DNA of 64,000 nucleotides, taken from positions 49,571 through 113,570 of the forward strand of contig JANJUF010000090.1 of NCBI GenBank assembly GCA_024710705.1, in the 5' to 3' direction. A program made the position numbers and the translations under genes. Shown here piece after piece: positions 1-64,000 of the stretch. Below the pieces are notes generated by a model that was given only the letters and a program-made list of their open reading frames with translations, did not search any database and was not told the origin of the DNA. Positions within the stretch are counted from its first letter, which is position 1. Each line of letters opens with the position of its first letter. Source of the stretch: Gemmatimonadaceae bacterium. GTDB lineage: Bacteria > Gemmatimonadota > Gemmatimonadetes > Gemmatimonadales > Gemmatimonadaceae.

Positions 1-513
1 ACGGGGACGGCCAACCAGACGCACAGCGTCCAGTATTTCGAGCGGACGCTCGACGACTCGGCGATCCGCCGCATCACCATCCCCGAGGCCTTCCTCGCCA
101 CCGACGCCATCGTGATCCTGCTCGAGAACATCGTGGGCGGGCTCGAGGTGCATCCGGCGCGCATCCGCGCCCGCCTGGACGAGGAATTGCCGTTCATGGC
201 CACCGAGGCGCTGATCGTGCGCGCGGTGAACGCCGGGGCGGACCGCCAGGCCGTGCACGAGGTGATCCGGGTGCACAGCATCGCCGCGGCGCGCGCCATG
301 AAGGACGACGGCAAGCCCAACGACATGCTCGAGCGGCTGGCCAAGGATCCGGCCTTCCCCGTTCCGAGCGCCGATCTCGCCGCCGTCACCGACCCCAGCC
401 GTTACGTCGGGCGCGCCCCGCAACAGGTGGACGATTTCTTGGCCGAGGTGATTGACCCCATCCTCGTGGCGGCGGGCGAGGCAGCCCCGCCCAGGGAAGC
501 GGTCCGCGTATGA
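1..513 (+). CDS. purB: Adenylosuccinate lyase, C-terminal part (5' end outside window)
   Basis: The frame is open from base 1, so the upstream part of the gene lies outside the window; the track ORF at 112 is only an internal start. The visible ~170 residues are the C-terminal part of the fumarase/aspartase superfamily enzyme that releases fumarate from SAICAR and adenylosuccinate. Recognisable stretches are the [19 protein letters not shown] region and the helical tail [15 protein letters not shown]. It overlaps purC by 4 bases (ATGA) and leads the visible purine operon. Product assignment is secure; full length cannot be seen. Confidence 0.93.
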
Positions 514-1442
514 CGTCCCTGCTGGTGGGACAGACCACGCTGCCGCTCCCGCTGGTGCGGCGCGGCAAGGTGCGCGACGTGTATGCGGTGGACGACCAGC
601 ACCTCCTGCTCGTGGCGAGCGACCGTGTCAGCGCCTTCGACGTGGTGATGCGCGAACTCGTGCCGTATAAGGGCGCCGTGCTCACGCAGCTGACGGCGTG
701 GTGGCTCCGCCGCTTCGAGGGGCAGGTGGCCAACCACATGGTCTCCTGCGACGTCGAGGAGATCATCCGCCGCGTCCCGGCGCTGGTCAACCACCAGGAC
801 GAGCTCGCCGGTCGCGTCATGCTGTCGGTCCGGACCGACGTCTTCCCGGTGGAATGCGTCGTGCGCGGATACCTCGCCGGCTCGGCGTTCAAGGAGTACA
901 AGGCCTCGGGCACGCTTGCCGGCGAACGGCTGGCCCCCGGCCTGCAGGAGAGCGCGCGTTTCGATCCGCCGGTGTTCTCGCCCGCCACCAAGGCCGAGAG
1001 CGGGCACGACGAGAACATCACCATCACGCAGATGGCGCGCGTGGTCGGGGCCGACGCCGCCGAGGAACTCGAGCGACTGGCGCGACTCGTGTACAGCCAC
1101 GGCCGTGACCTCGCCGCCACTCGCGGCATCATCATCGCCGATACCAAGTTCGAGTTCGGTCGCGCCGCCGACGGGCGCATCCTGCTGATCGATGAAGTGA
1201 TGACGCCGGACAGCTCGCGCTTCTGGCCCGCCGACCAGTGGAAGCCGGGCACGGCACCGCCGAGCTTCGACAAGCAGCCGCTGCGGGACTGGCTCGATGT
1301 CGAACGCAAGGCGGGTCGGTGGAACGGCGAGGCGCCGCCGCCGACCCTTCCCGACGAGGTGGTCGCCGCCACCAGCCAACGCTACCTCGCGGCGTACGAG
1401 CGCCTCACCGGCGCCCCCCTCGACCTGACCCAGCTGCCGTGA
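510..1442 (+). CDS. purC: Phosphoribosylaminoimidazole-succinocarboxamide synthase (SAICAR synthetase)
   Basis: Joins CAIR and aspartate with ATP to make SAICAR, the substrate of the neighbouring PurB. The 310-residue protein has the RRGKVRDVY nucleotide-binding start, [11 protein letters not shown], and the substrate region [12 protein letters not shown]. It is longer than the ~240-residue E. coli type and fits the ~300-residue class. ATG at 510 lies in the purB stop (ATGA), and its TGA overlaps the GTG of psd, so translation of all three is probably coupled. Confidence 0.96.
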
Positions 1443-2089
1443 ACTTCGCCCGCGAAGGGATCCCCTTCATCCTGGCGGCGCTGGTGCTGGCGGCGGCCGG
1501 CTACACCGCCGCGCTGATGCGGCGCTCGTGGCCACTCTGGCTGCTCGCCTTCGTGCTCACCATCCTCGTGCTCTGGGTCGCGTACTTCTTCCGCGATCCG
1601 GAGCGCACCGGCCCGCGTGGCGAGCAGCTGGTCATCTCTCCGGCCGACGGCCGCGTCATCGACATCCGCGAAGTGGACGAGCCCGCCTTCCTCCAGGGAC
1701 GGGCCATCCGCATCTCCGTGTTCATGAACGTCTTCAACGTCCACGTGAACCGGTATCCGGTGGCGGGGCGCGTGGCCTACGTGCACTACAATCCCGGGAA
1801 GTTCTTCAGCGCGGCGCAGGACAAGGCCTCCATGGAGAACGAGCAGATGTCGGTGGGAGTGCAGGGCGCACGACACAAGGTGCTCTTCCGTCAGATCGCC
1901 GGCCTCGTTGCGCGCCGCATCGTCACGTACAGCCGTGTCGGCGATGACGCCGAGCAGGGCGAACGGATGGGGCTCATCCGTTTCGGTTCGCGCGTGGATG
2001 TCTTCATCCCCGTCGGGAGCACCGTGAAGGTCCAGCTCGGCGAGAAGCCCGTCGCCGGCTCAACCGTCCTCGCCGAGTTGCCACAATGA
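1439..2089 (+). CDS. psd: Phosphatidylserine decarboxylase, short proenzyme type
   Basis: Decarboxylates phosphatidylserine to phosphatidylethanolamine at the membrane. The track ORF starts at 1238, but a GTG at 1439 overlaps the purC stop (GTGA) and gives a normal 216-residue protein. Two hydrophobic segments (about 8-27 and 32-50) are followed by [10 protein letters not shown] and [10 protein letters not shown]. The self-cleavage site is RFGS: G183/S184 should split so the serine becomes the pyruvoyl group, as in the short archaeal/rhizobial-type family. It is coupled to pssA by ATGA, so both steps from CDP-diacylglycerol to PE sit inside the purine operon. Confidence 0.93.
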
Positions 2090-2892
2090 CAGCCCTCCGC
2101 CGCCGCTTTCCCCGCCCGTCGCTGGTGATGCTCCCCAACGGGTTCACGCTCGCCAATCTGTTCTTCGGCGTCTTCGCCATCGTCGCGGCCGCGCGCGGCG
2201 ACCATGTGCAGGCCGGCTGGTACATCGTATTCGGCGGATTCTGCGACATGCTCGACGGCCGCATCGCACGGGCCACGAACACCGGGAGCGCCTTCGGCGA
2301 GGAGCTCGATTCGCTGGTGGATGCGATCTCCTTCGGTCTCGCGCCGGCCTTGATGATGTACTTCGCCGTGCTGCGGCACGCCGGCTGGGACTGGATCCTC
2401 GTGTTCCTCTACGCCGCCTGCGCCGTCATGCGCCTGGCGCGCTTCAACGTGGAGTCGGCGGGCAAGGCCAAGGCCTACTTCAAGGGCCTGCCCACACCGG
2501 CGGCCGGCGGCACGCTCGCCACCTACTACTGGTTCAGCCAGACCCCGCTTTACAACGAGACCTTCATCGGCGGATGGCCCTGGGAAACCATCCTGCGCTT
2601 CCTGATGGCCGGCCTCGCCTTCCTGATGATCTCCAACGTGCCCTTCCCGGGCTGGCCGAAGTTCACGTTCCGGACCGTCCACGGCACGGCCGGGATCATC
2701 GTCTTCTTTGCCAGCATCTTCGCGCTGTTCTTCCTGCCGAAGGAATTCTTCTTCCCCTTCGGCATCCTCTACGTGCTCACCGGCGTGATCCTGGCGGTCG
2801 TGCGCGGCGTGCTCGAACTCCCCTCCCCGTTCGACGATCCCGAAGAGGACGACGAGAACGGGGACTCCCGCTTCGAGGAATCCCGGTCGTGA
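2086..2892 (+). CDS. pssA: CDP-diacylglycerol--serine O-phosphatidyltransferase
   Basis: Makes phosphatidylserine, the substrate of the adjacent Psd. The CDP-alcohol phosphatidyltransferase signature DG-x2-AR-x8-G-x3-D-x3-D is complete at about residues 57-79 (DGRIAR, then FGEELDSLVD). The protein is strongly hydrophobic, with several transmembrane segments, and ends in an acidic tail (DDPEEDDENGD). Start ATG overlaps the psd stop; its TGA overlaps the GTG of purS. 268 residues is normal for the family. Confidence 0.95.
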   Translation: MTALRRRFPRPSLVMLPNGFTLANLFFGVFAIVAAARGDHVQAGWYIVFGGFCDMLDGRIARATNTGSAFGEELDSLVDAISFGLAPALMMYFAVLRHAGWDWILVFLYAACAVMRLARFNVESAGKAKAYFKGLPTPAAGGTLATYYWFSQTPLYNETFIGGWPWETILRFLMAGLAFLMISNVPFPGWPKFTFRTVHGTAGIIVFFASIFALFFLPKEFFFPFGILYVLTGVILAVVRGVLELPSPFDDPEEDDENGDSRFEESRS

Positions 2893-3146
2893 CGCTGTTC
2901 CGAGTCTCCGTCCATATCGTCCCCCGCAAGGGCCTGCTCGACCCTCAGGGCAAGGCCGTCACCGACGCCCTCCACACCCTCGGCTTCTCGGCCGTCGCCG
3001 ACGTCCACGTCGGGCGGCACCTGATCATCGAGACCCAAGCCACCGACGCCAAGGCCGCCGAGGCGTCCGTCAAGGAGATGTGCTCGCGCCTCCTCGCGAA
3101 CCCGGTCACCGAGGACTACGAGATCGAGGCGGTGAAGCCCGTATGA
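2889..3146 (+). CDS. purS: Phosphoribosylformylglycinamidine synthase subunit PurS
   Basis: Small bridging subunit of the three-part FGAM synthase (PurS-PurQ-PurL). The track shows it only as the tail of a longer frame. A GTG at 2889 overlapping the pssA stop gives 85 residues, the usual PurS size, starting VTLFRVSVHIVPRKGLLDPQG. The conserved LDPQGKAV and VGRHLIIE stretches are present. It overlaps purQ by ATGA. Its presence fits the short PurL found downstream. Confidence 0.94.
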   Translation: MTLFRVSVHIVPRKGLLDPQGKAVTDALHTLGFSAVADVHVGRHLIIETQATDAKAAEASVKEMCSRLLANPVTEDYEIEAVKPV

Positions 3147-3835
3147 AGGTCGGCGTCATCACCTTCCCCGGCTCCAACTGCGACGAGGATGCGCTCTTCG
3201 CGATCGTCGAGCAGCTGCAGGAGGATGCTGTCCTGCTCTGGCACAAGGATCACGACCTCCAGGGCGCGGATGTCATCATCCTGCCCGGCGGCTTCAGCTA
3301 CGGTGACTACCTGCGCTCCGGCGCCATCGCCCGCTTCTCGCCGATCATGCAGGAGGTCGTGGCCCACGCCAAGCGCGGCGGCCCGGTGATCGGCATCTGC
3401 AACGGATTCCAGATCGCCTGCGAGGCGGGATTGCTCCCCGGCGCCCTGCTCCGCAACAACAGCCTCCAGTTCCGCTCCATGCCGGTGACGCTGCGCGTCG
3501 AGAGCACCGACACGGTGTTCACCAACGCCGCGACGAAGGGCGCGCTGCTCACGATGCCCATCGCCCACGGCGACGGCCGCTACACGGCCGACGAGGACAC
3601 GCTCGACCGTCTCGAAGCCGAAGGCCGCGTCGTGTTTCGGTATGTGGACTCCCTCGGCGAACCCACAGCCGCCGCGAATCCGAACGGCGCCATGCGCAAT
3701 ATCGCCGGCATCGCCAACGAATCCGGCACCGTGGTCGGCATGATGCCCCACCCCGAACGCGCACTGGAACCGCTCCTGGGCTCCACCGATGGGCTGGTGC
3801 TCTTCCAGAGTTTGCTCTCCGCCGTGCGAGCGTAG
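3143..3835 (+). CDS. purQ: Phosphoribosylformylglycinamidine synthase subunit PurQ (glutaminase)
   Basis: Class I glutamine amidotransferase subunit supplying ammonia to PurL. The start is ATG 3143 ([18 protein letters not shown]), coupled to purS; the track ORF start at 3080 lies inside purS. The nucleophile cysteine is in [13 protein letters not shown] and the histidine-glutamate pair is in MMPHPERA. 230 residues matches the family. A pyrimidine-rich heptad repeat follows the stop codon, breaking the string of overlapping genes. Confidence 0.96.
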
Positions 3836-3836
3836 T

Positions 3837-3868
3837 CCCTTCCGTCTTCCGTCTTCCGTCTCCCGTCC
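3837..3868 (+). repeat. Tandem TTCCGTC heptads between purQ and the zinc-ribbon gene
   Basis: The short gap after purQ reads as successive TTCCGTC units, the reverse complement of GACGGAA. The same unit recurs at 17621, 40333, 51544, 51583 and 52595. No matching inverted arm is visible here, so unlike the copies at 17.6 and 51.5 kb it should not form a hairpin by itself. Function unknown. Confidence 0.7.
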
Positions 3869-3874
3869 AACACC

Positions 3875-4186
3875 ATGTCCATCGAAAAGCCATCCAAGAA
3901 CGAGGAGGAATACTTCCTCCTCCAAGATCAAGAGCTCCTCAAGGCCCAGCGCGCCAAGCTCGACGCCGAGCGCGCCGCCAAGGCCCGGTCCGCGCACTTC
4001 ATGAAGTGCCCGAAGTGCGGCGCCGACATCGCCGAGCAGAGCATCGGCCCGGTGAAGGTGGATGTCTGCCCGGAATGCCATGGCATGTGGCTCGACGCCG
4101 GCGAGCTCGAGATGATCACGAAGGTCAAGGAAGGCGCCATTGGCGGCTTCCTGAAGGACATCCTCAAGGGACTCCGCAACACGTGA
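3875..4186 (+). CDS. TFIIB-type zinc-ribbon protein of unknown function
   Basis: A 103-residue protein. The first ~40 residues are charged and probably helical. A treble-clef-like ribbon follows, with CPKCG (C45, C48) and [10 protein letters not shown] (C65, C68). The ECHG-WLD-GELE pattern is typical of the small zf-TFIIB family. The C-terminal [13 protein letters not shown] looks amphipathic. Its stop overlaps the GTG of purL, so it is expressed with the purine genes. A role in purine synthesis is not established. Confidence 0.82.
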
Positions 4187-6492
4187 GCGCCACCCCCCGC
4201 CCCGGCGATCCGGTCATCACGCCCGCGCTCGTCGCCGAGCACGGGCTCACGCCCTTCGAGTACGAGAAGCTGGTCGCCATGCTGGGCCGCACGCCGACGT
4301 TCACCGAACTCGGGGTCGTCTCCGCCCTCTGGAGCGAGCACTGTTCCTACAAGCACTCGCGGCCCGTGCTGAAGACCCTGCCCACGCAGGCGCCCTGGGT
4401 GCTGCAGGGGCCGGGCGAGAACGCTGGCGTCATCTCCATCGGCGACGGCCTCGCCGTGGCATTCAAGATCGAGTCGCACAACCATCCCTCGGCGGTGGAG
4501 CCCTATCAGGGCGCAGCCACAGGCGTGGGCGGCATCCTGCGCGACGTGTTCACCATGGGCGCGCGTCCCATCGCCATGCTCAACTCGCTGCGCTTCGGTT
4601 CGCTGGAGACGCCGCGGGTGCGCTTCCTCGTCGCCGGCGTCGTCAAGGGCATCGGTGACTACGGCAACTGCATGGGTGTGCCCACCGTGGCGGGCGAGGT
4701 GATGTTCGATGCCGCGTACGAGGGGAATCCCCTCGTGAACGCGATGTGCGTCGGCCTGATGAAGGAAGAGGAGTTGATCCGCGCCAAGGCCGAGGGCATC
4801 GGCAATCCGATCATCGCGGTGGGCGCACGCACGGGTCGTGACGGAATCCACGGTGCATCGTTCGCGTCGGAAGACCTCTCCGAGGAGAACGAGGCCAAGC
4901 GCCCGCGCGTGCAGGTGGGCGATCCGTTCACCGAGAAGCTGCTGCTCGAGGCCTCGCTCGAGCTCATCCGCAGCGGGCACATCGTCGCCATCCAGGATAT
5001 GGGCGCTGCCGGGCTCACCAGCTCCTCGGCCGAGATGGCCGAGCGCGGCGATGTCGGCGTCACCATCGACACCACGAAGGTGCCGGTGCGCGAAGCGGGC
5101 ATGACGCCCTACGAGATCCTGCTCAGTGAGTCCCAGGAGCGCATGCTGGTGGTGGCCAAGAAGGGCCATGAGCACGAGGTGAAGAAGATCCTCTCCAAGT
5201 GGGATCTGGTCGCCGAAGTGATTGGCGAAGTCATCGCCGAGCCCGTGTACAGGGTCACGGAAGGCAGTAAGGTCGTGGCCGAGTTCCCGGGCACGCGCCT
5301 CGTGACGGACTGCCCGCAGTACCATCCTGAGGCGAAGGAAAGCGACGAGGCCGTCGCCCGCCGCACGCGCGACGTGCACGCGATCGCCGAACTCCCGAGC
5401 GAGCGTGATCCGGCCTGGACGCTGGAGCGACTGCTGCAGGCTCCGACCATCGCCAGCAAGCACTGGATCCATCGCCAGTACGATTCGACGGTGCGCACCA
5501 GCACCGTGCTCGGCCCCGGCCATGCCGATGCCGCCGTGCTCCGCGTGCGCGGCACCAAGAAGGCGCTGGCCGTGAAGACCGACTGCAACGGCCGCTACGT
5601 GTTCCTCGATCCGCGCGTCGGGGGCCGCATCGCCGTCGCTGAGGCGGCGCGCAACGTGGCCTGCGTGGGCGCGACGCCGCGCGCCATCACCAACTGCCTC
5701 AACTTCGGGAATCCCAAGAAGCCCGAGGTGTTCTTCCAGTTCCGCGAGGCGGTGTACGGCATGGGCGACGCCTGCCGCGCACTCGAGACGCCCGTCACCG
5801 GTGGCAACGTCTCGTTGTACAACGAGAATCCCCAGGGCGCCGTGTATCCCACGCCAACCATCGGCATGGTGGGTGTCCTCGAGGATGCCGCCCACGCCAC
5901 TGGCCTTCGCTTCGAACAGGCCGGCGACGCCATCGTGTTGCTCGGCGAGAACTCGGACGAACTCGGCGGATCGGAGTACCTGGCCTGGATCCATGGCGTC
6001 GTGGCCGGCGCCCCGCCGTCCTGCGACCTCGACGGCGAGAAGCGGCTGATCGACACCGTGTTGGCAGCCATTCGCCGCGGGCACGTGCGTAGCGCGCACG
6101 ATTGCTCCGAAGGCGGGCTCGCCGTGGCGCTCGCCGAGTGCTGCATCGCCGACCGCGCGGCGCCGATGGGCGCGACCGTGGACCTGGGCGCGTGGCCTGC
6201 CCTCACGACGCGCGCCCTGCTCTTCGGAGAGGCCCAGGGGCGCGTGGTGGTCTCCACCGCGAATGCCGACACGGTGATCGCGCTGGCGAAGCAGCACGGT
6301 GTGCCGGCGCGCGTGATCGGCACCGTCACCGATGCCGCGTCCGGCCTCCGCATCACGACCGGCGCGACCAAACTCGCGGCCAGCACCGATCGCCTGATCG
6401 AGGCGTACCACGAAGCCATCCCCCGCGCGATGGCGCGCGCAGCCGCCGAGGCCGTCACGCGCGATCCGGCCTTGGCGGGAGGAGCGAAGTAG
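4183..6492 (+). CDS. purL: Phosphoribosylformylglycinamidine synthase subunit PurL
   Basis: Catalytic ATP-dependent subunit converting FGAR to FGAM with ammonia from PurQ. The track start at 4006 lies in the zinc-ribbon gene; the GTG at 4183 overlaps that gene's stop and gives 769 residues, the size of the small B. subtilis-type PurL that works with PurS/PurQ. Visible landmarks include [13 protein letters not shown] near the N-terminus, [23 protein letters not shown] and the second-half [15 protein letters not shown]. It precedes purF by one base. Confidence 0.97.
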
Positions 6493-6493
6493 C

Positions 6494-7870
6494 ATGTGTG
6501 GCATCTTCGGAATCAGCGGCCACCACGAGGCCGCCGCGCTAACCCACCTCGGGCTGTACTCCTTGCAGCACCGCGGCCAGGAGTCCGCTGGCATTGTCGC
6601 CGTGGATGACGGCGAGGTCAGCGCCATTCGCGCCATGGGATTGGTCTCGGATCAGTTCTCCCCCGAGCGCATGCGCGGCCTCACCGGCCCCGTGGCCATG
6701 GGGCACACCCGCTACTCCACGGCTGGCTCCTCCAGCATCGAGAACGCCCAGCCGGCCCTCGTGCATTTCCGCGGCGGCCACATCGCCCTCGCACATAACG
6801 GCAACCTCACCAACGCGCTCGACCTCCGCGGCCAGCTCGAGGACGACGGATCAATCTTCTCCTCATCGGCCGACAGCGAGGTGGTGGTACACCGGCTCGC
6901 CAAGGCGAAGGCCGAGAAACCGGAGGAGAAGCTCGCCGAGGCGCTGCACGGCGTGGAAGGCGCCTACTCGCTCCTGGTGATCATCGGCGACACGCTCGTG
7001 GCCGCCCGCGATCCGCTCGGCTGGCGCCCGCTCGTGATGGGCCGACTCAACAACGCCTACGTCTTCGCCTCCGAGACCTGCGCCCTCGACATCGTCGGGG
7101 CCACGGTGGAGCGCGAGGTGAAGCCCGGCGAGATCATCGCCATCGCCCCGGATGGTTCAATGCGCTCGCTGGAGCGTGGCGCTGCGCCCCAACTGCACCG
7201 CTGCGTGTTTGAGTACGTGTACTTCGCCCGCCCCGACTCCCGCGTGTTCGGCGGCAGCGTGGATCGCGCCCGCCGCGCCCTCGGCATGCAGCTCGCCAAG
7301 GAGCACCCCGCCCCCGGCGCCGACCTCGTGTTCTCCGTCCCCGACTCCTCCAACTCAGCGGCGTTGGGCTTCTCCGTGCAGAGCGGGCTCCCGCTCGAGC
7401 TCGCGCTCATCCGGAACCACTACGTCGGTCGCACGTTCATCCAACCGACGCAGTCGGGGCGCGACGCCAAGGTGAAGGTGAAGTACAACCCCGTCCGCGA
7501 GATTCTCGAAGGCAAGTCGGTGGTGATGGTGGACGACTCGATCGTCCGCGGCACCACCACGAAAGGGCTCGTGGCCCTGATCCGCGGCGCCGGCGCCAAG
7601 GAAGTGCACATGCGGGTCTCGTCCCCCCCGATCACGGGACCCTGCTGGTACGGCATCGACACACCGGACCGCGATCAGCTGATCGCGGCCAATCATCGCG
7701 TCGAGGAGATCGCGCGGCTGATCGGGGTGGACTCACTCGGCTACCTGTCGCTCGACGGGATGCTGGGCGCGGTCCCGGGCGGGCCCGATGGCTTCTGCCA
7801 CGCGTGTTTCTCGGGCAACTATCCCACCAAGCCGCCAAGCGTCGGGCCGGTCCGGCTCCGCCGCGCGTAA
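6494..7870 (+). CDS. purF: Amidophosphoribosyltransferase (Fe-S type)
   Basis: First committed step of purine synthesis: PRPP and glutamine to phosphoribosylamine. The N-terminal nucleophile cysteine follows the initiator methionine directly (MCGIFG), so no propeptide is needed. The PRPP loop is VVMVDDSIVRGTTT. Cysteines in CVFEYVYFARP, GPCWYG and FCHACFSGNYP match the ligands of the B. subtilis-type iron-sulfur cluster. 458 residues is normal. Confidence 0.96.
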   Translation: MCGIFGISGHHEAAALTHLGLYSLQHRGQESAGIVAVDDGEVSAIRAMGLVSDQFSPERMRGLTGPVAMGHTRYSTAGSSSIENAQPALVHFRGGHIALAHNGNLTNALDLRGQLEDDGSIFSSSADSEVVVHRLAKAKAEKPEEKLAEALHGVEGAYSLLVIIGDTLVAARDPLGWRPLVMGRLNNAYVFASETCALDIVGATVEREVKPGEIIAIAPDGSMRSLERGAAPQLHRCVFEYVYFARPDSRVFGGSVDRARRALGMQLAKEHPAPGADLVFSVPDSSNSAALGFSVQSGLPLELALIRNHYVGRTFIQPTQSGRDAKVKVKYNPVREILEGKSVVMVDDSIVRGTTTKGLVALIRGAGAKEVHMRVSSPPITGPCWYGIDTPDRDQLIAANHRVEEIARLIGVDSLGYLSLDGMLGAVPGGPDGFCHACFSGNYPTKPPSVGPVRLRRA

Positions 7871-7905
7871 CGGCCGTACCGCCCCCGCGGCGGGAGTGCG
7901 ACACC

Positions 7906-10566
<2,661 letters not shown>

Positions 10567-10567
10567 G

Positions 10568-10816
10568 ATGAGGCGCGGCCTCTGGCTGGCCGGCGTGACC
10601 TTTGCGCTCGTGTGGGTCCCCGCCACGCTCTGGCGGGGCATCGCGATGGGACGCTCATTCCGCATCGGGCGGCAGGGGCAGGACAGCGCCGGCCCGCTCG
10701 TGGACGCGGTGATTCAAATTGCCTTCGTCATGCTCGCCCCCGCGCTGTTCGCCGCGCTCTTCGTCTTTGCGCTGTGGGCGTGGCGCGAGGAGCGGCGTGC
10801 GGCGCGGCGCCACTAG
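10568..10816 (+). CDS. Small two-pass membrane protein, unknown function
   Basis: An 82-residue ORF starting one base after the ppdK stop. It has two hydrophobic stretches (about 5-22 and 48-70) separated by a basic, polar loop, and a strongly basic end (EERRAARRH). I do not recognise a family. Tight spacing between ppdK and ridA supports it being a real gene. Confidence 0.6.
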   Translation: MRRGLWLAGVTFALVWVPATLWRGIAMGRSFRIGRQGQDSAGPLVDAVIQIAFVMLAPALFAALFVFALWAWREERRAARRH

Positions 10817-10825
10817 GTTTCCCCG

Positions 10826-11212
10826 ATGACCAACCGCCAGCCCGTCTCCGCGCCCGACGCTCCCAAGGCCATCGGCCCCTACTCACAGGCCGTCTGGAAC
10901 GGCAGCGCGCTCTTCTGTTCGGGACAGACCCCGATCGATCCCTCCACCGGGCTGCTGATCACGGGCGACGTCGCGGCACAGACGCACCGCGTGTTCGACA
11001 ACCTCGCCGCCGTGCTGGCCGCTGCGGGGCTAAGCCTGGCCGATGTGATCAAGTGCAACGTGTACCTGACCGACATGGCGGACTTCGCCGCCATGAACGG
11101 CGCCTATGCCACGCGCTTCGACGCGCCGTATCCAGCGCGCACGACCGTGGCCGTCGCCGGCCTTCCACTCAACGCGCGAGTGGAGATCGAGTGCGTCGCG
11201 CGGCGGGCGTGA
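10826..11212 (+). CDS. ridA: RidA family reactive imine/enamine deaminase
   Basis: 128 residues of the YjgF/YER057c/UK114 family. Family landmarks are APKAIGPYSQAV at the start, FCSGQTPIDPSTG, IKCNVYLTDMADFAAMN, and the PARTTVAVAGLP..ARVEIEC end that holds the substrate-binding arginine. Members hydrolyse 2-aminoacrylate and similar imines made by PLP enzymes. It is the last gene of the + strand block and converges on the next gene, 13 bases away. Confidence 0.93.
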   Translation: MTNRQPVSAPDAPKAIGPYSQAVWNGSALFCSGQTPIDPSTGLLITGDVAAQTHRVFDNLAAVLAAAGLSLADVIKCNVYLTDMADFAAMNGAYATRFDAPYPARTTVAVAGLPLNARVEIECVARRA

Positions 11213-11225
11213 GCACGACCGCGCC

Positions 11226-13439
11226 CTAGCGTGCCGCGGACGGCGTGGTGGACGGTGCGACGGCTGGTGCCGGCGTGGCCTTCGGATCCTTGCCGAACTT
11301 GCCGCCGCTGAGGTTGTGCACCACACCAAAGTGGTTCAGCAGGCTCGCCAGGAACGCCAGCAGCACGATGGCCGTCACGACCTTGGGCAGCGCCGTCGGC
11401 GGTTCCGGATACTTCACCGCAAACGAGCTCTCCGCCGTGACTGGGATCCGTGCCACGTAGGTAAGCCGCCCGCCGAACGGCACGTTCATCTTCACGCGGC
11501 CGTTCACGGCCCAGCCGTTGGCATCGAGGATGGGACCAAGGTTTCGCTGCCGCAACTTGAGCCACGCGATCGCCATCGAGGGAAGGGAGATGGCGAACAG
11601 GATGCCGACGAACACCAGGCACACCTGCCAGAACGGTAGCGTGAACACCCCCGTGAGGTAGCCGATCATGGTGGTGAAGAAGGCACCGATGGCACCGACC
11701 GCCACACCCATCGCAGCGACCGTGCCCACGTCGATCTTCTTCACCGGCTCCGGCGGCTTCTGCGTATCGAGCGTGGCCGTGGTGGTCGCCACCGCCGAGA
11801 CCTTTGCGTCGGAGGCCGCCTGCCCGGCCGCGGCGCGCTTGGCAACCTGCTCCTCGATCAACCGCACCAGCTTCTTGTACGGTGCCCAGAACGCCTGCTG
11901 GATGCTGATGGGATTCTCCACCACCTTGGTGATTGTCGCATCCCAATCGCGTCCCTTCCGATCGTAGAAGACGCCGTTGCGCCCAACCATCAGATTGTCG
12001 GAATCTCCGCCGGTGAAGGCCGCGGCGATCGTCATCTTCTCGCCCCCGGTGCGCGTGCAGTCGCAGTACGCGAGGTAGCACTTCGCCAGGCCGGCCAGCG
12101 CGGCGTGCTTTCCGGGATCATCCACGCGCACCACCAGCTCGGCCCGCCGCCCGTCGAGCAGGAGCGAGCCCGCCTGGAACACCGCCGGCCGCTCGCGCGA
12201 GTAGAAGTCGCGGAAGGCCACGAAGTTGTTCAGCAGCACCGCCAGGTCGCGTTGGTACCGCGTCAGGCGCTCGACATTGTCAATCGCGTCCATGGCCGGC
12301 GCGAGCTTGAGGTCCTCGAGCACCAGAGCCGCGAGCCGGGCCTTGCTGCTGCCCTTGAGGATCTCCCGTACCCGCGCGATGCCCAGGCTCTCCGCCTGGG
12401 CGCCGGACTTCTGCACCGTCCACGCCTCGTGTGCGGCGAAGACGGCCGTGAGCTTCTCCCAGTCGGCTTCCGTCAACACCGCGCGTTGGCCGAGCACCGG
12501 CTCCACGACCTGCGCACGGAAGGCGGCCATCGCCGCCGCCCACGCCGGGTTGAGTCCCTCGACCAACGGCAGCGCGCGCGACGCCTCCACGCGCGCCAGC
12601 GGAAACGCTGCCACCTCCTCAGCGGTGATGTGCATGTCCTGCGCGGCGATTGTCAGGTACTCGGTCTCCTGCCGATTGAGCGCCGCGGTGGCGCGGGCAT
12701 CGAAAGCCGCCAGGCGACAGCGTCCGAAGAAGTCCTCCACCTTCGGCCGCACCGCCCGCAGCGCCTGCAGCGCCGATCCGGTGGCATCGCCCAGTGGCAG
12801 CAACGTCGCCGCATCCTCCTCGGCCTTTGCCCACCACGCCGAGTACGCCGCGCACTCGTCGTAGAAAGCGTCGAGCATGGCCTGCGTGTAGCCGGGCTTC
12901 CCATTGCGGTCGGTGGCCGCGCCAAGCGCCGCCACCATCGCTTCGGCAATTGCCCGGTCGTCTCCTTCCGCCGTGACATCCACCGGCACGATGCCGTCGC
13001 CATTGAACTTCGTATGCGCGAACACCGTTGTGGTCTGCATCGTGTCATAGACCGAGATGCTCGTCGCCGACGCCTTCTCCAGGTGCGTGAGGATCTCCCG
13101 CGCCGAGGCGAGTAGGCGCTCGCCTTCCGGATGCCCATCGTTGATGGCGGCTAGCGGAAGCTCCCCGCCCTTCAGGAGCACGGCCGGGTCTTTCAGCATC
13201 TGACAGGCCCATTCCACGGCGTCGAGCATCTCGGGGGCACGGACGCGACCGTCACCGTCCTGGTCAATCAATGCGAGCGTGCGCTCATCGAACTCGAGCC
13301 CCTTCACCGGGCAGGCCAGCGCCACCCAGAGCGTTTGGTCGAGCTGCCGGAGATGACGGAGGTCGTCGGCCGTCTCGATGGCAACCTGGTCGGAGCCACC
13401 GGCGCGGAAGAAGCGCCACACGTGCTTGGAGGAGGACAT
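11226..13439 (-). CDS. Large membrane-associated protein with an EF-hand-like loop, unknown function
   Basis: I chose the ATG at 13439 (MSSSKHVWRFFRAGG) over the track start at 13550, giving 737 residues. Near residue 65 is a calcium-loop-like DQDGDGRVRAPEM. The long middle is helical and lacks recognisable catalytic motifs. The C-terminal third has a pair of transmembrane helices (GTVAAMGVAVGAIGAFFTTMIGYLTG; VCLVFVGILFAISLPSMAIAW). These are followed by a soluble segment (NLGPILDANGWAVNGR) and a final helix (VVTAIVLLAFLASLL). The tail is Ala/Pro/Thr-rich. It stands alone, divergent from chrA. Function unknown; envelope location inferred. Confidence 0.8.
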   Translation of the reverse strand: MSSSKHVWRFFRAGGSDQVAIETADDLRHLRQLDQTLWVALACPVKGLEFDERTLALIDQDGDGRVRAPEMLDAVEWACQMLKDPAVLLKGGELPLAAINDGHPEGERLLASAREILTHLEKASATSISVYDTMQTTTVFAHTKFNGDGIVPVDVTAEGDDRAIAEAMVAALGAATDRNGKPGYTQAMLDAFYDECAAYSAWWAKAEEDAATLLPLGDATGSALQALRAVRPKVEDFFGRCRLAAFDARATAALNRQETEYLTIAAQDMHITAEEVAAFPLARVEASRALPLVEGLNPAWAAAMAAFRAQVVEPVLGQRAVLTEADWEKLTAVFAAHEAWTVQKSGAQAESLGIARVREILKGSSKARLAALVLEDLKLAPAMDAIDNVERLTRYQRDLAVLLNNFVAFRDFYSRERPAVFQAGSLLLDGRRAELVVRVDDPGKHAALAGLAKCYLAYCDCTRTGGEKMTIAAAFTGGDSDNLMVGRNGVFYDRKGRDWDATITKVVENPISIQQAFWAPYKKLVRLIEEQVAKRAAAGQAASDAKVSAVATTTATLDTQKPPEPVKKIDVGTVAAMGVAVGAIGAFFTTMIGYLTGVFTLPFWQVCLVFVGILFAISLPSMAIAWLKLRQRNLGPILDANGWAVNGRVKMNVPFGGRLTYVARIPVTAESSFAVKYPEPPTALPKVVTAIVLLAFLASLLNHFGVVHNLSGGKFGKDPKATPAPAVAPSTTPSAAR

Positions 13440-13540
13440 GGAGATCTGTAGGAAAGCGATGGGGGCACACGTGGGCGACGGCTGAGCGCGAGCCTCGGGA
13501 ATGTGGCGCGTCCGCCTGGGAATGCGGAAGGGGGAACGGC

Positions 13541-13569
13541 TTGCCACCATGCGCGCGCGCGCCTAGGCT
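13541..13569 (+). promoter_or_regulatory. Predicted chrA promoter, leaderless type
   Basis: TTGCCA (13541-13546), 17-base spacer, TAGGCT (13564-13569), then 8 bases to the chrA ATG. The start site would fall at or within about two bases of the start codon. Sequence-only prediction. Confidence 0.5.
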
Positions 13570-13577
13570 CCACCCCC

Positions 13578-14786
13578 ATGGCAAGCGCACCCGCGACCGC
13601 CGGCCGTCCCCTGGAAGTCCTTGGTGCGTTCACGCGACTGGGCCTGACCTCGTTCGGCGGCCCGATTGCGCACATCGGATATTTCCATCGCGAGTTCGTC
13701 GAGCGGCGGCAGTGGCTCACGGACGCACAGTTCGGGCAGCTCCTGGCGCTCTGCCAGTTCCTGCCGGGCCCGGCGAGCAGCCAGCTCGGTTTCAGCATCG
13801 GCTTGGTCCGCGCCGGGTGGCGAGGCGCCCTCGCGGCGTTCGTGGGCTTCACGCTGCCGTCCGCGCTGCTGCTGTTCGCCTTGGCGTCCGCAAGCGCGTG
13901 GCTGCGTGGGCCGCTCGGGCTCGCCGTCACGCAGGGCCTGAAGCTCGCGGCGGTCGCGGTGGTCGCGCACGGCCTGATCTTGATGGCGCACCGGCTCTGC
14001 CCCGACCTCATCCGAGCGACGCTCGCCGGGGCGGTGGTGGTGGCGATGTATACCCTCGGCGGACCGTGGACGCAGGTGGCGGTGATCGGCGCCGGGGCGC
14101 TGGTGGGTGCCGCGTTCATCCGGCCGCGCAGCGAGTCGGTGGAGACGGCGCTACGCGTGCGCATCGCGCGCGGGTTTGCCATTGCGGCTCTCGTGGTGTT
14201 CGCGCTGGGACTGGTGCTCGCGCTCGCGTGGCCGACGCACGCGCCGGTGCTCCAGAGCGTGTGGGCGGCATTCTGGGGCGCTGGTTCGCTGGTGTTTGGC
14301 GGCGGGCACGTGGTCCTCCCCTTGCTCGAGCAGTCGGTGGTATCCACCGGCTGGGTGAGCGCCAACTCGTTCATGGCCGGCTATGGCGCAGCGCAAGCGG
14401 TGCCCGGACCCATGTTCGCCTTGGCGGCCTACCTGGGCGCGGCCGTGCCGACGGGCTGCGCCCCGGCACTCGGGGCAGTCGTGGCCACCCTGGCCGTGTT
14501 CGCGCCCGGCTTTCTGTTGGTGATCGGGCTCCTGCCGGCGTGGTCGCGCCTCACGGCAAACGTGCGTGCCACCGGGGCCGTGGCGGGGATGAACGCCGCC
14601 GTCGTCGGCCTGCTCGGCGCGGCGCTCTACGATCCGGTCTGGACGAGCGGCGTGCGCGACCCCTCGGACGCCGCGGTGGCGGCCGTAGGGCTGGCCCTCC
14701 TCTGGAACAGCCGCCGTTCCCCCCTCTGGGCGGTCGGGTGGTGCGTCCTCGGCGGGGTGGGACTTGCGTTCATCAATATTTCTTGA
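13578..14786 (+). CDS. chrA: Chromate transporter, ChrA family
   Basis: 402-residue CHR-family membrane protein. The ATG at 13578 fits the promoter spacing and gives the usual N-terminus EVLGAFTRLGLTSFGGPIAHIGYFHREFV. The two halves each carry the CHR signature: LPGPASSQLGFSIG in the first, and FGGGHVVLPLLEQ followed by AVPGPMFALAAYLG in the second. Characterised members export chromate. Here it sits directly upstream of arsR, whose promoter and operator lie in the chrA 3' end, so it is not obviously under ArsR control itself. Confidence 0.92.
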   Translation: MASAPATAGRPLEVLGAFTRLGLTSFGGPIAHIGYFHREFVERRQWLTDAQFGQLLALCQFLPGPASSQLGFSIGLVRAGWRGALAAFVGFTLPSALLLFALASASAWLRGPLGLAVTQGLKLAAVAVVAHGLILMAHRLCPDLIRATLAGAVVVAMYTLGGPWTQVAVIGAGALVGAAFIRPRSESVETALRVRIARGFAIAALVVFALGLVLALAWPTHAPVLQSVWAAFWGAGSLVFGGGHVVLPLLEQSVVSTGWVSANSFMAGYGAAQAVPGPMFALAAYLGAAVPTGCAPALGAVVATLAVFAPGFLLVIGLLPAWSRLTANVRATGAVAGMNAAVVGLLGAALYDPVWTSGVRDPSDAAVAAVGLALLWNSRRSPLWAVGWCVLGGVGLAFINIS

Positions 14787-14792
14787 TATATT
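14764..14792 (+). promoter_or_regulatory. Predicted arsR promoter with embedded ArsR operator
   Basis: TTGCGT (14764-14769), 17-base spacer and TATATT (14787-14792), with the arsR ATG only 5 bases further on. In the spacer is the dyad ATCAA-N6-TTGAT (14772-14787), which resembles known ArsR/SmtB-family operators. A repressor bound there would cover the -10 region. The whole element overlaps the last codons of chrA. Confidence 0.65.
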
Positions 14793-14797
14793 GGTGC

Positions 14798-15130
14798 ATG
14801 AGCCTTGCCGCCACCACTGACAGCTTCGAGCGCCACGCCGCGCTCTTTCACGCGCTTTCCGACGTCCGCCGCCTCCGCATCCTCGACCTGCTCCGGCGCG
14901 GGGAGCAGTGCGTCTGCGATCTCCAGTCCGCACTCGACTGCGCCCAGTCCCTGCTCTCCTTCCACCTCAAGACCCTGCGTGACGCCGGCCTTGTGACCAT
15001 GCGCAAGGACGGGCGTTGGTCGCACTATGCCCTTGCCCCGCACGCGCTCGAGCACGCGGAGCAGGCGGTGGCGGCCTTCCGTTCGCCCGGCCTGCGCGGC
15101 CGACGACTGCCCATCAGTTGCTGCGCCTGA
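14798..15130 (+). CDS. arsR: ArsR family metalloregulator
   Basis: 110-residue winged-helix repressor. The track ORF begins far upstream at 13271; the ATG at 14798 (MSLAATTDSFERHAALFHAL) is set by the promoter and the family length. The metal-binding pair is in GEQCVCDLQ, as in classical ArsR. A further cysteine lies in the recognition helix region (LDCAQSLLSFHLKTLRDAG) and two more at the C-terminus (ISCCA). It heads arsR-arsM-arsN2-arsO and probably represses its own promoter until trivalent arsenic binds. Confidence 0.93.
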   Translation: MSLAATTDSFERHAALFHALSDVRRLRILDLLRRGEQCVCDLQSALDCAQSLLSFHLKTLRDAGLVTMRKDGRWSHYALAPHALEHAEQAVAAFRSPGLRGRRLPISCCA

Positions 15131-15186
15131 CCGTACGGGTGCGACTCCGCGCTTTTTTTCACCATCATCCATCAAGGAATCTCGAT

Positions 15187-16029
15187 ATGTCCTCCTCCCG
15201 GCCCTCCGACGTCCACGCCATCGTCCGCGAGCGCTACGGGGCCACCGCCCTCGCCGTCGTCGAAGGCAAGGCCAGTTCCTGCTGTGGCGGCGGCTCCTGC
15301 GGCAACACCGATGCCAAGGACCCCATCACCTCCGACCTCTACGAGGCCGCCCAAGTCCAGGGCATCCCCGCCGACGCCGTCCTCGCGTCACTCGGCTGCG
15401 GAAACCCCACGGCACTCGCCGAACTCCATCCCGGCGAGACTGTCCTCGACCTCGGCTCGGGCGGTGGCATCGACGTCCTCCTCTCCGCCCGGCGTGTCGG
15501 TCCCACCGGCTTCGTCTACGGTCTCGACATGACGGACGAGATGCTGGCCCTCGCGAGCAAGAACGCCAAGGCGGCCGGCGTCCAGAACGTCTCCTTCCTC
15601 AAGGGACAGATCGAGCAAATCCCCCTTCCCGACAACTCGGTGGATGTCATCATCTCGAACTGCGTGATCAATCTCGCGGTGGACAAGCCGCAAGTGCTGC
15701 ATGAAGCCTTCCGCGTCCTGAAGCCCGGCGGCCGCTTCGCCGTGAGCGATGTCGTCGTGCGCGGCGAGGTCCCGCCCGACGTCCGCCGCTCCATGGAACT
15801 CTGGGTGGGCTGCATCGCCGGCGCCCTCGAGGAACAGGAGTTCCTGGGGCTGCTCACCGAGGTTGGCTTCCGCAGCCCGAGCGTCGAGCCGACGCGCATC
15901 TACCGGGCCGAGGATGCCCGCGCCTTCCTCAAGGCATCGGGACTCGACGCCGACCGCGTGGCCGACGACATTGACGGGAGGTTCTGCAGCGCCTTCGTGC
16001 GCGCCATCAAGCCGGGAGCCTCCGCATGA
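15187..16029 (+). CDS. arsM: Arsenite S-adenosylmethionine methyltransferase
   Basis: 280 residues. ATG 15187 is preceded by AAGGA, a clear ribosome site. The cysteine-rich N-terminus (SSCCGGGSC) is followed by LGCGNP, the SAM-binding [13 protein letters not shown], and the ISNCVINL and WVGCIAGAL motifs. These carry the cysteines that bind As(III) in characterised ArsM enzymes. The product would be mono-, di- or trimethylated arsenicals. Its stop overlaps arsN2 by ATGA. Confidence 0.95.
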
Positions 16030-16496
16030 CCCTCGCGGCACAGCCAACGAATGCCAGCAACACGGACGTCGTCATCCGTGCCGCCACGGCGGCCGACCTT
16101 CGCGCGGTGCACGAACTCCTCCGCGAGGCCAAGCTCCCGCTCGACGGCGTCCCGGCGGACCTCGCCAACTTCCTGGTCGCCGTGCGCGACGGGATGGTCG
16201 TTGGCGCCATCGGCCTGGAGCGCTACCGCGAATCGGCCCTCCTCCGCTCGGCGGTGGTGCACCCGACAATGCGTGGCCTGGGCGTGGGCGAATGCTTGGT
16301 GACAGCGCTCCTCGAGAGCGCGCGTGCGCTCGGGATCCGCGACATGGTGTTGCTCACGACCACCGCCGAGGGCTGGTTCCCGCGGTTCGGCTTCTCGCGC
16401 ATCTCCCGGGATGCCGTCCCCGCCGCGATGCACGCATCGGCGGAACTGCAGGGCGCCTGCCCGGCCAGCGCGGTCGTGATGCGCTGCGCGCTGTAG
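16026..16496 (+). CDS. arsN2: Arsenic-associated GNAT N-acetyltransferase ArsN2
   Basis: 156-residue GNAT fold: the acetyl-CoA loop is RGLGVGECLV after the VVHPTM strand, and the ending GWFPRFGFSRISRDAVP is typical of the ArsN2 group. It is coupled to arsM by ATGA. ArsN1 homologues acetylate arsinothricin; the substrate of ArsN2 is less certain, so its role here rests on context. Confidence 0.85.
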   Translation: MTLAAQPTNASNTDVVIRAATAADLRAVHELLREAKLPLDGVPADLANFLVAVRDGMVVGAIGLERYRESALLRSAVVHPTMRGLGVGECLVTALLESARALGIRDMVLLTTTAEGWFPRFGFSRISRDAVPAAMHASAELQGACPASAVVMRCAL

Positions 16497-16522
16497 GCGC
16501 GGCGTCGCCGAGTCCGGCGCCC

Positions 16523-17572
16523 ATGCGGACGTTCGACGTCGCCGTGGTCGGCGCCGGCCAGGCCGCGCTCGCGGCGGGCTACTTCCTGCGGCGCACCGGA
16601 CTCCGCTTCGCCTTGTTCGACGCCGAGCCGGCCGCCGGCGGGGCGTGGCGGCACACCTGGCCCTCGCTGCACCTGTTCTCGCCGGCGCGCTGGAGTTCGC
16701 TCCCAGGGTGGTTGATGCCGGCGAGCGAGGGTCCGTACCCTTCGCGCGAGGAGACCTTGGCCTACCTCGCGGAGTACGAACGCCGCTACGAGCTCCCGAT
16801 CGAGCGCCCGGTGTGGGTCGCAAGCACGCACGCCGACGGCATCGGCCTACGCCTGGTGACTGGCAATGGCCAGGAAATCGCCGCGCGCGTCGTGATCTCG
16901 GCGACCGGCACCTGGAGTGCGCCGGTGCTCCCCGTGTTCGAGGGGCAGGATCGTTTCACCGGCGAGATCATCCATTCGGCGCACTACGCCGGCCCCACGC
17001 GCTATGCCGGCAAGCGCGTCCTCGTGATCGGTGCCGGCAATTCCGGCGCCCAGATATTCGCCGACCTCGTGGACCACGCCCGCGTCACCTGGGTCACGAA
17101 GGATCCCCCGGTGTTCCTGCCGGACCATGTGGATGGCCAGTATCTGTTTGCGCAGGCGACGGCCCGCTACCAAGCCATAAAGGAAGGCCGCACTCCCGCC
17201 CCCCCGCGCTCCCTCGGCGACGTCGTGATGGTCCCGGCCGTGCGGGCCCTGCGCGACCGTGGATTGCTCAGCGCGCTCCCGCTCTTCCGCCGCTTCACGC
17301 CGGACGGTGTCGAGTGGCCTGATGGCCACCTCGAGGCGGTGGACGCCGTGATCCTCGCTACCGGATTCCGCCCTGCCCTCGCGCACCTCGCCCCACTCGC
17401 CACGCCGAATGAGCACGGCCGCCTCGCGATGGAGGGCGCGCACGCATCCGCCCACCCACGCCTCTACCCCCTGGGCTACGGCGACTGGACCGGCTTCGCC
17501 AGCGCCACCCTCATCGGCGTAGGCCGCAGCGCAAAGCAAGTCGTCACCGAGATCGAAACGGCGTTGAAGTAA
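16523..17572 (+). CDS. arsO: ArsO-type flavin-dependent monooxygenase
   Basis: 349 residues from ATG 16523 (MRTFDVAVVGAGQAALAAGYF); the longer track frame runs through arsM and arsN2. FAD motif GAGQAA is near residue 11, the FMO-type motif FTGEIIHSAHY is mid-protein, and the NADPH motif GAGNSG follows. The stretch WPSLHLFSPARWSSLPGW is typical of the ArsO subgroup found in ars operons. A role in oxidising arsenicals is inferred from that context. It is the last gene before the terminator hairpin. Confidence 0.87.
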   Translation: MRTFDVAVVGAGQAALAAGYFLRRTGLRFALFDAEPAAGGAWRHTWPSLHLFSPARWSSLPGWLMPASEGPYPSREETLAYLAEYERRYELPIERPVWVASTHADGIGLRLVTGNGQEIAARVVISATGTWSAPVLPVFEGQDRFTGEIIHSAHYAGPTRYAGKRVLVIGAGNSGAQIFADLVDHARVTWVTKDPPVFLPDHVDGQYLFAQATARYQAIKEGRTPAPPRSLGDVVMVPAVRALRDRGLLSALPLFRRFTPDGVEWPDGHLEAVDAVILATGFRPALAHLAPLATPNEHGRLAMEGAHASAHPRLYPLGYGDWTGFASATLIGVGRSAKQVVTEIETALK

Positions 17573-17578
17573 GAGCGT

Positions 17579-17636
17579 AGACCGAAGACGAAAGGAGGGC
17601 CCACCTCTCGGCAGGCCCTCCTTCCGTCTTCCGTCT
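17579..17636. terminator. Bidirectional hairpin between arsO and ssrA
   Basis: Arms 17579-17601 and 17614-17636 pair over about 23 bases with two mismatches; the inner AAGGAGGGCC/GGCCCTCCTT is perfect and the loop is 12 bases. It follows arsO on + and ssrA on -, so it can serve both. The outer arms carry the GACGGAA/TTCCGTC heptads. The tracts after the stem are pyrimidine-rich rather than pure T. Confidence 0.75.
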
Positions 17637-17649
17637 TGAGCCAATCTAG

Positions 17650-18007
17650 TGGAGGCGGGGAGATTCGAACTCCCGTCTTGCATCGGATCTTCCACAGCGT
17701 CTACGCGTGTATCCTGTCGATTGGTGTTTCCGAACGCTGGCCGACAGGCCGCCGTCGTTCAGATGAGTCCATCTTGATCTCGCCGGTTGGCGGAGGACGC
17801 GCCAACAAGCCAGCCTGGATTTGCGATACCCGAGTGACGCCCCAGGCGGGGCTTCCTCTCAGGCACTGCTGCGGTAAAGCTAGGCTTTACGCAGCGAGAG
17901 CGAAGTTGTTATTCGCAGTTGTGAATTTCCCGAGGGTTTTACCAGGGACCCGAGGACCTGGACGCGCAGCCATGGAGCCACCCACACAATCGAAACCAGT
18001 CGCCCCC
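17650..18007 (-). ncRNA. ssrA: tmRNA (one-piece), tag peptide ANNNFALAA
   Basis: On the minus strand the RNA begins GGGGGCGACTGGTTTCGAT and ends with the T-arm GGGAGTTCGAATCTCCC and acceptor CGCCTCC. GGGGGCG pairs with CGCCTCC over 7 base pairs including one G-U. The tag reading frame at 17916-17887 encodes ANNNFALAA followed by TAA. The total of about 358 bases is normal for one-piece tmRNA. After discriminator A the genome reads CTA, not CCA, so CCA must be added after transcription. It rescues stalled ribosomes with SmpB (not seen here). Confidence 0.95.
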
Positions 18008-18021
18008 TGCACTACACTGAA

Positions 18022-18050
18022 TGAATACCCTTCGGGCCTCTGGAGTTCAA
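18022..18050 (-). promoter_or_regulatory. Predicted ssrA promoter
   Basis: On the minus strand TTGAAC (18050-18045), a 17-base spacer and TATTCA (18027-18022) lie 14 bases before the mature 5' end. This would leave a short leader for RNase P to remove. Confidence 0.5.
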
Positions 18051-18076
18051 TCGGGGCACCCCGCGCGTCCGCGGCG

Positions 18077-19708
18077 CTAGGCTGACCACGCGCCCTCGGC
18101 GGGCGACAGCTCCACCCGGTTCCGCCCGCCGCGCTTCGCGGCATAGAGGGCCTTGTCGGCGCGCTCGTAGAGGCGGTCGCCGGCGTTGGAGCGTGCCACG
18201 TACATCGCTACGCCGAAACTGGCCGTGACCCGGACGTCGCCGGCCGGCGTGCGCACCACCATGGACTCGAGGGCACGGCGGCAGCGTTCCGCCACCTCCA
18301 TCGCGCCTTGCTGGTCGGTCTGCGGCAGTAAGAGGGCCAGCTCCTCGCCGCCCAGTCGCATGACGTGGTCGGTGGCGCGCCGGGCGGCGCTCAATGCGCT
18401 CCCCACGCTCTGGAGCACCGTGTCGCCGACCTCATGCCCGTAGGTGTCATTCACGGACTTGAAGTGGTCCACGTCCGCAATCACCAGCGCCGAGGATCCG
18501 CCGTAGCGATCGGTCTCGCTGATCATGCGCTGGAACTCGGCCTCGAAGGCGCGGCGGTTGGGGAGCCCGGTGAGTTGGTCGGTGAGGGCGCGTTTCGTCT
18601 CATCCTGCACTGCCCACGCGGTTTCCAGCGCACCCGCGGCGATGGTACCGAGGTCAATCGCGCCGCGGGCGTCGTTCTGGGACAGGGCGTTCCGCTCGGG
18701 ATGCCCGAGCACGAGCGCGCCCAAGGGCTGCTCCTTCTCGCTCCGGCGCAGCGGCACGATCACCAGCGATCGCGTGCCTGACGGCAGTGGGACGTCGGTG
18801 AAGACCGGTTCGCGGGACGAGACGAGGATGCGCGCATCACTCAGGACCTTCGGATTGCCCGTCCGGCATACCTCGCCCACCAGCGAGCCTTGTCGTGCCA
18901 CGAAACCCGTGCCGAACTCGGGCGCGCCATGCCCAATCAATGTCGGAACCCCCTTCTGCAGGTCGGGATACCACCGCACCACGATGGCCCAGGCCGCGCC
19001 CGTGACCACGCAGGCGTCGCGGCCAAGCAGCTGCTCGAGCGCCATGGGATCGCGGCTGCCCTGCAGGGTCGTCGCCGTCCGGATCATGGCGCGCAGCTTG
19101 TTGGTCCGCTGGGCCAGCGTCGCGCGTGTTCGCACCACTTCGTGCAGGGCCGCGATCTCCCGCGCGTGGCGCCGCAACCACTCCGTGGCCGTGGTACGAT
19201 CCATCGTGGGCGTCTCGCGATAGTGCACCGACACCGCCCCTCGGTGGTCGCCGGCACGCACTCCGGTCGAGAGCAGCTGCAGGGGGCCGGTGGGATTGAA
19301 CGTGGCGCGTTGGCCATCGGCGCTCAGTTCCACGAGCAGGCGATCGGACTCCGGAAGGGCCGGTGGTTCCGCGCCGCGCGACCACGCCACGGCGAGGAGG
19401 TGCCCATCGTCCTCCTCGAACGGCTGCCAGAGCACCGCTTCGTACGCACCGACGTGGTCGGCCAGCAGCTGCAGTGCCCGCTGCAGCACCCGCTGGTCCT
19501 CCTTGCTCGCATCGGCCGGCACGGCGTATTCGTCGGACCGGAACGCCGCCAGGAGCGTCTGCTCCTGCAGGGCGCGTCCGGTGGCCGGGGCGGACGGGAG
19601 CGCCATCTCGGGCTCCACCGGCGTGTCGCGCCGGCGGCGCGGCTTCATGATCACGAAGCAGGAGCCGGCCGCGACAACGACGAGCAACCCGATGAGGAGA
19701 TCGGTCAT
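18077..19708 (-). CDS. Membrane-anchored GAF-GGDEF diguanylate cyclase
   Basis: 543 residues from ATG 19708, which overlaps the larB stop (ATGA). Order: N-terminal transmembrane helix (DLLIGLLVVVAAGSCFVIM), a long sensor region with a GAF-like fold (about 200-350), then a GGDEF domain. The active-site motif is GGEEL at about 453-457, a conservative change from GGEEF. An I-site RATD sits five residues earlier, so product inhibition is expected. DVDHFKSVNDTYGHEVGD is the typical nucleotide-binding start. Predicted to make cyclic di-GMP. The signal it senses is not evident. Confidence 0.9.
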   Translation of the reverse strand: MTDLLIGLLVVVAAGSCFVIMKPRRRRDTPVEPEMALPSAPATGRALQEQTLLAAFRSDEYAVPADASKEDQRVLQRALQLLADHVGAYEAVLWQPFEEDDGHLLAVAWSRGAEPPALPESDRLLVELSADGQRATFNPTGPLQLLSTGVRAGDHRGAVSVHYRETPTMDRTTATEWLRRHAREIAALHEVVRTRATLAQRTNKLRAMIRTATTLQGSRDPMALEQLLGRDACVVTGAAWAIVVRWYPDLQKGVPTLIGHGAPEFGTGFVARQGSLVGEVCRTGNPKVLSDARILVSSREPVFTDVPLPSGTRSLVIVPLRRSEKEQPLGALVLGHPERNALSQNDARGAIDLGTIAAGALETAWAVQDETKRALTDQLTGLPNRRAFEAEFQRMISETDRYGGSSALVIADVDHFKSVNDTYGHEVGDTVLQSVGSALSAARRATDHVMRLGGEELALLLPQTDQQGAMEVAERCRRALESMVVRTPAGDVRVTASFGVAMYVARSNAGDRLYERADKALYAAKRGGRNRVELSPAEGAWSA

Positions 19709-20460
19709 CGCGGGTGCGCGAGGATGCGAGCCGCGGCCACGGCGGCACCGAAGCCGTTGTCGATGTTGCACACCGTGACGCCGGCGGCGCAGGAGTTGAG
19801 CATGGTCAACAGGGGGGCCAGTCCCTGGAACGCCGCGCCGTAGCCCACACTCGTCGGCACGGCGATCACGGGCACCTCCACCAAGCCGCCCACCACCGAG
19901 GGGAGCGCACCGTCCATGCCCGCCACCACGATGATCACCGCCGCGCCGGCCAGCGTCTCCCGCTGGGCGAGGATGCGATGGATGCCGGCGACCCCTACGT
20001 CCGTCACGCGCATCGTCGGGTGCCCGAAGGCGTCGAGCGTCACGGCGGCTTCCTCAGCCACCGGCAGGTCACTGGTGCCCGCCGTGACGATGGCCACGGC
20101 CTGCGTCCCCCGCGGCGGAGGCGCTGCTCCGCGCAGCAGCACCGTACGCGCCATCGCATTCACGTCGGCGGCGTCCCACCGCCCCTGCAGCGCGGCCCGC
20201 AGTGCGGCGTCGGCGCGCGTGACGAGGAACCCATCGCCATGCGATTCCAGTCGCTCGCAGATCGCAACCACCTGCGCCGGCTCCTTCCCCTGCCCGAAGA
20301 CCACCTCGGGGAATCCCTGCCGCAGTGCCCGATGGCGGTCGAGCGTGGCGAAGCCCAGTTCGTCCACCGGCGCGTGATCGAGTTGGGCGAGTGCGACATC
20401 CACCGCGAGACGCCCCTCGGCCACCTCGGCCAGGAGCGCGCGCACTCGCTCGCGCCTCAC
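19705..20460 (-). CDS. larB: Pyridinium-3,5-biscarboxylic acid mononucleotide synthase (LarB-like)
   Basis: The track frame is much longer; GTG 20460 overlapping the dus stop (GTGA) gives 251 residues. The C-terminal PurE-like domain contains VTAGTSDLPVAEEAAVTL, the VVAGMDGALPSVVGGL stretch, and the NIDNGFGAAVAAARI ending typical of LarB. LarB starts synthesis of the nickel-pincer nucleotide of lactate racemase. No larC or larE is seen in this window. Confidence 0.88.
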   Translation of the reverse strand: MRRERVRALLAEVAEGRLAVDVALAQLDHAPVDELGFATLDRHRALRQGFPEVVFGQGKEPAQVVAICERLESHGDGFLVTRADAALRAALQGRWDAADVNAMARTVLLRGAAPPPRGTQAVAIVTAGTSDLPVAEEAAVTLDAFGHPTMRVTDVGVAGIHRILAQRETLAGAAVIIVVAGMDGALPSVVGGLVEVPVIAVPTSVGYGAAFQGLAPLLTMLNSCAAGVTVCNIDNGFGAAVAAARILAHPR

Positions 20461-21455
20461 GCGGCCTCCGCCTCGCGCATCCACTCGCTTCGCAGGTACT
20501 CGTCGAAGATCCCCTCGACCTCGTCGAAGCTGTTCACGGCGTGCAGCTTCTTCCGCAAGTCGGCAGAGTTGGGGAGCCCCTTCACGTACCAACCCAGGTG
20601 CTTGCGAAACTCGAGCGCCGCCCCGACGGGATCGGCCTCGTAGCCCTGCACCATGCGCGCGTGGTCGAGCGCGATCTTGAAGCGCTCCTCGACGCCGGGC
20701 GTGGCCGGCACGGGCCTGCCATCGAGCAAGGCCCGTGTCTGCTGGAAGATCCACGGCTGCCCGAAGGAGCCCCGCGCAATCATCACGGCGTCGCAGCCCG
20801 TCTCCCGATGCATGCGGTAGGCATCCTCGGCCGTCTTGATGTCGCCATTGCCGATCACCGGGATGTCCAGCGCCTGCTTCACGGCGGCGATCTCCTCCCA
20901 GCGCGCCGAGCCCGTGTACATCTGCGTGCGCGTGCGCGGATGCAAGGCAATGGCCTTCACGCCGGCGTCCTGGCACCTGAGCGCAATCTTCACCGGGTCG
21001 CGCATCTCCTCGCTCCACCCGCTGCGGATCTTGCAGGTGACGGGCAGGTGCGTGCCGGAGATCACGGCGCGGATCACCCGCTGCACGAGGTCGAGATCGC
21101 GCAGGCAGCCAGAGCCGCCATTGCGCTTCACGACCTTCTTCACCGGGCAACCGAAGTTGATGTCGATGTAATCGGGATGGAACACGTCCGTCACCAGCGC
21201 TGCCGCCTCACGCATCGCGTCGGGTTCGGCCCCGAAAATCTGGACGCCAATCGGGTGCTCATCTTCCGAGAACCGCAGCTTGGCGATCGTGGCCTCGTTC
21301 TCCCGGCGGATCCCTTCGGCCGAGAGGAATTCCGTCACGACGACGTCCGCCCCCCACGCGCGGCAGAGCCGGCGGAAGGGGGATTCCGAGACCCCCGCCA
21401 TGGGGGCCAAGAAGACGGGGACGGCAACGCCGCCAGTCGGGTACGGAAAGGGCAT
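20457..21455 (-). CDS. dusB: tRNA-dihydrouridine synthase, DusB-like
   Basis: FMN-dependent reduction of uridine in the tRNA D-loop. I use ATG 21455 (MPFPYPTGGVAVPVFLAPMAGV): it matches the family's N-terminal length and lies 7 bases after a -10 box. The track's 21500 start would extend into that promoter. Landmarks: VFLAPMAGVSESPFRRLC, DINFGCPVKK, the catalytic cysteine in RNGGSGCL, HPRTRTQMYTGSA and GNGDIKT. It heads dus-larB-GGDEF with 4-base overlaps. 332 residues. Confidence 0.93.
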   Translation of the reverse strand: MPFPYPTGGVAVPVFLAPMAGVSESPFRRLCRAWGADVVVTEFLSAEGIRRENEATIAKLRFSEDEHPIGVQIFGAEPDAMREAAALVTDVFHPDYIDINFGCPVKKVVKRNGGSGCLRDLDLVQRVIRAVISGTHLPVTCKIRSGWSEEMRDPVKIALRCQDAGVKAIALHPRTRTQMYTGSARWEEIAAVKQALDIPVIGNGDIKTAEDAYRMHRETGCDAVMIARGSFGQPWIFQQTRALLDGRPVPATPGVEERFKIALDHARMVQGYEADPVGAALEFRKHLGWYVKGLPNSADLRKKLHAVNSFDEVEGIFDEYLRSEWMREAEAA

Positions 21456-21462
21456 CTGTGGA

Positions 21463-21491
21463 AAGCTAGGAGGGGGTGCAAACGCTTGCAA
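21463..21491 (-). promoter_or_regulatory. Predicted dus promoter, leaderless type
   Basis: Minus strand TTGCAA (21491-21486), 17-base spacer, TAGCTT (21468-21463), then 7 bases to ATG 21455. It helps choose the dus start. Confidence 0.55.
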
Positions 21492-21500
21492 TATCGTCAT

Positions 21501-21529
21501 TTGACGTCATTTGTGACTCCCGTTACCTT
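21501..21529 (+). promoter_or_regulatory. Predicted promoter of the PTS-IIA-like gene, leaderless type
   Basis: TTGACG (21501-21506), 17-base spacer, TACCTT (21524-21529), then 6 bases to ATG 21536. It is back to back with the dus promoter: the two -35 boxes are separated by 9 bases. Confidence 0.55.
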
Positions 21530-21535
21530 TGGCGG

Positions 21536-21988
21536 ATGGAACTCCGGGAATTCTTCGCCGAAGACGCGATCCAGCTCGAACTCGCGGGTAGCACGAAGGA
21601 CGACATCCTCAAGGAGCTGATTGGGCTCCTCCGCCTCCCCGAGAAGGACGAGGCCATGCTCTTCAAGATGCTCAAGCGCCGGGAGAACCTCGGCTCCACG
21701 GGTATCGGCCGGGGCATCGCCATCCCCCACTGCCGTTCCCTGGTCGTGAGCAAGCTCCGGGTGGCCTTTGGGCGCAAGAAGGCCGGGGTGGACTTCAAGG
21801 CGATTGACGACAAGCCGGTCCACTTCTTTTTCCTGATCGTCGCCCCGCCGTTGGAGGTCTCCAACCAGTACCTCCCGGTGCTGGGCAAGATCGCCCAGTT
21901 CTCGAAGGAGGCGGACGTGCCGGAGAAGCTCCTGGCGCTCAGTCAGCCGGCGCAGTTCATGCAACTGCTGGTGGAGAAGGGCGTGTAA
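21536..21988 (+). CDS. PTS EIIA domain protein (PtsN/fructose type)
   Basis: 150 residues from ATG 21536 ([18 protein letters not shown]). The phosphorylatable histidine is in [13 protein letters not shown], and the domain runs through [27 protein letters not shown] to the end. No EIIB or EIIC domain and no sugar transporter is adjacent. A regulatory EIIA-Ntr-like role is therefore more likely than sugar uptake, but that is inference. A long hairpin follows. Confidence 0.88.
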
Positions 21989-21998
21989 CGCCGCCTCA

Positions 21999-22070
21999 CC
22001 ACGAAGGCACGAAGGGCTCCGACGCGCGAACAAGGATTCGCCTACGTCGGAGCCCTTCGTGTCTTCGTGG
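21999..22070. repeat. Long perfect-stem hairpin with CACGAAG repeats
   Basis: Arms 21999-22024 and 22045-22070 match at 25 of 26 positions (CCACGAAGGCACGAAGGGCTCCGACG and its complement). The loop contains its own GCGAA/TTCGC pair. It sits just after the EIIA gene and 45 bases before the ATPase gene. It could stop transcription, but there is no T-tract, and the stem is long enough to be a dispersed inverted-repeat element. Confidence 0.75.
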
Positions 22071-22115
22071 CGGACAGCAGTTCCCAAGCTCGAGAACCGA
22101 CGCCAGAATACTGCC

Positions 22116-23615
22116 ATGCCAGAACCCCTCGTCATCGCCAAGAACGCGAGCACCGAGCTCGCGCTGCTCCCCGCCTTCGCCAACCGGCACGGCTGCATCA
22201 CCGGTGCGACGGGCACGGGCAAGACCATCTCCCTCCAGGTGCTGGCCGAGCAGTTCTCGCGCATCGGCGTTCCAGTGTTCCTCGCCGACGTGAAGGGCGA
22301 TCTCGGCGGACTGGGCGCGAGCGGCCACCTCAGCGAGAAGCTCGGCGACCGCTTGAAGAAGCTCGGCCTCCCGGAGCCCGCGTTCGGGGCCAGCCCTGTC
22401 ACCTTCTGGGACGTGTTCGGCGAGCAGGGGCATCCCGTGCGGGCTACCGTCTCGGACATGGGGCCGCTGCTGTTCTCGCGGCTCCTGAACCTCAACGACA
22501 CCCAAGAAGGCGTGCTCGCCATCGCCTTCCAGGTGGCCGACGACAACGGCATGCTGCTGCTCGACCTCAAGGACCTGCGCGCGATGCTCCAGTTCGTGGG
22601 CGACAATGCCACGCAGATCAGGACGCAGTACGGCAACGTCTCGGCGGCGAGCATCGGTGCCATCCAACGTGGCCTGCTCCAGCTCGAGCAGCAGGGCGCC
22701 GAGCAGTTCTTCGGCGAACCGATGCTGAACGTGGACGACTTGATGCAGACCGTGGACGGCAGGGGCGTGGTGAACATCCTCGCCGCCGACAAGCTGATGC
22801 AGAACCCACGCCTCTACGGCTGCACATTGCTGTGGTTGCTCAGCGAACTCTATGAGCACCTGCCCGAGATCGGCGATCCGGAAAAGCCAAAGCTCGTCTT
22901 CTTCTTCGACGAGGCCCATCTCCTCTTCGCCGATGCGCCGGCCGCGCTGCTCGAGAAGGTCGAGCTCGTCGTGCGGCTCATTCGCTCGAAGGGCGTGGGT
23001 GTGTACTTCGTGACGCAGACCCCGGTGGACATTCCGGACAAGGTGCTGGGCCAACTGGGCAACCGAATCCAGCACGCCCTTCGCGCATTCACGCCACGGG
23101 ACCAGAAGGCGGTGCGGGCGACGGCCGAGACGATGCGGCCCAACCCGGCGCTCAACATCGAGCAGGCGATTCTCGAGCTCGGCGTGGGCGAGGCGCTGGT
23201 GTCGCTGCTGGATGCCAAGGGGACGTCAGGCGTGACGGAACGCGCCTGGATGTTCGCGCCCGGCTCGCGCATTGGCCCGCTGACGCCGCCGGAACGCACG
23301 GCGGTGATCCAGGCCTCGGTGGTGGCGGGCGTGTACGAGAAGGCCGTGGACCGGGAGTCCGCGTTCGAGATGCTGAAGGCGCGCACGGAGGCCGCGCAGG
23401 CCGCACAGGCCGCGCAACCCTCCGCTCCGGCGGCATCCGCACGCAGTGCACTGGGTGGCCTGCTCTTCGGCACCACCGGCCCGCGCGGTGGCAAGCGAGA
23501 CGGGCTCGTGGACCTCATGGCCAAGAGCGCCGCGCGGAGCACGGGCACGGCCATCTCGCGCGGACTGGTGCGCGGCGTGCTGGGATCGCTGCTCGGGGGC
23601 GCGAAGCGACGTTAG
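22116..23615 (+). CDS. HerA-like/DUF853 family ATPase
   Basis: 499 residues from ATG 22116 ([26 protein letters not shown]). Walker A is [11 protein letters not shown] at about residue 30, and Walker B is [12 protein letters not shown]. The STELALLP start, [12 protein letters not shown] and [29 protein letters not shown] are typical of the YjgR/DUF853 group of HerA/FtsK-type ATPases. The C-terminus is Ala-rich then basic ([10 protein letters not shown]). The biological role of the group is poorly defined. Its stop codon overlaps that of the convergent MATE gene. Confidence 0.88.
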
Positions 23616-25036
23616 TGCGCGTGGTCGATCACGACGCGCGCAATATCCCGTCCGAGCTTGGCCCGCACTCGCCGTAGCTGCAGCACGGCGGCCGCGGCGA
23701 GTCCGGCCGTGAGCCCCCACCAGAGCCCGGCCGCACCTTGATCGAAGCCGAAGGCGATGACCGCACCCAGCGGGATGCCCACGGCCCAGAAGCTCAGCCC
23801 ATGCAGGATCGCCGGGATGCGCGTGTCCCCCGCCCCGCGCAGGATGCTTGCGCTGATGACCTGCGTGCCGTCAAACACCTGGAAGACGGCCGCAATCGGG
23901 ATGAGCGAGGCGGCCAAGGCGAACGTCGCGGCGTCGCGCGTGTAGGCGCCAGCCAGCACCTCGGGAATCATCGCGAAGAGCACGGCGCAAAACGCCATGA
24001 ACCCTACACCACAGACCAGGGCGGCCACCGCATCGCGTCGCGAGGCCGCCATGTCGCCGCGCCCGATGGCGTGCCCCACCATCACCGCGGCCGCGGCCGC
24101 GACGCCCATTGGCACCATGAAGGTCATGGACGCCAGGCTCAGCGCGATCTCGTGGCCGGCGAGGACCGTCGTGCCCATCCAGCCGGTCATCACGGTGGTG
24201 AGCCCGAACGCGCCCGCCTCGGCGAGAAACTGCAGGCCCACCGGGATGCCAAGACGAAACATCCGCGCCAGCGGCGGCAGCAGCCAGCTCTCGGGATGCC
24301 AGCGCGTGAGATACGGACGCAACTGCTGCCAGCTGGCGGCGAGCAGCACCCCCGCCATGATCCAGCGCGCGATGGCTGTCCCCTGCGACGACCCGACGAC
24401 CCCACCGGGCTCGAACCCAAGCTTGCCGTAGATCAACACCCAGTTGAGTCCCACGTTCGCGATGTTGCCGACGGCGACCGCGACGACCACCGGTGCCAGA
24501 CGCTGAAAGGCCTGCAGCACCTGGCGCAGCATGTTGAAGGCAAAGAACGGCAGCATCCCGGGGATGCTCCACAGCACGTACTTCGCCGCCAGCGGAACCA
24601 CCTCGGGGGGCTGACGCAACAGCGCGAGCGCCGGCTGCGACGGCAGGAACGTCAGCGACACCAGCAGCGCGATGACTGCCGTCATCAGCACGCCGCGCTG
24701 CACGCCGCGGGCGATGGCCGGCTCGTCCTTCGCGCCCACGGCCTGCGCGATGACCGGATCCAGCGCCATCAGCACGCCGATGCCGATGATGGCGAAGGCG
24801 AAGAAGTAGAAGTTGCCCAGGCCTCCCGCCGCCAGGTCCACCGGCGAGACCCGCCCGAGCATGATCGCGTCCACCAACCCCATGCCTTGCATGCCGACGT
24901 TGACCACCACGATCGGCGCCGCAAGCCGCGCCATCTCGCGCAGCTCGTCACGGGTGGGGCGGAGGGCGGCGAGGTTCGTCACGTTGGGTCGGGGAAGCTG
25001 TCGAGCGATGAATAGCAGCTTCTGCCACTGTGCCAC
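23612..25036 (-). CDS. MATE family multidrug/cation antiporter
   Basis: 474 residues starting at GTG 25036. About 12 hydrophobic segments are visible. Family features: [26 protein letters not shown] in the first helix, [18 protein letters not shown], and the repeat in the second half ([28 protein letters not shown]). It exchanges drugs or metabolites for Na+ or H+. It lies 24 bases after guaA in the same direction, so may be read through from that operon. An internal ATG start would shorten it by a few dozen residues. Confidence 0.92.
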
Positions 25037-25060
25037 TGTGGCAAAGCAGTCGCGAAGCGC

Positions 25061-26614
25061 CTACTCCCACTCAATCGTGGCCGGCGGCTTCGACGACACG
25101 TCGTACACCACGCGGTTGATCCCCTTCACCTCGCGGATGATGCGGTTCGAGACCCGCGCGAGGACCTCGTATGGGAACGGATACCAATCTGCGGTCATCC
25201 CATCCGTGCTCGTCACGGCGCGCAGGGCGATCACGTGCTCGTAGGTGCGCCCGTCGCCCATCACGCCCACCGAGCGCACCGGGAGGAACACCGCGAAGGC
25301 CTGCCAGATCTCGTTGTAGAGTCCCGCCGCGCGGATCTCCTCAAGGTAGATCGCGTCGGCGCGCCGCAGGGTCTCCACATTCACCGGGTCCACCGCGCCG
25401 AGCACGCGAATCGCCAGACCGGGCCCCGGGAACGGGTGCCGCCCCACCATCTCCTCCGGCAGGCCGAGCTCGCGGCCCACGTTGCGCACCTCGTCCTTGA
25501 AGAGCTCGCGCAGCGGTTCGATCAGCTTGAACTTCATGTCCGGCTTGAGCCCACCCACGTTGTGGTGCGTCTTGATCGTCGCGCTGGGGCCGCCCTTGGC
25601 GCTCACCGACTCGATCACGTCCGGATACAGCGTGCCCTGCACCAAGAACCTGGCGTCCTTCCCCGCCTCGGCCGACGCATCCTCGAACACGTCAATGAAC
25701 GTGTGGCCAATCGCCTTGCGCTTCGCTTCCGGCTCGTCCAGGCCCTTGAGGGCGCCGAGGAAGCGATCCTCGGCGCGCACCGTGATGAGCTTGATGCCGA
25801 GGTGCTGGCCCATCGTCCGCTCCACCTGCTCGCGCTCGTGCAGGCGCAACAACCCCGTGTCCACGAAGATGCAGGTGAGCTGGTCGCCGATGGCGCGGTG
25901 CACCAGCGCCGCCGCCACGGAGGAATCCACGCCACCGGACAATCCACAGATCACGTGGGCATCGCCCACCAGCTCGCGGATGCGTGTGACTTCCTGTTCG
26001 ATGAAATGCCCTGGCGTCCAGTCAGCGGTGCATCCGGCCACGCCGAACAGGAAGTTCTGGATCATGTCCGCGCCGCGCACCGAATGCGCCACCTCGGCGT
26101 GGAACTGAATCGCGTGAACGGGCTTCGTGGCGTGGCGGAATCCCACGACCGGGTTCGAGTCGCTCGATGCCGTGAGCACGTAGCCTTTCGGCACGGTCTC
26201 CACGTGGTCGCCGTGGCTCATCCACACGATCGAGCGCTCGTCGCGGTCGAAGCCGGCGAAGAGGCCCGCATTTTCCTTCACCTGCATCTCGGCGCGGCCG
26301 TACTCGCGGTGCCCTCCGCCCTTCACCTGCGCGCCGGCCTGCTGCGCGATCCACTGCATGCCGTAGCACACGCCCAGAAGCGGCGCCACATCCAGGATGG
26401 CCGGGTCGAACGAGGGGGCATCCGGATCGTTGACGGAACTCGGCCCGCCCGAGAGGATGATGGCCGTCGGATTCCACTCCTTGATCCACGCGAGCGAGCG
26501 CGTCGGCGGATGGATTTCCGAGAACACCCGCGCCTCGCGCACACGCCGCGCGATGAGCTGCGTGAACTGCGACCCGCAGTCGAGGATCAGGACCCGCGAA
26601 CCTGCATGCGTCAC
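25061..26614 (-). CDS. guaA: GMP synthase (glutamine-hydrolysing)
   Basis: Converts XMP to GMP. Class I amidotransferase domain first ([10 protein letters not shown] nucleophile; [12 protein letters not shown]), then the PP-loop ATP pyrophosphatase [12 protein letters not shown], and the dimerisation C-terminus ending [10 protein letters not shown] prefer GTG 26614, which overlaps the upstream stop by GTGA (517 residues); the track's GTG 26623 would add three residues. It follows the phosphodiesterase and lysA in one run. Confidence 0.95.
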
Positions 26615-27120
26615 GTCTTCCACTCCGGACCGTCGAGCTTGATGAACTCCACCTGCTTGGTGGCGAGGTCGAGGATCGCCGCCGAAGGTGCGCCGTACAG
26701 CCAGCCGCAGGCCTCGCCGGGATTCACGATCAGCGTGTTGTCGCGCACCTTCATCTCCTGCAGGTGCGTGTGCCCGTGCACGACCACGCTGTGGGCCATC
26801 ACGGAACGCTCCACCACCTCGCCGATGTCGTGCAGCACAAGCACCTTGTGTTCCTGCAGCGTCATGCCGTGGGGCGACTCGAACAACTCCTGCCCCATGC
26901 CCTGGGCGGCGGCCGCGCGGATGCCCTCGGGGTCGCCGTCATTGCGCCCGAACACCCCAGCCATGGCGACGCCGTGGTCCTGGAAGGGCTTGAGCGAGAA
27001 GGGGGAACAGTAGTCCCCCGCGTGCAACACGAACGTGACGTCGCGCTTCAGGAACTCGCGCAGCAAGGCGTCTATCGCCGGGACTCGGTCGTGGGTATCC
27101 GCCATTAGGCCGATCCGCAT
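26611..27120 (-). CDS. YfcE/MJ0936-type metallophosphodiesterase
   Basis: 169 residues from ATG 27120 ([12 protein letters not shown]), which shares an A with the lysA stop (TGATG). Metal-binding motifs in order: ADTHDR, LHAGDY, GRNDGD (where GNxD is usual), and HGHTH near residue 120. The family hydrolyses phosphodiesters; the natural substrate is generally unknown. Confidence 0.9.
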
Positions 27121-28388
27121 CAGGCCTCCTGCCATTGGGGGGACGCGACCTCGTGCCGCAGGAGGTCCGCGTACTGCTCGCGCGCCGTGACCACGGCCCA
27201 GCGCGATCCATCCACCAAGACTTCCGCGGCCAGCGGCCGGGCGTTGTACCGCGAGGCCATGGCCACACCGTAGGCGCCCACCGTGTGCACGACCAGCAGA
27301 TCGCCCGGACCCACAGCCGGAATCTCCCGATCGAGGCCGAGAAAGTCCCCCGTCTCGCAGACGGGACCGACGACGTCGGCCGTCATCCGGCCCGGCACGT
27401 CGCCCACCGCGTCAATCTGATGGTACGCGTCATAGTGCGACGGTCGGATCAACTCGGTCATGCCGGCATCGCAGATCACGTAGGTCTTGTGGCCGCTTTC
27501 CTTTCGGTAGAGCACGCGGGTGAGCAAGCTTCCGCTCGCCGCCACCAGGTAGCGCCCGTGTTCCACCAACAGCTCCACGCCACCGAGTGCCGCGGTCGCC
27601 TGGCGCACGATGGCGCCGTACGCCGCCACATCGGGCTCCTCCTCGTCGCCGTAGGGCACCGGCAGGCCGCCCCCGGCATCGAGGTACTCGATCGGCGCCC
27701 CGTCGGCGCGCAGCGTCCGGGCCAGCTCCACCAGCCGGGACATGCCCTCGCGATACGCCTCGAAGGAGTGCAGCTGCGAGCCGACGTGCATGTCCACTGC
27801 CACCAGGCGGATGGACGGCATGGCCAGCGCTTCGCGCCCCACGCGGAGTGCGTCGGGCAGGCCGATGCCGAACTTGTGCCCCTTCTCGCCGGTGGCGATG
27901 TAGTGGTGCGCGTTCTCCACGTCCACTTCGGGATTGATGCGCAACCCCACCGGCGCGACGACGCCGCGAGCCGCGGCCAGCGCCGCCAGCAGGCGCAGCT
28001 CGGAATCGCTCTCGACGTTGATCAGCTTCACCCCGGCGTCAAGCGCCTCCTTCAACTCCCGCTGCGTCTTCCCCACTCCACCGAAGACGATGTCACGACC
28101 GGTGAAGCCGGCGTGCAGCGCGCGATGCAGCTCCCCGCCCGAGACGACGTCCACGCCGCAGCCGGCCTCGCGCAGCACCCGGAGAATCGCGCCGTTGGCG
28201 TTGGCCTTGAGCGAGTAGTGCACCCGGTGCGGCACGCCGTCGAGCGCCGCCGTGAGGCGCGCCACGCGCTCGCGGATCACCGAGGCGCTGTACACGTAGG
28301 TGGCGGTGCCCGCTCCCGCCGCGATGGCCGGCAGCGGGACGTCATCCACGTGCAGCACGCCGTCGCGGCGGGCGATCCCGGCGGGCAT
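27120..28388 (-). CDS. lysA: Diaminopimelate decarboxylase
   Basis: Last step of lysine synthesis: meso-DAP to lysine. ATG 28388 ([17 protein letters not shown]) shares one base with the proS stop (TGATG); the track start is 18 bases upstream, inside proS. 422 residues. The PLP lysine is in HYSLKANAN; GEKGHKFGI and the second-site cysteine GPVCETGDFLG are present. Fold type III PLP enzyme. Confidence 0.95.
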   Translation of the reverse strand: MPAGIARRDGVLHVDDVPLPAIAAGAGTATYVYSASVIRERVARLTAALDGVPHRVHYSLKANANGAILRVLREAGCGVDVVSGGELHRALHAGFTGRDIVFGGVGKTQRELKEALDAGVKLINVESDSELRLLAALAAARGVVAPVGLRINPEVDVENAHHYIATGEKGHKFGIGLPDALRVGREALAMPSIRLVAVDMHVGSQLHSFEAYREGMSRLVELARTLRADGAPIEYLDAGGGLPVPYGDEEEPDVAAYGAIVRQATAALGGVELLVEHGRYLVAASGSLLTRVLYRKESGHKTYVICDAGMTELIRPSHYDAYHQIDAVGDVPGRMTADVVGPVCETGDFLGLDREIPAVGPGDLLVVHTVGAYGVAMASRYNARPLAAEVLVDGSRWAVVTAREQYADLLRHEVASPQWQEA

Positions 28389-29860
28389 CAGTACGCCTTG
28401 GCCCACACGACCTCATGGGTGGCAGGCTCGCCCGTGACGAGGCATGTGGTCGGCGCCTCGGGAGAGCGGAACTCCTCGTCGGGAATCACGCGGATGGTCG
28501 CCTTGGTCTCCTCCTTCACCTTGGCCTCGGAGGCCGCGTCGCCGTTCCAGCCGGCGTACACGAAACCACCCGGACCCTCCATGATCTCCTTGAACTGCGC
28601 GTACGACGTCACGTTGCGATGCGTGTTGGCCTCGCGCCGGGCCTTGGCCGCGGCGAACATGTCCTGCTGGATGGTCTCGAGCAGGCGCGCCACGCTCTCG
28701 GGCAACTCCTCCAAGGGCAACGCCGCCTTGGCCTTCACGTCGCGACGGGCCGAGAACACCGAGCCCTTCTCCAGGTCCTTCGGGCCGATCTCCAGCCGCA
28801 GCGGGACGCCGCGCATCTCCCACTCATAGTACTTGGCGCCGGGCTTCACCCCTTCGCGGTCATCCACGCGCACGCGCAGGCGGTCGGTTGCCCCGCGCCC
28901 GGTCCAGGCCGTGAGGTCGGTCTTCACCTTGTGCGCCGCCTCCACCACGCGGCTCCGCTCCTCGTCCGACTTCCAGATCGGCACGATCACCACCTCGATC
29001 GGCGCCAGCTTGGGCGGCGTCACCAGGCCGTTGTCGTCCGAATGCGTCATCACCATCCCACCCACCATGCGCGTGGACACGCCCCACGAGGTGTTCCACG
29101 CGTAGGCCATCTCGCCACTCTCGGCCTGGAACTGCAACTCGAAGGCCTTGGCGAAGTTCTGCCCGAGGTTGTGCGAGGTGCCGGCCTGCAGCGCCTTGTT
29201 GTCTTGCATCATCGCTTCGCAGGAATACGTGCGCAGCGCGCCGGCGAACTTCTCGCTCTCGGTCTTCTGGCCGGTGATCACCGGCATGGCGATCCACCCT
29301 TCCATGAACTCGCGGTACACGCCGAGCATCCTGCGCGCCTCCTCCTCGGCCTCGTCGTGCGTGGCGTGCGCCGTGTGCCCTTCCTGCCAGAGGAACTCGA
29401 GCGTGCGCAGGAACAGGCGCGTACGCATCTCCCAACGGACCACGTTGGCCCACTGGTTGATGAGGATCGGCAGGTCGCGATAGCTCTGCGTCCACTTCGC
29501 GAACATGTGGTATATGATCGTCTCCGACGTCGGACGGACGATCAGCGGCTCCTCGAGCTTCTTCCCGCCGCCGTGTGTGACCACCGCCACTTCCGGGGCG
29601 AAGCCCTCCACGTGACTCGCTTCCTTCTTCAGGAAGCTCTCGGGGATGAACAGCGGGAAGTAGGCATTCTCGTGCCCGGTGGCCTTGAACATGTCGTCGA
29701 GCGCGCGCTGCATGCGCTCCCAGATGCCATAGCCATTGGGGCGGATCACCATCGAGCCCTTCACGGGCGAGTAGTCCGCCAGCTGGGCGCGCAGGACCAA
29801 TTCGTTGTACCACGCGCTGAAATCCTCGGCGCGGGTGGGAAGCTTCTTGTCGTCGGCCAT
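28388..29860 (-). CDS. proS: Prolyl-tRNA synthetase, eukaryote/archaeal type
   Basis: 490 residues from ATG 29860 ([21 protein letters not shown]). It is the short ProS3 type without the bacterial editing insertion. Class II motif 2 reads [24 protein letters not shown], and the tail ends in AKAY, characteristic of the eukaryote/archaeal branch. 13 bases separate it from the hisS stop, and it overlaps lysA by one base. No bacterial-type proS is seen in the window. Confidence 0.95.
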
Positions 29861-29873
29861 CGAGTGCCTTGTG

Positions 29874-31232
29874 TTATCGCGACCGCTGTTCGTGCAGCCA
29901 GCGGCGCAGGTCCTGCATCGTCGGCGCGTCGCCCGAGAGCGCGGCACCAGCGTCCACCGCGTGCGTCGCGGCCCCCGTCATCTTGCCGAGCAGGCTCATC
30001 GCCTCCACGGCCCCGTCCTCGCGGAAGTAGACCACGGCGCTGGCGCCGGCCTTCTTGGCACCATCCACCTGATTCCGCGTGGCCTGCGACTTGTAGCGTT
30101 CTTCGTTCAACCCATGTGCCACCGAGAAGCCCGCACCGCGCAGCGCGGTCGCCAGTTTGAGCGCGTCGGCGTAGGGGCGCGCAATCGCGCCGTTCCCGGC
30201 CACCAGGTGGAAGTCGATGGCATCGGCCGTGAAGTCGGGCCAGAGCTTGCGCTCCGTGAGCAGCTCCCCGAGCACCACGTCGCCCATGCCAAAGCCCAGC
30301 GAGGGGAGATCGGCCCCACCGATGGCCTTGAGGAGGTCGTCGTAGCGGCCTCCGCCGCAGATGGCGCGGAGTTCGCCCTTGGCATCGAAGAGCTCGAAGA
30401 CGATGCCCGTGTAGTACGCGAGGCCGCGGACGATCGACAGGTCCAGCGTAACCCACGCACCGATCCCCAAGGCGTCGCAGTGCTCGAGGTAGCGCGCGAA
30501 TCGCGCGATGGCCTCGCGGGCGGCCGGCGCCTCGCCGAACTCCCGCCGCAGGTCCGCGAAGCTCGTCCCACTGGCCAGGCCCAGGACGCGCTCCACCAGT
30601 GCCGTACTGAGTCCCGCCGCCGCAAGCTTCTCGACGCTCACCTCGCGCGGCTGCCGCGCGATTTTGTCCACCACCGCGTACACCGCCCCGCGCTGCGCCT
30701 CGGTCACACCAAGCGTCTCGAGCACACCATTCAACATGCGCCGGTCGCTCACCCGCGCCCGCACATCCTCGTGCGTGAGCCCCAACTCCCGCATGATGTC
30801 CACCGCCACCGCCAGCAGCTCGGCGTCCGCCACCTCGCTGGCCTCGCCGACGATGTCCACGTTCAGCTGGAAGTGCTCGCGCAGCCGCCCGCGCTGCGCC
30901 CGCTCGTAGCGGAACAGCTGGGGAATGGCGAACCAGCGGACCGGCTTGCGCAGGGCGCTGGCCTTGGCCCCCACCATCCGCGCGAACGTCGGCGTCATCT
31001 CGGGCCGTAGCGAGACCTCGCGCCCACCCTTGTCCGTGAAGGCGTACAGCTGGCCGACGATCTCGTCGCCGGACTTCTTCGTGTACAGGTCGAGGGGCTC
31101 CAACGGCGGCCCATCGTACTCCACGAAGGCGTACTTGTGCGCCACGGCCCGCCAGGCACGGAAGACGTGCGTCCGGCGGGCCAGCTCGTCAGGATAGAAA
31201 TCGCGGAACCCGGGCAGTGCGGAACTACTCAT
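29874..31232 (-). CDS. hisS: Histidyl-tRNA synthetase
   Basis: 452-residue class II synthetase. Motifs: [11 protein letters not shown] (motif 2 region), [23 protein letters not shown], the HisA signature [11 protein letters not shown] and GGGRYDDLL, and a C-terminal anticodon-binding domain. The start ATG 31232 ([16 protein letters not shown]) is well supported. It lies 9 bases after folC. Confidence 0.95.
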
Positions 31233-31241
31233 CGGGGCAAT

Positions 31242-32540
31242 TTACCCGTGCGCGGGAGACACCTGCAACCGCGACATTGCGTCGCCGACGGTGTGAAAGC
31301 TCCCCGTGACGAGCACCGTGGCGCCCCGCGAGGGCGCCAAGGCCAGTGCGCGGTCGAAATCCGGCTCCCACTCTGCGCTCCAGCCCTCGGCGCGCACGAA
31401 GGCGAGCGCGTCCCCGCCCACCCAGCGGCGACACGCTGGTGCCGTGGGGGCATCCGTGAGGACGAAGTGGTCCACGTCACGGGCGAGCGCCGTCAACATC
31501 CCCCGCCAGTCCTTGTCGTTCAGCACGCAGACCAGCGCCACCACCGGGCGCGCCGGGGCGAGACCGCGGAGCGTCTCCGCGGTGACCGCAGAACCGTCCG
31601 GGTTGTGGGCGACGTCGAAAATCCAGCCGTCGTGCCTCGAGAATCGCCCTGGAAGCTGCACCGCGCGAAACGCCGGGATGTCCTCCCGAGCGGGACGCCG
31701 GAGCCGCTCCGGGAGCGCGTCGAGCATGGTGAGGGCGGTGAGGGCATTCTGCGCCTGATGGCGCCCCGTCAGCCCGGTGGCCACCTCCAGTCGCTCGTCA
31801 CCCCGAACCCAAGTGAACGACGTCCCTTCGGGTCCCACGTGAATCCCCTCGGCCGCCCCCTCGTCGGCGACGACTCGGATCGGCGCGGCGCCGCGCCGGC
31901 GTCCCTCTGACGCCAAGATCGACCGGATACCCGCGTCGGGCTCCCCGACGACCGCCGGACGCCCAGCCTTGAAGATCCCCGCCTTCTCGGGCGCGATCGC
32001 CTCGCGGGTGGCCCCCAGCCACTCCACGTGATCCACGCCGATCCCGGAGACCCCGGCCACGAGCGGATCCACCACGTTGGTGGCGTCGAGCCGGCCGCCA
32101 AGCCCGGTCTCGATCACGGCCACATCCACATCGTGCTCGGCGAAAAGCTGCAGCCCCATCGCCGTCGTCGCCTCGAAGAACGTCACGCCAAGGCGCTCCA
32201 CGGACGGGGTCCAGCGCTCGAGCCAGGCCGCCAGCTCGGCGTCGGCAAGGGGACGCCCGTCCACCACGAATCGCTCCCGGAAGTCCACGAGGTGCGGCGA
32301 GGTGTACTTGGCCACGCGTAGGCCTCGCGCGCGGAGGCTGCCCTCGAGCATCGCGCAGACGCTGCCCTTCCCGTTGGTGCCGGCGACGTGCAGCACCGGC
32401 AGCGTCCGATGCGGATTCCCGAGCTCGGCGAGGAAGGCTTCCACCCGCTCGAGTCCAAGCTTCCATTGTCCCGTCGTGCGCGCGAAGAGCGCGTCGAGCG
32501 CCGCGCGGTAGGCTGCGTCGTCGCTCAGCTGGACGACCAT
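31242..32540 (-). CDS. folC: Folylpolyglutamate/dihydrofolate synthase
   Basis: 432 residues. Mur-ligase-like ATP site HVAGTNGKGSVCAMLE near residue 50, VIETGLGGRLDATN, and DVAHNPDGSAV. It adds glutamates to folates and may also make dihydrofolate. It overlaps the accD 3' end by 16 bases, as in the accD-folC pairing common in bacteria. Confidence 0.94.
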   Translation of the reverse strand: MVVQLSDDAAYRAALDALFARTTGQWKLGLERVEAFLAELGNPHRTLPVLHVAGTNGKGSVCAMLEGSLRARGLRVAKYTSPHLVDFRERFVVDGRPLADAELAAWLERWTPSVERLGVTFFEATTAMGLQLFAEHDVDVAVIETGLGGRLDATNVVDPLVAGVSGIGVDHVEWLGATREAIAPEKAGIFKAGRPAVVGEPDAGIRSILASEGRRRGAAPIRVVADEGAAEGIHVGPEGTSFTWVRGDERLEVATGLTGRHQAQNALTALTMLDALPERLRRPAREDIPAFRAVQLPGRFSRHDGWIFDVAHNPDGSAVTAETLRGLAPARPVVALVCVLNDKDWRGMLTALARDVDHFVLTDAPTAPACRRWVGGDALAFVRAEGWSAEWEPDFDRALALAPSRGATVLVTGSFHTVGDAMSRLQVSPAHG

Positions 32541-33388
32541 CCAATGGCCGCGGGCTTGCCGCTCATGTGTCGCAGCAGCTGCCCGACGGTACGCTTCAGC
32601 TGGTGGCGATGCACCACCTGGTCCACCATGCCGTGCGTCAGGAGGAACTCGGCCGTCTGGAATCCTTCAGGCAGGTCCTGCCCCAACGTCTGCTTGATCA
32701 CCCGTGGGCCGGCGAATCCGATGACCGCGCCGGGCTCGGCAAGGATCGCGTCGCCGAGCATTGCGTAGCTCGCGCTCACGCCCCCGGTCGTGGGATTCGT
32801 CAGGATGGACACGTACGGGATGCGCCGCTCCGCCAACTGCGCGAGCATCGCCGAGCTCTTCGCCATCTGCATCAGGGACAGCACGCCTTCCTGCATGCGC
32901 GCGCCGCCGGAGGCCGAGATGATGATGAGCGGCCACTTCTTCTCGAGCGACCGCTGGCCGAGCCGGGCGATCTTCTCGCCGACGACGGACCCCATGGAAC
33001 CACCCATGAAGGCGAAATCCATCACGCCGAGGTTCACCGGCATCTGGTCCATCAGCCCCGACACGGTCAGGATGGCGTCGTGGTCGCCGGCCTTCGCCAG
33101 CGCCTTCTTGAGGCGCCCCGGATACTCGGGAAACTCAAGCGGATCCACGCTGCGCAGCCCCGCGTCCTTCTCGTCGATGGAGCCTTCGTCGAGGAGAATG
33201 GAGACGTACTCGTGGGCCCGGATGCGACGGTGGTAGTCGCAGCTGGGGCAGACGTTATGGTTCCGCGAGAACTTCTCGCGGATGTCCGTGTGCCCGCAGG
33301 CTTCGCACTTCTCCCAGGCATCGGGAGGGATCTCGAGGCGCTGCGCCCGCGGCGGGCGGGGCTTCTTGTCTTTCTTGAACCAAGCCAT
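32525..33388 (-). CDS. accD: Acetyl-CoA carboxylase carboxyltransferase subunit beta
   Basis: 287 residues. The N-terminal zinc ribbon has CEAC and, after a spacer, CPSC (about 29-32 and 48-51). The crotonase-like domain has FAFMGGSMGSVVGEKI, IIISASGGARMQEGVLSLMQMAK and TNPTTGGVSASYAMLGD. First committed step of fatty acid synthesis. accA is not in the window. Confidence 0.95.
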   Translation of the reverse strand: MAWFKKDKKPRPPRAQRLEIPPDAWEKCEACGHTDIREKFSRNHNVCPSCDYHRRIRAHEYVSILLDEGSIDEKDAGLRSVDPLEFPEYPGRLKKALAKAGDHDAILTVSGLMDQMPVNLGVMDFAFMGGSMGSVVGEKIARLGQRSLEKKWPLIIISASGGARMQEGVLSLMQMAKSSAMLAQLAERRIPYVSILTNPTTGGVSASYAMLGDAILAEPGAVIGFAGPRVIKQTLGQDLPEGFQTAEFLLTHGMVDQVVHRHQLKRTVGQLLRHMSGKPAAIGWSSS

Positions 33389-33412
33389 AGCGGGAAAATG
33401 GCCTCCCGTGCC

Positions 33413-34663
33413 CTATATCACCAGCCCGTCGGCCCGCCCGCGGCCCTCCGACGAGACGAGCGCCAGGATCCCGATGCTGAGCCAGCAGGCCAGCATGAAC
33501 GATCCCCCGTACGAGAAGAAGGGCAGCGGGATGCCGGTGATGGGCATCAAGCCGATGGTCATGCCCACATTCACCACGATGTGCGTGAAGAACGCCGCCG
33601 TGAGCCCGAAGGCCACGAGCGAGGCGAAGGGATTGGCCGAGCGCGCGGCGATGCGCACCGTGCGCAGCAACAGGATGCAGAAGAGCGCGAGCACGAATCC
33701 CACGCCGACGAAGCCGAACTCCTCCCCGACGACGGCGTAGATGAAGTCGGTGTGCTGCTCCGGGAGAAAGGCCAGCCGCTTCTGCGAGCCGTCGGTAAAG
33801 CCCTTCCCGAAGAACCCTCCCGATCCGATGGCCACTTGCGATTGGATCAGGTGATAGCCCGAGGCGCGTGGGTCGCTCGACGGATCGAGAAAGACCAGGA
33901 GACGGCGCTGCTGGTACGGATTGAGCCGCTCCCAGAGAATCGGAGCCACCACGCCCATCGCCACGTTGGCGCCGACGATGGCTGTGCTCTCGATCCAGCT
34001 CGGCCGCTTCCAGGCCACCAGCGCGAGCAGGAGGAGGAACCACGCCCCCCACACGCCGGTGCTGAACGCCAGGATGAGACTGATGCCCGGGCTCGCCGCC
34101 ATGAGGAGCAGGGGCCACGACACGCCGCTCCAAAAGAGCATGGCGAAGAAGATGCCAATGAAGACGATGCCAGTCCCGAGGTCCGGTTGCGCCATGATCA
34201 GCAACCACGGCACGCCGACGATGAGCGCGGGGCGCCAGAGGCCAAAGAGACTCGTCGGCGCCGTGCGCTCCGCCGAGAGCACGCGGGCCAGCATCAGCAC
34301 GACCGCAACCTTGGCGAGCTCCGACGGCTGGCCAAGCCGCACCCCGCCGATGGTCAGCCAGCTCTTGGTGCCGGCGGCGGTCCCCGCCCCGGTCCCGATG
34401 AAGAGCAGCAGCACCAGCAGGAACACGGCCACCAGGTAGAGCGGCACGGCGCCCCACTCCAGCAAGCGCACCGAGAGCCGCGAGGTGACGTAGGCCGTGC
34501 CGATGCCGAGCACGGCCCACAGGACCTGGGTGCGCCAGATGCCCTCGACGAAGTTCGGCACATCGGTCTGGCCCGCCGAGTACACCATGGCCACGCCGCA
34601 GGCCGTCAACAGCAGTGCCAGGGCGACGAGCGGCCACTCGGTGGGCACGACCTGGGACCTCAC
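33413..34663 (-). CDS. rodA: Peptidoglycan glycosyltransferase RodA
   Basis: SEDS-family polymerase, 416 residues, about 10 transmembrane segments. SEDS landmarks: KSWLTIGGVRLGQPSELAK, MAQPDLGTGIVF, and the C-terminal VGMTIGLMPITGIPLPFFSYGGS. GTG 34663 overlaps the mrdA stop (GTGA), pairing it with its cognate class B PBP for side-wall synthesis. Confidence 0.95.
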   Translation of the reverse strand: MRSQVVPTEWPLVALALLLTACGVAMVYSAGQTDVPNFVEGIWRTQVLWAVLGIGTAYVTSRLSVRLLEWGAVPLYLVAVFLLVLLLFIGTGAGTAAGTKSWLTIGGVRLGQPSELAKVAVVLMLARVLSAERTAPTSLFGLWRPALIVGVPWLLIMAQPDLGTGIVFIGIFFAMLFWSGVSWPLLLMAASPGISLILAFSTGVWGAWFLLLLALVAWKRPSWIESTAIVGANVAMGVVAPILWERLNPYQQRRLLVFLDPSSDPRASGYHLIQSQVAIGSGGFFGKGFTDGSQKRLAFLPEQHTDFIYAVVGEEFGFVGVGFVLALFCILLLRTVRIAARSANPFASLVAFGLTAAFFTHIVVNVGMTIGLMPITGIPLPFFSYGGSFMLACWLSIGILALVSSEGRGRADGLVI

Positions 34664-36435
34664 GGTCCCTCCGTCGGCGGCAGGGAGACGACCTGCCCTT
34701 TCAGATAGTGCTCGATGATGCGCGCGGCAACGCGCGCCGCGCGCGACCCGCCGCCGCCGAACTCGAGCAGCACCGCCACCACGATCTTCGGGTCGTCGGC
34801 TGGTGCGTAGCCCGCGAACCAGGCGTGGTCACGCTCGGCGTCCTGCGCGTTTTGCGCCGTTCCGGTCTTGCCGGCAACCGTGATGCCCTCCAGCCGCGAG
34901 CCGGCGGCCGTGCCAGTCCCGACCACGGCAGCCATCGCCTCCTGCAGGGCGCGCAACTGCGCCGGCGTGATATTGAAGAGCGGCGTGCGCTCCGACTCAC
35001 CGCGCACCACTTCCGGGCGGGCCGCCGCGCCGTCGGTGGCCAGCGCCGTGTAGAAGCGCGCCAGGTTCACCACCGTCTGCGAGTTCTCGCCCTGCCCGAT
35101 GGCGAGGTTGAGGCTCACCGCCTGCGTCCAGCCCTGCGGGCCGAACAGCCGATCGTAGTACTCCCGGGCCGGATCACTCGGGAAGAGCGGGCGCGATTCG
35201 GCGGGCAGGTCGATGCCCGAGCGATCGCGCGACCCGAGACGGATGCCGCCGGCCACCAGCGACTGCAGCCCGATGCGGATCCCGAGCTGGTAGAAGTACG
35301 TGTCGCAGGACACCTCCAGCGCCTGCGCCAGCGTCACGTCGCCGTGCCCGTCCTCCTTCCAGCAGCGGAAGAAGCGATTGCCGAACTGGAATCCGCCACG
35401 GCAGGGCACCGGCATGCGCTCGTCGATGCGCACCTGCTTCGCTTCCATGGCGATGATGGAGGTGTGCAGCTTCCAGATCGAGCCCGGCGGATACGTCCCC
35501 TTGATGGCCTTGTTGTACAGCGGACGCCGGGGATCGCCCTGCAGCTCGCTCCAGTAGTCGCGCGGAATCCCACCGATGAACTGGTTGGGATCGAAGGTCG
35601 GCGCCGAGTGCAGGGCCAGCACTTCACCGGAACGCGGCTCCATGGCGACGACCCCACCGATCAACGAGTCGCCGAAGAGCTCGTGCACGAAGCGTTGCAG
35701 GTCGAGATCGATGTTCGTGTACAGCGCCGGCGGCGCTTCCGGCACCTGGTCGGGACGTGCCTGCTCGCGCACCACGCGCCCGCGCGCGTCAACTTCCACG
35801 TAGCGCGCTCCCTCGCGTCCGCGCAGCCGCGCCTCGTACTGCCGCTCGATGCCATCCTTCCCCACCTGCTGCCCGGGCTTGTACTCGGCGAACCGCTCTT
35901 GCCCGAGCTCGATCTCGCTGATCTCGCCGGTGTAGCCCACCAGCGCCGACACGGCCGGTCCATCGGGATAGTGGCGCTTGGGCGCCGACTGGATGATCAG
36001 GCCCGGAAACTCGAGGCGCCGCTCCTCGAGCGCCGACACCAACGCGAACGGCGCATCGGGGAACAACACCGTCGGGCGCGTGGGTTCGCGGCGAAACCGT
36101 CGCACCGCCGCACCGGTCTGCTCCGGCGTCACCGGCACCACCTGGCCGATCCGCCGCATCATGACGCGCAACGAGTCTTCATTGCGGGCCAACAGCGAGA
36201 TGGCGTATCCGGGCAGGTTCTCGGCGATCACCCGCCCGGTGCGATCGTAGATCACCCCGCGGGGCGCCGGCAACGGCAGCTCGCGCAGTCGGTTCTCCTC
36301 GGACTGCAGGTGGTAGCGCGCCCCCTGCAGCACCTGCGTGCGGAAGAACGATCCCCCGAGGAACAGGAACATCAGGAAGAGCAGCGCCGACGCCACCCGC
36401 GCCCGCCCCTGCACCGCGTTCGGGTGGAAACTCAT
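34660..36435 (-). CDS. mrdA: Penicillin-binding protein 2 (class B transpeptidase)
   Basis: 591 residues: cytoplasmic start, one transmembrane helix (ALLFLMFLFLGGSFF), PBP dimerisation domain, then transpeptidase. Catalytic motifs: SxxK as PPGSIWKL, SxN-type as SCDTYFYQLG (an SCD variant) and KTG as AGKTGTAQN. Cross-links peptidoglycan during elongation with RodA. Overlaps mreD by ATGA. Confidence 0.95.
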   Translation of the reverse strand: MSFHPNAVQGRARVASALLFLMFLFLGGSFFRTQVLQGARYHLQSEENRLRELPLPAPRGVIYDRTGRVIAENLPGYAISLLARNEDSLRVMMRRIGQVVPVTPEQTGAAVRRFRREPTRPTVLFPDAPFALVSALEERRLEFPGLIIQSAPKRHYPDGPAVSALVGYTGEISEIELGQERFAEYKPGQQVGKDGIERQYEARLRGREGARYVEVDARGRVVREQARPDQVPEAPPALYTNIDLDLQRFVHELFGDSLIGGVVAMEPRSGEVLALHSAPTFDPNQFIGGIPRDYWSELQGDPRRPLYNKAIKGTYPPGSIWKLHTSIIAMEAKQVRIDERMPVPCRGGFQFGNRFFRCWKEDGHGDVTLAQALEVSCDTYFYQLGIRIGLQSLVAGGIRLGSRDRSGIDLPAESRPLFPSDPAREYYDRLFGPQGWTQAVSLNLAIGQGENSQTVVNLARFYTALATDGAAARPEVVRGESERTPLFNITPAQLRALQEAMAAVVGTGTAAGSRLEGITVAGKTGTAQNAQDAERDHAWFAGYAPADDPKIVVAVLLEFGGGGSRAARVAARIIEHYLKGQVVSLPPTEGP

Positions 36436-36923
36436 CCGACCCGCCGCCGCTCAAGCCCCGGCCGCACCATCGCCAGCACGAGGAGACCCGCCGCGGCCGT
36501 CGCGAGTGCCGAGAGCGGCGTCCAGGCGATCAACTGCCACACCAGCGTCATGCCGCGCAGGCGTCCCTCCGCCAGCAGCGACACCACATCGAAGAACAGC
36601 TTGCCGAGGAAGACGAACACGGCGTTGAGCATCAAGTCGTCGGCGAAGAAGGCCGACTTGAGGCGCGAGGCACCGAATGCCATCAGCGTCATGGCCAACG
36701 CGCCCGCGCCCAGCGCCTCGGGTGTCATCGCATCGGTGGCGGCACCGAGCAGCAAACCCACCACCGCCGCCGTCCCCGGACGCACGCGCACCGCCACCAC
36801 CAACGCCCCGATCACCAGGAAGTCCACGCCGGCGCGCCAGTCGAGCAGCGGCCGCAGGGTGAAATGCAGGGTGACCAGCAGCGCCAGCACCAGCGTGACA
36901 AGCACCGCCCGCGACACGTTCAT
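36432..36923 (-). CDS. mreD: Rod shape-determining protein MreD
   Basis: 163-residue polytopic membrane protein with about five hydrophobic segments. MreD sequences diverge strongly, so the call rests mainly on position between mreC and mrdA (ATGA overlaps both sides), size and topology. AVLVTLVLALLVTLHFTL begins the first helix. Confidence 0.87.
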   Translation of the reverse strand: MNVSRAVLVTLVLALLVTLHFTLRPLLDWRAGVDFLVIGALVVAVRVRPGTAAVVGLLLGAATDAMTPEALGAGALAMTLMAFGASRLKSAFFADDLMLNAVFVFLGKLFFDVVSLLAEGRLRGMTLVWQLIAWTPLSALATAAAGLLVLAMVRPGLERRRVG

Positions 36924-37918
36924 CGGCGCGCTCCGGCCCGGGGAAGCGTGTCGGCGGGCGGAACGGAATCCGCCAGACCGGCGAGCGAATCGGCAGCGGC
37001 TCGCGCGCGAGCCACGCTATCGGCCGCCGTGCGGGCAGCGATACTTTCCGCCGCGATGCGCACGCGCCGCTGCAGGGCCTCCGCCTGCGCCTGCCACACG
37101 CTCTCCACGCCCGCGGCGCTCCGCTCGGGCGCCACGATCATCACGGACGTGATCTCGGCCGGGTTCACGGCGGGCCGCACCAGATAGCTGCGCGCCCACC
37201 CGGGACCGGTGGCAAGCGCCCGCACCACGGTGCCGACGAGGATGCCGCGCGGGAAGATGCCGCCGAGCCCGGAACTCATGATCGGCGTGCCCGAGCGCAG
37301 CGCCGCGCGGTACGGCACCCCGTGCAGCTCGAGCATCCACCGGTCCGCCCCGCTCCCCTGGTGCGCCGTGACAATCCCGAAGGCGCTGCCATCGACGGTG
37401 GTCGCGCTCACCCGGAAGTCCGGATGCGGCCAGATGATCGCGATGCTGGTCGTGGGGTCCACCCGCTCGATGATGCCCACCAGCCCGTCCGCCGCCACCA
37501 CCGCGCTCAGCCGCTGTACGCCTTGCCGCTCCCCCGCCGACAGCAGCAGCGTGTGCGCTTCCGTGTCGCCGCGCCCGACCAGCGCCTCGGCGGGCGTGTA
37601 GCCCCAGCCGAGGGCCCGTCCCAGGCCGAGCAGCCCGCGCAACCGAGCATTCTCGGCCTCCACGGCACCGAGCAGGAGCGAGCGCATGGCCAGCGAGTCA
37701 TCGACGCTCCGCAGCGAGTCGGTGAGGGCCAACGCGCGCCCCGCGCGCACGGCGCGTTCCTGCAACAGCGCGAGGGGCCCAAGGAGATTCCCGCGGATGG
37801 CCGCGGCCACGTGATCGCGCGGCTCGGGGGGCAACACGAGGAGCACCAGCGCCACCGCTGCGCACAGCAAGGCCACCGCCGTATCGGCGCGCGAGTCTCC
37901 CCGTCCTCCGCGCGGCAC
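36920..37918 (-). CDS. mreC: Rod shape-determining protein MreC
   Basis: 332 residues from GTG 37918. A basic start, one transmembrane helix (AVALLCAAVALVLLVLPP), a helical coiled-coil-like stretch (LRSVDDSLAMRSLLLGAVEAENARLRGLL), then the beta-rich domain with GLVGIIERVDPTTSIAIIWPHPDF. The extra tail is Ala/Asp-rich and helical. It scaffolds the elongasome in the periplasm. 13 bases after mreB. Confidence 0.93.
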   Translation of the reverse strand: MPRGGRGDSRADTAVALLCAAVALVLLVLPPEPRDHVAAAIRGNLLGPLALLQERAVRAGRALALTDSLRSVDDSLAMRSLLLGAVEAENARLRGLLGLGRALGWGYTPAEALVGRGDTEAHTLLLSAGERQGVQRLSAVVAADGLVGIIERVDPTTSIAIIWPHPDFRVSATTVDGSAFGIVTAHQGSGADRWMLELHGVPYRAALRSGTPIMSSGLGGIFPRGILVGTVVRALATGPGWARSYLVRPAVNPAEITSVMIVAPERSAAGVESVWQAQAEALQRRVRIAAESIAARTAADSVARARAAADSLAGLADSVPPADTLPRAGARR

Positions 37919-37931
37919 TCGGTGCGCCCCC

Positions 37932-38969
37932 TTAGGTGGTCAGCACCGACCAGTACTTCGCCTCGTCGTCGAGGATGCGGCCGCAGCCGCGCACCACGCA
38001 GGTGAGGGGATCCTCGTCCACGTGGATCGGCAGCCCCGTCTCCTGCGTGAGGAGCACGTCGAGGCCGCGGATCAGCGCGCCACCGCCGGTCATCACGATG
38101 CCGCGGTCCACGATGTCGGACGCCAACTCCGGCGGCGTGATCTCCAGTGCGCGGCGCACGGCGTTCACGATCTGCTGGATGGGCTCCTGCACCGCCTCGC
38201 GGATTTCCGCCGAGTGCACGCGCACCGTCTTCGGGATGCCCGAGACGAGATCGCGCCCCTTCACTTCCATCTCGCGCTCCTCGCCCAGCGGTGCCGCGCT
38301 GCCGATCTGGATCTTGATCTGCTCCGCCGTCGGCTCGCCGATCAGCAGGTTGTAGCTCTTGCGCATGAACTGCACGATGCTCGCATCGAGCTCATCGCCA
38401 CCGGTGCGGATGGACGTGTCGGAGACGATGCCGCTCAGCGCGATCACCGCGATCTCGGTCGTGCCGCCGCCGATGTCAATCACCATGTTGCCGGTCGGCG
38501 TCTCCACCGGCAGGCCCACGCCGATCGCCGCCGCCATCGGCTCGGCCACCATGAAGACTTCCTTCGCGCCGGCGCCGAGTGCCGAGTCGCGCACCGCGCG
38601 ACGCTCCACTTCGGTGATGCCCGACGGCACGCACACGATCACGCGCGGTTTCACCTTGAACACGTGGTTCTTGATGATCAACTCGAGGAAGAAGCGCAGC
38701 ATCTTCTCCGTGACGTCGAAGTCGGCGATCACGCCGTCCTTCATCGGGCGCACCGCAATCACGCCGTCGGGCGTACGGCCGAGCATGCGCTTGGCTTCGA
38801 GGCCCACGCCCTTGATGCGCTTCGTCTCGCGATCGATCGCGACGACCGAAGGCTCGTTGAGCACGATGCCTTCACCCTTCACGTAGATCAGCGTGTTGGC
38901 CGTTCCAAGATCGACGGCGATCGCATTCGCCGGCAGGAACCCACCGGATTGGAAGAACGGCCACTTCAT
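37932..38969 (-). CDS. mreB: Rod shape-determining actin homologue MreB
   Basis: 345-residue bacterial actin. [23 protein letters not shown] is the first phosphate loop; [17 protein letters not shown] is the second; [15 protein letters not shown] is the adenosine motif. The first residues ([16 protein letters not shown]) form a short hydrophobic membrane-tethering end. It heads mreBCD-mrdA-rodA. Confidence 0.97.
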
Positions 38970-39050
38970 CGGTCAGGAATCTCGCGCGTCTGGGAAGGGT
39001 AGACGCCTGGAGGACGGCGCGGGTAACAGATTGTCTGCGTTGAAGTTAAA

Positions 39051-39190
39051 GGAGCGAACAGCGAGGGGAAAGGTAAGGAGCGAAGGAAAGGGTTGAAGCG
39101 ACAAGAGGGGGGAGGACACCCTCTCCCCTCCCCCTCCGTTCTTCACCCCTTCCCCTCCGAATTTCGCCCCTCGTCCTCGCTCCTCGCTCC
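39051..39190. repeat. Purine/pyrimidine-biased long imperfect inverted repeat
   Basis: Between ald (3' end) and mreB (5' end). The first half is nearly all purine (GGAGCGAACAGCGAGGGGAA onward, 39051-39098). The second half is nearly all pyrimidine (39121-39190) and resembles the reverse complement of the first, ending in tandem CTCGCTC heptads. It could act as the ald terminator. The mirror-like purine tract could also adopt unusual structure. Confidence 0.6.
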
Positions 39191-39193
39191 TCT

Positions 39194-40309
39194 CTACTTC
39201 AGGAACTTGCTCGCCTCGTGGTAGTCCATGCCAAAGGCCTCGGCCACCCCGGCGTAGGTCACCTTGCCATCCGCCACGTTCAGGCCCTTGAGCAGTCCGG
39301 CGTCCTCGGCCAGCGCCTGCTTCCAGCCCTTGTTCGCCAGCTTGAACGCGTAGGGGAAGGTCGCGTTGGTGAGGGCCAGGGTGGAGGTGCGCGGCACCCC
39401 GCCCGGCATGTTGGCCACGCCGTAGTGGATGATGCCGTCCACCGTATAGACCGGGTTCTCGTGGGTGGTCGCCTTGATGGTCTCCACGCAGCCGCCCTGG
39501 TCGATCGCCACGTCCACGATCACCGCGCCCGGACGCATGAGCTTGAGGTCCTCGCGGCGGATCAGCTTGGGGGCCTTGGCGCCCGGCAGGAGCACGCCGC
39601 CGATCACGAGGTCGGCCGTGGCGATGGCCTCGAGGATGTTGGCGCGGTTGGAGTAAATCAGCTGCACGTTGGCCGGCATCACGTCGCTGAGGTAGCGCAG
39701 GCGCGGGAGGGAGGTGTCGAGGATGATCACCTTGGCCCCGAAGCCAGCGGCCATCTTGGCCGCGTTCACGCCCACCACGCCACCGCCGAGGATGACCACC
39801 TTACCAGGAGAGACGCCCGGCACGCCGCCGAGGAGCACGCCGCGGCCGCCGTACAGCTTTTCGAGGTACTTGGCGCCTTCCTGCACCGCCATGCGGCCGG
39901 CGACCTCCGACATCGGGGTCAGCAGCGGCAGCTCGCGCGAGGGCAGTTCCACCGTCTCGTAGGCGATGCAGGTCGCCCCCGACTCCATGTGCGCGCGCGT
40001 CAGTTCCTCGTCGGCGGCAAAATGGAAGTAGGTGAAGATCGTCTGGCCCTTCCGCATACGCGGCCACTCGACCTTGATCGGCTCCTTCACCTTGATGATC
40101 ATGTCGGCCGACGCCCACACCTCGTCGGCCGTCTTGAGGATCTTGGCGCCGACGTTCGTGTACTCGACGTCCTCGAACCCGCTGCCGATGCCTGCGCCCT
40201 GCTCCACGAACACCGTGTGTCCGGCGGCCACGAGAGCCTCGGCACCGGCGGGGACGAGCGACACGCGGTTCTCGTTCGTTTTGATCTCCCTAGGGATTCC
40301 GATTTTCAT
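39194..40309 (-). CDS. ald: Alanine dehydrogenase
   Basis: 371 residues. Catalyses NAD-dependent alanine to pyruvate + ammonia. [22 protein letters not shown] is the signature start; the NAD-binding [24 protein letters not shown] is central; [20 protein letters not shown] and the [14 protein letters not shown] stretch follow. Can recycle cell-wall or amino-acid nitrogen. 45 bases after the M16 peptidase. Confidence 0.97.
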
Positions 40310-40324
40310 TTGAGATTTAGAGGT

Positions 40325-40346
40325 GAGACGTAAGACGGAAGATGGA
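40325..40346 (-). repeat. GACGGAA-type repeat upstream of ald
   Basis: The + strand reads GACGTAAGACGGAAGATGGAAGGAACTGCT, a degenerate version of the unit at 51544-51573, which ends in the same GGAAGGAACTGCT. It lies in the short gap between the M16 peptidase and ald. Confidence 0.6.
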
Positions 40347-40354
40347 AGGAACTG

Positions 40355-41623
40355 CTAGTTCGGGCCGAGGCGGACCACGGTCTGCTGATCGACGCCATAG
40401 AAGTCTCGGCACACAGCCGTCACTTCGCCCGCCGTGATGGCATCCACGCGCGCCAAGACCTCGTCCAACGGGCGATACGGCTCGTCGAAGAGCTCCACCG
40501 CCGCGGCACGGTACATCCGCGCCGATACGCTTTCCATCGACAGCGTGATCTGGCCCTTCAGCTGCTGCTTGCCCATCGCCAGTTCCTCGGCGGTGAGCCC
40601 GGCCACCTGCAGTAGCGCTAGCTCGCTGCGGATGGCCGAAATGGCCTCCTCCACCCGCTCTGGCGCACAACCAAGATAGATGCCTTGGGTGCCGGCCGTG
40701 GCGTGGAAGCTCTGGAAGGAGTGCACCGAGTAGGCCAACCCCAGTTCCTCACGGACCTTCTGGAAGAGCCGCGAGCTCATGCCGCCCCCGAAGAGGGCGT
40801 TCACGAGCAAGAGCGGGTGCCGCCGGTTGTCGGCGTGCGGCACGGTCACGTTGCCCATCACGACATGGACTTGGTGGATGTCGCGCTCCACGCGCTTCTC
40901 GCTCGGCGGCGCAGCCACGGCGGCGGGCACGGCGAACTGCTCCATCGGGCCGCTGCCCTTGAGGTCGGACCACCCGGTAGCGGCCAACACCGCGAGCAGC
41001 TGCTCGTGCGCGACGTTCCCGGCCGCGGCGACGATCACCCGTTCCGGGCGATACGCCCGCGCGTGCAGCGCGCGGAGGTCGGCCGCGCTGAGTTCCTCGA
41101 CCGTCTCCTGCGTGCCGAGGATCGAGTAGCCGTGCGGATGGTCGCCCCACAGCGTCTCGCCGTGCACCTCGAAGACGATGTCGTCGGGGGTGTCCTCCAC
41201 CATCGCCAGCTCTTCGAGGATCACACCGCGCTCGAGCTCGAGGTCGGCCTCTCGGAGCGCCGGCCGGAACATGAGGTCGAAGAGCACGTCGGCGGCCTGC
41301 GGCAGGTGCTCGTCGAGCACGCGCGCCTGGAACGAGGTATGCTCGCGCCCGGTGTAGGCGTCCAGCGACCCGCCCAGCGATTCCAACGACAGCGCGATCT
41401 CCCGCGCCGAGCGCCGCTCGCTCCCCTTGAACACCATGTGCTCGAGGAAGTGCGAGACACCCATCTTGGCGCGCGGCTCGTGCAGCGATGCGGCGCGGAC
41501 CCAGGCCCCGAGCGCAACCGACCGCACCCCCGGCATGTGCTCCGAGAGTACGGTCAGTCCGTTCGGCAGGACGGTCCGCTGCACGCCCCGCTCAGGAGCG
41601 ACTGCGACGGACGCGTCGGTCAC
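40355..41623 (-). CDS. M16 family zinc peptidase (mitochondrial processing peptidase-like)
   Basis: 422 residues from GTG 41623, which overlaps the pnp stop (GTGA). The inverted zinc motif HxxEH is in GVSHFLEHMVFKG, with the downstream glutamate in LERGVILEELAMVEDTPDD. The C-terminal half carries the usual inactive repeat (LAYSVHSFQSFHATAGTQGIYLGC). Such genes often follow pnp in bacteria. Substrate unknown. Confidence 0.93.
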   Translation of the reverse strand: MTDASVAVAPERGVQRTVLPNGLTVLSEHMPGVRSVALGAWVRAASLHEPRAKMGVSHFLEHMVFKGSERRSAREIALSLESLGGSLDAYTGREHTSFQARVLDEHLPQAADVLFDLMFRPALREADLELERGVILEELAMVEDTPDDIVFEVHGETLWGDHPHGYSILGTQETVEELSAADLRALHARAYRPERVIVAAAGNVAHEQLLAVLAATGWSDLKGSGPMEQFAVPAAVAAPPSEKRVERDIHQVHVVMGNVTVPHADNRRHPLLLVNALFGGGMSSRLFQKVREELGLAYSVHSFQSFHATAGTQGIYLGCAPERVEEAISAIRSELALLQVAGLTAEELAMGKQQLKGQITLSMESVSARMYRAAAVELFDEPYRPLDEVLARVDAITAGEVTAVCRDFYGVDQQTVVRLGPN

Positions 41624-43830
41624 TCGCGGCCGCGACCCCCACGCCCGCCGCGATCGCCGCTGCGCGGCCGGTCGCTGCGCGGACGCTCGCTACGCTCGCC
41701 CCCGCCGTTGCTCTCGCTGGCCGGCGCATCCACGTGGCCTTCCGGCTTCGGCAGCAGCGCCTTCATCGAGAGGCGGAGGCGACCACGCTCGTCGCGGTCC
41801 ACCAGCTTCACGGTGACCGTCTCGCCCTTCTTCACCACGTCCTCCGGCTTCTCGACGCGCGTGTGACGCATCTCGGAGACATGGAGGAGGGCCTCGGTGC
41901 CCGGCATGATCTCGACGAACGCGCCGAACGCCGTCACCGACTTCACCGTTCCCTGGTAGGTCTCGCCCACCACCGGCTCGGCCGTGATCGCGGCCACCAT
42001 CTGCCGCGCCCGCTCCATCGCTTCGCCACCCACGGCGGCAATGGTCACGAGGCCGCTGTCGTCCACGGTCAGCTCGGCGCCGGTCTCTTCCTGGATGCCG
42101 CGGATCGTCTTGCCCTTCGGGCCGATGAGGTCGCCGATCTTCTCGGGGTTGATCATCATCGTCACGATGCGCGGCGCCCACTTCGAGAGCTCGGGCCTGG
42201 CGGCCGGAAGCGCCTTGTTCATCTCGCCGAGGATGTGCAGGCGGCCTTCCTTGGCCTGCGCCAGCGCCTCGGTCATGATCTTGAGGTCGAGCCCCTGGAT
42301 CTTGATGTCCATCTGGATGGACGTGATCCCAGTCTCGGTGCCGGCCACCTTGAAGTCCATGTCGCCGAGGTGGTCTTCGGTGCCGAGGATGTCGGTAAGG
42401 ATCGCGTACTTCTTGCCTTCCTTGATGAGCCCCATCGCCACGCCGGCCACCGGGGCCTTGAGCGGGATGCCGGCATCGAAGCAGGCGAGCGAGCCGCCGC
42501 AGATGGACGCCATGGACGACGAACCGTTCGACTCGAGGATCTCCGACACGATGCGAATCGTGTACGGGAACTCCTCGAAGGCCGGCAGCACCGCCTGGAT
42601 GGCGCGCTCGGCGAGCATGCCGTGCCCGATCTCGCGACGGCCGGTGCCACGCATCGGCTTGGCTTCGCCGGTGGAGAACGGCGGGAAGTTGTAGTGGAGC
42701 ATGAAGGACTTCGTCGTTTCCTTGGCGTCGTCGATGTTGTCCATGCGCTGGACGTCCGAGGCGGTGCCGAGGGTGGCGACGACGAGCGCCTGCGTCTGGC
42801 CGCGGGTGAAGAGCGCCGAGCCGTGGGCGCGCGGGAGCAGCGCCGTGTCCACCGAGATGTCGCGCACGACATTCGGCTTGCGGCCGTCCACGCGGAGGCC
42901 GGTGTCGAGCACCTGCGCGCGGAGCGCGTTGTACTCGATGTCGCCGACGATCATGCCGACGAGGCCGTGGTGCGCGGGGTCGAGGACCTCCGCCATCTCG
43001 GCCTTCACTTCCTCCTTCACCTTCTCGACGGCCTGGATGCGGGTGGCCTTGTCCTTCTGGTTGATGGCGGCCTCGATGCGCTTCTCGGCGGCCTTGGTGA
43101 CCGTCTTGCGCACGTCGTCGGGGATCTCGGTTCCCTTCCAATCCATCTTCTCGGTCTTGCCGAACTTCTTGAGCAGCTCCTCCTGCATCGAGACGAGCTC
43201 GCCGATGCCCTTCTGGGCGATCTTGAGCGCGTCCACGACGTCCTCTTCGGACACTTCGAGGGCCCCGCCCTCGACCATCATGATCGAGTCAGCCGAGCCG
43301 GCGACGATCATGTCCATGTCGGAGAACTCGAGCGCCTGGAAGGTCGGGTTCAGCACCCACTTCCCTTCCACGCGGCCCACGCGTACGCCGGCGATCGGGC
43401 CCGCCCACGGGATCTTGCTCGCGCTGAGCGCGAACGAGGTCGCGATCAGGCCGAGCACGTCGTGGTCGTTCTCCTGGTCGGCCGAGAGGACGTAGATGAC
43501 GACCTGCACTTCATTCTGGAATCCCTCGGGGAAGAGGGGCCGGATGGAGCGGTCGATGATCCGGCAGGAGAGGATCTCCTCATCGCGCGGACGGCCTTCG
43601 CGCTTGATGAAGCCGCCCGGGATCTTGCCGGCGGCATAGGTCTTCTCTTTGTACTCGACGGTGAGCGGGAAGAAGGGCAGCGGGCTCTTCTTGTCGCTCA
43701 CGGTGACGGCGGCGAGGAGGACGGTCTCCCCGTAGGTCACGAGGGCGGACCCGGCGGCCTGCTTGGCCATGCGCCCGGTCTCGATGATGAGGGGGCGGCC
43801 AGCGAAGGTCCGCTCGATACGTTGCATCAT
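41620..43830 (-). CDS. pnp: Polyribonucleotide nucleotidyltransferase
   Basis: 736 residues. Two RNase PH domains separated by a helical linker, a KH domain (MMINPEKIGDLIGPKGKTIRGIQEETGA), then S1 (TYQGTVKSVTAFGAFVEIMPGTEALLHVSEM). The catalytic second PH domain includes FPPFSTGEAKPMRGTGRREIGHG. The tail is Arg/Gly/Ser-rich (RSDRPRSGDRGGRGG), unlike E. coli. Degrades and tails RNA. A strong hairpin precedes it. Confidence 0.97.
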   Translation of the reverse strand: MMQRIERTFAGRPLIIETGRMAKQAAGSALVTYGETVLLAAVTVSDKKSPLPFFPLTVEYKEKTYAAGKIPGGFIKREGRPRDEEILSCRIIDRSIRPLFPEGFQNEVQVVIYVLSADQENDHDVLGLIATSFALSASKIPWAGPIAGVRVGRVEGKWVLNPTFQALEFSDMDMIVAGSADSIMMVEGGALEVSEEDVVDALKIAQKGIGELVSMQEELLKKFGKTEKMDWKGTEIPDDVRKTVTKAAEKRIEAAINQKDKATRIQAVEKVKEEVKAEMAEVLDPAHHGLVGMIVGDIEYNALRAQVLDTGLRVDGRKPNVVRDISVDTALLPRAHGSALFTRGQTQALVVATLGTASDVQRMDNIDDAKETTKSFMLHYNFPPFSTGEAKPMRGTGRREIGHGMLAERAIQAVLPAFEEFPYTIRIVSEILESNGSSSMASICGGSLACFDAGIPLKAPVAGVAMGLIKEGKKYAILTDILGTEDHLGDMDFKVAGTETGITSIQMDIKIQGLDLKIMTEALAQAKEGRLHILGEMNKALPAARPELSKWAPRIVTMMINPEKIGDLIGPKGKTIRGIQEETGAELTVDDSGLVTIAAVGGEAMERARQMVAAITAEPVVGETYQGTVKSVTAFGAFVEIMPGTEALLHVSEMRHTRVEKPEDVVKKGETVTVKLVDRDERGRLRLSMKALLPKPEGHVDAPASESNGGGERSERPRSDRPRSGDRGGRGGRGRE

Positions 43831-43853
43831 TTCTGTTTTTTCTCTCTGCTGTG

Positions 43854-43895
43854 CACGAAGCGCGCGATCCGCGTCAGTGCGGTCGCGCGCTCGTG
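43854..43895 (-). promoter_or_regulatory. rpsO-pnp intergenic RNA hairpin
   Basis: Arms 43854-43872 and 43879-43895 form about 17 base pairs with two bulged bases: CACGA, GCGCGCGA and CCGC pair with their complements around a GTCAGT loop. It lies 24 bases before the pnp start, and A-rich RNA follows (GAGAGAAAAAACAGAA) rather than a U-tract. An RNA-processing or autoregulatory role is therefore more likely than termination. In E. coli the same gap holds an RNase III site used for pnp autoregulation. Confidence 0.7.
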
Positions 43896-43908
43896 GAGGT
43901 GATGCGCT

Positions 43909-44169
43909 TTAGTAGCGCAGGCCGAGGTCCGCGACGATCCGGCGGTATTCCTCGACGTTGGTCCGCTTCAGGTAGTCAAGAAGGCGGCGACGCTGGCCAA
44001 CCATCTTGAGGAGACCACGGCGGCCGTGGTGGTCCTTGCGGTGGGCGCGGAAGTGCTCCGTGAGGTAGTTGATACGCTCAGTGAGGACCGCGACCTGCAC
44101 CTGGGTGGAACCGGTGTCGGTTCCGTGCTGGCGGTGCTTTTCGATCGCCGCCGACTTGACAAACGCCAT
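43909..44169 (-). CDS. rpsO: 30S ribosomal protein S15
   Basis: 86 residues, start ATG preceded by AAGGA. Typical S15: [53 protein letters not shown]. Binds 16S rRNA early in assembly. Paired with pnp as in many bacteria. Confidence 0.98.
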
Positions 44170-44265
44170 CCTGAAATCCTTGCCTGCGCTGCGCAGTGCT
44201 GTGAATGCCTAATCCGTGGTAGCACAGAAACTTAGGGCCTTTTGGGAGCCCTGTAAAGGGCCCCC

Positions 44266-45423
44266 CTACTCCCCCCCAAACCACCCCGTCACGAACCGCT
44301 TGATGTCGTTGAACGTGACTGTCACGAACAGCAGGAGGATCGCCGCCAGCCCAATCCGCGCGTACCACTCCTTCACCATGGTCGGCAGCGGTCGGCGCAC
44401 CGCCCCCTCCACCAGTTGGAGGATGATCTGCCCACCATCCAGCAGGGGAATCGGAAGGAGGTTCAGCACCGCCAGGTTGATGCTCAGGAAGGCCACAAGG
44501 GCCCACAGCGTCTCGGCCCCCGACTGGGCCGCCACCACGCTCGACCGCACGATCTCCAGCGGCCCGCCCAGCTGCTCGACCCCGACGTCGCCCTTGAAGA
44601 GGTCGCCGAGGATGCCCAGCACGCTCCCGGCCATGCTCCAGGTTGCAGTCCACCCCGCCCCGGCGGCCTCAATCAGCCCCACCGGCTCACGTCCGGGCTC
44701 GGCCCGGGCGCCCACGCCGATCCGACCCACCCGCTGCCCCGCTACCTCCTGCGCCTCGGGGGTGATGGTCAGCGTGAGCGGCGCCCCGTCACGGATGATG
44801 CCCACGGCGACCGGACGCTCGGGCGCCGCCGAAATGGCTTCGAGCACCTCGTCCCAGCGCGTGACGGCCACACCGTCGATGGTCGTGATGCTATCGCCCA
44901 CGAGCATCCCCGCCTGCGCCGCCGGACGGTCCGCCACCACGGTCTCGATCTTCGGCACGAGGTAGCCGCGCCCGTACCACGCGAAGATTCCCGTGGAGAC
45001 CACCAGGGCCAGCACCACGTTCATCGTCACGCCGGCCAGCAGGATGACCAGCCGCGCGTACAGCGGCTTCGACTCGAACCAGCGATCGCTCGGAATGGGC
45101 TTGGGCCCGTGCGGGATCATCGAGTGCTCGTCCCAGTGCTTGGAGCGCTCCACGGCCTCGCCCTCGGCCGTGAGCTCGCCACCGCCCTCGAGCGACGACG
45201 CCGTCTCGTCCTCCTTCGAGGCCATGCGCACGTAGCCGCCGATCGGCAGCGCCGAAAGCGCGTATTCCGTCTCGCCGCGGCGGAAGCTCCACAGCGGCTT
45301 GCCCCAGCCGAGCGAGAACCGCGGCGCGTACACGCCGGCCCACTTGGCGGCGAGGAAGTGCCCGAGCTCGTGCACGAAAATCACGAGCCCAAGGACGAGG
45401 ATCGGAGCAAGCCAACTCAACAT
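44266..45423 (-). CDS. rseP: Site-2 intramembrane zinc metalloprotease RseP
   Basis: 385 residues. First transmembrane helix carries HELGH (residues about 19-23). One PDZ domain is in the middle (VVADRPAAQAGMLVGDSITTIDG). The second metal site is NLLPIPLLDGGQ. Only one PDZ is clear, against two in E. coli. Cleaves anti-sigma factors and remnant signal peptides. Its ATG shares a base with the dxr stop (TGATG). An anti-sigma substrate is not visible here. Confidence 0.95.
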   Translation of the reverse strand: MLSWLAPILVLGLVIFVHELGHFLAAKWAGVYAPRFSLGWGKPLWSFRRGETEYALSALPIGGYVRMASKEDETASSLEGGGELTAEGEAVERSKHWDEHSMIPHGPKPIPSDRWFESKPLYARLVILLAGVTMNVVLALVVSTGIFAWYGRGYLVPKIETVVADRPAAQAGMLVGDSITTIDGVAVTRWDEVLEAISAAPERPVAVGIIRDGAPLTLTITPEAQEVAGQRVGRIGVGARAEPGREPVGLIEAAGAGWTATWSMAGSVLGILGDLFKGDVGVEQLGGPLEIVRSSVVAAQSGAETLWALVAFLSINLAVLNLLPIPLLDGGQIILQLVEGAVRRPLPTMVKEWYARIGLAAILLLFVTVTFNDIKRFVTGWFGGE

Positions 45424-46580
45424 CAGCGCATCTCCTGCACGTAGGCGCGCGCGGCCGCATCGGCCGCGAGCAATGAGGTTCGATCGTCTCCGCGCACGCC
45501 CTGCAGCTTGGCGAGCGCCCCTTCAATGGCCACCGGAATCCTGGCGAAGTCCAGCGACCCCGCCAACACCCGTGCCACGGCGGCTTCGTTGGCGGCGTTG
45601 AACACCGCCGGCGCGGCCCCTCCCGCCTTCCCTGCCGCCACGCCCAATCCCAGCGTCGGGAAGGCGTCGTGCCGCACCGCCTCGAAGGTCAGCGGCGAAT
45701 GCGCCAGCGGATCGAAGCGCGGTACCCCAGCGTCGGCGAGCCGTTCCGGATAGGTGAGCGCGTACAGCACCGGGAGCTCCATCGAAGGAACCCCCATCTG
45801 GGCCAAAACGCTCCCGTCCTCGAACTCGACCATCGAGTGCACGATGCTCTGCGGGTGCACCACCACCTCGATCTTCTCGTAGGGGACGCCGAAAAGCACA
45901 TGGGCTTCGATCACCTCGAGCGCCTTGTTGGCCAGCGAGGCGCTATCCACGGTAATCTTCTTGCCCATCGCCCAAGTGGGGTGATTCAGCGCGTCCGAGA
46001 GCTTGGCGCCGCGGATGCGCTCCGTATCCCAGGTGCGGAACGGTCCACCGCTGGCGGTGATCACGAAACGCTTCACGCCCTGCACCGGGAGCAGTCCTTC
46101 ACCGCTGCTGCCGATTCGTCCGGCGAGACATTGCAACAACGCCGAGTGCTCGGAGTCCACCGGGATCACGCTGCCGCCCTTGGCGCGCACTGCGCGCTGC
46201 ACCAGCGTGCCGCCGATCACCAGGGTCTCCTTGTTGGCCAGCGCCACCCGCTTGCCGGCGGCGAGTGCGGCGAGCGTGGCGTCGAGCCCGGCTGCGCCGA
46301 CGACGGCATTCAACACGATCTGCGCGTCCGGGTGCTGTGCGGCGTCCACGAGGCACTGCGCGCCGCTGCCCCACGTGGCCGGCACCGCCCGGCCCGCCGG
46401 CTCCACGAGCCCTACGAAGGCCGGCCGCCAGCGCTGCGCCGCCTTCGCCAGCTCGTCGGCGTTGCCGTTCGCGGTGAGCGCCACGAGCCGGAAGCGATCG
46501 GGATGCCGCGCCACCACGCGCTGCGCCGTCTCGCCGATGCTGCCCGTCGCCCCGAGCAGCGCGACGCCGAGCGTGCTCAC
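45423..46580 (-). CDS. dxr: 1-deoxy-D-xylulose 5-phosphate reductoisomerase
   Basis: 385 residues from GTG 46580, overlapping the cdsA stop (GTGA). NADPH site GATGSIGETAQRV; ALANKETLVIGG; active-site VDSEHSALLQCL and TASGGPFRTWD. Second step of the MEP isoprenoid pathway, which supplies the substrate for UppS two genes upstream. Confidence 0.97.
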   Translation of the reverse strand: MSTLGVALLGATGSIGETAQRVVARHPDRFRLVALTANGNADELAKAAQRWRPAFVGLVEPAGRAVPATWGSGAQCLVDAAQHPDAQIVLNAVVGAAGLDATLAALAAGKRVALANKETLVIGGTLVQRAVRAKGGSVIPVDSEHSALLQCLAGRIGSSGEGLLPVQGVKRFVITASGGPFRTWDTERIRGAKLSDALNHPTWAMGKKITVDSASLANKALEVIEAHVLFGVPYEKIEVVVHPQSIVHSMVEFEDGSVLAQMGVPSMELPVLYALTYPERLADAGVPRFDPLAHSPLTFEAVRHDAFPTLGLGVAAGKAGGAAPAVFNAANEAAVARVLAGSLDFARIPVAIEGALAKLQGVRGDDRTSLLAADAAARAYVQEMR

Positions 46581-47431
46581 GCGGCCACCACGAGTAGCAT
46601 ATCCAACAGCACATAGGCGATGGGCACCGTGAACAGCAGCGAGTCAATCCGATCCAGTACGCCGCCGTGACCCGGAATCAACGCCGAGCTGTCCTTCACG
46701 CCGGCCTCGCGCTTGAGCATGCTCTCCACGAGGTCACCCACCTGGGCGGCGATGCTCATCGCCACGCCGAAGATGATGATCCCCGTCCAGGTCATGCCGA
46801 GGTGCGCGACGGGCACGAGCACGAACTCCACGATCGCCCACGTGGAGACGATCGTCGTGCCGAGCGCACCATAGGCGCCGGCCCAGGTCTTACCCGGGCT
46901 CACCGAGGGCATGAGCTTCTTCTTGCCGAAACGCTTCCCGAAGAAGAACGCGCCGCTGTCGTTGAGCCAGGTGAGCACCACCGGCAGCGCCACCAGCAGC
47001 GTTCCGGCCAGGGGCTCGATCGCGAAGCGGTGATACCGCAGCGCGTACACGAAGGCGAGCATGCCGCCGGTGTACCAGACGCCGAACACCGTGGTCGCGA
47101 CCGACGCGATCGGCTTCCCGTCCGACCCGCGTGTCCAGAGCGCCACGCTGAGCATGGCCGGCACGAGCAGGGCGATCCACGCAATTCCGGGAATGGCGAA
47201 GCCGAGCCGGAGTGCGTGCAGCGCCAGCGGGACCAGCGCCGAGAGCACGATGCCCCACCACACCAGCGGCCGCGCACCGGTGCCCTGGGCCAACCGCGCG
47301 TATTCCCAGGCGCCGAGCGCAGCCGCGAGCGAAAGCAGGATGGCCAGCGGCGCGTCGCCAAACCACACCGCGGCCGCGACGACCGGAATCGCCGCCACCG
47401 CAAAGGCGATCCGCTTCGCGAACTCGCTCAT
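46577..47431 (-). CDS. cdsA: Phosphatidate cytidylyltransferase
   Basis: 284 residues, about eight transmembrane helices. The family signature is complete: SMLKREAGVKDSSALIPGHGGVLDRIDS near the C-terminus. Makes CDP-diacylglycerol, the substrate of PssA encoded at 2.1-2.9 kb. Lies 21 bases after uppS. Confidence 0.96.
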   Translation of the reverse strand: MSEFAKRIAFAVAAIPVVAAAVWFGDAPLAILLSLAAALGAWEYARLAQGTGARPLVWWGIVLSALVPLALHALRLGFAIPGIAWIALLVPAMLSVALWTRGSDGKPIASVATTVFGVWYTGGMLAFVYALRYHRFAIEPLAGTLLVALPVVLTWLNDSGAFFFGKRFGKKKLMPSVSPGKTWAGAYGALGTTIVSTWAIVEFVLVPVAHLGMTWTGIIIFGVAMSIAAQVGDLVESMLKREAGVKDSSALIPGHGGVLDRIDSLLFTVPIAYVLLDMLLVVAA

Positions 47432-47452
47432 GGCGTTCTCACGAACACAACC

Positions 47453-48196
47453 TCAGACCGCGACCTTTCCGAACCGCCGATCGCGCTGCTGGAAGTCGAG
47501 GATCGCCTCGTAGAGGTTGGACCGCGAGAAGTCGGGCCACAACACCGGCGAGAGGAACAACTCGGCGTAGGCCACCTGCCACAGCATGAAGTTCGAGATG
47601 CGTTGCTCGCCCGAGGTGCGGATCAACAGGTCCGGATCCGGGCAGCCCTGCGTGTAGAGTTTGGACGCAAATGCTGCCTCATCCACCTGGTCGGCGGCGA
47701 TGCGACCCGCCGCCACATCCTCGGCGAGCAAGCGCGCCGCACGCGTCAGCTCCGCGCGTGCGCCGTACGAGATGAACAGGTTGAGCGTGAGCTTCGCGTT
47801 GCCGGCGGTCTGCGCCACCACGCGATCCACGGCGGCGCGCGCGGCGGGCACGAGCCGGTCGATGTCGCCCAGCACCTGCACGCGAACGCCCTGCTCGTGC
47901 AGCGAATCGGCCTCGGCCTGGATGTACTCCTCGAGCAGGGACATGAGCGCCGACACCTCACCGGGCGGACGCTGCCAGTTCTCCTGCGAGAACGCGAAGA
48001 GCGACAGCGCCTCGAGCCCCACTTCCAGCGCTCCCTCCACCACCTCGCGTACCGCCTTCATCCCGTGCCGGTGCCCCACCGGGCGCGGCAGCATCCGCTC
48101 GCGGGCCCAGCGGCCGTTGCCATCCATGATGATGGCCACGTGGCGCGGGACCACGCCGTGCAGGCGGATCTGGGAGAGGAGGTCGGCGGACGTCAT
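47453..48196 (-). CDS. uppS: Undecaprenyl diphosphate synthase
   Basis: 247 residues. VAIIMDGNGRWARER holds the catalytic aspartate, followed by GHRHGMKAVREVV and, near the end, DLLIRTSGEQRISNFMLWQ and AELFLSPVLWPDF. Makes the C55 lipid carrier for cell-wall synthesis. 21 bases after frr. Confidence 0.97.
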   Translation of the reverse strand: MTSADLLSQIRLHGVVPRHVAIIMDGNGRWARERMLPRPVGHRHGMKAVREVVEGALEVGLEALSLFAFSQENWQRPPGEVSALMSLLEEYIQAEADSLHEQGVRVQVLGDIDRLVPAARAAVDRVVAQTAGNAKLTLNLFISYGARAELTRAARLLAEDVAAGRIAADQVDEAAFASKLYTQGCPDPDLLIRTSGEQRISNFMLWQVAYAELFLSPVLWPDFSRSNLYEAILDFQQRDRRFGKVAV

Positions 48197-48217
48197 GGCG
48201 CGGAGAGCTGAGCGGGC

Positions 48218-48766
48218 TCAGACCTCCATGATCTCGGCTTCCTTGGCCTTCATCGCCGCGTCGATCTTCGCGATCTCCTCGTCGTGCAGCTTCTGGAGAT
48301 CCTTCTCGGCGTGCTTCACTTCGTCCTCGGACACTCCGGACAGCTTCTTCAGCGCATCGCGGGCATTGGTGCGGGCGTGGCGCACGGCGATGCGGCCATC
48401 CTCGGCGTACTTGTGCAGCAGCTTGGCCAGTTCCTTGCGGCGCTGCTCGTTCATCGACGGCAGCGGCACGCGGATCACCGCGCCCTGCGCCGAGGGGTCG
48501 AGCCCGAGGTTCGACTCACGGATCGCCTTCTCGATGGCCTTCACCTGGCCCTTGTCGAAGGGCGTGACCATCAGGAGGCGCGGCTCAGGAGCCGAGACGT
48601 TCGCGACTTGGTTCATCGCCATCAGCTGCCCGTACATCTCCACCTTCACCGTGTCGAGCATGGAGGGGGAGGCCTTGCCCGAGCGCACCGACGAGAACTC
48701 GCGCTTGGCGGCATCAACGCCCTTCTCCATCGCGACCTTGCAGTCCTTCAGGATGTTCTGGATCAT
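48218..48766 (-). CDS. frr: Ribosome recycling factor
   Basis: 182 residues: [21 protein letters not shown], then [31 protein letters not shown] and [26 protein letters not shown]. Splits post-termination ribosomes with EF-G. ATG overlaps the pyrH stop (ATGA). Confidence 0.98.
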
Positions 48767-49473
48767 GAGACGAGGGTCCCCACGGGCTCGCCGCGCAGCG
48801 CGGCGGAGACGATGCCCGGTGTGTGGATGTTGAGGACGATGAGCGGGAGGTTGTTCTCGCGGCAGAGCGTGATGGCCGTCTGGTCCATCACCCGCAACTC
48901 CTCCGTCATGACGTCCTTGTACGAGATGCGGTCGTACTTCTTGGCGGTCGGTTCCTTCTTGGGATCGGCGCTGTACACGCCGTCCACGCTGGTGGCCTTG
49001 ATGATGACGTCGGCCTTCATCTGGATGGCCCGCAACACGGCGGCGGTGTCGGTGGAGAAATACGGATTCCCCGTGCCGGCGGCGAAGATCACGGCGCGTC
49101 CCTTCTCGAGGTGGCGGATCGCACGGCGCCGGATGTACGGCTCGGCGATCTCCTCCATGCGGATGGCCGTCATCACGCGGGTGTCGAGCCCCTCGCGTTC
49201 CAGCACATCCTGGAACGCGAGGGCGTTGATCACCGTGCCAAGCATGCCCATGTAGTCGGCGGAGACGCGGTCCATGCCCATCTTCGAGATCTGCGACCCG
49301 CGAACGATATTGCCGCCGCCGATCACCATCCCGATCTGTGCGCCCTGTTCGGCGATGGCCTTCACCTGCCGGGCGAAGTCGCGAATGGTATCGAAGTCAA
49401 AGCCGAAGCCCTTGTCTCCGGCGAGGGCTTCGCCGGAGAGCTTGAGGAGGACTCGCGGATACTTCAATGCCAT
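48763..49473 (-). CDS. pyrH: UMP kinase
   Basis: The track frame runs up to 50316 through tsf; ATG 49473 ([19 protein letters not shown]) gives 236 residues, the family norm. Amino-acid-kinase fold: [30 protein letters not shown] and [10 protein letters not shown]. Phosphorylates UMP to UDP. 14 bases after tsf. Confidence 0.96.
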
Positions 49474-49487
49474 CGCGCCGCCGCGGC

Positions 49488-50387
49488 TCAGGACTCGCCC
49501 ATCTTGACGCGCACGAAGCGCTTCACGGCCAGGGGCTGGCCGGCCGCCTTCGCCGTCGCCGCCACCAGGTCGCCGATGGTCTGCTTGTCGTCGCGCACCC
49601 AGGGCTGGCCCACGAGCGTCACTTCGCCGAGCAGCTTGGCGATGCGCCCCTCGACCATCTTCTCGGCGATCGCCTGCGGCTTGCCGCTCTCCACGGCCTG
49701 CGCCACGAAGATCTCGCGCTCCTTGGCGAGGAACTCCGGCGACACGCCGCTCTTGTCCACGGCGATGGCCACCACCGGCACGCCAGCAGCCACGTGCTCC
49801 GCCACCGACTTGCCGAGCTCCTTCGCCTGGTCGCCGTTGCCACCGCTGACCTCGACGATCACGCCAGCCTTGCCGTTGAAGTGCAGGTACGACCCCACCG
49901 TGCCGGCGCTCTGGAAGCGCGCGATGCGTCGGAGCTCCACCTTCTCGCCCGTCTTGGCCGAGGCGGCCTTCACGATGTCGCCGACGGTCTGGGACTTGTC
50001 GAAGGCCCAGGGCGTGGCGAGGTAGGCACCATCGGCGCCGACGGCCACGTGGCCATCCACCGCGGCGTCCTGCCCGAGGTGCTCGGCGAGCTTCTTGGAG
50101 AGGGCCACGAACTCGTCGTTGCGCCCCACGAAGTCCGTCTCGCAGTTGAGCTCGATCATCGCCGCGACGCTCGCGTCCGGCGAGGTCCAGATCACGATCT
50201 GGCCTTCCGAGGCGGCGCGGTCGGCCCGCTTGTCGGCCTTGGCGATGCCCTTCTTGCGGAGGATGTCCACGGCGGCGTTCATGTCGCCATTGGCCTCCTC
50301 GAGGGCCTTCTTGCAATCCATCATGCCGGCGCCCGTGCGGGCACGGAGCTCGGCGACGTCCTTGGCACTGATCTGCGTAGCAGCCAT
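49488..50387 (-). CDS. tsf: Translation elongation factor Ts
   Basis: 299 residues. N-terminal UBA-like helices ([25 protein letters not shown]), then the core [15 protein letters not shown]. Nucleotide exchange factor for EF-Tu. Preceded by two strong hairpins between rpsB and tsf. Confidence 0.97.
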
Positions 50388-50423
50388 ATGAATCTCAGGT
50401 GGTGAAGCTTGGGCGGTTGTGAA

Positions 50424-50503
50424 GTCGCCGCCGAGAGTGGGAATGCACTCGACCGGCGGCGACCGAAAGATACAGTACAGCAGGGTTCCCGACTACCGGG
50501 AAC
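50424..50503 (-). terminator. Two hairpins between rpsB and tsf
   Basis: Hairpin 1 (50424-50463): GTCGCCGCCG pairs with CGGCGGCGAC, extended by GAGTG/CACTC. Hairpin 2 (50485-50503): GTTCCCG, loop ACTAC, CGGGAAC, nearest the rpsB stop. Neither is followed by a T-tract on the minus strand. Partial termination, RNA protection or attenuation of tsf relative to rpsB is likely. Confidence 0.6.
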
Positions 50504-50517
50504 GCCGACGAGAACCC

Positions 50518-51429
50518 TTACTCGGCGGCGCCTTCGCCTTCAGCGGCATCGCCGGCGGCCGCTTCGGTGCCGGGCTTGAGGCGCGCAGCGATGGCGTCGG
50601 GCTTGGCGCGACGGCGGCGCGGACGGCCCGCCTTGTCGCCGCCACCGCGGCCACCACGTTCGTTGCCGCGCTCCTTTTCGGTACCGCGCTCAGACGACCA
50701 GGTGGTCGCCTCGCCGGACTCTTCGACGTCCGGACGCACCGGCGCCTCGCGACGGGCCTCGGAGATCGCGTCGGCCACGGCCGCCGTGATGAGCTCCACC
50801 GAGCGAATCGCATCGTCGTTGCCGGCAATCGGCACGGTGATGAGGTCCGGATCGGAGTTGGTGTCGCAGATGGCGATGAGCGGGATGCCGAGCTTGTTGG
50901 CCTCGTCCACCGCGATGCGCTCCTTCTTGGCATCCACGACGAACATCAGCCCCGGGAGCCGTCCGAGCGACTTGATGCCCGAGAGGTTCTTGGCCAGCTT
51001 GTCGCGCTGGCGGGCCATCATGAGCTGTTCCTTCTTCGTGTAGTTCTCGAAGGCCCCGCCCTCAACAGAACCGGCCTCGAGCTCCTTGAGCTTGCGGATC
51101 TGCTTCTTGACCGTGGCGAAGTTGGTCAGCAGCCCGCCAAGCCAGCGCTCGGTGATGTGCATCGAGCCCGACTTCTCAGCCTGCTCGGCGACAATGGCCG
51201 CGAGCTGCTGCTTGGTGCAGACGAAGAGGACCTGCTCACCGCGGAGCACGACTTCGCGCGCCAGCTCCTTGGCCTTCTCGAGCTGGGTGAGGGTCTTCTG
51301 GAGATCGATGATGTGAATCCCGTTGCGCTCCGCAAAAATGAAGCGGCGCATTTTGGGATTCCAACGGCGGGTCTGGTGTCCGAAGTGGACACCGGCCTTG
51401 AGGAGCTCGTCGAGCGAGGGACTGGACAT
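50518..51429 (-). CDS. rpsB: 30S ribosomal protein S2, with extended basic C-terminus
   Basis: 303 residues. The S2 core (LLKAGVHFGHQTRRWNPKM, FAERNGIHIIDLQKT, LIAICDTNSDPDLITVPIAGNDD) ends near residue 225. A ~75-residue tail follows, rich in Arg, Gly, Glu and Ala (ERGGRGGGDKAGRPRRRRAKP), longer than in E. coli. Heads the rpsB-tsf-pyrH-frr run. Confidence 0.97.
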   Translation of the reverse strand: MSSPSLDELLKAGVHFGHQTRRWNPKMRRFIFAERNGIHIIDLQKTLTQLEKAKELAREVVLRGEQVLFVCTKQQLAAIVAEQAEKSGSMHITERWLGGLLTNFATVKKQIRKLKELEAGSVEGGAFENYTKKEQLMMARQRDKLAKNLSGIKSLGRLPGLMFVVDAKKERIAVDEANKLGIPLIAICDTNSDPDLITVPIAGNDDAIRSVELITAAVADAISEARREAPVRPDVEESGEATTWSSERGTEKERGNERGGRGGGDKAGRPRRRRAKPDAIAARLKPGTEAAAGDAAEGEGAAE

Positions 51430-51543
51430 TTTTGGCTTCGGTTTGAGCGTTGCGTCGCGTCATCGGCATTTCCAGACCGCGCCCGGATGGCACGGCACCC
51501 TGGGATGCCTCTGCTTCGCTGAGAGGTTGTACTGCAGGGTCGG

Positions 51544-51602
51544 GACGGAAGACGGAAGACGGAAGGAACTGCTTGTACCTTCCCTCTTCCGTCTTCCGTC
51601 TT
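51544..51602 (-). terminator. Heptad-repeat hairpin after rpsI
   Basis: Left arm: GACGGAA three times then GG (51544-51566). Right arm: CTTCCGTCTTCCGTCTT (51586-51602). They form about 17 base pairs. It starts 6 bases after the rpsI stop on the minus strand, so probably ends the rplM-rpsI transcript. The 178-base rpsI-rpsB gap should hold an rpsB promoter that I could not place. Confidence 0.65.
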
Positions 51603-51607
51603 GAAGC

Positions 51608-52003
51608 TTAGCGCTTCGAGAACTGGAACCGCTTACGCGCCTTCGGACGGCCCGGCTTCTTGCGCTCAACCGCACGCGCATCGCGCGTGAGCAGGCCCAA
51701 GTCGCGGAGCTTCGGACGGAGATCCTCGTCGATCTTCACCAGTGCGCGGGCGATGGCGAGGCGGAGCGCGCCGGCCTGGCCAGTCTGGCCACCGCCGGTG
51801 AGGTTCGCCTGCACGTCATACGCGCCGAGGGTTTCGGTCGCCGTGAACGGCTGCTGAATGGCCGTCACGAGGGCCGGGCGCGGGAAGTAATCCCCGAGCG
51901 TGCGGCCGTTGAGATCCCACTTCCCGGTGCCCGGGGTGAGGTACACGCGGCAAACGGCTTCCTTACGGCGGCCGATGGTGTGCGTCGAATTGGTCGTGGC
52001 CAT
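51608..52003 (-). CDS. rpsI: 30S ribosomal protein S9
   Basis: 131 residues: [27 protein letters not shown] at the start, and the basic end [18 protein letters not shown] that reaches the P site. Three bases after rplM. Confidence 0.98.
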
Positions 52004-52006
52004 GTG

Positions 52007-52459
52007 TTACTTCGCCTCGGCCTTCGGGAAGGTGAGCGTCTCGGGCTGCTGGGCAGCGTGCGGGTGCTTGGCATCCGCGTAGACGCGGAGCTTGAGGCGG
52101 AGCTTCTGGCGGCCGAGGGCGGTTTTGGGCAGCATGCCGTAGACGGCCTTCTCGATCACGCGCTCGGGGTGCTTGGCGAGCATGGACGCGAAGGGCGTGT
52201 AGAGCTCGTGGCCCATGTAGCCGGTGTGGCGGAAGTAATTCTTCTGCTCCGCCTTGCGGCCGGTAACGCGGATCTTGGACGCGTTGATGACGATGACGTT
52301 GTCGCCCGTGTCCATATGGGGCGTGAACATCGGCTTGTGCTTGCCGCGGATGATCCGCGCGATCTCGGTGGCGAGGCGACCGAGGACCATTCCATCGGCG
52401 TCGACGACGAACCACTTCGCGTCGATGTCAGCCGGGGTGGCCGTGTACGTGCTACGCAT
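52007..52459 (-). CDS. rplM: 50S ribosomal protein L13
   Basis: 150 residues from ATG 52459 (MRSTYTATPADIDAKWFVVDADG); the track's upstream start is a TTG. Typical L13 stretches: VLGRLATEIARIIRGKHKP, VIVINASKIRVTGRKAEQKNYFRHTGY and VYGMLPKTALGRQ. Heads the ribosomal operon. Confidence 0.97.
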   Translation of the reverse strand: MRSTYTATPADIDAKWFVVDADGMVLGRLATEIARIIRGKHKPMFTPHMDTGDNVIVINASKIRVTGRKAEQKNYFRHTGYMGHELYTPFASMLAKHPERVIEKAVYGMLPKTALGRQKLRLKLRVYADAKHPHAAQQPETLTFPKAEAK

Positions 52460-52823
52460 TGGTCTCAACAACTGGAGAGGTACAACGCCTCACCGGTGCG
52501 GGATGCAACCCGGGTCTTGGCACCCAGTTAAGGGTTTTTGGGGCAGTCGGTAAAGCTAGTCCAGCGAGGTATTTGGGTCAACTGGTGGGACTTGAGACGG
52601 AAGACGGAAGATGTAAGAACCGATTCGGGATCAAGTCGCAGTCTTCCTTCGTGTCGCTTCTCGCTCACGCGTCGGCCTTTCGTCGAGCCCAGTGGGTGGC
52701 TTCAGCGCGCAGAATGGCCGCCTGCGGGGGCCAAGCGGAAGACGGGCGAGCGGAAACCGTATGGCTCACACCTAAGTTATTATATCTCTTGCTTTTCTAT
52801 CATAAGCGGCTTATCTTCTTTCC
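52460..52823. other. Divergent intergenic region between rplM and the AbiEii locus
   Basis: No gene is supported in these 364 bases. It should hold the rplM promoter on the minus strand; I find no convincing site beyond a weak TTGCAT-N17-TTGTAC. It also contains a GACGGAAGACGGAAG repeat at 52595-52609. The last ~70 bases turn AT-rich and contain the promoter of the first small gene. Confidence 0.6.
52789..52817 (+). promoter_or_regulatory. Promoter/operator of small gene A
   Basis: TTGCTT (52789-52794), 17-base spacer, TATCTT (52812-52817), 6 bases to ATG 52824. The spacer holds TATCATAAGCG (52798-52808), and a perfect palindrome ATAAGC-G-GCTTAT (52802-52814) runs into the -10. The same 11-mer is in the same spacer position upstream of gene B. 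Autoregulation is likely but inferred. Confidence 0.7.
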
Positions 52824-53087
52824 ATGACCTCTGTCCGGAAGTATCTCGCCGAAATCGGTGCGCGTGGTGGTCGGAAGAGCCGGCGCGCGCTCACGCCCTC
52901 GGCTGCCCGTTCGATGGTGCGCATTCGAGAGGCGCGGAAGGCGTTCAAGCGCTACCGTACCCGCTGCTTCTGGTGGGCAGACCCCTCGCTTCGAATCGGC
53001 GCCGACGACGTGGCGTGGGTTGCGGAGCAGCTCATGAAGCATGGCGATCGCGAGGCCTTTCAACTCGGGGCGAAGCTATGCCCGTAA
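52824..53087 (+). CDS. Small basic protein A, putative partner/antitoxin of the AbiEii-like protein
   Basis: 87 residues. The N-terminus is basic and helical (EIGARGGRKSRRALTP), followed by ARSMVRIREARKAFKRY, a distinctive RCFWW, and an acidic helical end DDVAWVAEQLMKHGDREA. I do not recognise a named family. It overlaps the nucleotidyltransferase gene by 10 bases, and a paralogue about three-quarters identical follows that gene. Position suggests the antitoxin half of a two-gene module; there is no direct evidence for that function. Confidence 0.75.
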   Translation: MTSVRKYLAEIGARGGRKSRRALTPSAARSMVRIREARKAFKRYRTRCFWWADPSLRIGADDVAWVAEQLMKHGDREAFQLGAKLCP

Positions 53088-53884
53088 CTCCCTTCCAACT
53101 CGGCGTACTCGCGACGCTCGGGAGCCGCTCGGATCGGTACCTCGCCGGCGGTGCCGCCTTGCATCATGCCCCCGACTCGCTCCGGTTCAGCGACGACCTC
53201 GACTTCTTCCATGACGCCGAGGCGCGGGTGGCGGCCGCATTCGCGGCCGATCGGCAATTGCTCGACCGCGCCGGCTACGAGGTCGAACTCGCCTTCAGCC
53301 AGCCTGGCTTCATTCGCGCACTGGTGAGCCGGGGGGGCGAGGCGACGCGCGTTGACTGGTCGCACGACACCGCGTGGCGATTTTTCCCACTGCACCTCGC
53401 GAGCGGTGGTGGCTGGATGCTGCATCCGGTGGACTTGGCAATCAACAAGGTGCTGGCGCTTGCCGGCCGCAACGAGCCGCGCGACGTGCTCGACCTCCTG
53501 TGGTGCGACGAGCACGTGCTGAAGGCGGAGGCCTTGATGTGGGCCGCGCCGGGAAAGGATCCGGGCCTCTCGCCTCTGAGCCTCGTTGAACTCTTGTCGC
53601 GCCGCGGACGACTCGACGCCGCAGATCTCGCGCGACTCTCGCTCCGCGAAGCGCCGCCGACGCCGGCAGCAGTCCGAGAGACGTGGCACACACTGCTTGA
53701 ACGTGCCACGAATTTCGCGCGCACGCGCCCCGCGGGAGAGGTCGGCGTTCTCTATTTGGATTCGCACGGCGCCGCACGCGTGCCGACTGAAGAGCGAACG
53801 TTGACGGAGCAGGACTTGCGCATCCATCGGGGCGCGCCGGGGGGCGTTGTGCCCCGCATATCAGACGCCGCGCTCGGCGACTAG
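53078..53884 (+). CDS. AbiEii/AbiGii-type nucleotidyltransferase
   Basis: 268 residues from ATG 53078; the track frame starts far upstream at 52538. Nucleotidyltransferase signature: YLAGGAALHH (GG at 24-25) then RFSDDLDFFHD (D40, D42). The family's second motif is NKVLALAGRNEPRDVLDLLWCDE. Characterised AbiEii toxins transfer nucleotides to tRNA acceptor ends; they pair with AbiEi, whereas here the partner is the small RCFWW protein. The C-terminus (VGVLYLDSHGAARVPT) looks like a short extra domain. Confidence 0.85.
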   Translation: MPVTPFQLGVLATLGSRSDRYLAGGAALHHAPDSLRFSDDLDFFHDAEARVAAAFAADRQLLDRAGYEVELAFSQPGFIRALVSRGGEATRVDWSHDTAWRFFPLHLASGGGWMLHPVDLAINKVLALAGRNEPRDVLDLLWCDEHVLKAEALMWAAPGKDPGLSPLSLVELLSRRGRLDAADLARLSLREAPPTPAAVRETWHTLLERATNFARTRPAGEVGVLYLDSHGAARVPTEERTLTEQDLRIHRGAPGGVVPRISDAALGD

Positions 53885-53921
53885 AGCGCGGTCTGCGACC
53901 GCTCTCAACTGCTTATCCCCG

Positions 53922-53950
53922 TTGCATTTATATCATAAGCGTGGTATGGT
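53922..53950 (+). promoter_or_regulatory. Promoter/operator of small gene B
   Basis: TTGCAT (53922-53927), 17-base spacer, TATGGT (53945-53950), 7 bases to ATG 53958. The spacer carries TATCATAAGCG (53931-53941) in the same register as the gene A promoter. A further GCTTAT at 53911-53916 can pair with ATAAGC at 53935-53940. Confidence 0.7.
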
Positions 53951-53957
53951 ATTGTCG

Positions 53958-54248
53958 ATGCGCTCCGCTCGTCGATTCTTCGCTGAAATTGGGTCGCGCG
54001 GAGGCCGCAAAAGCCGCCGCGTCCTGACGCCTGCGGATGCCCGCTCCATGGTGCGTGTGCGCGAGGCGCGCAAGGCATTTAGGCGCTATCACGCGCGCTG
54101 CTTCTGGTGGACGAATCCCGAATTTCGAATCGGCGCCGAGGATGTGGCTTGGGTCGCGGAGCAACTCATGATTCACGGCGATCGAGAAGCCAACACGCTC
54201 GGGGCGAAGCTCCTCCCCCGCAAGCGCGAAACTTCACTCGACGACTAG
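53958..54248 (+). CDS. Small basic protein B, paralogue of protein A
   Basis: 96 residues from ATG 53958. This start aligns residue for residue with protein A (MRSARRFFAEIGSRGG against MTSVRKYLAEIGARGG) and fits the promoter; the track start at 53847 and the ATG at 53946 do not. 63 of 84 aligned residues match A by hand. It adds a short tail (RKRETSLDD) and has no toxin gene of its own behind it. After it, about 200 bases to 54447 hold nothing recognisable. Confidence 0.75.
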   Translation: MRSARRFFAEIGSRGGRKSRRVLTPADARSMVRVREARKAFRRYHARCFWWTNPEFRIGAEDVAWVAEQLMIHGDREANTLGAKLLPRKRETSLDD

Positions 54249-54447
54249 CGACCCGCTCGGCCTCATCATCGCGCCACGACCCGCGCCGGTCTCGTGCTGC
54301 TGCTGCGCTCTCCGTTGCCGAGCTGTCCGAACTTTCCGTAGCCCCAGCATTCCGCTCTGAAATCGAGTCGTATCGCGCACGTAGTACGGTGACCTGCATG
54401 AACGGAGCGGTAGCGTCCAGACGGCGCGCCCAAGTCCGGTGACTCCC

Positions 54448-55251
54448 TCAGGGCTCGCGACGGGTCCAGATGAAGACGGCGGCGCAGGCGTCCCCTATGG
54501 CTTCGGCCGGGAGCGCGGACGATCCGCGGTAGACCTCGACGGCCTCGACGTCGTCATCGCGAAGATTCGGCGGCGTTGCTGTCCGGAGGCCATCGAGGAA
54601 CCACGCGACGGAATTCATTGTCCTCTGTGTGGAGGTGAGCGTCGGCATCCCGTCGCTGTCGGTTCCGGTCGAGATATCAACGCCGACTCCCACGCAGCGC
54701 GGCACGTTGAGACCGACCACATTGCCGAACACATCAGTGACAATGCGAATGCCGGGCACCATGGCCATTGCGGCGCGCACGCTGCCGAGTCGTTCAATGT
54801 CGTCGCGCGTGAACGTGCGCCCCTTGCCCTCGGCGCGCCGCCGGTAGAAGTCGTCGAGCGATGCCGGGGCGCCCGGGGGCATATACGGACGCCGCGCCTC
54901 GGCCACCACCGCGTCCAGGAGTTGCGCGAGCGGGCTGAGTTCGATGCGGAACTGGCGATGGACCCCACCTTGGAGATTGATCTCGGATTGCAGTGCGCCG
55001 TAGCCGATGCGGCGCACGACGAGCGTCGCGGGTCCGGCGGCGACGCGAAGCGAGAAGAAGCCCTGGCCATCCGTGCGGGTCGTGAGGCCGTCGGGCTGCA
55101 GCAGCACGGCGGCGTCCGAAATCGGCAGGCCGAGCGTGTCGACGACGGTGCCGGCGATCCAGAGCGAGTCCGTGCTCGCCTGCGCGCGCGATGCCGACGG
55201 CAGGGCGACGACGAGTGGCAAGGTCGCGATGAGGAGCTGTCGCACCGTCAT
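54448..55251 (-). CDS. Secreted carboxypeptidase-regulatory-like protein with TonB-plug-like C-terminus
   Basis: 267 residues from ATG 55251, coupled to the upstream gene (ATGA). Signal peptide MTVRQLLIATLPLVVALPSASRAQA. Residues about 30-110 form a CarboxypepD_reg-type beta domain (IAGTVVDTLGLPISDAAVLLQ, TRTDGQGFFSLRV). The rest, including FTRDDIERLGSVRAAMAMVPGI and VEAVEVYRGSSALPAE, resembles the plug of TonB-dependent receptors, but there is no barrel. It is either a stand-alone periplasmic domain or a truncated receptor. Confidence 0.8.
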   Translation of the reverse strand: MTVRQLLIATLPLVVALPSASRAQASTDSLWIAGTVVDTLGLPISDAAVLLQPDGLTTRTDGQGFFSLRVAAGPATLVVRRIGYGALQSEINLQGGVHRQFRIELSPLAQLLDAVVAEARRPYMPPGAPASLDDFYRRRAEGKGRTFTRDDIERLGSVRAAMAMVPGIRIVTDVFGNVVGLNVPRCVGVGVDISTGTDSDGMPTLTSTQRTMNSVAWFLDGLRTATPPNLRDDDVEAVEVYRGSSALPAEAIGDACAAVFIWTRREP

Positions 55252-56693
55252 CGCTCCGGGCAAATGGATGGCGGGTCCTCGGGACGGCAGGGCACGAGCC
55301 GCACCTCGCGCTCGGTGACGCCGCCACGCGCCGCCAGCGACGTCACCGACTGTCGAAAGCCCCGCGCCAGCACCGTGAGAGTGATGCGCACGGAGGCGTT
55401 GAGATCGCACAGCGCCACGTGGCCAATCTCGTCCGAACTCGCGCGCACAGCACCAGATCGCAGGAACGTGGGGAGCGTGCGCCCCCTCCAGGTGGCCAGG
55501 GCGGCGGCTGAGGGCACGCCGACATCGAGCGTGCCGTCGAGTACGCGGACCACCAATGCCGCGCGCGTGTCGGCGCCCGCCGAGTGGGGACACAACTGTG
55601 CGTACGCGGCCGCGCCGGAGGGCACGGCCACGTCCACGTGGATGGTGCTGTCCGCCGGGAGGTACAGCGTGCGTCGACCGTCCACGCCGAACAACCGCAG
55701 GCGCTCGTGGTCGACGCGCAAGGTGACGTCGCCGGCCGGCACGCGGTCGAGCGCGAAGCGACCCGCCGAATCGCTACGCACGGCGCGGCCCGTGCCGAGG
55801 GCGGTGACGCGCGCGCCTGAGAGGCCGCCGCTCGGGTGCGATGCGTCGCGCACGCGTCCTTCGATGCGGCCGATCGCCTTCGGCAGCCCTGACGGCACCG
55901 CCTTCAAGTCGCTGATGCTCGCGCCCTCGATGCGAATGCCATCCAGGTGCTCCTCGCGTTCCGTCGTCTGCGCCGTGCGCCGTTCGCGCAGCCCGAGGCG
56001 GGGCGTGCGAACTTCCCAGGTCGTGATGCCACGAATGCCGTTCTCCCACGCGCCGAACGACAGCGAGCCACCCGCCTGAGCCGGTGCGAGCGACGCATCG
56101 AGGTTCACGTAGGTGAACTCGACCCGCAGCAGATGGCTCGTTTCGCGATCCAACCAGAAGATGCCGGCGATGTCGACCTGCTCGCGCGTCGGGAGCGGAG
56201 CGAAGTGCAGGCCAAGGGCCTCGGGAGCGCGCGGGTCGGCCACCAAGCGGAAGCAATGGTCGCGCGCGAACGCGTCAGAAAGGAGCGTGCCGGCGTCCGG
56301 GGCGAAGAGCAGGTCGGGACCATCCATCGCCAAGAGGTACCCGTCGCGCGACAGCACGTCTGGCGGAAGGGTTTGGAAGAGCTCGGCGGTCCGCGCCACG
56401 ATGGTGTCATCGGTGGCCATCACAATGCGACCGAACGCGTCGAGTTCGCGCACACGCCGCAACGCCTGGATCGTAGGCGGGCTCATTGCCGCTGCCCGGC
56501 GGGCATCGCCGAGAGCCTCGCGGGCGGCGGCCCACACGGTGCCGATTGTGCCAGCATCCGCGTCCCGCGCGCAGGCCGTGGCGCCGGTGATACGGATGGC
56601 CTCTAGCCGTCTGCCGGTCTGTTGGGCCTGCAGAGATTCCTGCAGGACGGGCAGTAGGAGGGCTAGCGCAGCGAAACGACTCGCGCGGAACAT
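55248..56693 (-). CDS. Secreted protein with carboxypeptidase-regulatory-like domain, unknown function
   Basis: 481 residues from ATG 56693 (MFRASRFAALALLLPVLQESLQAQQ, a signal peptide); the track start is 39 bases upstream. The N-terminal half has no named fold but includes an outer-membrane-protein-like stretch (VDIAGIFWLDRETSHLLRVEFTYVN). The middle carries a regulatory-like beta domain (IGRIEGRVRDASHPSGGLSGARV, DSAGRFALDRVPAGDVTLRV). It precedes the plug-like gene, with which it is translationally coupled. No catalytic motif seen. Confidence 0.78.
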   Translation of the reverse strand: MFRASRFAALALLLPVLQESLQAQQTGRRLEAIRITGATACARDADAGTIGTVWAAAREALGDARRAAAMSPPTIQALRRVRELDAFGRIVMATDDTIVARTAELFQTLPPDVLSRDGYLLAMDGPDLLFAPDAGTLLSDAFARDHCFRLVADPRAPEALGLHFAPLPTREQVDIAGIFWLDRETSHLLRVEFTYVNLDASLAPAQAGGSLSFGAWENGIRGITTWEVRTPRLGLRERRTAQTTEREEHLDGIRIEGASISDLKAVPSGLPKAIGRIEGRVRDASHPSGGLSGARVTALGTGRAVRSDSAGRFALDRVPAGDVTLRVDHERLRLFGVDGRRTLYLPADSTIHVDVAVPSGAAAYAQLCPHSAGADTRAALVVRVLDGTLDVGVPSAAALATWRGRTLPTFLRSGAVRASSDEIGHVALCDLNASVRITLTVLARGFRQSVTSLAARGGVTEREVRLVPCRPEDPPSICPER

Positions 56694-57108
56694 TTGCCTA
56701 AGACCCCATTGGCAGCGATGTCGGCAGAGCAAACCTTCGGTCGGGCGGAGATTGCGCTGTACACACTTCTTGCCCGTCTCGCGGCGAGAGCGGCCGCTCG
56801 GGGTCGGTACAACCCGCTAGAGGCGAGCATGCGGATAGTGACCTCGGTGCCATCTGCGATTCGCTCCATGGCAGAGCATACGGCGAGCTATGCACAAATA
56901 CACTGACCTTTAGTGGCGCATTGTAGTTATCTTTCTTTTACTGGCTTTGGAAGTGCACTGGCTGCCTCGCCAAGCTTCTCTCAGTCAAGAGCAGGCCGGG
57001 AACCTCGCGGAGTCGAGTCCGCGCGACGGTCGCCGGAGACTTCGCCAGCCGGGTATCCTGATACGGATCGCCGAGCGTGCGCCGGTGCCAACCACAGTCG
57101 GGCGTCTC
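56694..57108. other. Non-coding stretch between the secreted-protein genes and the IS remnant
   Basis: No ORF here has coding character; the + strand 56694-56906 frame is short and lacks family features. The first part should hold the promoter of the minus-strand secreted genes. The part from 56940 to 57108 continues the transposase strand but no longer encodes transposase-like sequence, so it marks the point where the IS is cut off. Confidence 0.5.
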
Positions 57109-57523
57109 AGCGCGCGAAACGGGCGCCCGTCGGCAAAGCGATCGTGGACGAAGTCCATGCTCCAGCGTGGCTTCAGCCCCGTCGGCACAAGATGCGGGAT
57201 CCGCACCACCGCAACCCGCTTGCGGCCCTTCCGGCGCTTCAGCAGCAGGCGACCGTCGCGACACATCCGGGCGATGCGCTTCGGATTCACTCAGAACCCC
57301 AGGCGGCGCATCTTGTTCGTGAGGCGCGGCACGCCCCACGGCCGCTTCTTCGCGGCCCACGTCGTCAGCGCGAGCCGCAACGCCGGGTCGTCGACGCGCA
57401 GGTGCCGATACCGGACCGCCGCGCGGTGGATGCCCAGGAACCGGCAGGCCCGGCGCTCACTGACCTCGCCGGTGGTCCGCACGCGGGCCACGACCGTCCG
57501 TCGCTGCTCGGTCGTCACCACGT
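57109..57523 (-). pseudogene. IS3-family transposase OrfB, interrupted and truncated
   Basis: The frame runs VVTTEQRRTVVARVRTTGEVSERRACRFLGIHRAAVRYR and KKRPWGVPRLTNKMRRLGF, then a TGA (57293-57291), then continues in the same frame as VNPKRIARMCRDGRLLLKRRKGRKR and RWSMDFVHDRFADGRPFRAL. The TGA stands where intact relatives have a coding residue. Only the first catalytic aspartate region (MDFVHD) is left; the remaining DDE residues are absent. Confidence 0.8.
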
Positions 57524-57781
57524 TTTTCCCACCACGTCCTTCAGCACCTGCAGATTCAGCGCCTGGTCGGCGACCACGCGCTTGATCTGGCGGTTCTCCT
57601 CCTCGAGTTGCCGGAGCCGCTTGGCGTCGCTGACCTGCAGGCCGCCGAACTTCTTCCGCCACCGATAGAAGGTTTCCTTGGAGAGCCCCAACCGCCGACA
57701 GAGCTCGGTGACCGGCGTCCCGGCCTCGGCCTCCTGGAACAGGCCGATGATCTGCTCGTCCATCCACTTCGACTTTCGCAT
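57515..57781 (-). CDS. IS3-family transposase OrfA
   Basis: 88 residues from ATG 57781 (MRKSKWMDEQIIGLFQEAEAG); the track start adds 14 residues. Helix-turn-helix: GTPVTELCRRLGLSKETFYRWRKKFGG, then a leucine-zipper-like coiled coil RLRQLEEENRQIKRVVADQALNLQVLKDVV. The end GGGAAAAACGTGGTGA overlaps orfB and contains an A-run suited to the -1 frameshift used by this family. Confidence 0.85.
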   Translation of the reverse strand: MRKSKWMDEQIIGLFQEAEAGTPVTELCRRLGLSKETFYRWRKKFGGLQVSDAKRLRQLEEENRQIKRVVADQALNLQVLKDVVGKTW

Positions 57782-57983
57782 CCAGTCCTCCCGCGGCTGG
57801 CGCCGCACTGTGAAGACTGTCAACTAAAGACCGGACTCATTGGCGGGGGGAATCCCGGATGCATTGTCATCCTCATTTGCAGGTTTGTGGGATGACGTCT
57901 AGGTCACTTGGCTCTCTGATACTGTCCTGTCAGGAGCCTGAACGCGTCTGGTCGCTCTCGCTACCAAGCGCAGGCAGCCCGCG

Positions 57984-58079
57984 GCCGAGGACGTGACCTG
58001 GGTCGCAGAGCAGCTCAAGCTGCATGGCGATGATGCAGCGCACGGACTCGCGGAGAAGCTCCCGCGAGCCTCGATCTAG
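57984..58079 (+). pseudogene. C-terminal remnant of the small-protein A/B family
   Basis: The frame ending TAG at 58077-58079 reads AEDVTWVAEQLKLHGDDAAHGLAEKLPR. It aligns with AEDVAWVAEQLMIHGDREANTLGAKLLPRK of protein B. Upstream of 57984 in this frame there is no similarity to the family's N-terminal half and no promoter element. It is a third, broken copy about 3.8 kb from gene B, beyond the IS remnant. Confidence 0.75.
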
Positions 58080-58089
58080 CTCGCGGGGT

Positions 58090-58590
58090 TCACTCAAGCT
58101 CAACCAGCGTCGTCCCCTTCTCCACCGGCTTCCCCACCGCGGCGTGAATCGCCTTCACCACACCCGCCGCCGGCGCCCGAAGCTCGTTCTCCATCTTCAT
58201 CGCCTCCATCACCACCACCGGCTGCCCGGCGGCGACCGGATCGCCCACGCTCACGTGCACGCGTACGATGAGCCCAGGCATTGGCGCGACAACCGGCGCC
58301 GGTCCCGACGCAGCGGCCGCCGCGACGCCCAGATCCCGAATGGCGCGCGCACGCTCATCCAGCGCCTCGGCCTCAAAGCGCCAGCCATCAATCCAGAGCA
58401 CATAGCGCCCCTTCGGCCCCTCGCGGCGCAGCACCACGCGGTGCTGCACCCCGCCAATCGTCACCAGCCGTACCGGCGACCCCTCAAGCTCGGCCACCGA
58501 CGCCGACTGCGTAGCCCCCGCGAGCGTCGCCTGATGCCCCTCGAGATCCACCTCATGCCGCTCGCCGGCAATCTCCACGATGTACTTCAC
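58090..58590 (-). CDS. Biotin carboxyl carrier protein of an acyl-CoA carboxylase
   Basis: 166 residues from GTG 58590 (VKYIVEIAGERHEVDLEG), coupled to the methyltransferase stop (GTGA). The C-terminal biotinyl domain contains the EAMKMEN biotinylation site; the N-terminal part resembles the BT linker seen in propionyl/acetyl-CoA carboxylase alpha chains. Here it is separate from biotin carboxylase. Works with the accC and carboxyltransferase genes just upstream. Confidence 0.92.
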   Translation of the reverse strand: MKYIVEIAGERHEVDLEGHQATLAGATQSASVAELEGSPVRLVTIGGVQHRVVLRREGPKGRYVLWIDGWRFEAEALDERARAIRDLGVAAAAASGPAPVVAPMPGLIVRVHVSVGDPVAAGQPVVVMEAMKMENELRAPAAGVVKAIHAAVGKPVEKGTTLVELE

Positions 58591-59819
58591 GCGTTCTCCG
58601 GTCGCAGTTCGCACAGTGTTTCCACGTGCGCCGTCTGCGGGAACATGTCGTAGCAGGTGAGCTCGTGCACACGCCAGCCCGGTAGCCGCCCGACATCGCG
58701 CGCGACGGTGGCGGGGTCGCAACTCACATAGAGCACGGCCTTTGGACGCGGGCTCGAGCGGGCGATGGTCTTCATCACGCGCTCGTCCACGCCGGCGCGT
58801 GGTGGGTTGAGGATTACGACGTCAGCCGGCAGGAGAGAGGCGATTGCATCCTCGACACGCGCGGCGATGGCGCGATTCCCTGCGGGCAGCCGCGCTGCGG
58901 CGAAGGCCGTGGCCTCCTCGTCGGCTTCAACGGCAACGACCTGCACGCCGCGCTCAGCAAGCGCCACGGCCGTATCCCCCGCCCCACTGTAGGCATCCAC
59001 GACGCGTGCCGGCCCGTGCGCCATCACGCGCGCGACGAGCGCCTCGTGCAGCAGACCAGCAACCTCAGGATTCACCTGCGCAAAGCTCGCACCCGGCTCG
59101 CCTGCCGGACGGCGATCCGCCACCATGCGTCGGCGCTTGCCCTCACCCTGCCACCAGATGGCAGCGAGCCCAGGGGCGGCATCGAGAAACGCCGAGAGAT
59201 CGTTCCAGTCCGCGCCGCCCTCGAGCGTGAAGTGCGCGCGTCCGCCAATGATGCGCACCGTTCCGCGGAGCCGCGCCTCGTCGGGGAGATGCGCAGCCGC
59301 GGCGAGAATCTCGCGCCAGGCGCCGAGCACCTCAGGCGCGGTGATCAAGCAATCGTGCAAATCGAACACAGCCTCAGGATCGTCAAAGGCACGGAGCCCA
59401 GCGTACACGGAGCCGTCGTCGCGGCGACGAATGGCGAGCGTGAGCGAGCGCCTATAGCGCCACCCTTCCCCTGCCACCATCGAAGGCAACGCCACCTCAC
59501 GCTTGGCGATGCGCTTGAACGCATCACGCACCATCGTGCGCTTCGACTCGCGTTGCGCGGCGAGATCCACGTGCTGCCATTGGCATCCACCGCAGCGATC
59601 AGGCGCGGCATAGTGCGGGCAGGGTGCCTCAACGCGCGCCGGGCCGGCGATCTCGATCCGCTCAAGGCGACCACGCCCGACACGCCCAGCCACCGACACA
59701 TCCACCACCACGCGATCACCCGGCGCGGTGCGCGGCGTGAACACCACGAGCCCCTCGTGGCGCGCCACACCGTCTCCGCCCGCAGCGAGGGACGCGATAT
59801 CAATCGTGGCGGTACTCAC
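58587..59819 (-). CDS. rlmD: 23S rRNA (uracil-5-)-methyltransferase, RumA/RlmD type
   Basis: 410 residues from GTG 59819, overlapping the accC stop (GTGA). N-terminal TRAM domain (IASLAAGGDGVARHEGLVVFTP). Four-cysteine Fe-S site: CPHYAAPDRCGGC plus a cysteine in LHDCLI. SAM fold DAYSGAGDTAVALAERGVQVVAVEAD; catalytic loop VSCDPATVARD. It could methylate rRNA or tRNA uridine; the exact target cannot be told from sequence. It sits oddly between two carboxylase subunits. Confidence 0.88.
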   Translation of the reverse strand: MSTATIDIASLAAGGDGVARHEGLVVFTPRTAPGDRVVVDVSVAGRVGRGRLERIEIAGPARVEAPCPHYAAPDRCGGCQWQHVDLAAQRESKRTMVRDAFKRIAKREVALPSMVAGEGWRYRRSLTLAIRRRDDGSVYAGLRAFDDPEAVFDLHDCLITAPEVLGAWREILAAAAHLPDEARLRGTVRIIGGRAHFTLEGGADWNDLSAFLDAAPGLAAIWWQGEGKRRRMVADRRPAGEPGASFAQVNPEVAGLLHEALVARVMAHGPARVVDAYSGAGDTAVALAERGVQVVAVEADEEATAFAAARLPAGNRAIAARVEDAIASLLPADVVILNPPRAGVDERVMKTIARSSPRPKAVLYVSCDPATVARDVGRLPGWRVHELTCYDMFPQTAHVETLCELRPENA

Positions 59820-61329
59820 GAGTCGCGCAGCCCTTCGCGACGCGCGAGGTCGCTCCAAGCAGAGCGCGCCGCGCCGCCGTCATTGCGCGCACCCGCAGGC
59901 GACGCACCACTCCGCGCCCGACGATCCATATCCGCAATCAGCGCCGCAGCAATCACCGCCGCCCGCAACGTCTCCTCCGGCGCCTTCCGCGAAAGAATCT
60001 CCGGCAGCCGCTGCTCCAACCACTGAATGGTCACATCCCCCGCGCGATACTCAGCGTCCGCCATCACGCGCAGATGGAACTCTCGCGAGGTCTCCACGCC
60101 ACCAATCACCAGCTCCTGCAGCGCACGCTCCATCCGCTCAATCGCCGCCTCACGCGTCGGCGCGTACACAATCAGCTTGGCGAGCATCGGATCATACGAG
60201 AGCCCAACCACACTCCCCGCCTCGATCCCTCCATCCCAGCGCACGCCCGGCCCCGCCGGCAGCTGCAGATGCGTGATGCGCCCCGTACTCGGCAAGAATC
60301 CGTTGGCCGGATCCTCACTCGTGATGCGACACTCAATCGCCCAGCCCTTCGGCTCCGGCGATTCAAGAAACGGCAACCGCTCCCCGCGCGCGATCCGCAA
60401 CTGCCACTGCACCAGGTCAATCCCCATCACCAACTCGGTGACGGGATGCTCCACCTGGATGCGCGTGTTCATCTCGAGGAAGTAAAAGCTGCCGTTCTTG
60501 TCGAGCAGAAACTCGCAGGTGCCGGCGTTCACATAGCCCGCCGCCTTCGCCGCGGCGACAGCGGCATCGCCCATCTTCTTCCGCAGCGCGGGATTCACCG
60601 CCACACTCGGCGCTTCCTCCACCATCTTCTGGTGCCGGCGCTGGATGGAACACTCACGCTCGCCGAGTGCGATGCAGTTGCCGTGCGAATCGGCGAGCAC
60701 CTGGATCTCCACGTGGCGCGGACCGTCGATGTACTTCTCGATGTACACGGCATCGTCGCCGAAGGCGTTCTTGGCTTCGCGCTGCGCCGAGGCGAGGGCG
60801 TTGGCGATCTCGCCCACTTCGTGCACCACACGCATGCCCTTCCCGCCTCCGCCGGCGGCGGCCTTGAGCAGCACGGGAAACCCAAACTCCGTGGCGAGTC
60901 GCTCTGCCTCGGCGGCGTCCTTCAGCGCCTGCGTGGTGCCCGGCACCACCGGCGTACCAGCCTTGATGGCGAGCGTGCGCGCGGCCGTCTTGGAACCCAT
61001 CGCCGCGATAGCCGAGGCCGGCGGACCAATCCAGATCAGCCCGGCGTCGGCAACGGCCTTGGCAAACCACTCGCGCTCAGAGAGGAATCCGTAGCCCGGA
61101 TGAATCGCATCGGCGCCCACACGCTTGGCCACTTCAATGAGATGGTCCCCGCGCAGATAGCTCTCCGTGGCCGGCGCCGGCCCGATGTGCACCGCCTCAT
61201 CCGCAGCGCGCACGTGCGGGGCCTGGGCATCGGGGTCGGAGTACACCGCCACCGAACGAATGCCCAGCTCACGGCAGGCGCGCACGATCCGCAGCGCGAT
61301 CTCGCCGCGGTTGGCAATGAGGACCTTCC

Positions 61330-61333
<4 letters not shown>
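59816..61333 (-). CDS. accC: Biotin carboxylase subunit of acyl-CoA/acetyl-CoA carboxylase
   Basis: 505 residues from GTG 61333, overlapping the carboxyltransferase stop. [15 protein letters not shown] start; ATP-grasp [29 protein letters not shown], the active-site [18 protein letters not shown], and [14 protein letters not shown]. The ~50-residue tail beyond the core is Ala/Arg-rich. Carboxylates the biotin of the downstream carrier protein. Confidence 0.95.
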
Positions 61334-62880
<1,547 letters not shown>

Positions 62881-62895
62881 GCGCGAAAGTTACTC

Positions 62896-63402
62896 TCAGC
62901 GGGCGGCGAGCGAAGGGCTTCGGACCTCGAAGGTCGGTGAGCTGCGGGTCTCGGAGCGCCCCTCGTACGACGGGCCCGGATAAAACGTCGCCGCAACCCG
63001 GTAGGTACCCGGAGCCGCGTCCGCGGGTAGCAGATACCAGAGCGAGGAACTCCCGCCGGCCGGCACCTCGATCGGCGCCACTGTCAGCTGGTCCACTGCC
63101 GCGTCGGTCGCGCGAGCAGCGGCGCAGTAGTAGGCGATCGCCTGCCATGTACCCGCCTCCCGGCGCTGCACGCCAGAGGCGCAGCCGGCGAGGAAGTACC
63201 ATGACGCGCGCTCGTCGTTGCGGAGGGTCACGCGAACGGTATCACCAGGTGCGTAGCTCAGCGACTGGACTTCGACGGTGAGCTCTGCGCGCTCCGGATC
63301 GGTGAGAAGATCACAGCCCCACACGCCGACGAGCATGGCGATGCCGGCGACGCATCGAAACGCGAGATGACGCACGCGGTGTCGGACGATTGCGGTTCGC
63401 AT
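62896..63402 (-). CDS. Putative lipoprotein, unknown function
   Basis: 168 residues from ATG 63402. Basic start, hydrophobic stretch and lipobox-like LVGVWGC put a lipidated cysteine at about position 27. The mature part is beta-rich (AELTVEVQSLSYAPGDTVRVTLRN, SLWYLLPADAAPGTYRV) and resembles an immunoglobulin-like fold. Envelope anchoring is inferred; no enzyme motif seen. Confidence 0.75.
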   Translation of the reverse strand: MRTAIVRHRVRHLAFRCVAGIAMLVGVWGCDLLTDPERAELTVEVQSLSYAPGDTVRVTLRNDERASWYFLAGCASGVQRREAGTWQAIAYYCAAARATDAAVDQLTVAPIEVPAGGSSSLWYLLPADAAPGTYRVAATFYPGPSYEGRSETRSSPTFEVRSPSLAAR

Positions 63403-63460
63403 ACGAATTCTTACCTCAGCTGCGCGTCGCGCGTCACGAGGCTTTGGTAGATGCGAAACA

Positions 63461-63487
63461 CCCCGGCCGAGCCAAGCTCGACCGGGG
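63461..63487 (-). terminator. Terminator after rpsA
   Basis: CCCCGGCCGAG, loop CCAAG, CTCGACCGGGG: an 11-base stem with one mismatch. On the minus strand TGTTT follows the stem. It lies 40 bases after the rpsA stop and before the lipoprotein gene. Confidence 0.75.
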
Positions 63488-63526
63488 CGTCTCTTCCAAC
63501 TCTGAACTCCCAACTCGTAACTGCGG

Positions 63527-64000
63527 TTACTCTTCGTCCGCCAGCGCGTCGAGGTTCGCCGGAATCGGAATGTTATCCTCGTCTTCCGTGTGCACCTTCG
63601 ACGGCTCCGCCGGCCGCTCCTGGCCCGCCGGAATGTCGACGACGCCGAGCACGATGCGACGGTGGATCGGATCGACCTCGAGGATGCGGACATTCATCGC
63701 CATCCCTTCCCACGCCACATCGGCCGAGCTGTTCACCTGCTGGCCCGTGATGTTGAGGTGCGAGAGCGGCACGAAGCCTTCGATGTCGTTGCCGATGTCG
63801 ACGACCACGCCCTTATCCATCAGGCGGGCCACCTTGCCCGGGAGCTCGGTGCCGACCGGGAAGGTCTCACCGATGCGCAGCCACGGATCCTCAGACGCCT
63901 GCTTGAGGCCGAGCGAGATGCGCTTGTTCTCGGCGTCGATGTTGAGGATGACCACGTCCACCGCGTCGCCCTTCTTCACGACTTCCGACGGGTGCTGGAC
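63527..64000 (-). CDS. rpsA: 30S ribosomal protein S1, C-terminal part (5' end outside window)
   Basis: The frame is open to the window edge, so the N-terminal part is missing; the track start at 63979 is an internal GTG. About 157 residues are visible: the end of one S1 repeat (VVILNIDAENKRISLGLKQA), a further S1 repeat (GTELPGKVARLMDKGVVVDIGNDIEGFVPLSHL) and an acidic tail (HTEDEDNIPIPANLDALADEE). The ISLGLKQ stretch is typical of ribosomal S1 repeats. Confidence 0.92.
   Translation of the reverse strand, partial: VQHPSEVVKKGDAVDVVILNIDAENKRISLGLKQASEDPWLRIGETFPVGTELPGKVARLMDKGVVVDIGNDIEGFVPLSHLNITGQQVNSSADVAWEGMAMNVRILEVDPIHRRIVLGVVDIPAGQERPAEPSKVHTEDEDNIPIPANLDALADEE

Follow-up and report, generated by a model that had tools for sequence, protein, structure and literature searches.

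An 87-residue helical protein with a dedicated palindromic promoter element as the probable antitoxin of an AbiEii-type nucleotidyltransferase in Gemmatimonadota

What does an 87-residue protein of no known family do directly in front of an AbiEii-type nucleotidyltransferase gene, and why does a second copy of it stand behind? The question arises in a 64,000-nucleotide stretch (the window) of a Gemmatimonadaceae draft genome of 3.0 Mb in 137 contigs. A sequence-only reading had proposed a toxin-antitoxin or defence module whose small proteins bind a shared promoter element. Our answer, which we consider quite probable, is that the small protein, A, and the nucleotidyltransferase, NTase, form a two-gene toxin-antitoxin module in which A is an autorepressing antitoxin of an undescribed family.

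The gene pair and its distribution

Gene A (52824-53087, forward strand) and the NTase gene (53078-53884, forward strand; 268 residues) overlap by 10 nt at 53078-53087, and these coordinates confirm the overlap that had been read by eye. The NTase scores 29.1 bits against Pfam AbiEii (PF08843, DUF1814; cut-off 22.5, E = 1.2e-6), which substantiates its earlier assignment, and its catalytic residues, as read from the alignment, are all intact: the GG of motif I, S-x-DLD and K124. Its structural model is weak (pLDDT 65, below 50 in the motif I region), and we therefore use the top fold match alone, the Helicobacter pylori nucleotidyltransferase 4ok0 (probability 0.97, E = 5e-3). Together, the family match, the intact residues and the fold make the NTase a probable toxin.

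Protein A has no family match in Pfam, NCBIfam, PADLOC or PHROG. Its AF2 model is all-helical (pLDDT 84), with residues from about 31 onward mostly near or above 90 and residues 1-30 lower; the N-domain that we propose as the DNA binder is the least certain part of the model (block means of 57-78 over residues 1-30). A fold search of the PDB gave no match (best E = 3.6), and combined sequence and fold searches of PDB chains returned nothing at E <= 0.001, with MenA1 (8AN5) absent among the hits. The earlier statement that A differs from the winged-helix AbiEi partner agrees with the helical model and the lack of family matches. Its name for the family, RCFWW proteins, suits A and B, the only two proteins with that motif, and fails for most relatives, which carry CFWS.

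Of 395 Gemmatimonadota genomes, 56 contain gene A and 50 the NTase, largely the same ones. In 42 loci the NTase lies directly 3' of A with an overlap of exactly 10 nt, the opposite of A-family genes occurring mostly without AbiEii neighbours, which the sequence-only reading had named as evidence against itself. Translational coupling across this fixed junction is probable. Profile searches found A in 9 of 199 Acidobacteriota and 9 of 193 Myxococcota genomes, with an NTase behind A in most, and a scan of genome contigs added records of the pair whose titles name Proteobacteria, Bacteroidota, Acidobacteriota (Thermoanaerobaculia) and Myxococcota. The pair and its 10-nt overlap are found again in Acidobacteriota and Myxococcota as well as Gemmatimonadota, and also in Proteobacteria and Bacteroidota; these last two phyla are represented by one metagenome-bin record each, and their taxonomy is consequently only as reliable as the bin. 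Homologues with named records are mostly from Gemmatimonadota. Among the module's neighbours in related genomes, 7 of 74 proteins are asparagine synthases, which suggests that part of the family has inherited the module at a common site.

Within the source genome, the module sits in an insertion of about 5.5 kb (52600-58090) that also holds B, two CarboxypepD_reg proteins, a transposase and a third, remnant A-family C-terminus. The remnant (VTWVAEQLKLHGDDAAHGLAEKLPRASI, ending in a stop codon; 57984-58079, forward strand) adjoins the IS3-type transposase at the insertion's right end. In eight congeners, the biotin-lipoyl gene that here occupies 58093-58722 adjoins rplM, and the segment from about 52.6 to 58.1 kb is therefore extra in this genome. 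A was found in none of 13 congeners searched. From its patchy spread, its absence from congeners and its position inside an insertion, we infer that the module moves horizontally. Two traits of type II-like toxin-antitoxin systems are thus present: an antitoxin gene that comes first and overlaps the toxin gene, and a patchy, horizontally moving distribution.

Beside the insertion, on the reverse strand, the leader of rplM (L13)-rpsI (52480-52560) contains about 36 nt, GCCRAGACCCGGGTTGCATYCCGCACCGGTGAGGCG, that are nearly invariant in 12 congeners while their flanks vary. This block has no match in Rfam and is a candidate ribosomal-protein leader.

A palindromic element over the -10 box

The promoter of the A-NTase operon can be read directly on the forward strand, with a -35 box TTGCTT (52789-52794) placed 17 nt ahead of a -10 box TATCTT (52812-52817). 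The promoter of B (53922-53950, forward strand) has the same architecture, with TTGCAT as its -35 box and TATGGT (53945-53950) as its -10 box, so that the two read TTGCTT-N17-TATCTT and TTGCAT-N17-TATGGT. Both spacers carry the 11-mer TATCATAAGCG in identical register (exact at 52798-52808 and 53931-53941), as had been noticed; 0.11 copies per window are expected in shuffled sequence at up to one mismatch, and none of 100 shuffles gave two. The perfect palindrome reported across the -10 box of A is there as well, in the 13 nt ATAAGC-G-GCTTAT, and it extends further than had been seen. The 11-mer makes up the left portion of a conserved 19-bp palindrome with the family consensus AWCRTAAGCNGCTTAYGWT, represented at this locus by the putative operator ATCATAAGCGGCTTATCTT (52799-52817, forward strand), whose right arm is the -10 box and which ends 6 nt ahead of the start codon of A. 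Allowing up to three mismatches, this is the sole copy in its genome. The promoter of B keeps the left half, ATCATAAGCG (53932-53941); its right half is degenerate, with four mismatches.

The element is tightly linked to A-type genes. The exact consensus occurs 26 times in the 395 genomes of the phylum, and 26 of 26 sites lie 4-7 nt 5' of an A-type start codon; no exact site lies elsewhere in these genomes, and the reversed pattern, searched as a control in the same set, gave zero sites. Conversely, in the same genomes a site precedes every one of the 51 genes with a strong A N-domain, 49 with at most four mismatches and two (L085 and L093) with the central base deleted; the N-domains of these two deviate. 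Shuffled 60-nt upstream sequences reach four or fewer mismatches in about 0.1% of cases. That the small proteins go together with a shared DNA element, as proposed from the two promoters of the window, thus extends across the phylum. We also considered the palindrome as a target of insertion and rejected this idea, because no site lacks an A-type gene in the 395 genomes.

Across 53 unique promoters, the distance from the end of the palindrome to the start codon is 4-7 nt, with a mode of 6 nt. The -10 box forms the final six bases of the palindrome, and 17 nt further 5' lies a -35 box of the TTG type, conserved as T/T/G/(A or C) at the same spacing in these homologous promoters; otherwise the upstream sequences of A-type genes have little in common. 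If transcription starts about 7 nt past the -10 box, the mRNA begins at the ATG; the geometry suggests that the A-NTase mRNA is probably leaderless.

Domain exchanges and the second copy, B

Natural domain swaps divide the family into three classes. Most loci belong to class I, in which the N-domain (residues about 1-45) and the C-part (residues about 46-87) occur together with the operator and an AbiEii-type NTase. Class II loci retain the same N-domain and operator and differ from the A locus in both the C-terminal tail and the NTase family. Their neighbours are DUF6036 proteins by Pfam at L094 and L095 (8e-10 and 4e-6), and at L096 by sequence likeness to these two; the neighbour at L086 matches DUF6036 just below the cut-off (1.5e-4), and the one at L087 is NTase-like by inspection only. 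These five loci are probably further toxin-antitoxin modules. Class III comprises three acidobacterial loci (L144-L146) that have the C-part with an AbiEii-type NTase behind it and lack both the N-domain and the operator. At L144 and L145 the NTase overlaps by the same junction as in class I, and motif I of these two enzymes is degraded, so that toxicity may have gone before the N-domain.

Judging by this gene content, operator binding most likely falls to the N-domain, and contact with the NTase to the C-part. A broader reading, which we find plausible and hold tentatively, is that the N-domain is a new operator-binding module of about 45 residues which, with its 19-bp palindromic -10 operator and joined to different tails, controls several NTase toxins via leaderless mRNAs in at least five phyla.

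Gene B (53958-54248, forward strand) encodes a 96-residue paralogue of A without an NTase of its own, and has a C-terminal extension in place of the overlap with an NTase start. A likeness of 63 in 84 aligned residues had been counted; our recount gives 65 of 87 identical residues. A and B are sisters (tree support 100/98), and their divergence (dS about 1.5, dN/dS about 0.11) implies that both have been kept by selection since an old duplication. An NTase remnant 3' of B was sought and not found. Orphan A genes with an operator also occur at L047, L048 and L148, and B is therefore not unique. We view it as a diverged orphan copy under purifying selection, with a half-operator promoter and a putative antitoxin role. 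It may take part in regulating the A-NTase operon or serve as a buffer against the toxin, and the anti-addiction role suggested for it from the sequence alone may also apply.

Toxin logic, alternatives and known systems

If the NTase is toxic, an active enzyme should not stand without its antitoxin. In 43 loci a full A precedes an NTase that retains every catalytic residue tested, and in six an NTase with a change in motif I or DxD; in about ten further loci A is intact while the NTase is broken or missing; these altered, broken and missing enzymes indicate that the module often decays. Leaving contig ends aside, a whole NTase that lacks A occurs only at L156. There, GG has become GA in motif I and the first Asp of DxD has become Tyr, and the last residues of A can still be read ahead of the gene. 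We thus found no counter-example of an active NTase without antitoxin, among very few cases overall and with L156 as the one clear case. In AbiEii, alanine mutation of motif I or DxD abolished toxicity (PMC3985639). The NTase also keeps a serine two residues ahead of DxD (S38), at the place of T39, the phosphoacceptor of MenT1 (PMC11375011); by this analogy, an antitoxin-induced auto-phosphorylation of the NTase is possible.

Three other explanations have to be weighed against these observations. The pair may be a non-toxic, self-regulated enzyme that modifies tRNA or a metabolite, together with its own repressor. The module does look vertically inherited in genus g70, where many members have it, and likewise beside the asparagine synthases, and it has no enrichment for defence genes or plasmids. 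We nevertheless judge this explanation unlikely, as the spread is patchy, the copy studied here lies in an insertion, the NTase is often decayed while A is kept, and the AbiEii and MenT relatives are toxins (PMC3985639, PMC10435456). A use in phage defence by abortive infection would not conflict with a toxin-antitoxin mechanism; it concerns what the module is for. AbiE NTases can confer phage resistance (PMC3985639), and yet no defence genes recur as neighbours of the module beyond generic kinase hits, and A was not found in collections of plasmids, phages and viral contigs. A defence role is consequently unlikely, and of the original proposal of a toxin-antitoxin or defence module, it is the two-gene toxin-antitoxin part that stands.

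The palindrome itself could be the site of an unrelated host regulator, or merely a strong promoter shape, with A acting purely at the protein level. The right arm is indeed the -10 box, and MenA1, a small antitoxin of a toxin of the same fold, lacks a DNA-binding domain (PMC10435456). The right arm is also less conserved than the left, and the constraint of the -10 box explains part of what conservation it has. However, three right-arm positions outside the box are conserved too, in 51, 39 and 45 of the 53 promoters, and at L036 the palindrome persists with two mismatches at -69, despite a leader and a Shine-Dalgarno sequence, so that a -10 box alone does not account for it. An unrelated regulator would further have to account for the lack of sites elsewhere in the 395 genomes and for their absence where the N-domain is missing (L144-L146). 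We consider this explanation improbable, and we retain the reading of A as an autorepressing antitoxin.

Compared with known systems, the module resembles AbiE (AbiEi/AbiEii, a type IV toxin-antitoxin system) in its NTase with GG and DxD motifs and in its bicistronic order, with the antitoxin gene first behind promoter inverted repeats. The partner, however, is an 87-residue predicted helical protein instead of the winged-helix AbiEi; one 19-bp palindrome covers the -10 box, whereas AbiE has two repeats, spaced apart and up to 23 bp long; and the start codon lies about 6 nt past the -10 box, whereas the AbiE transcript starts 26 bp upstream of the ATG (PMC3985639). As AbiEi is absent, the module does not count as AbiE strictly speaking. 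MenA1-MenT1 of Mycobacterium tuberculosis likewise places a small helical antitoxin ahead of its DUF1814 NTase, which shares the conserved Ser/Thr two residues before DxD. MenA1 has 68 residues, in contrast to A, and neither profile nor fold searches of the PDB detected homology between the two; the module is thus not MenAT1, and MenA1 serves as a precedent for a small unrelated partner of this NTase fold (PMC10435456, PMC11375011). A divergent AbiEii gene at L160 (2005-3023) is also overlapped by a small gene, whose product is unrelated to A and has a weak likeness to DUF6922 (E = 0.0032, below the Pfam cut-off). We set this locus aside as a different pairing, without A. In Panacea systems, one antitoxin domain, PanA, is similarly paired with several toxins (PMC8832971, PMC10440598); there, the shared domain itself can neutralise, whereas here the shared domain tracks the operator, with a tail that varies according to the enzyme. 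Neither nucleotidyltransferases nor AbiEii are mentioned in the NetFlax paper, and no description of the pairing of A with an AbiEii-type NTase was found in the open-licence literature. Since unrelated small partners of the NTase fold are already known (MenA1 and the DUF6922-like gene ahead of L160), it is the antitoxin family and its operator that are new, and the kind of system is known.

The proposed mechanism combines these elements. When free, the NTase would most likely modify tRNA ends and stop growth, as its family suggests. On the evidence of the domain swaps, the basic N-terminal 45 or so residues of A would bind the palindrome over the -10 box and silence the operon, and the C-terminal 40 or so would bind and restrain the NTase, while the fixed overlap would couple toxin synthesis to antitoxin. 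A drop in the level of A would then remove repression and neutralisation together.

Toxins of the AbiEii/MenT nucleotidyltransferase type are widespread, and their antitoxins are varied and known only in part; the A family would add to these an antitoxin without a database entry. The natural swaps suggest that one half of an 87-residue protein binds DNA and the other contacts the toxin, and the operator provides a precise DNA element. With these, many small genes now listed as hypothetical in Gemmatimonadota, Acidobacteriota and Myxococcota can be annotated.
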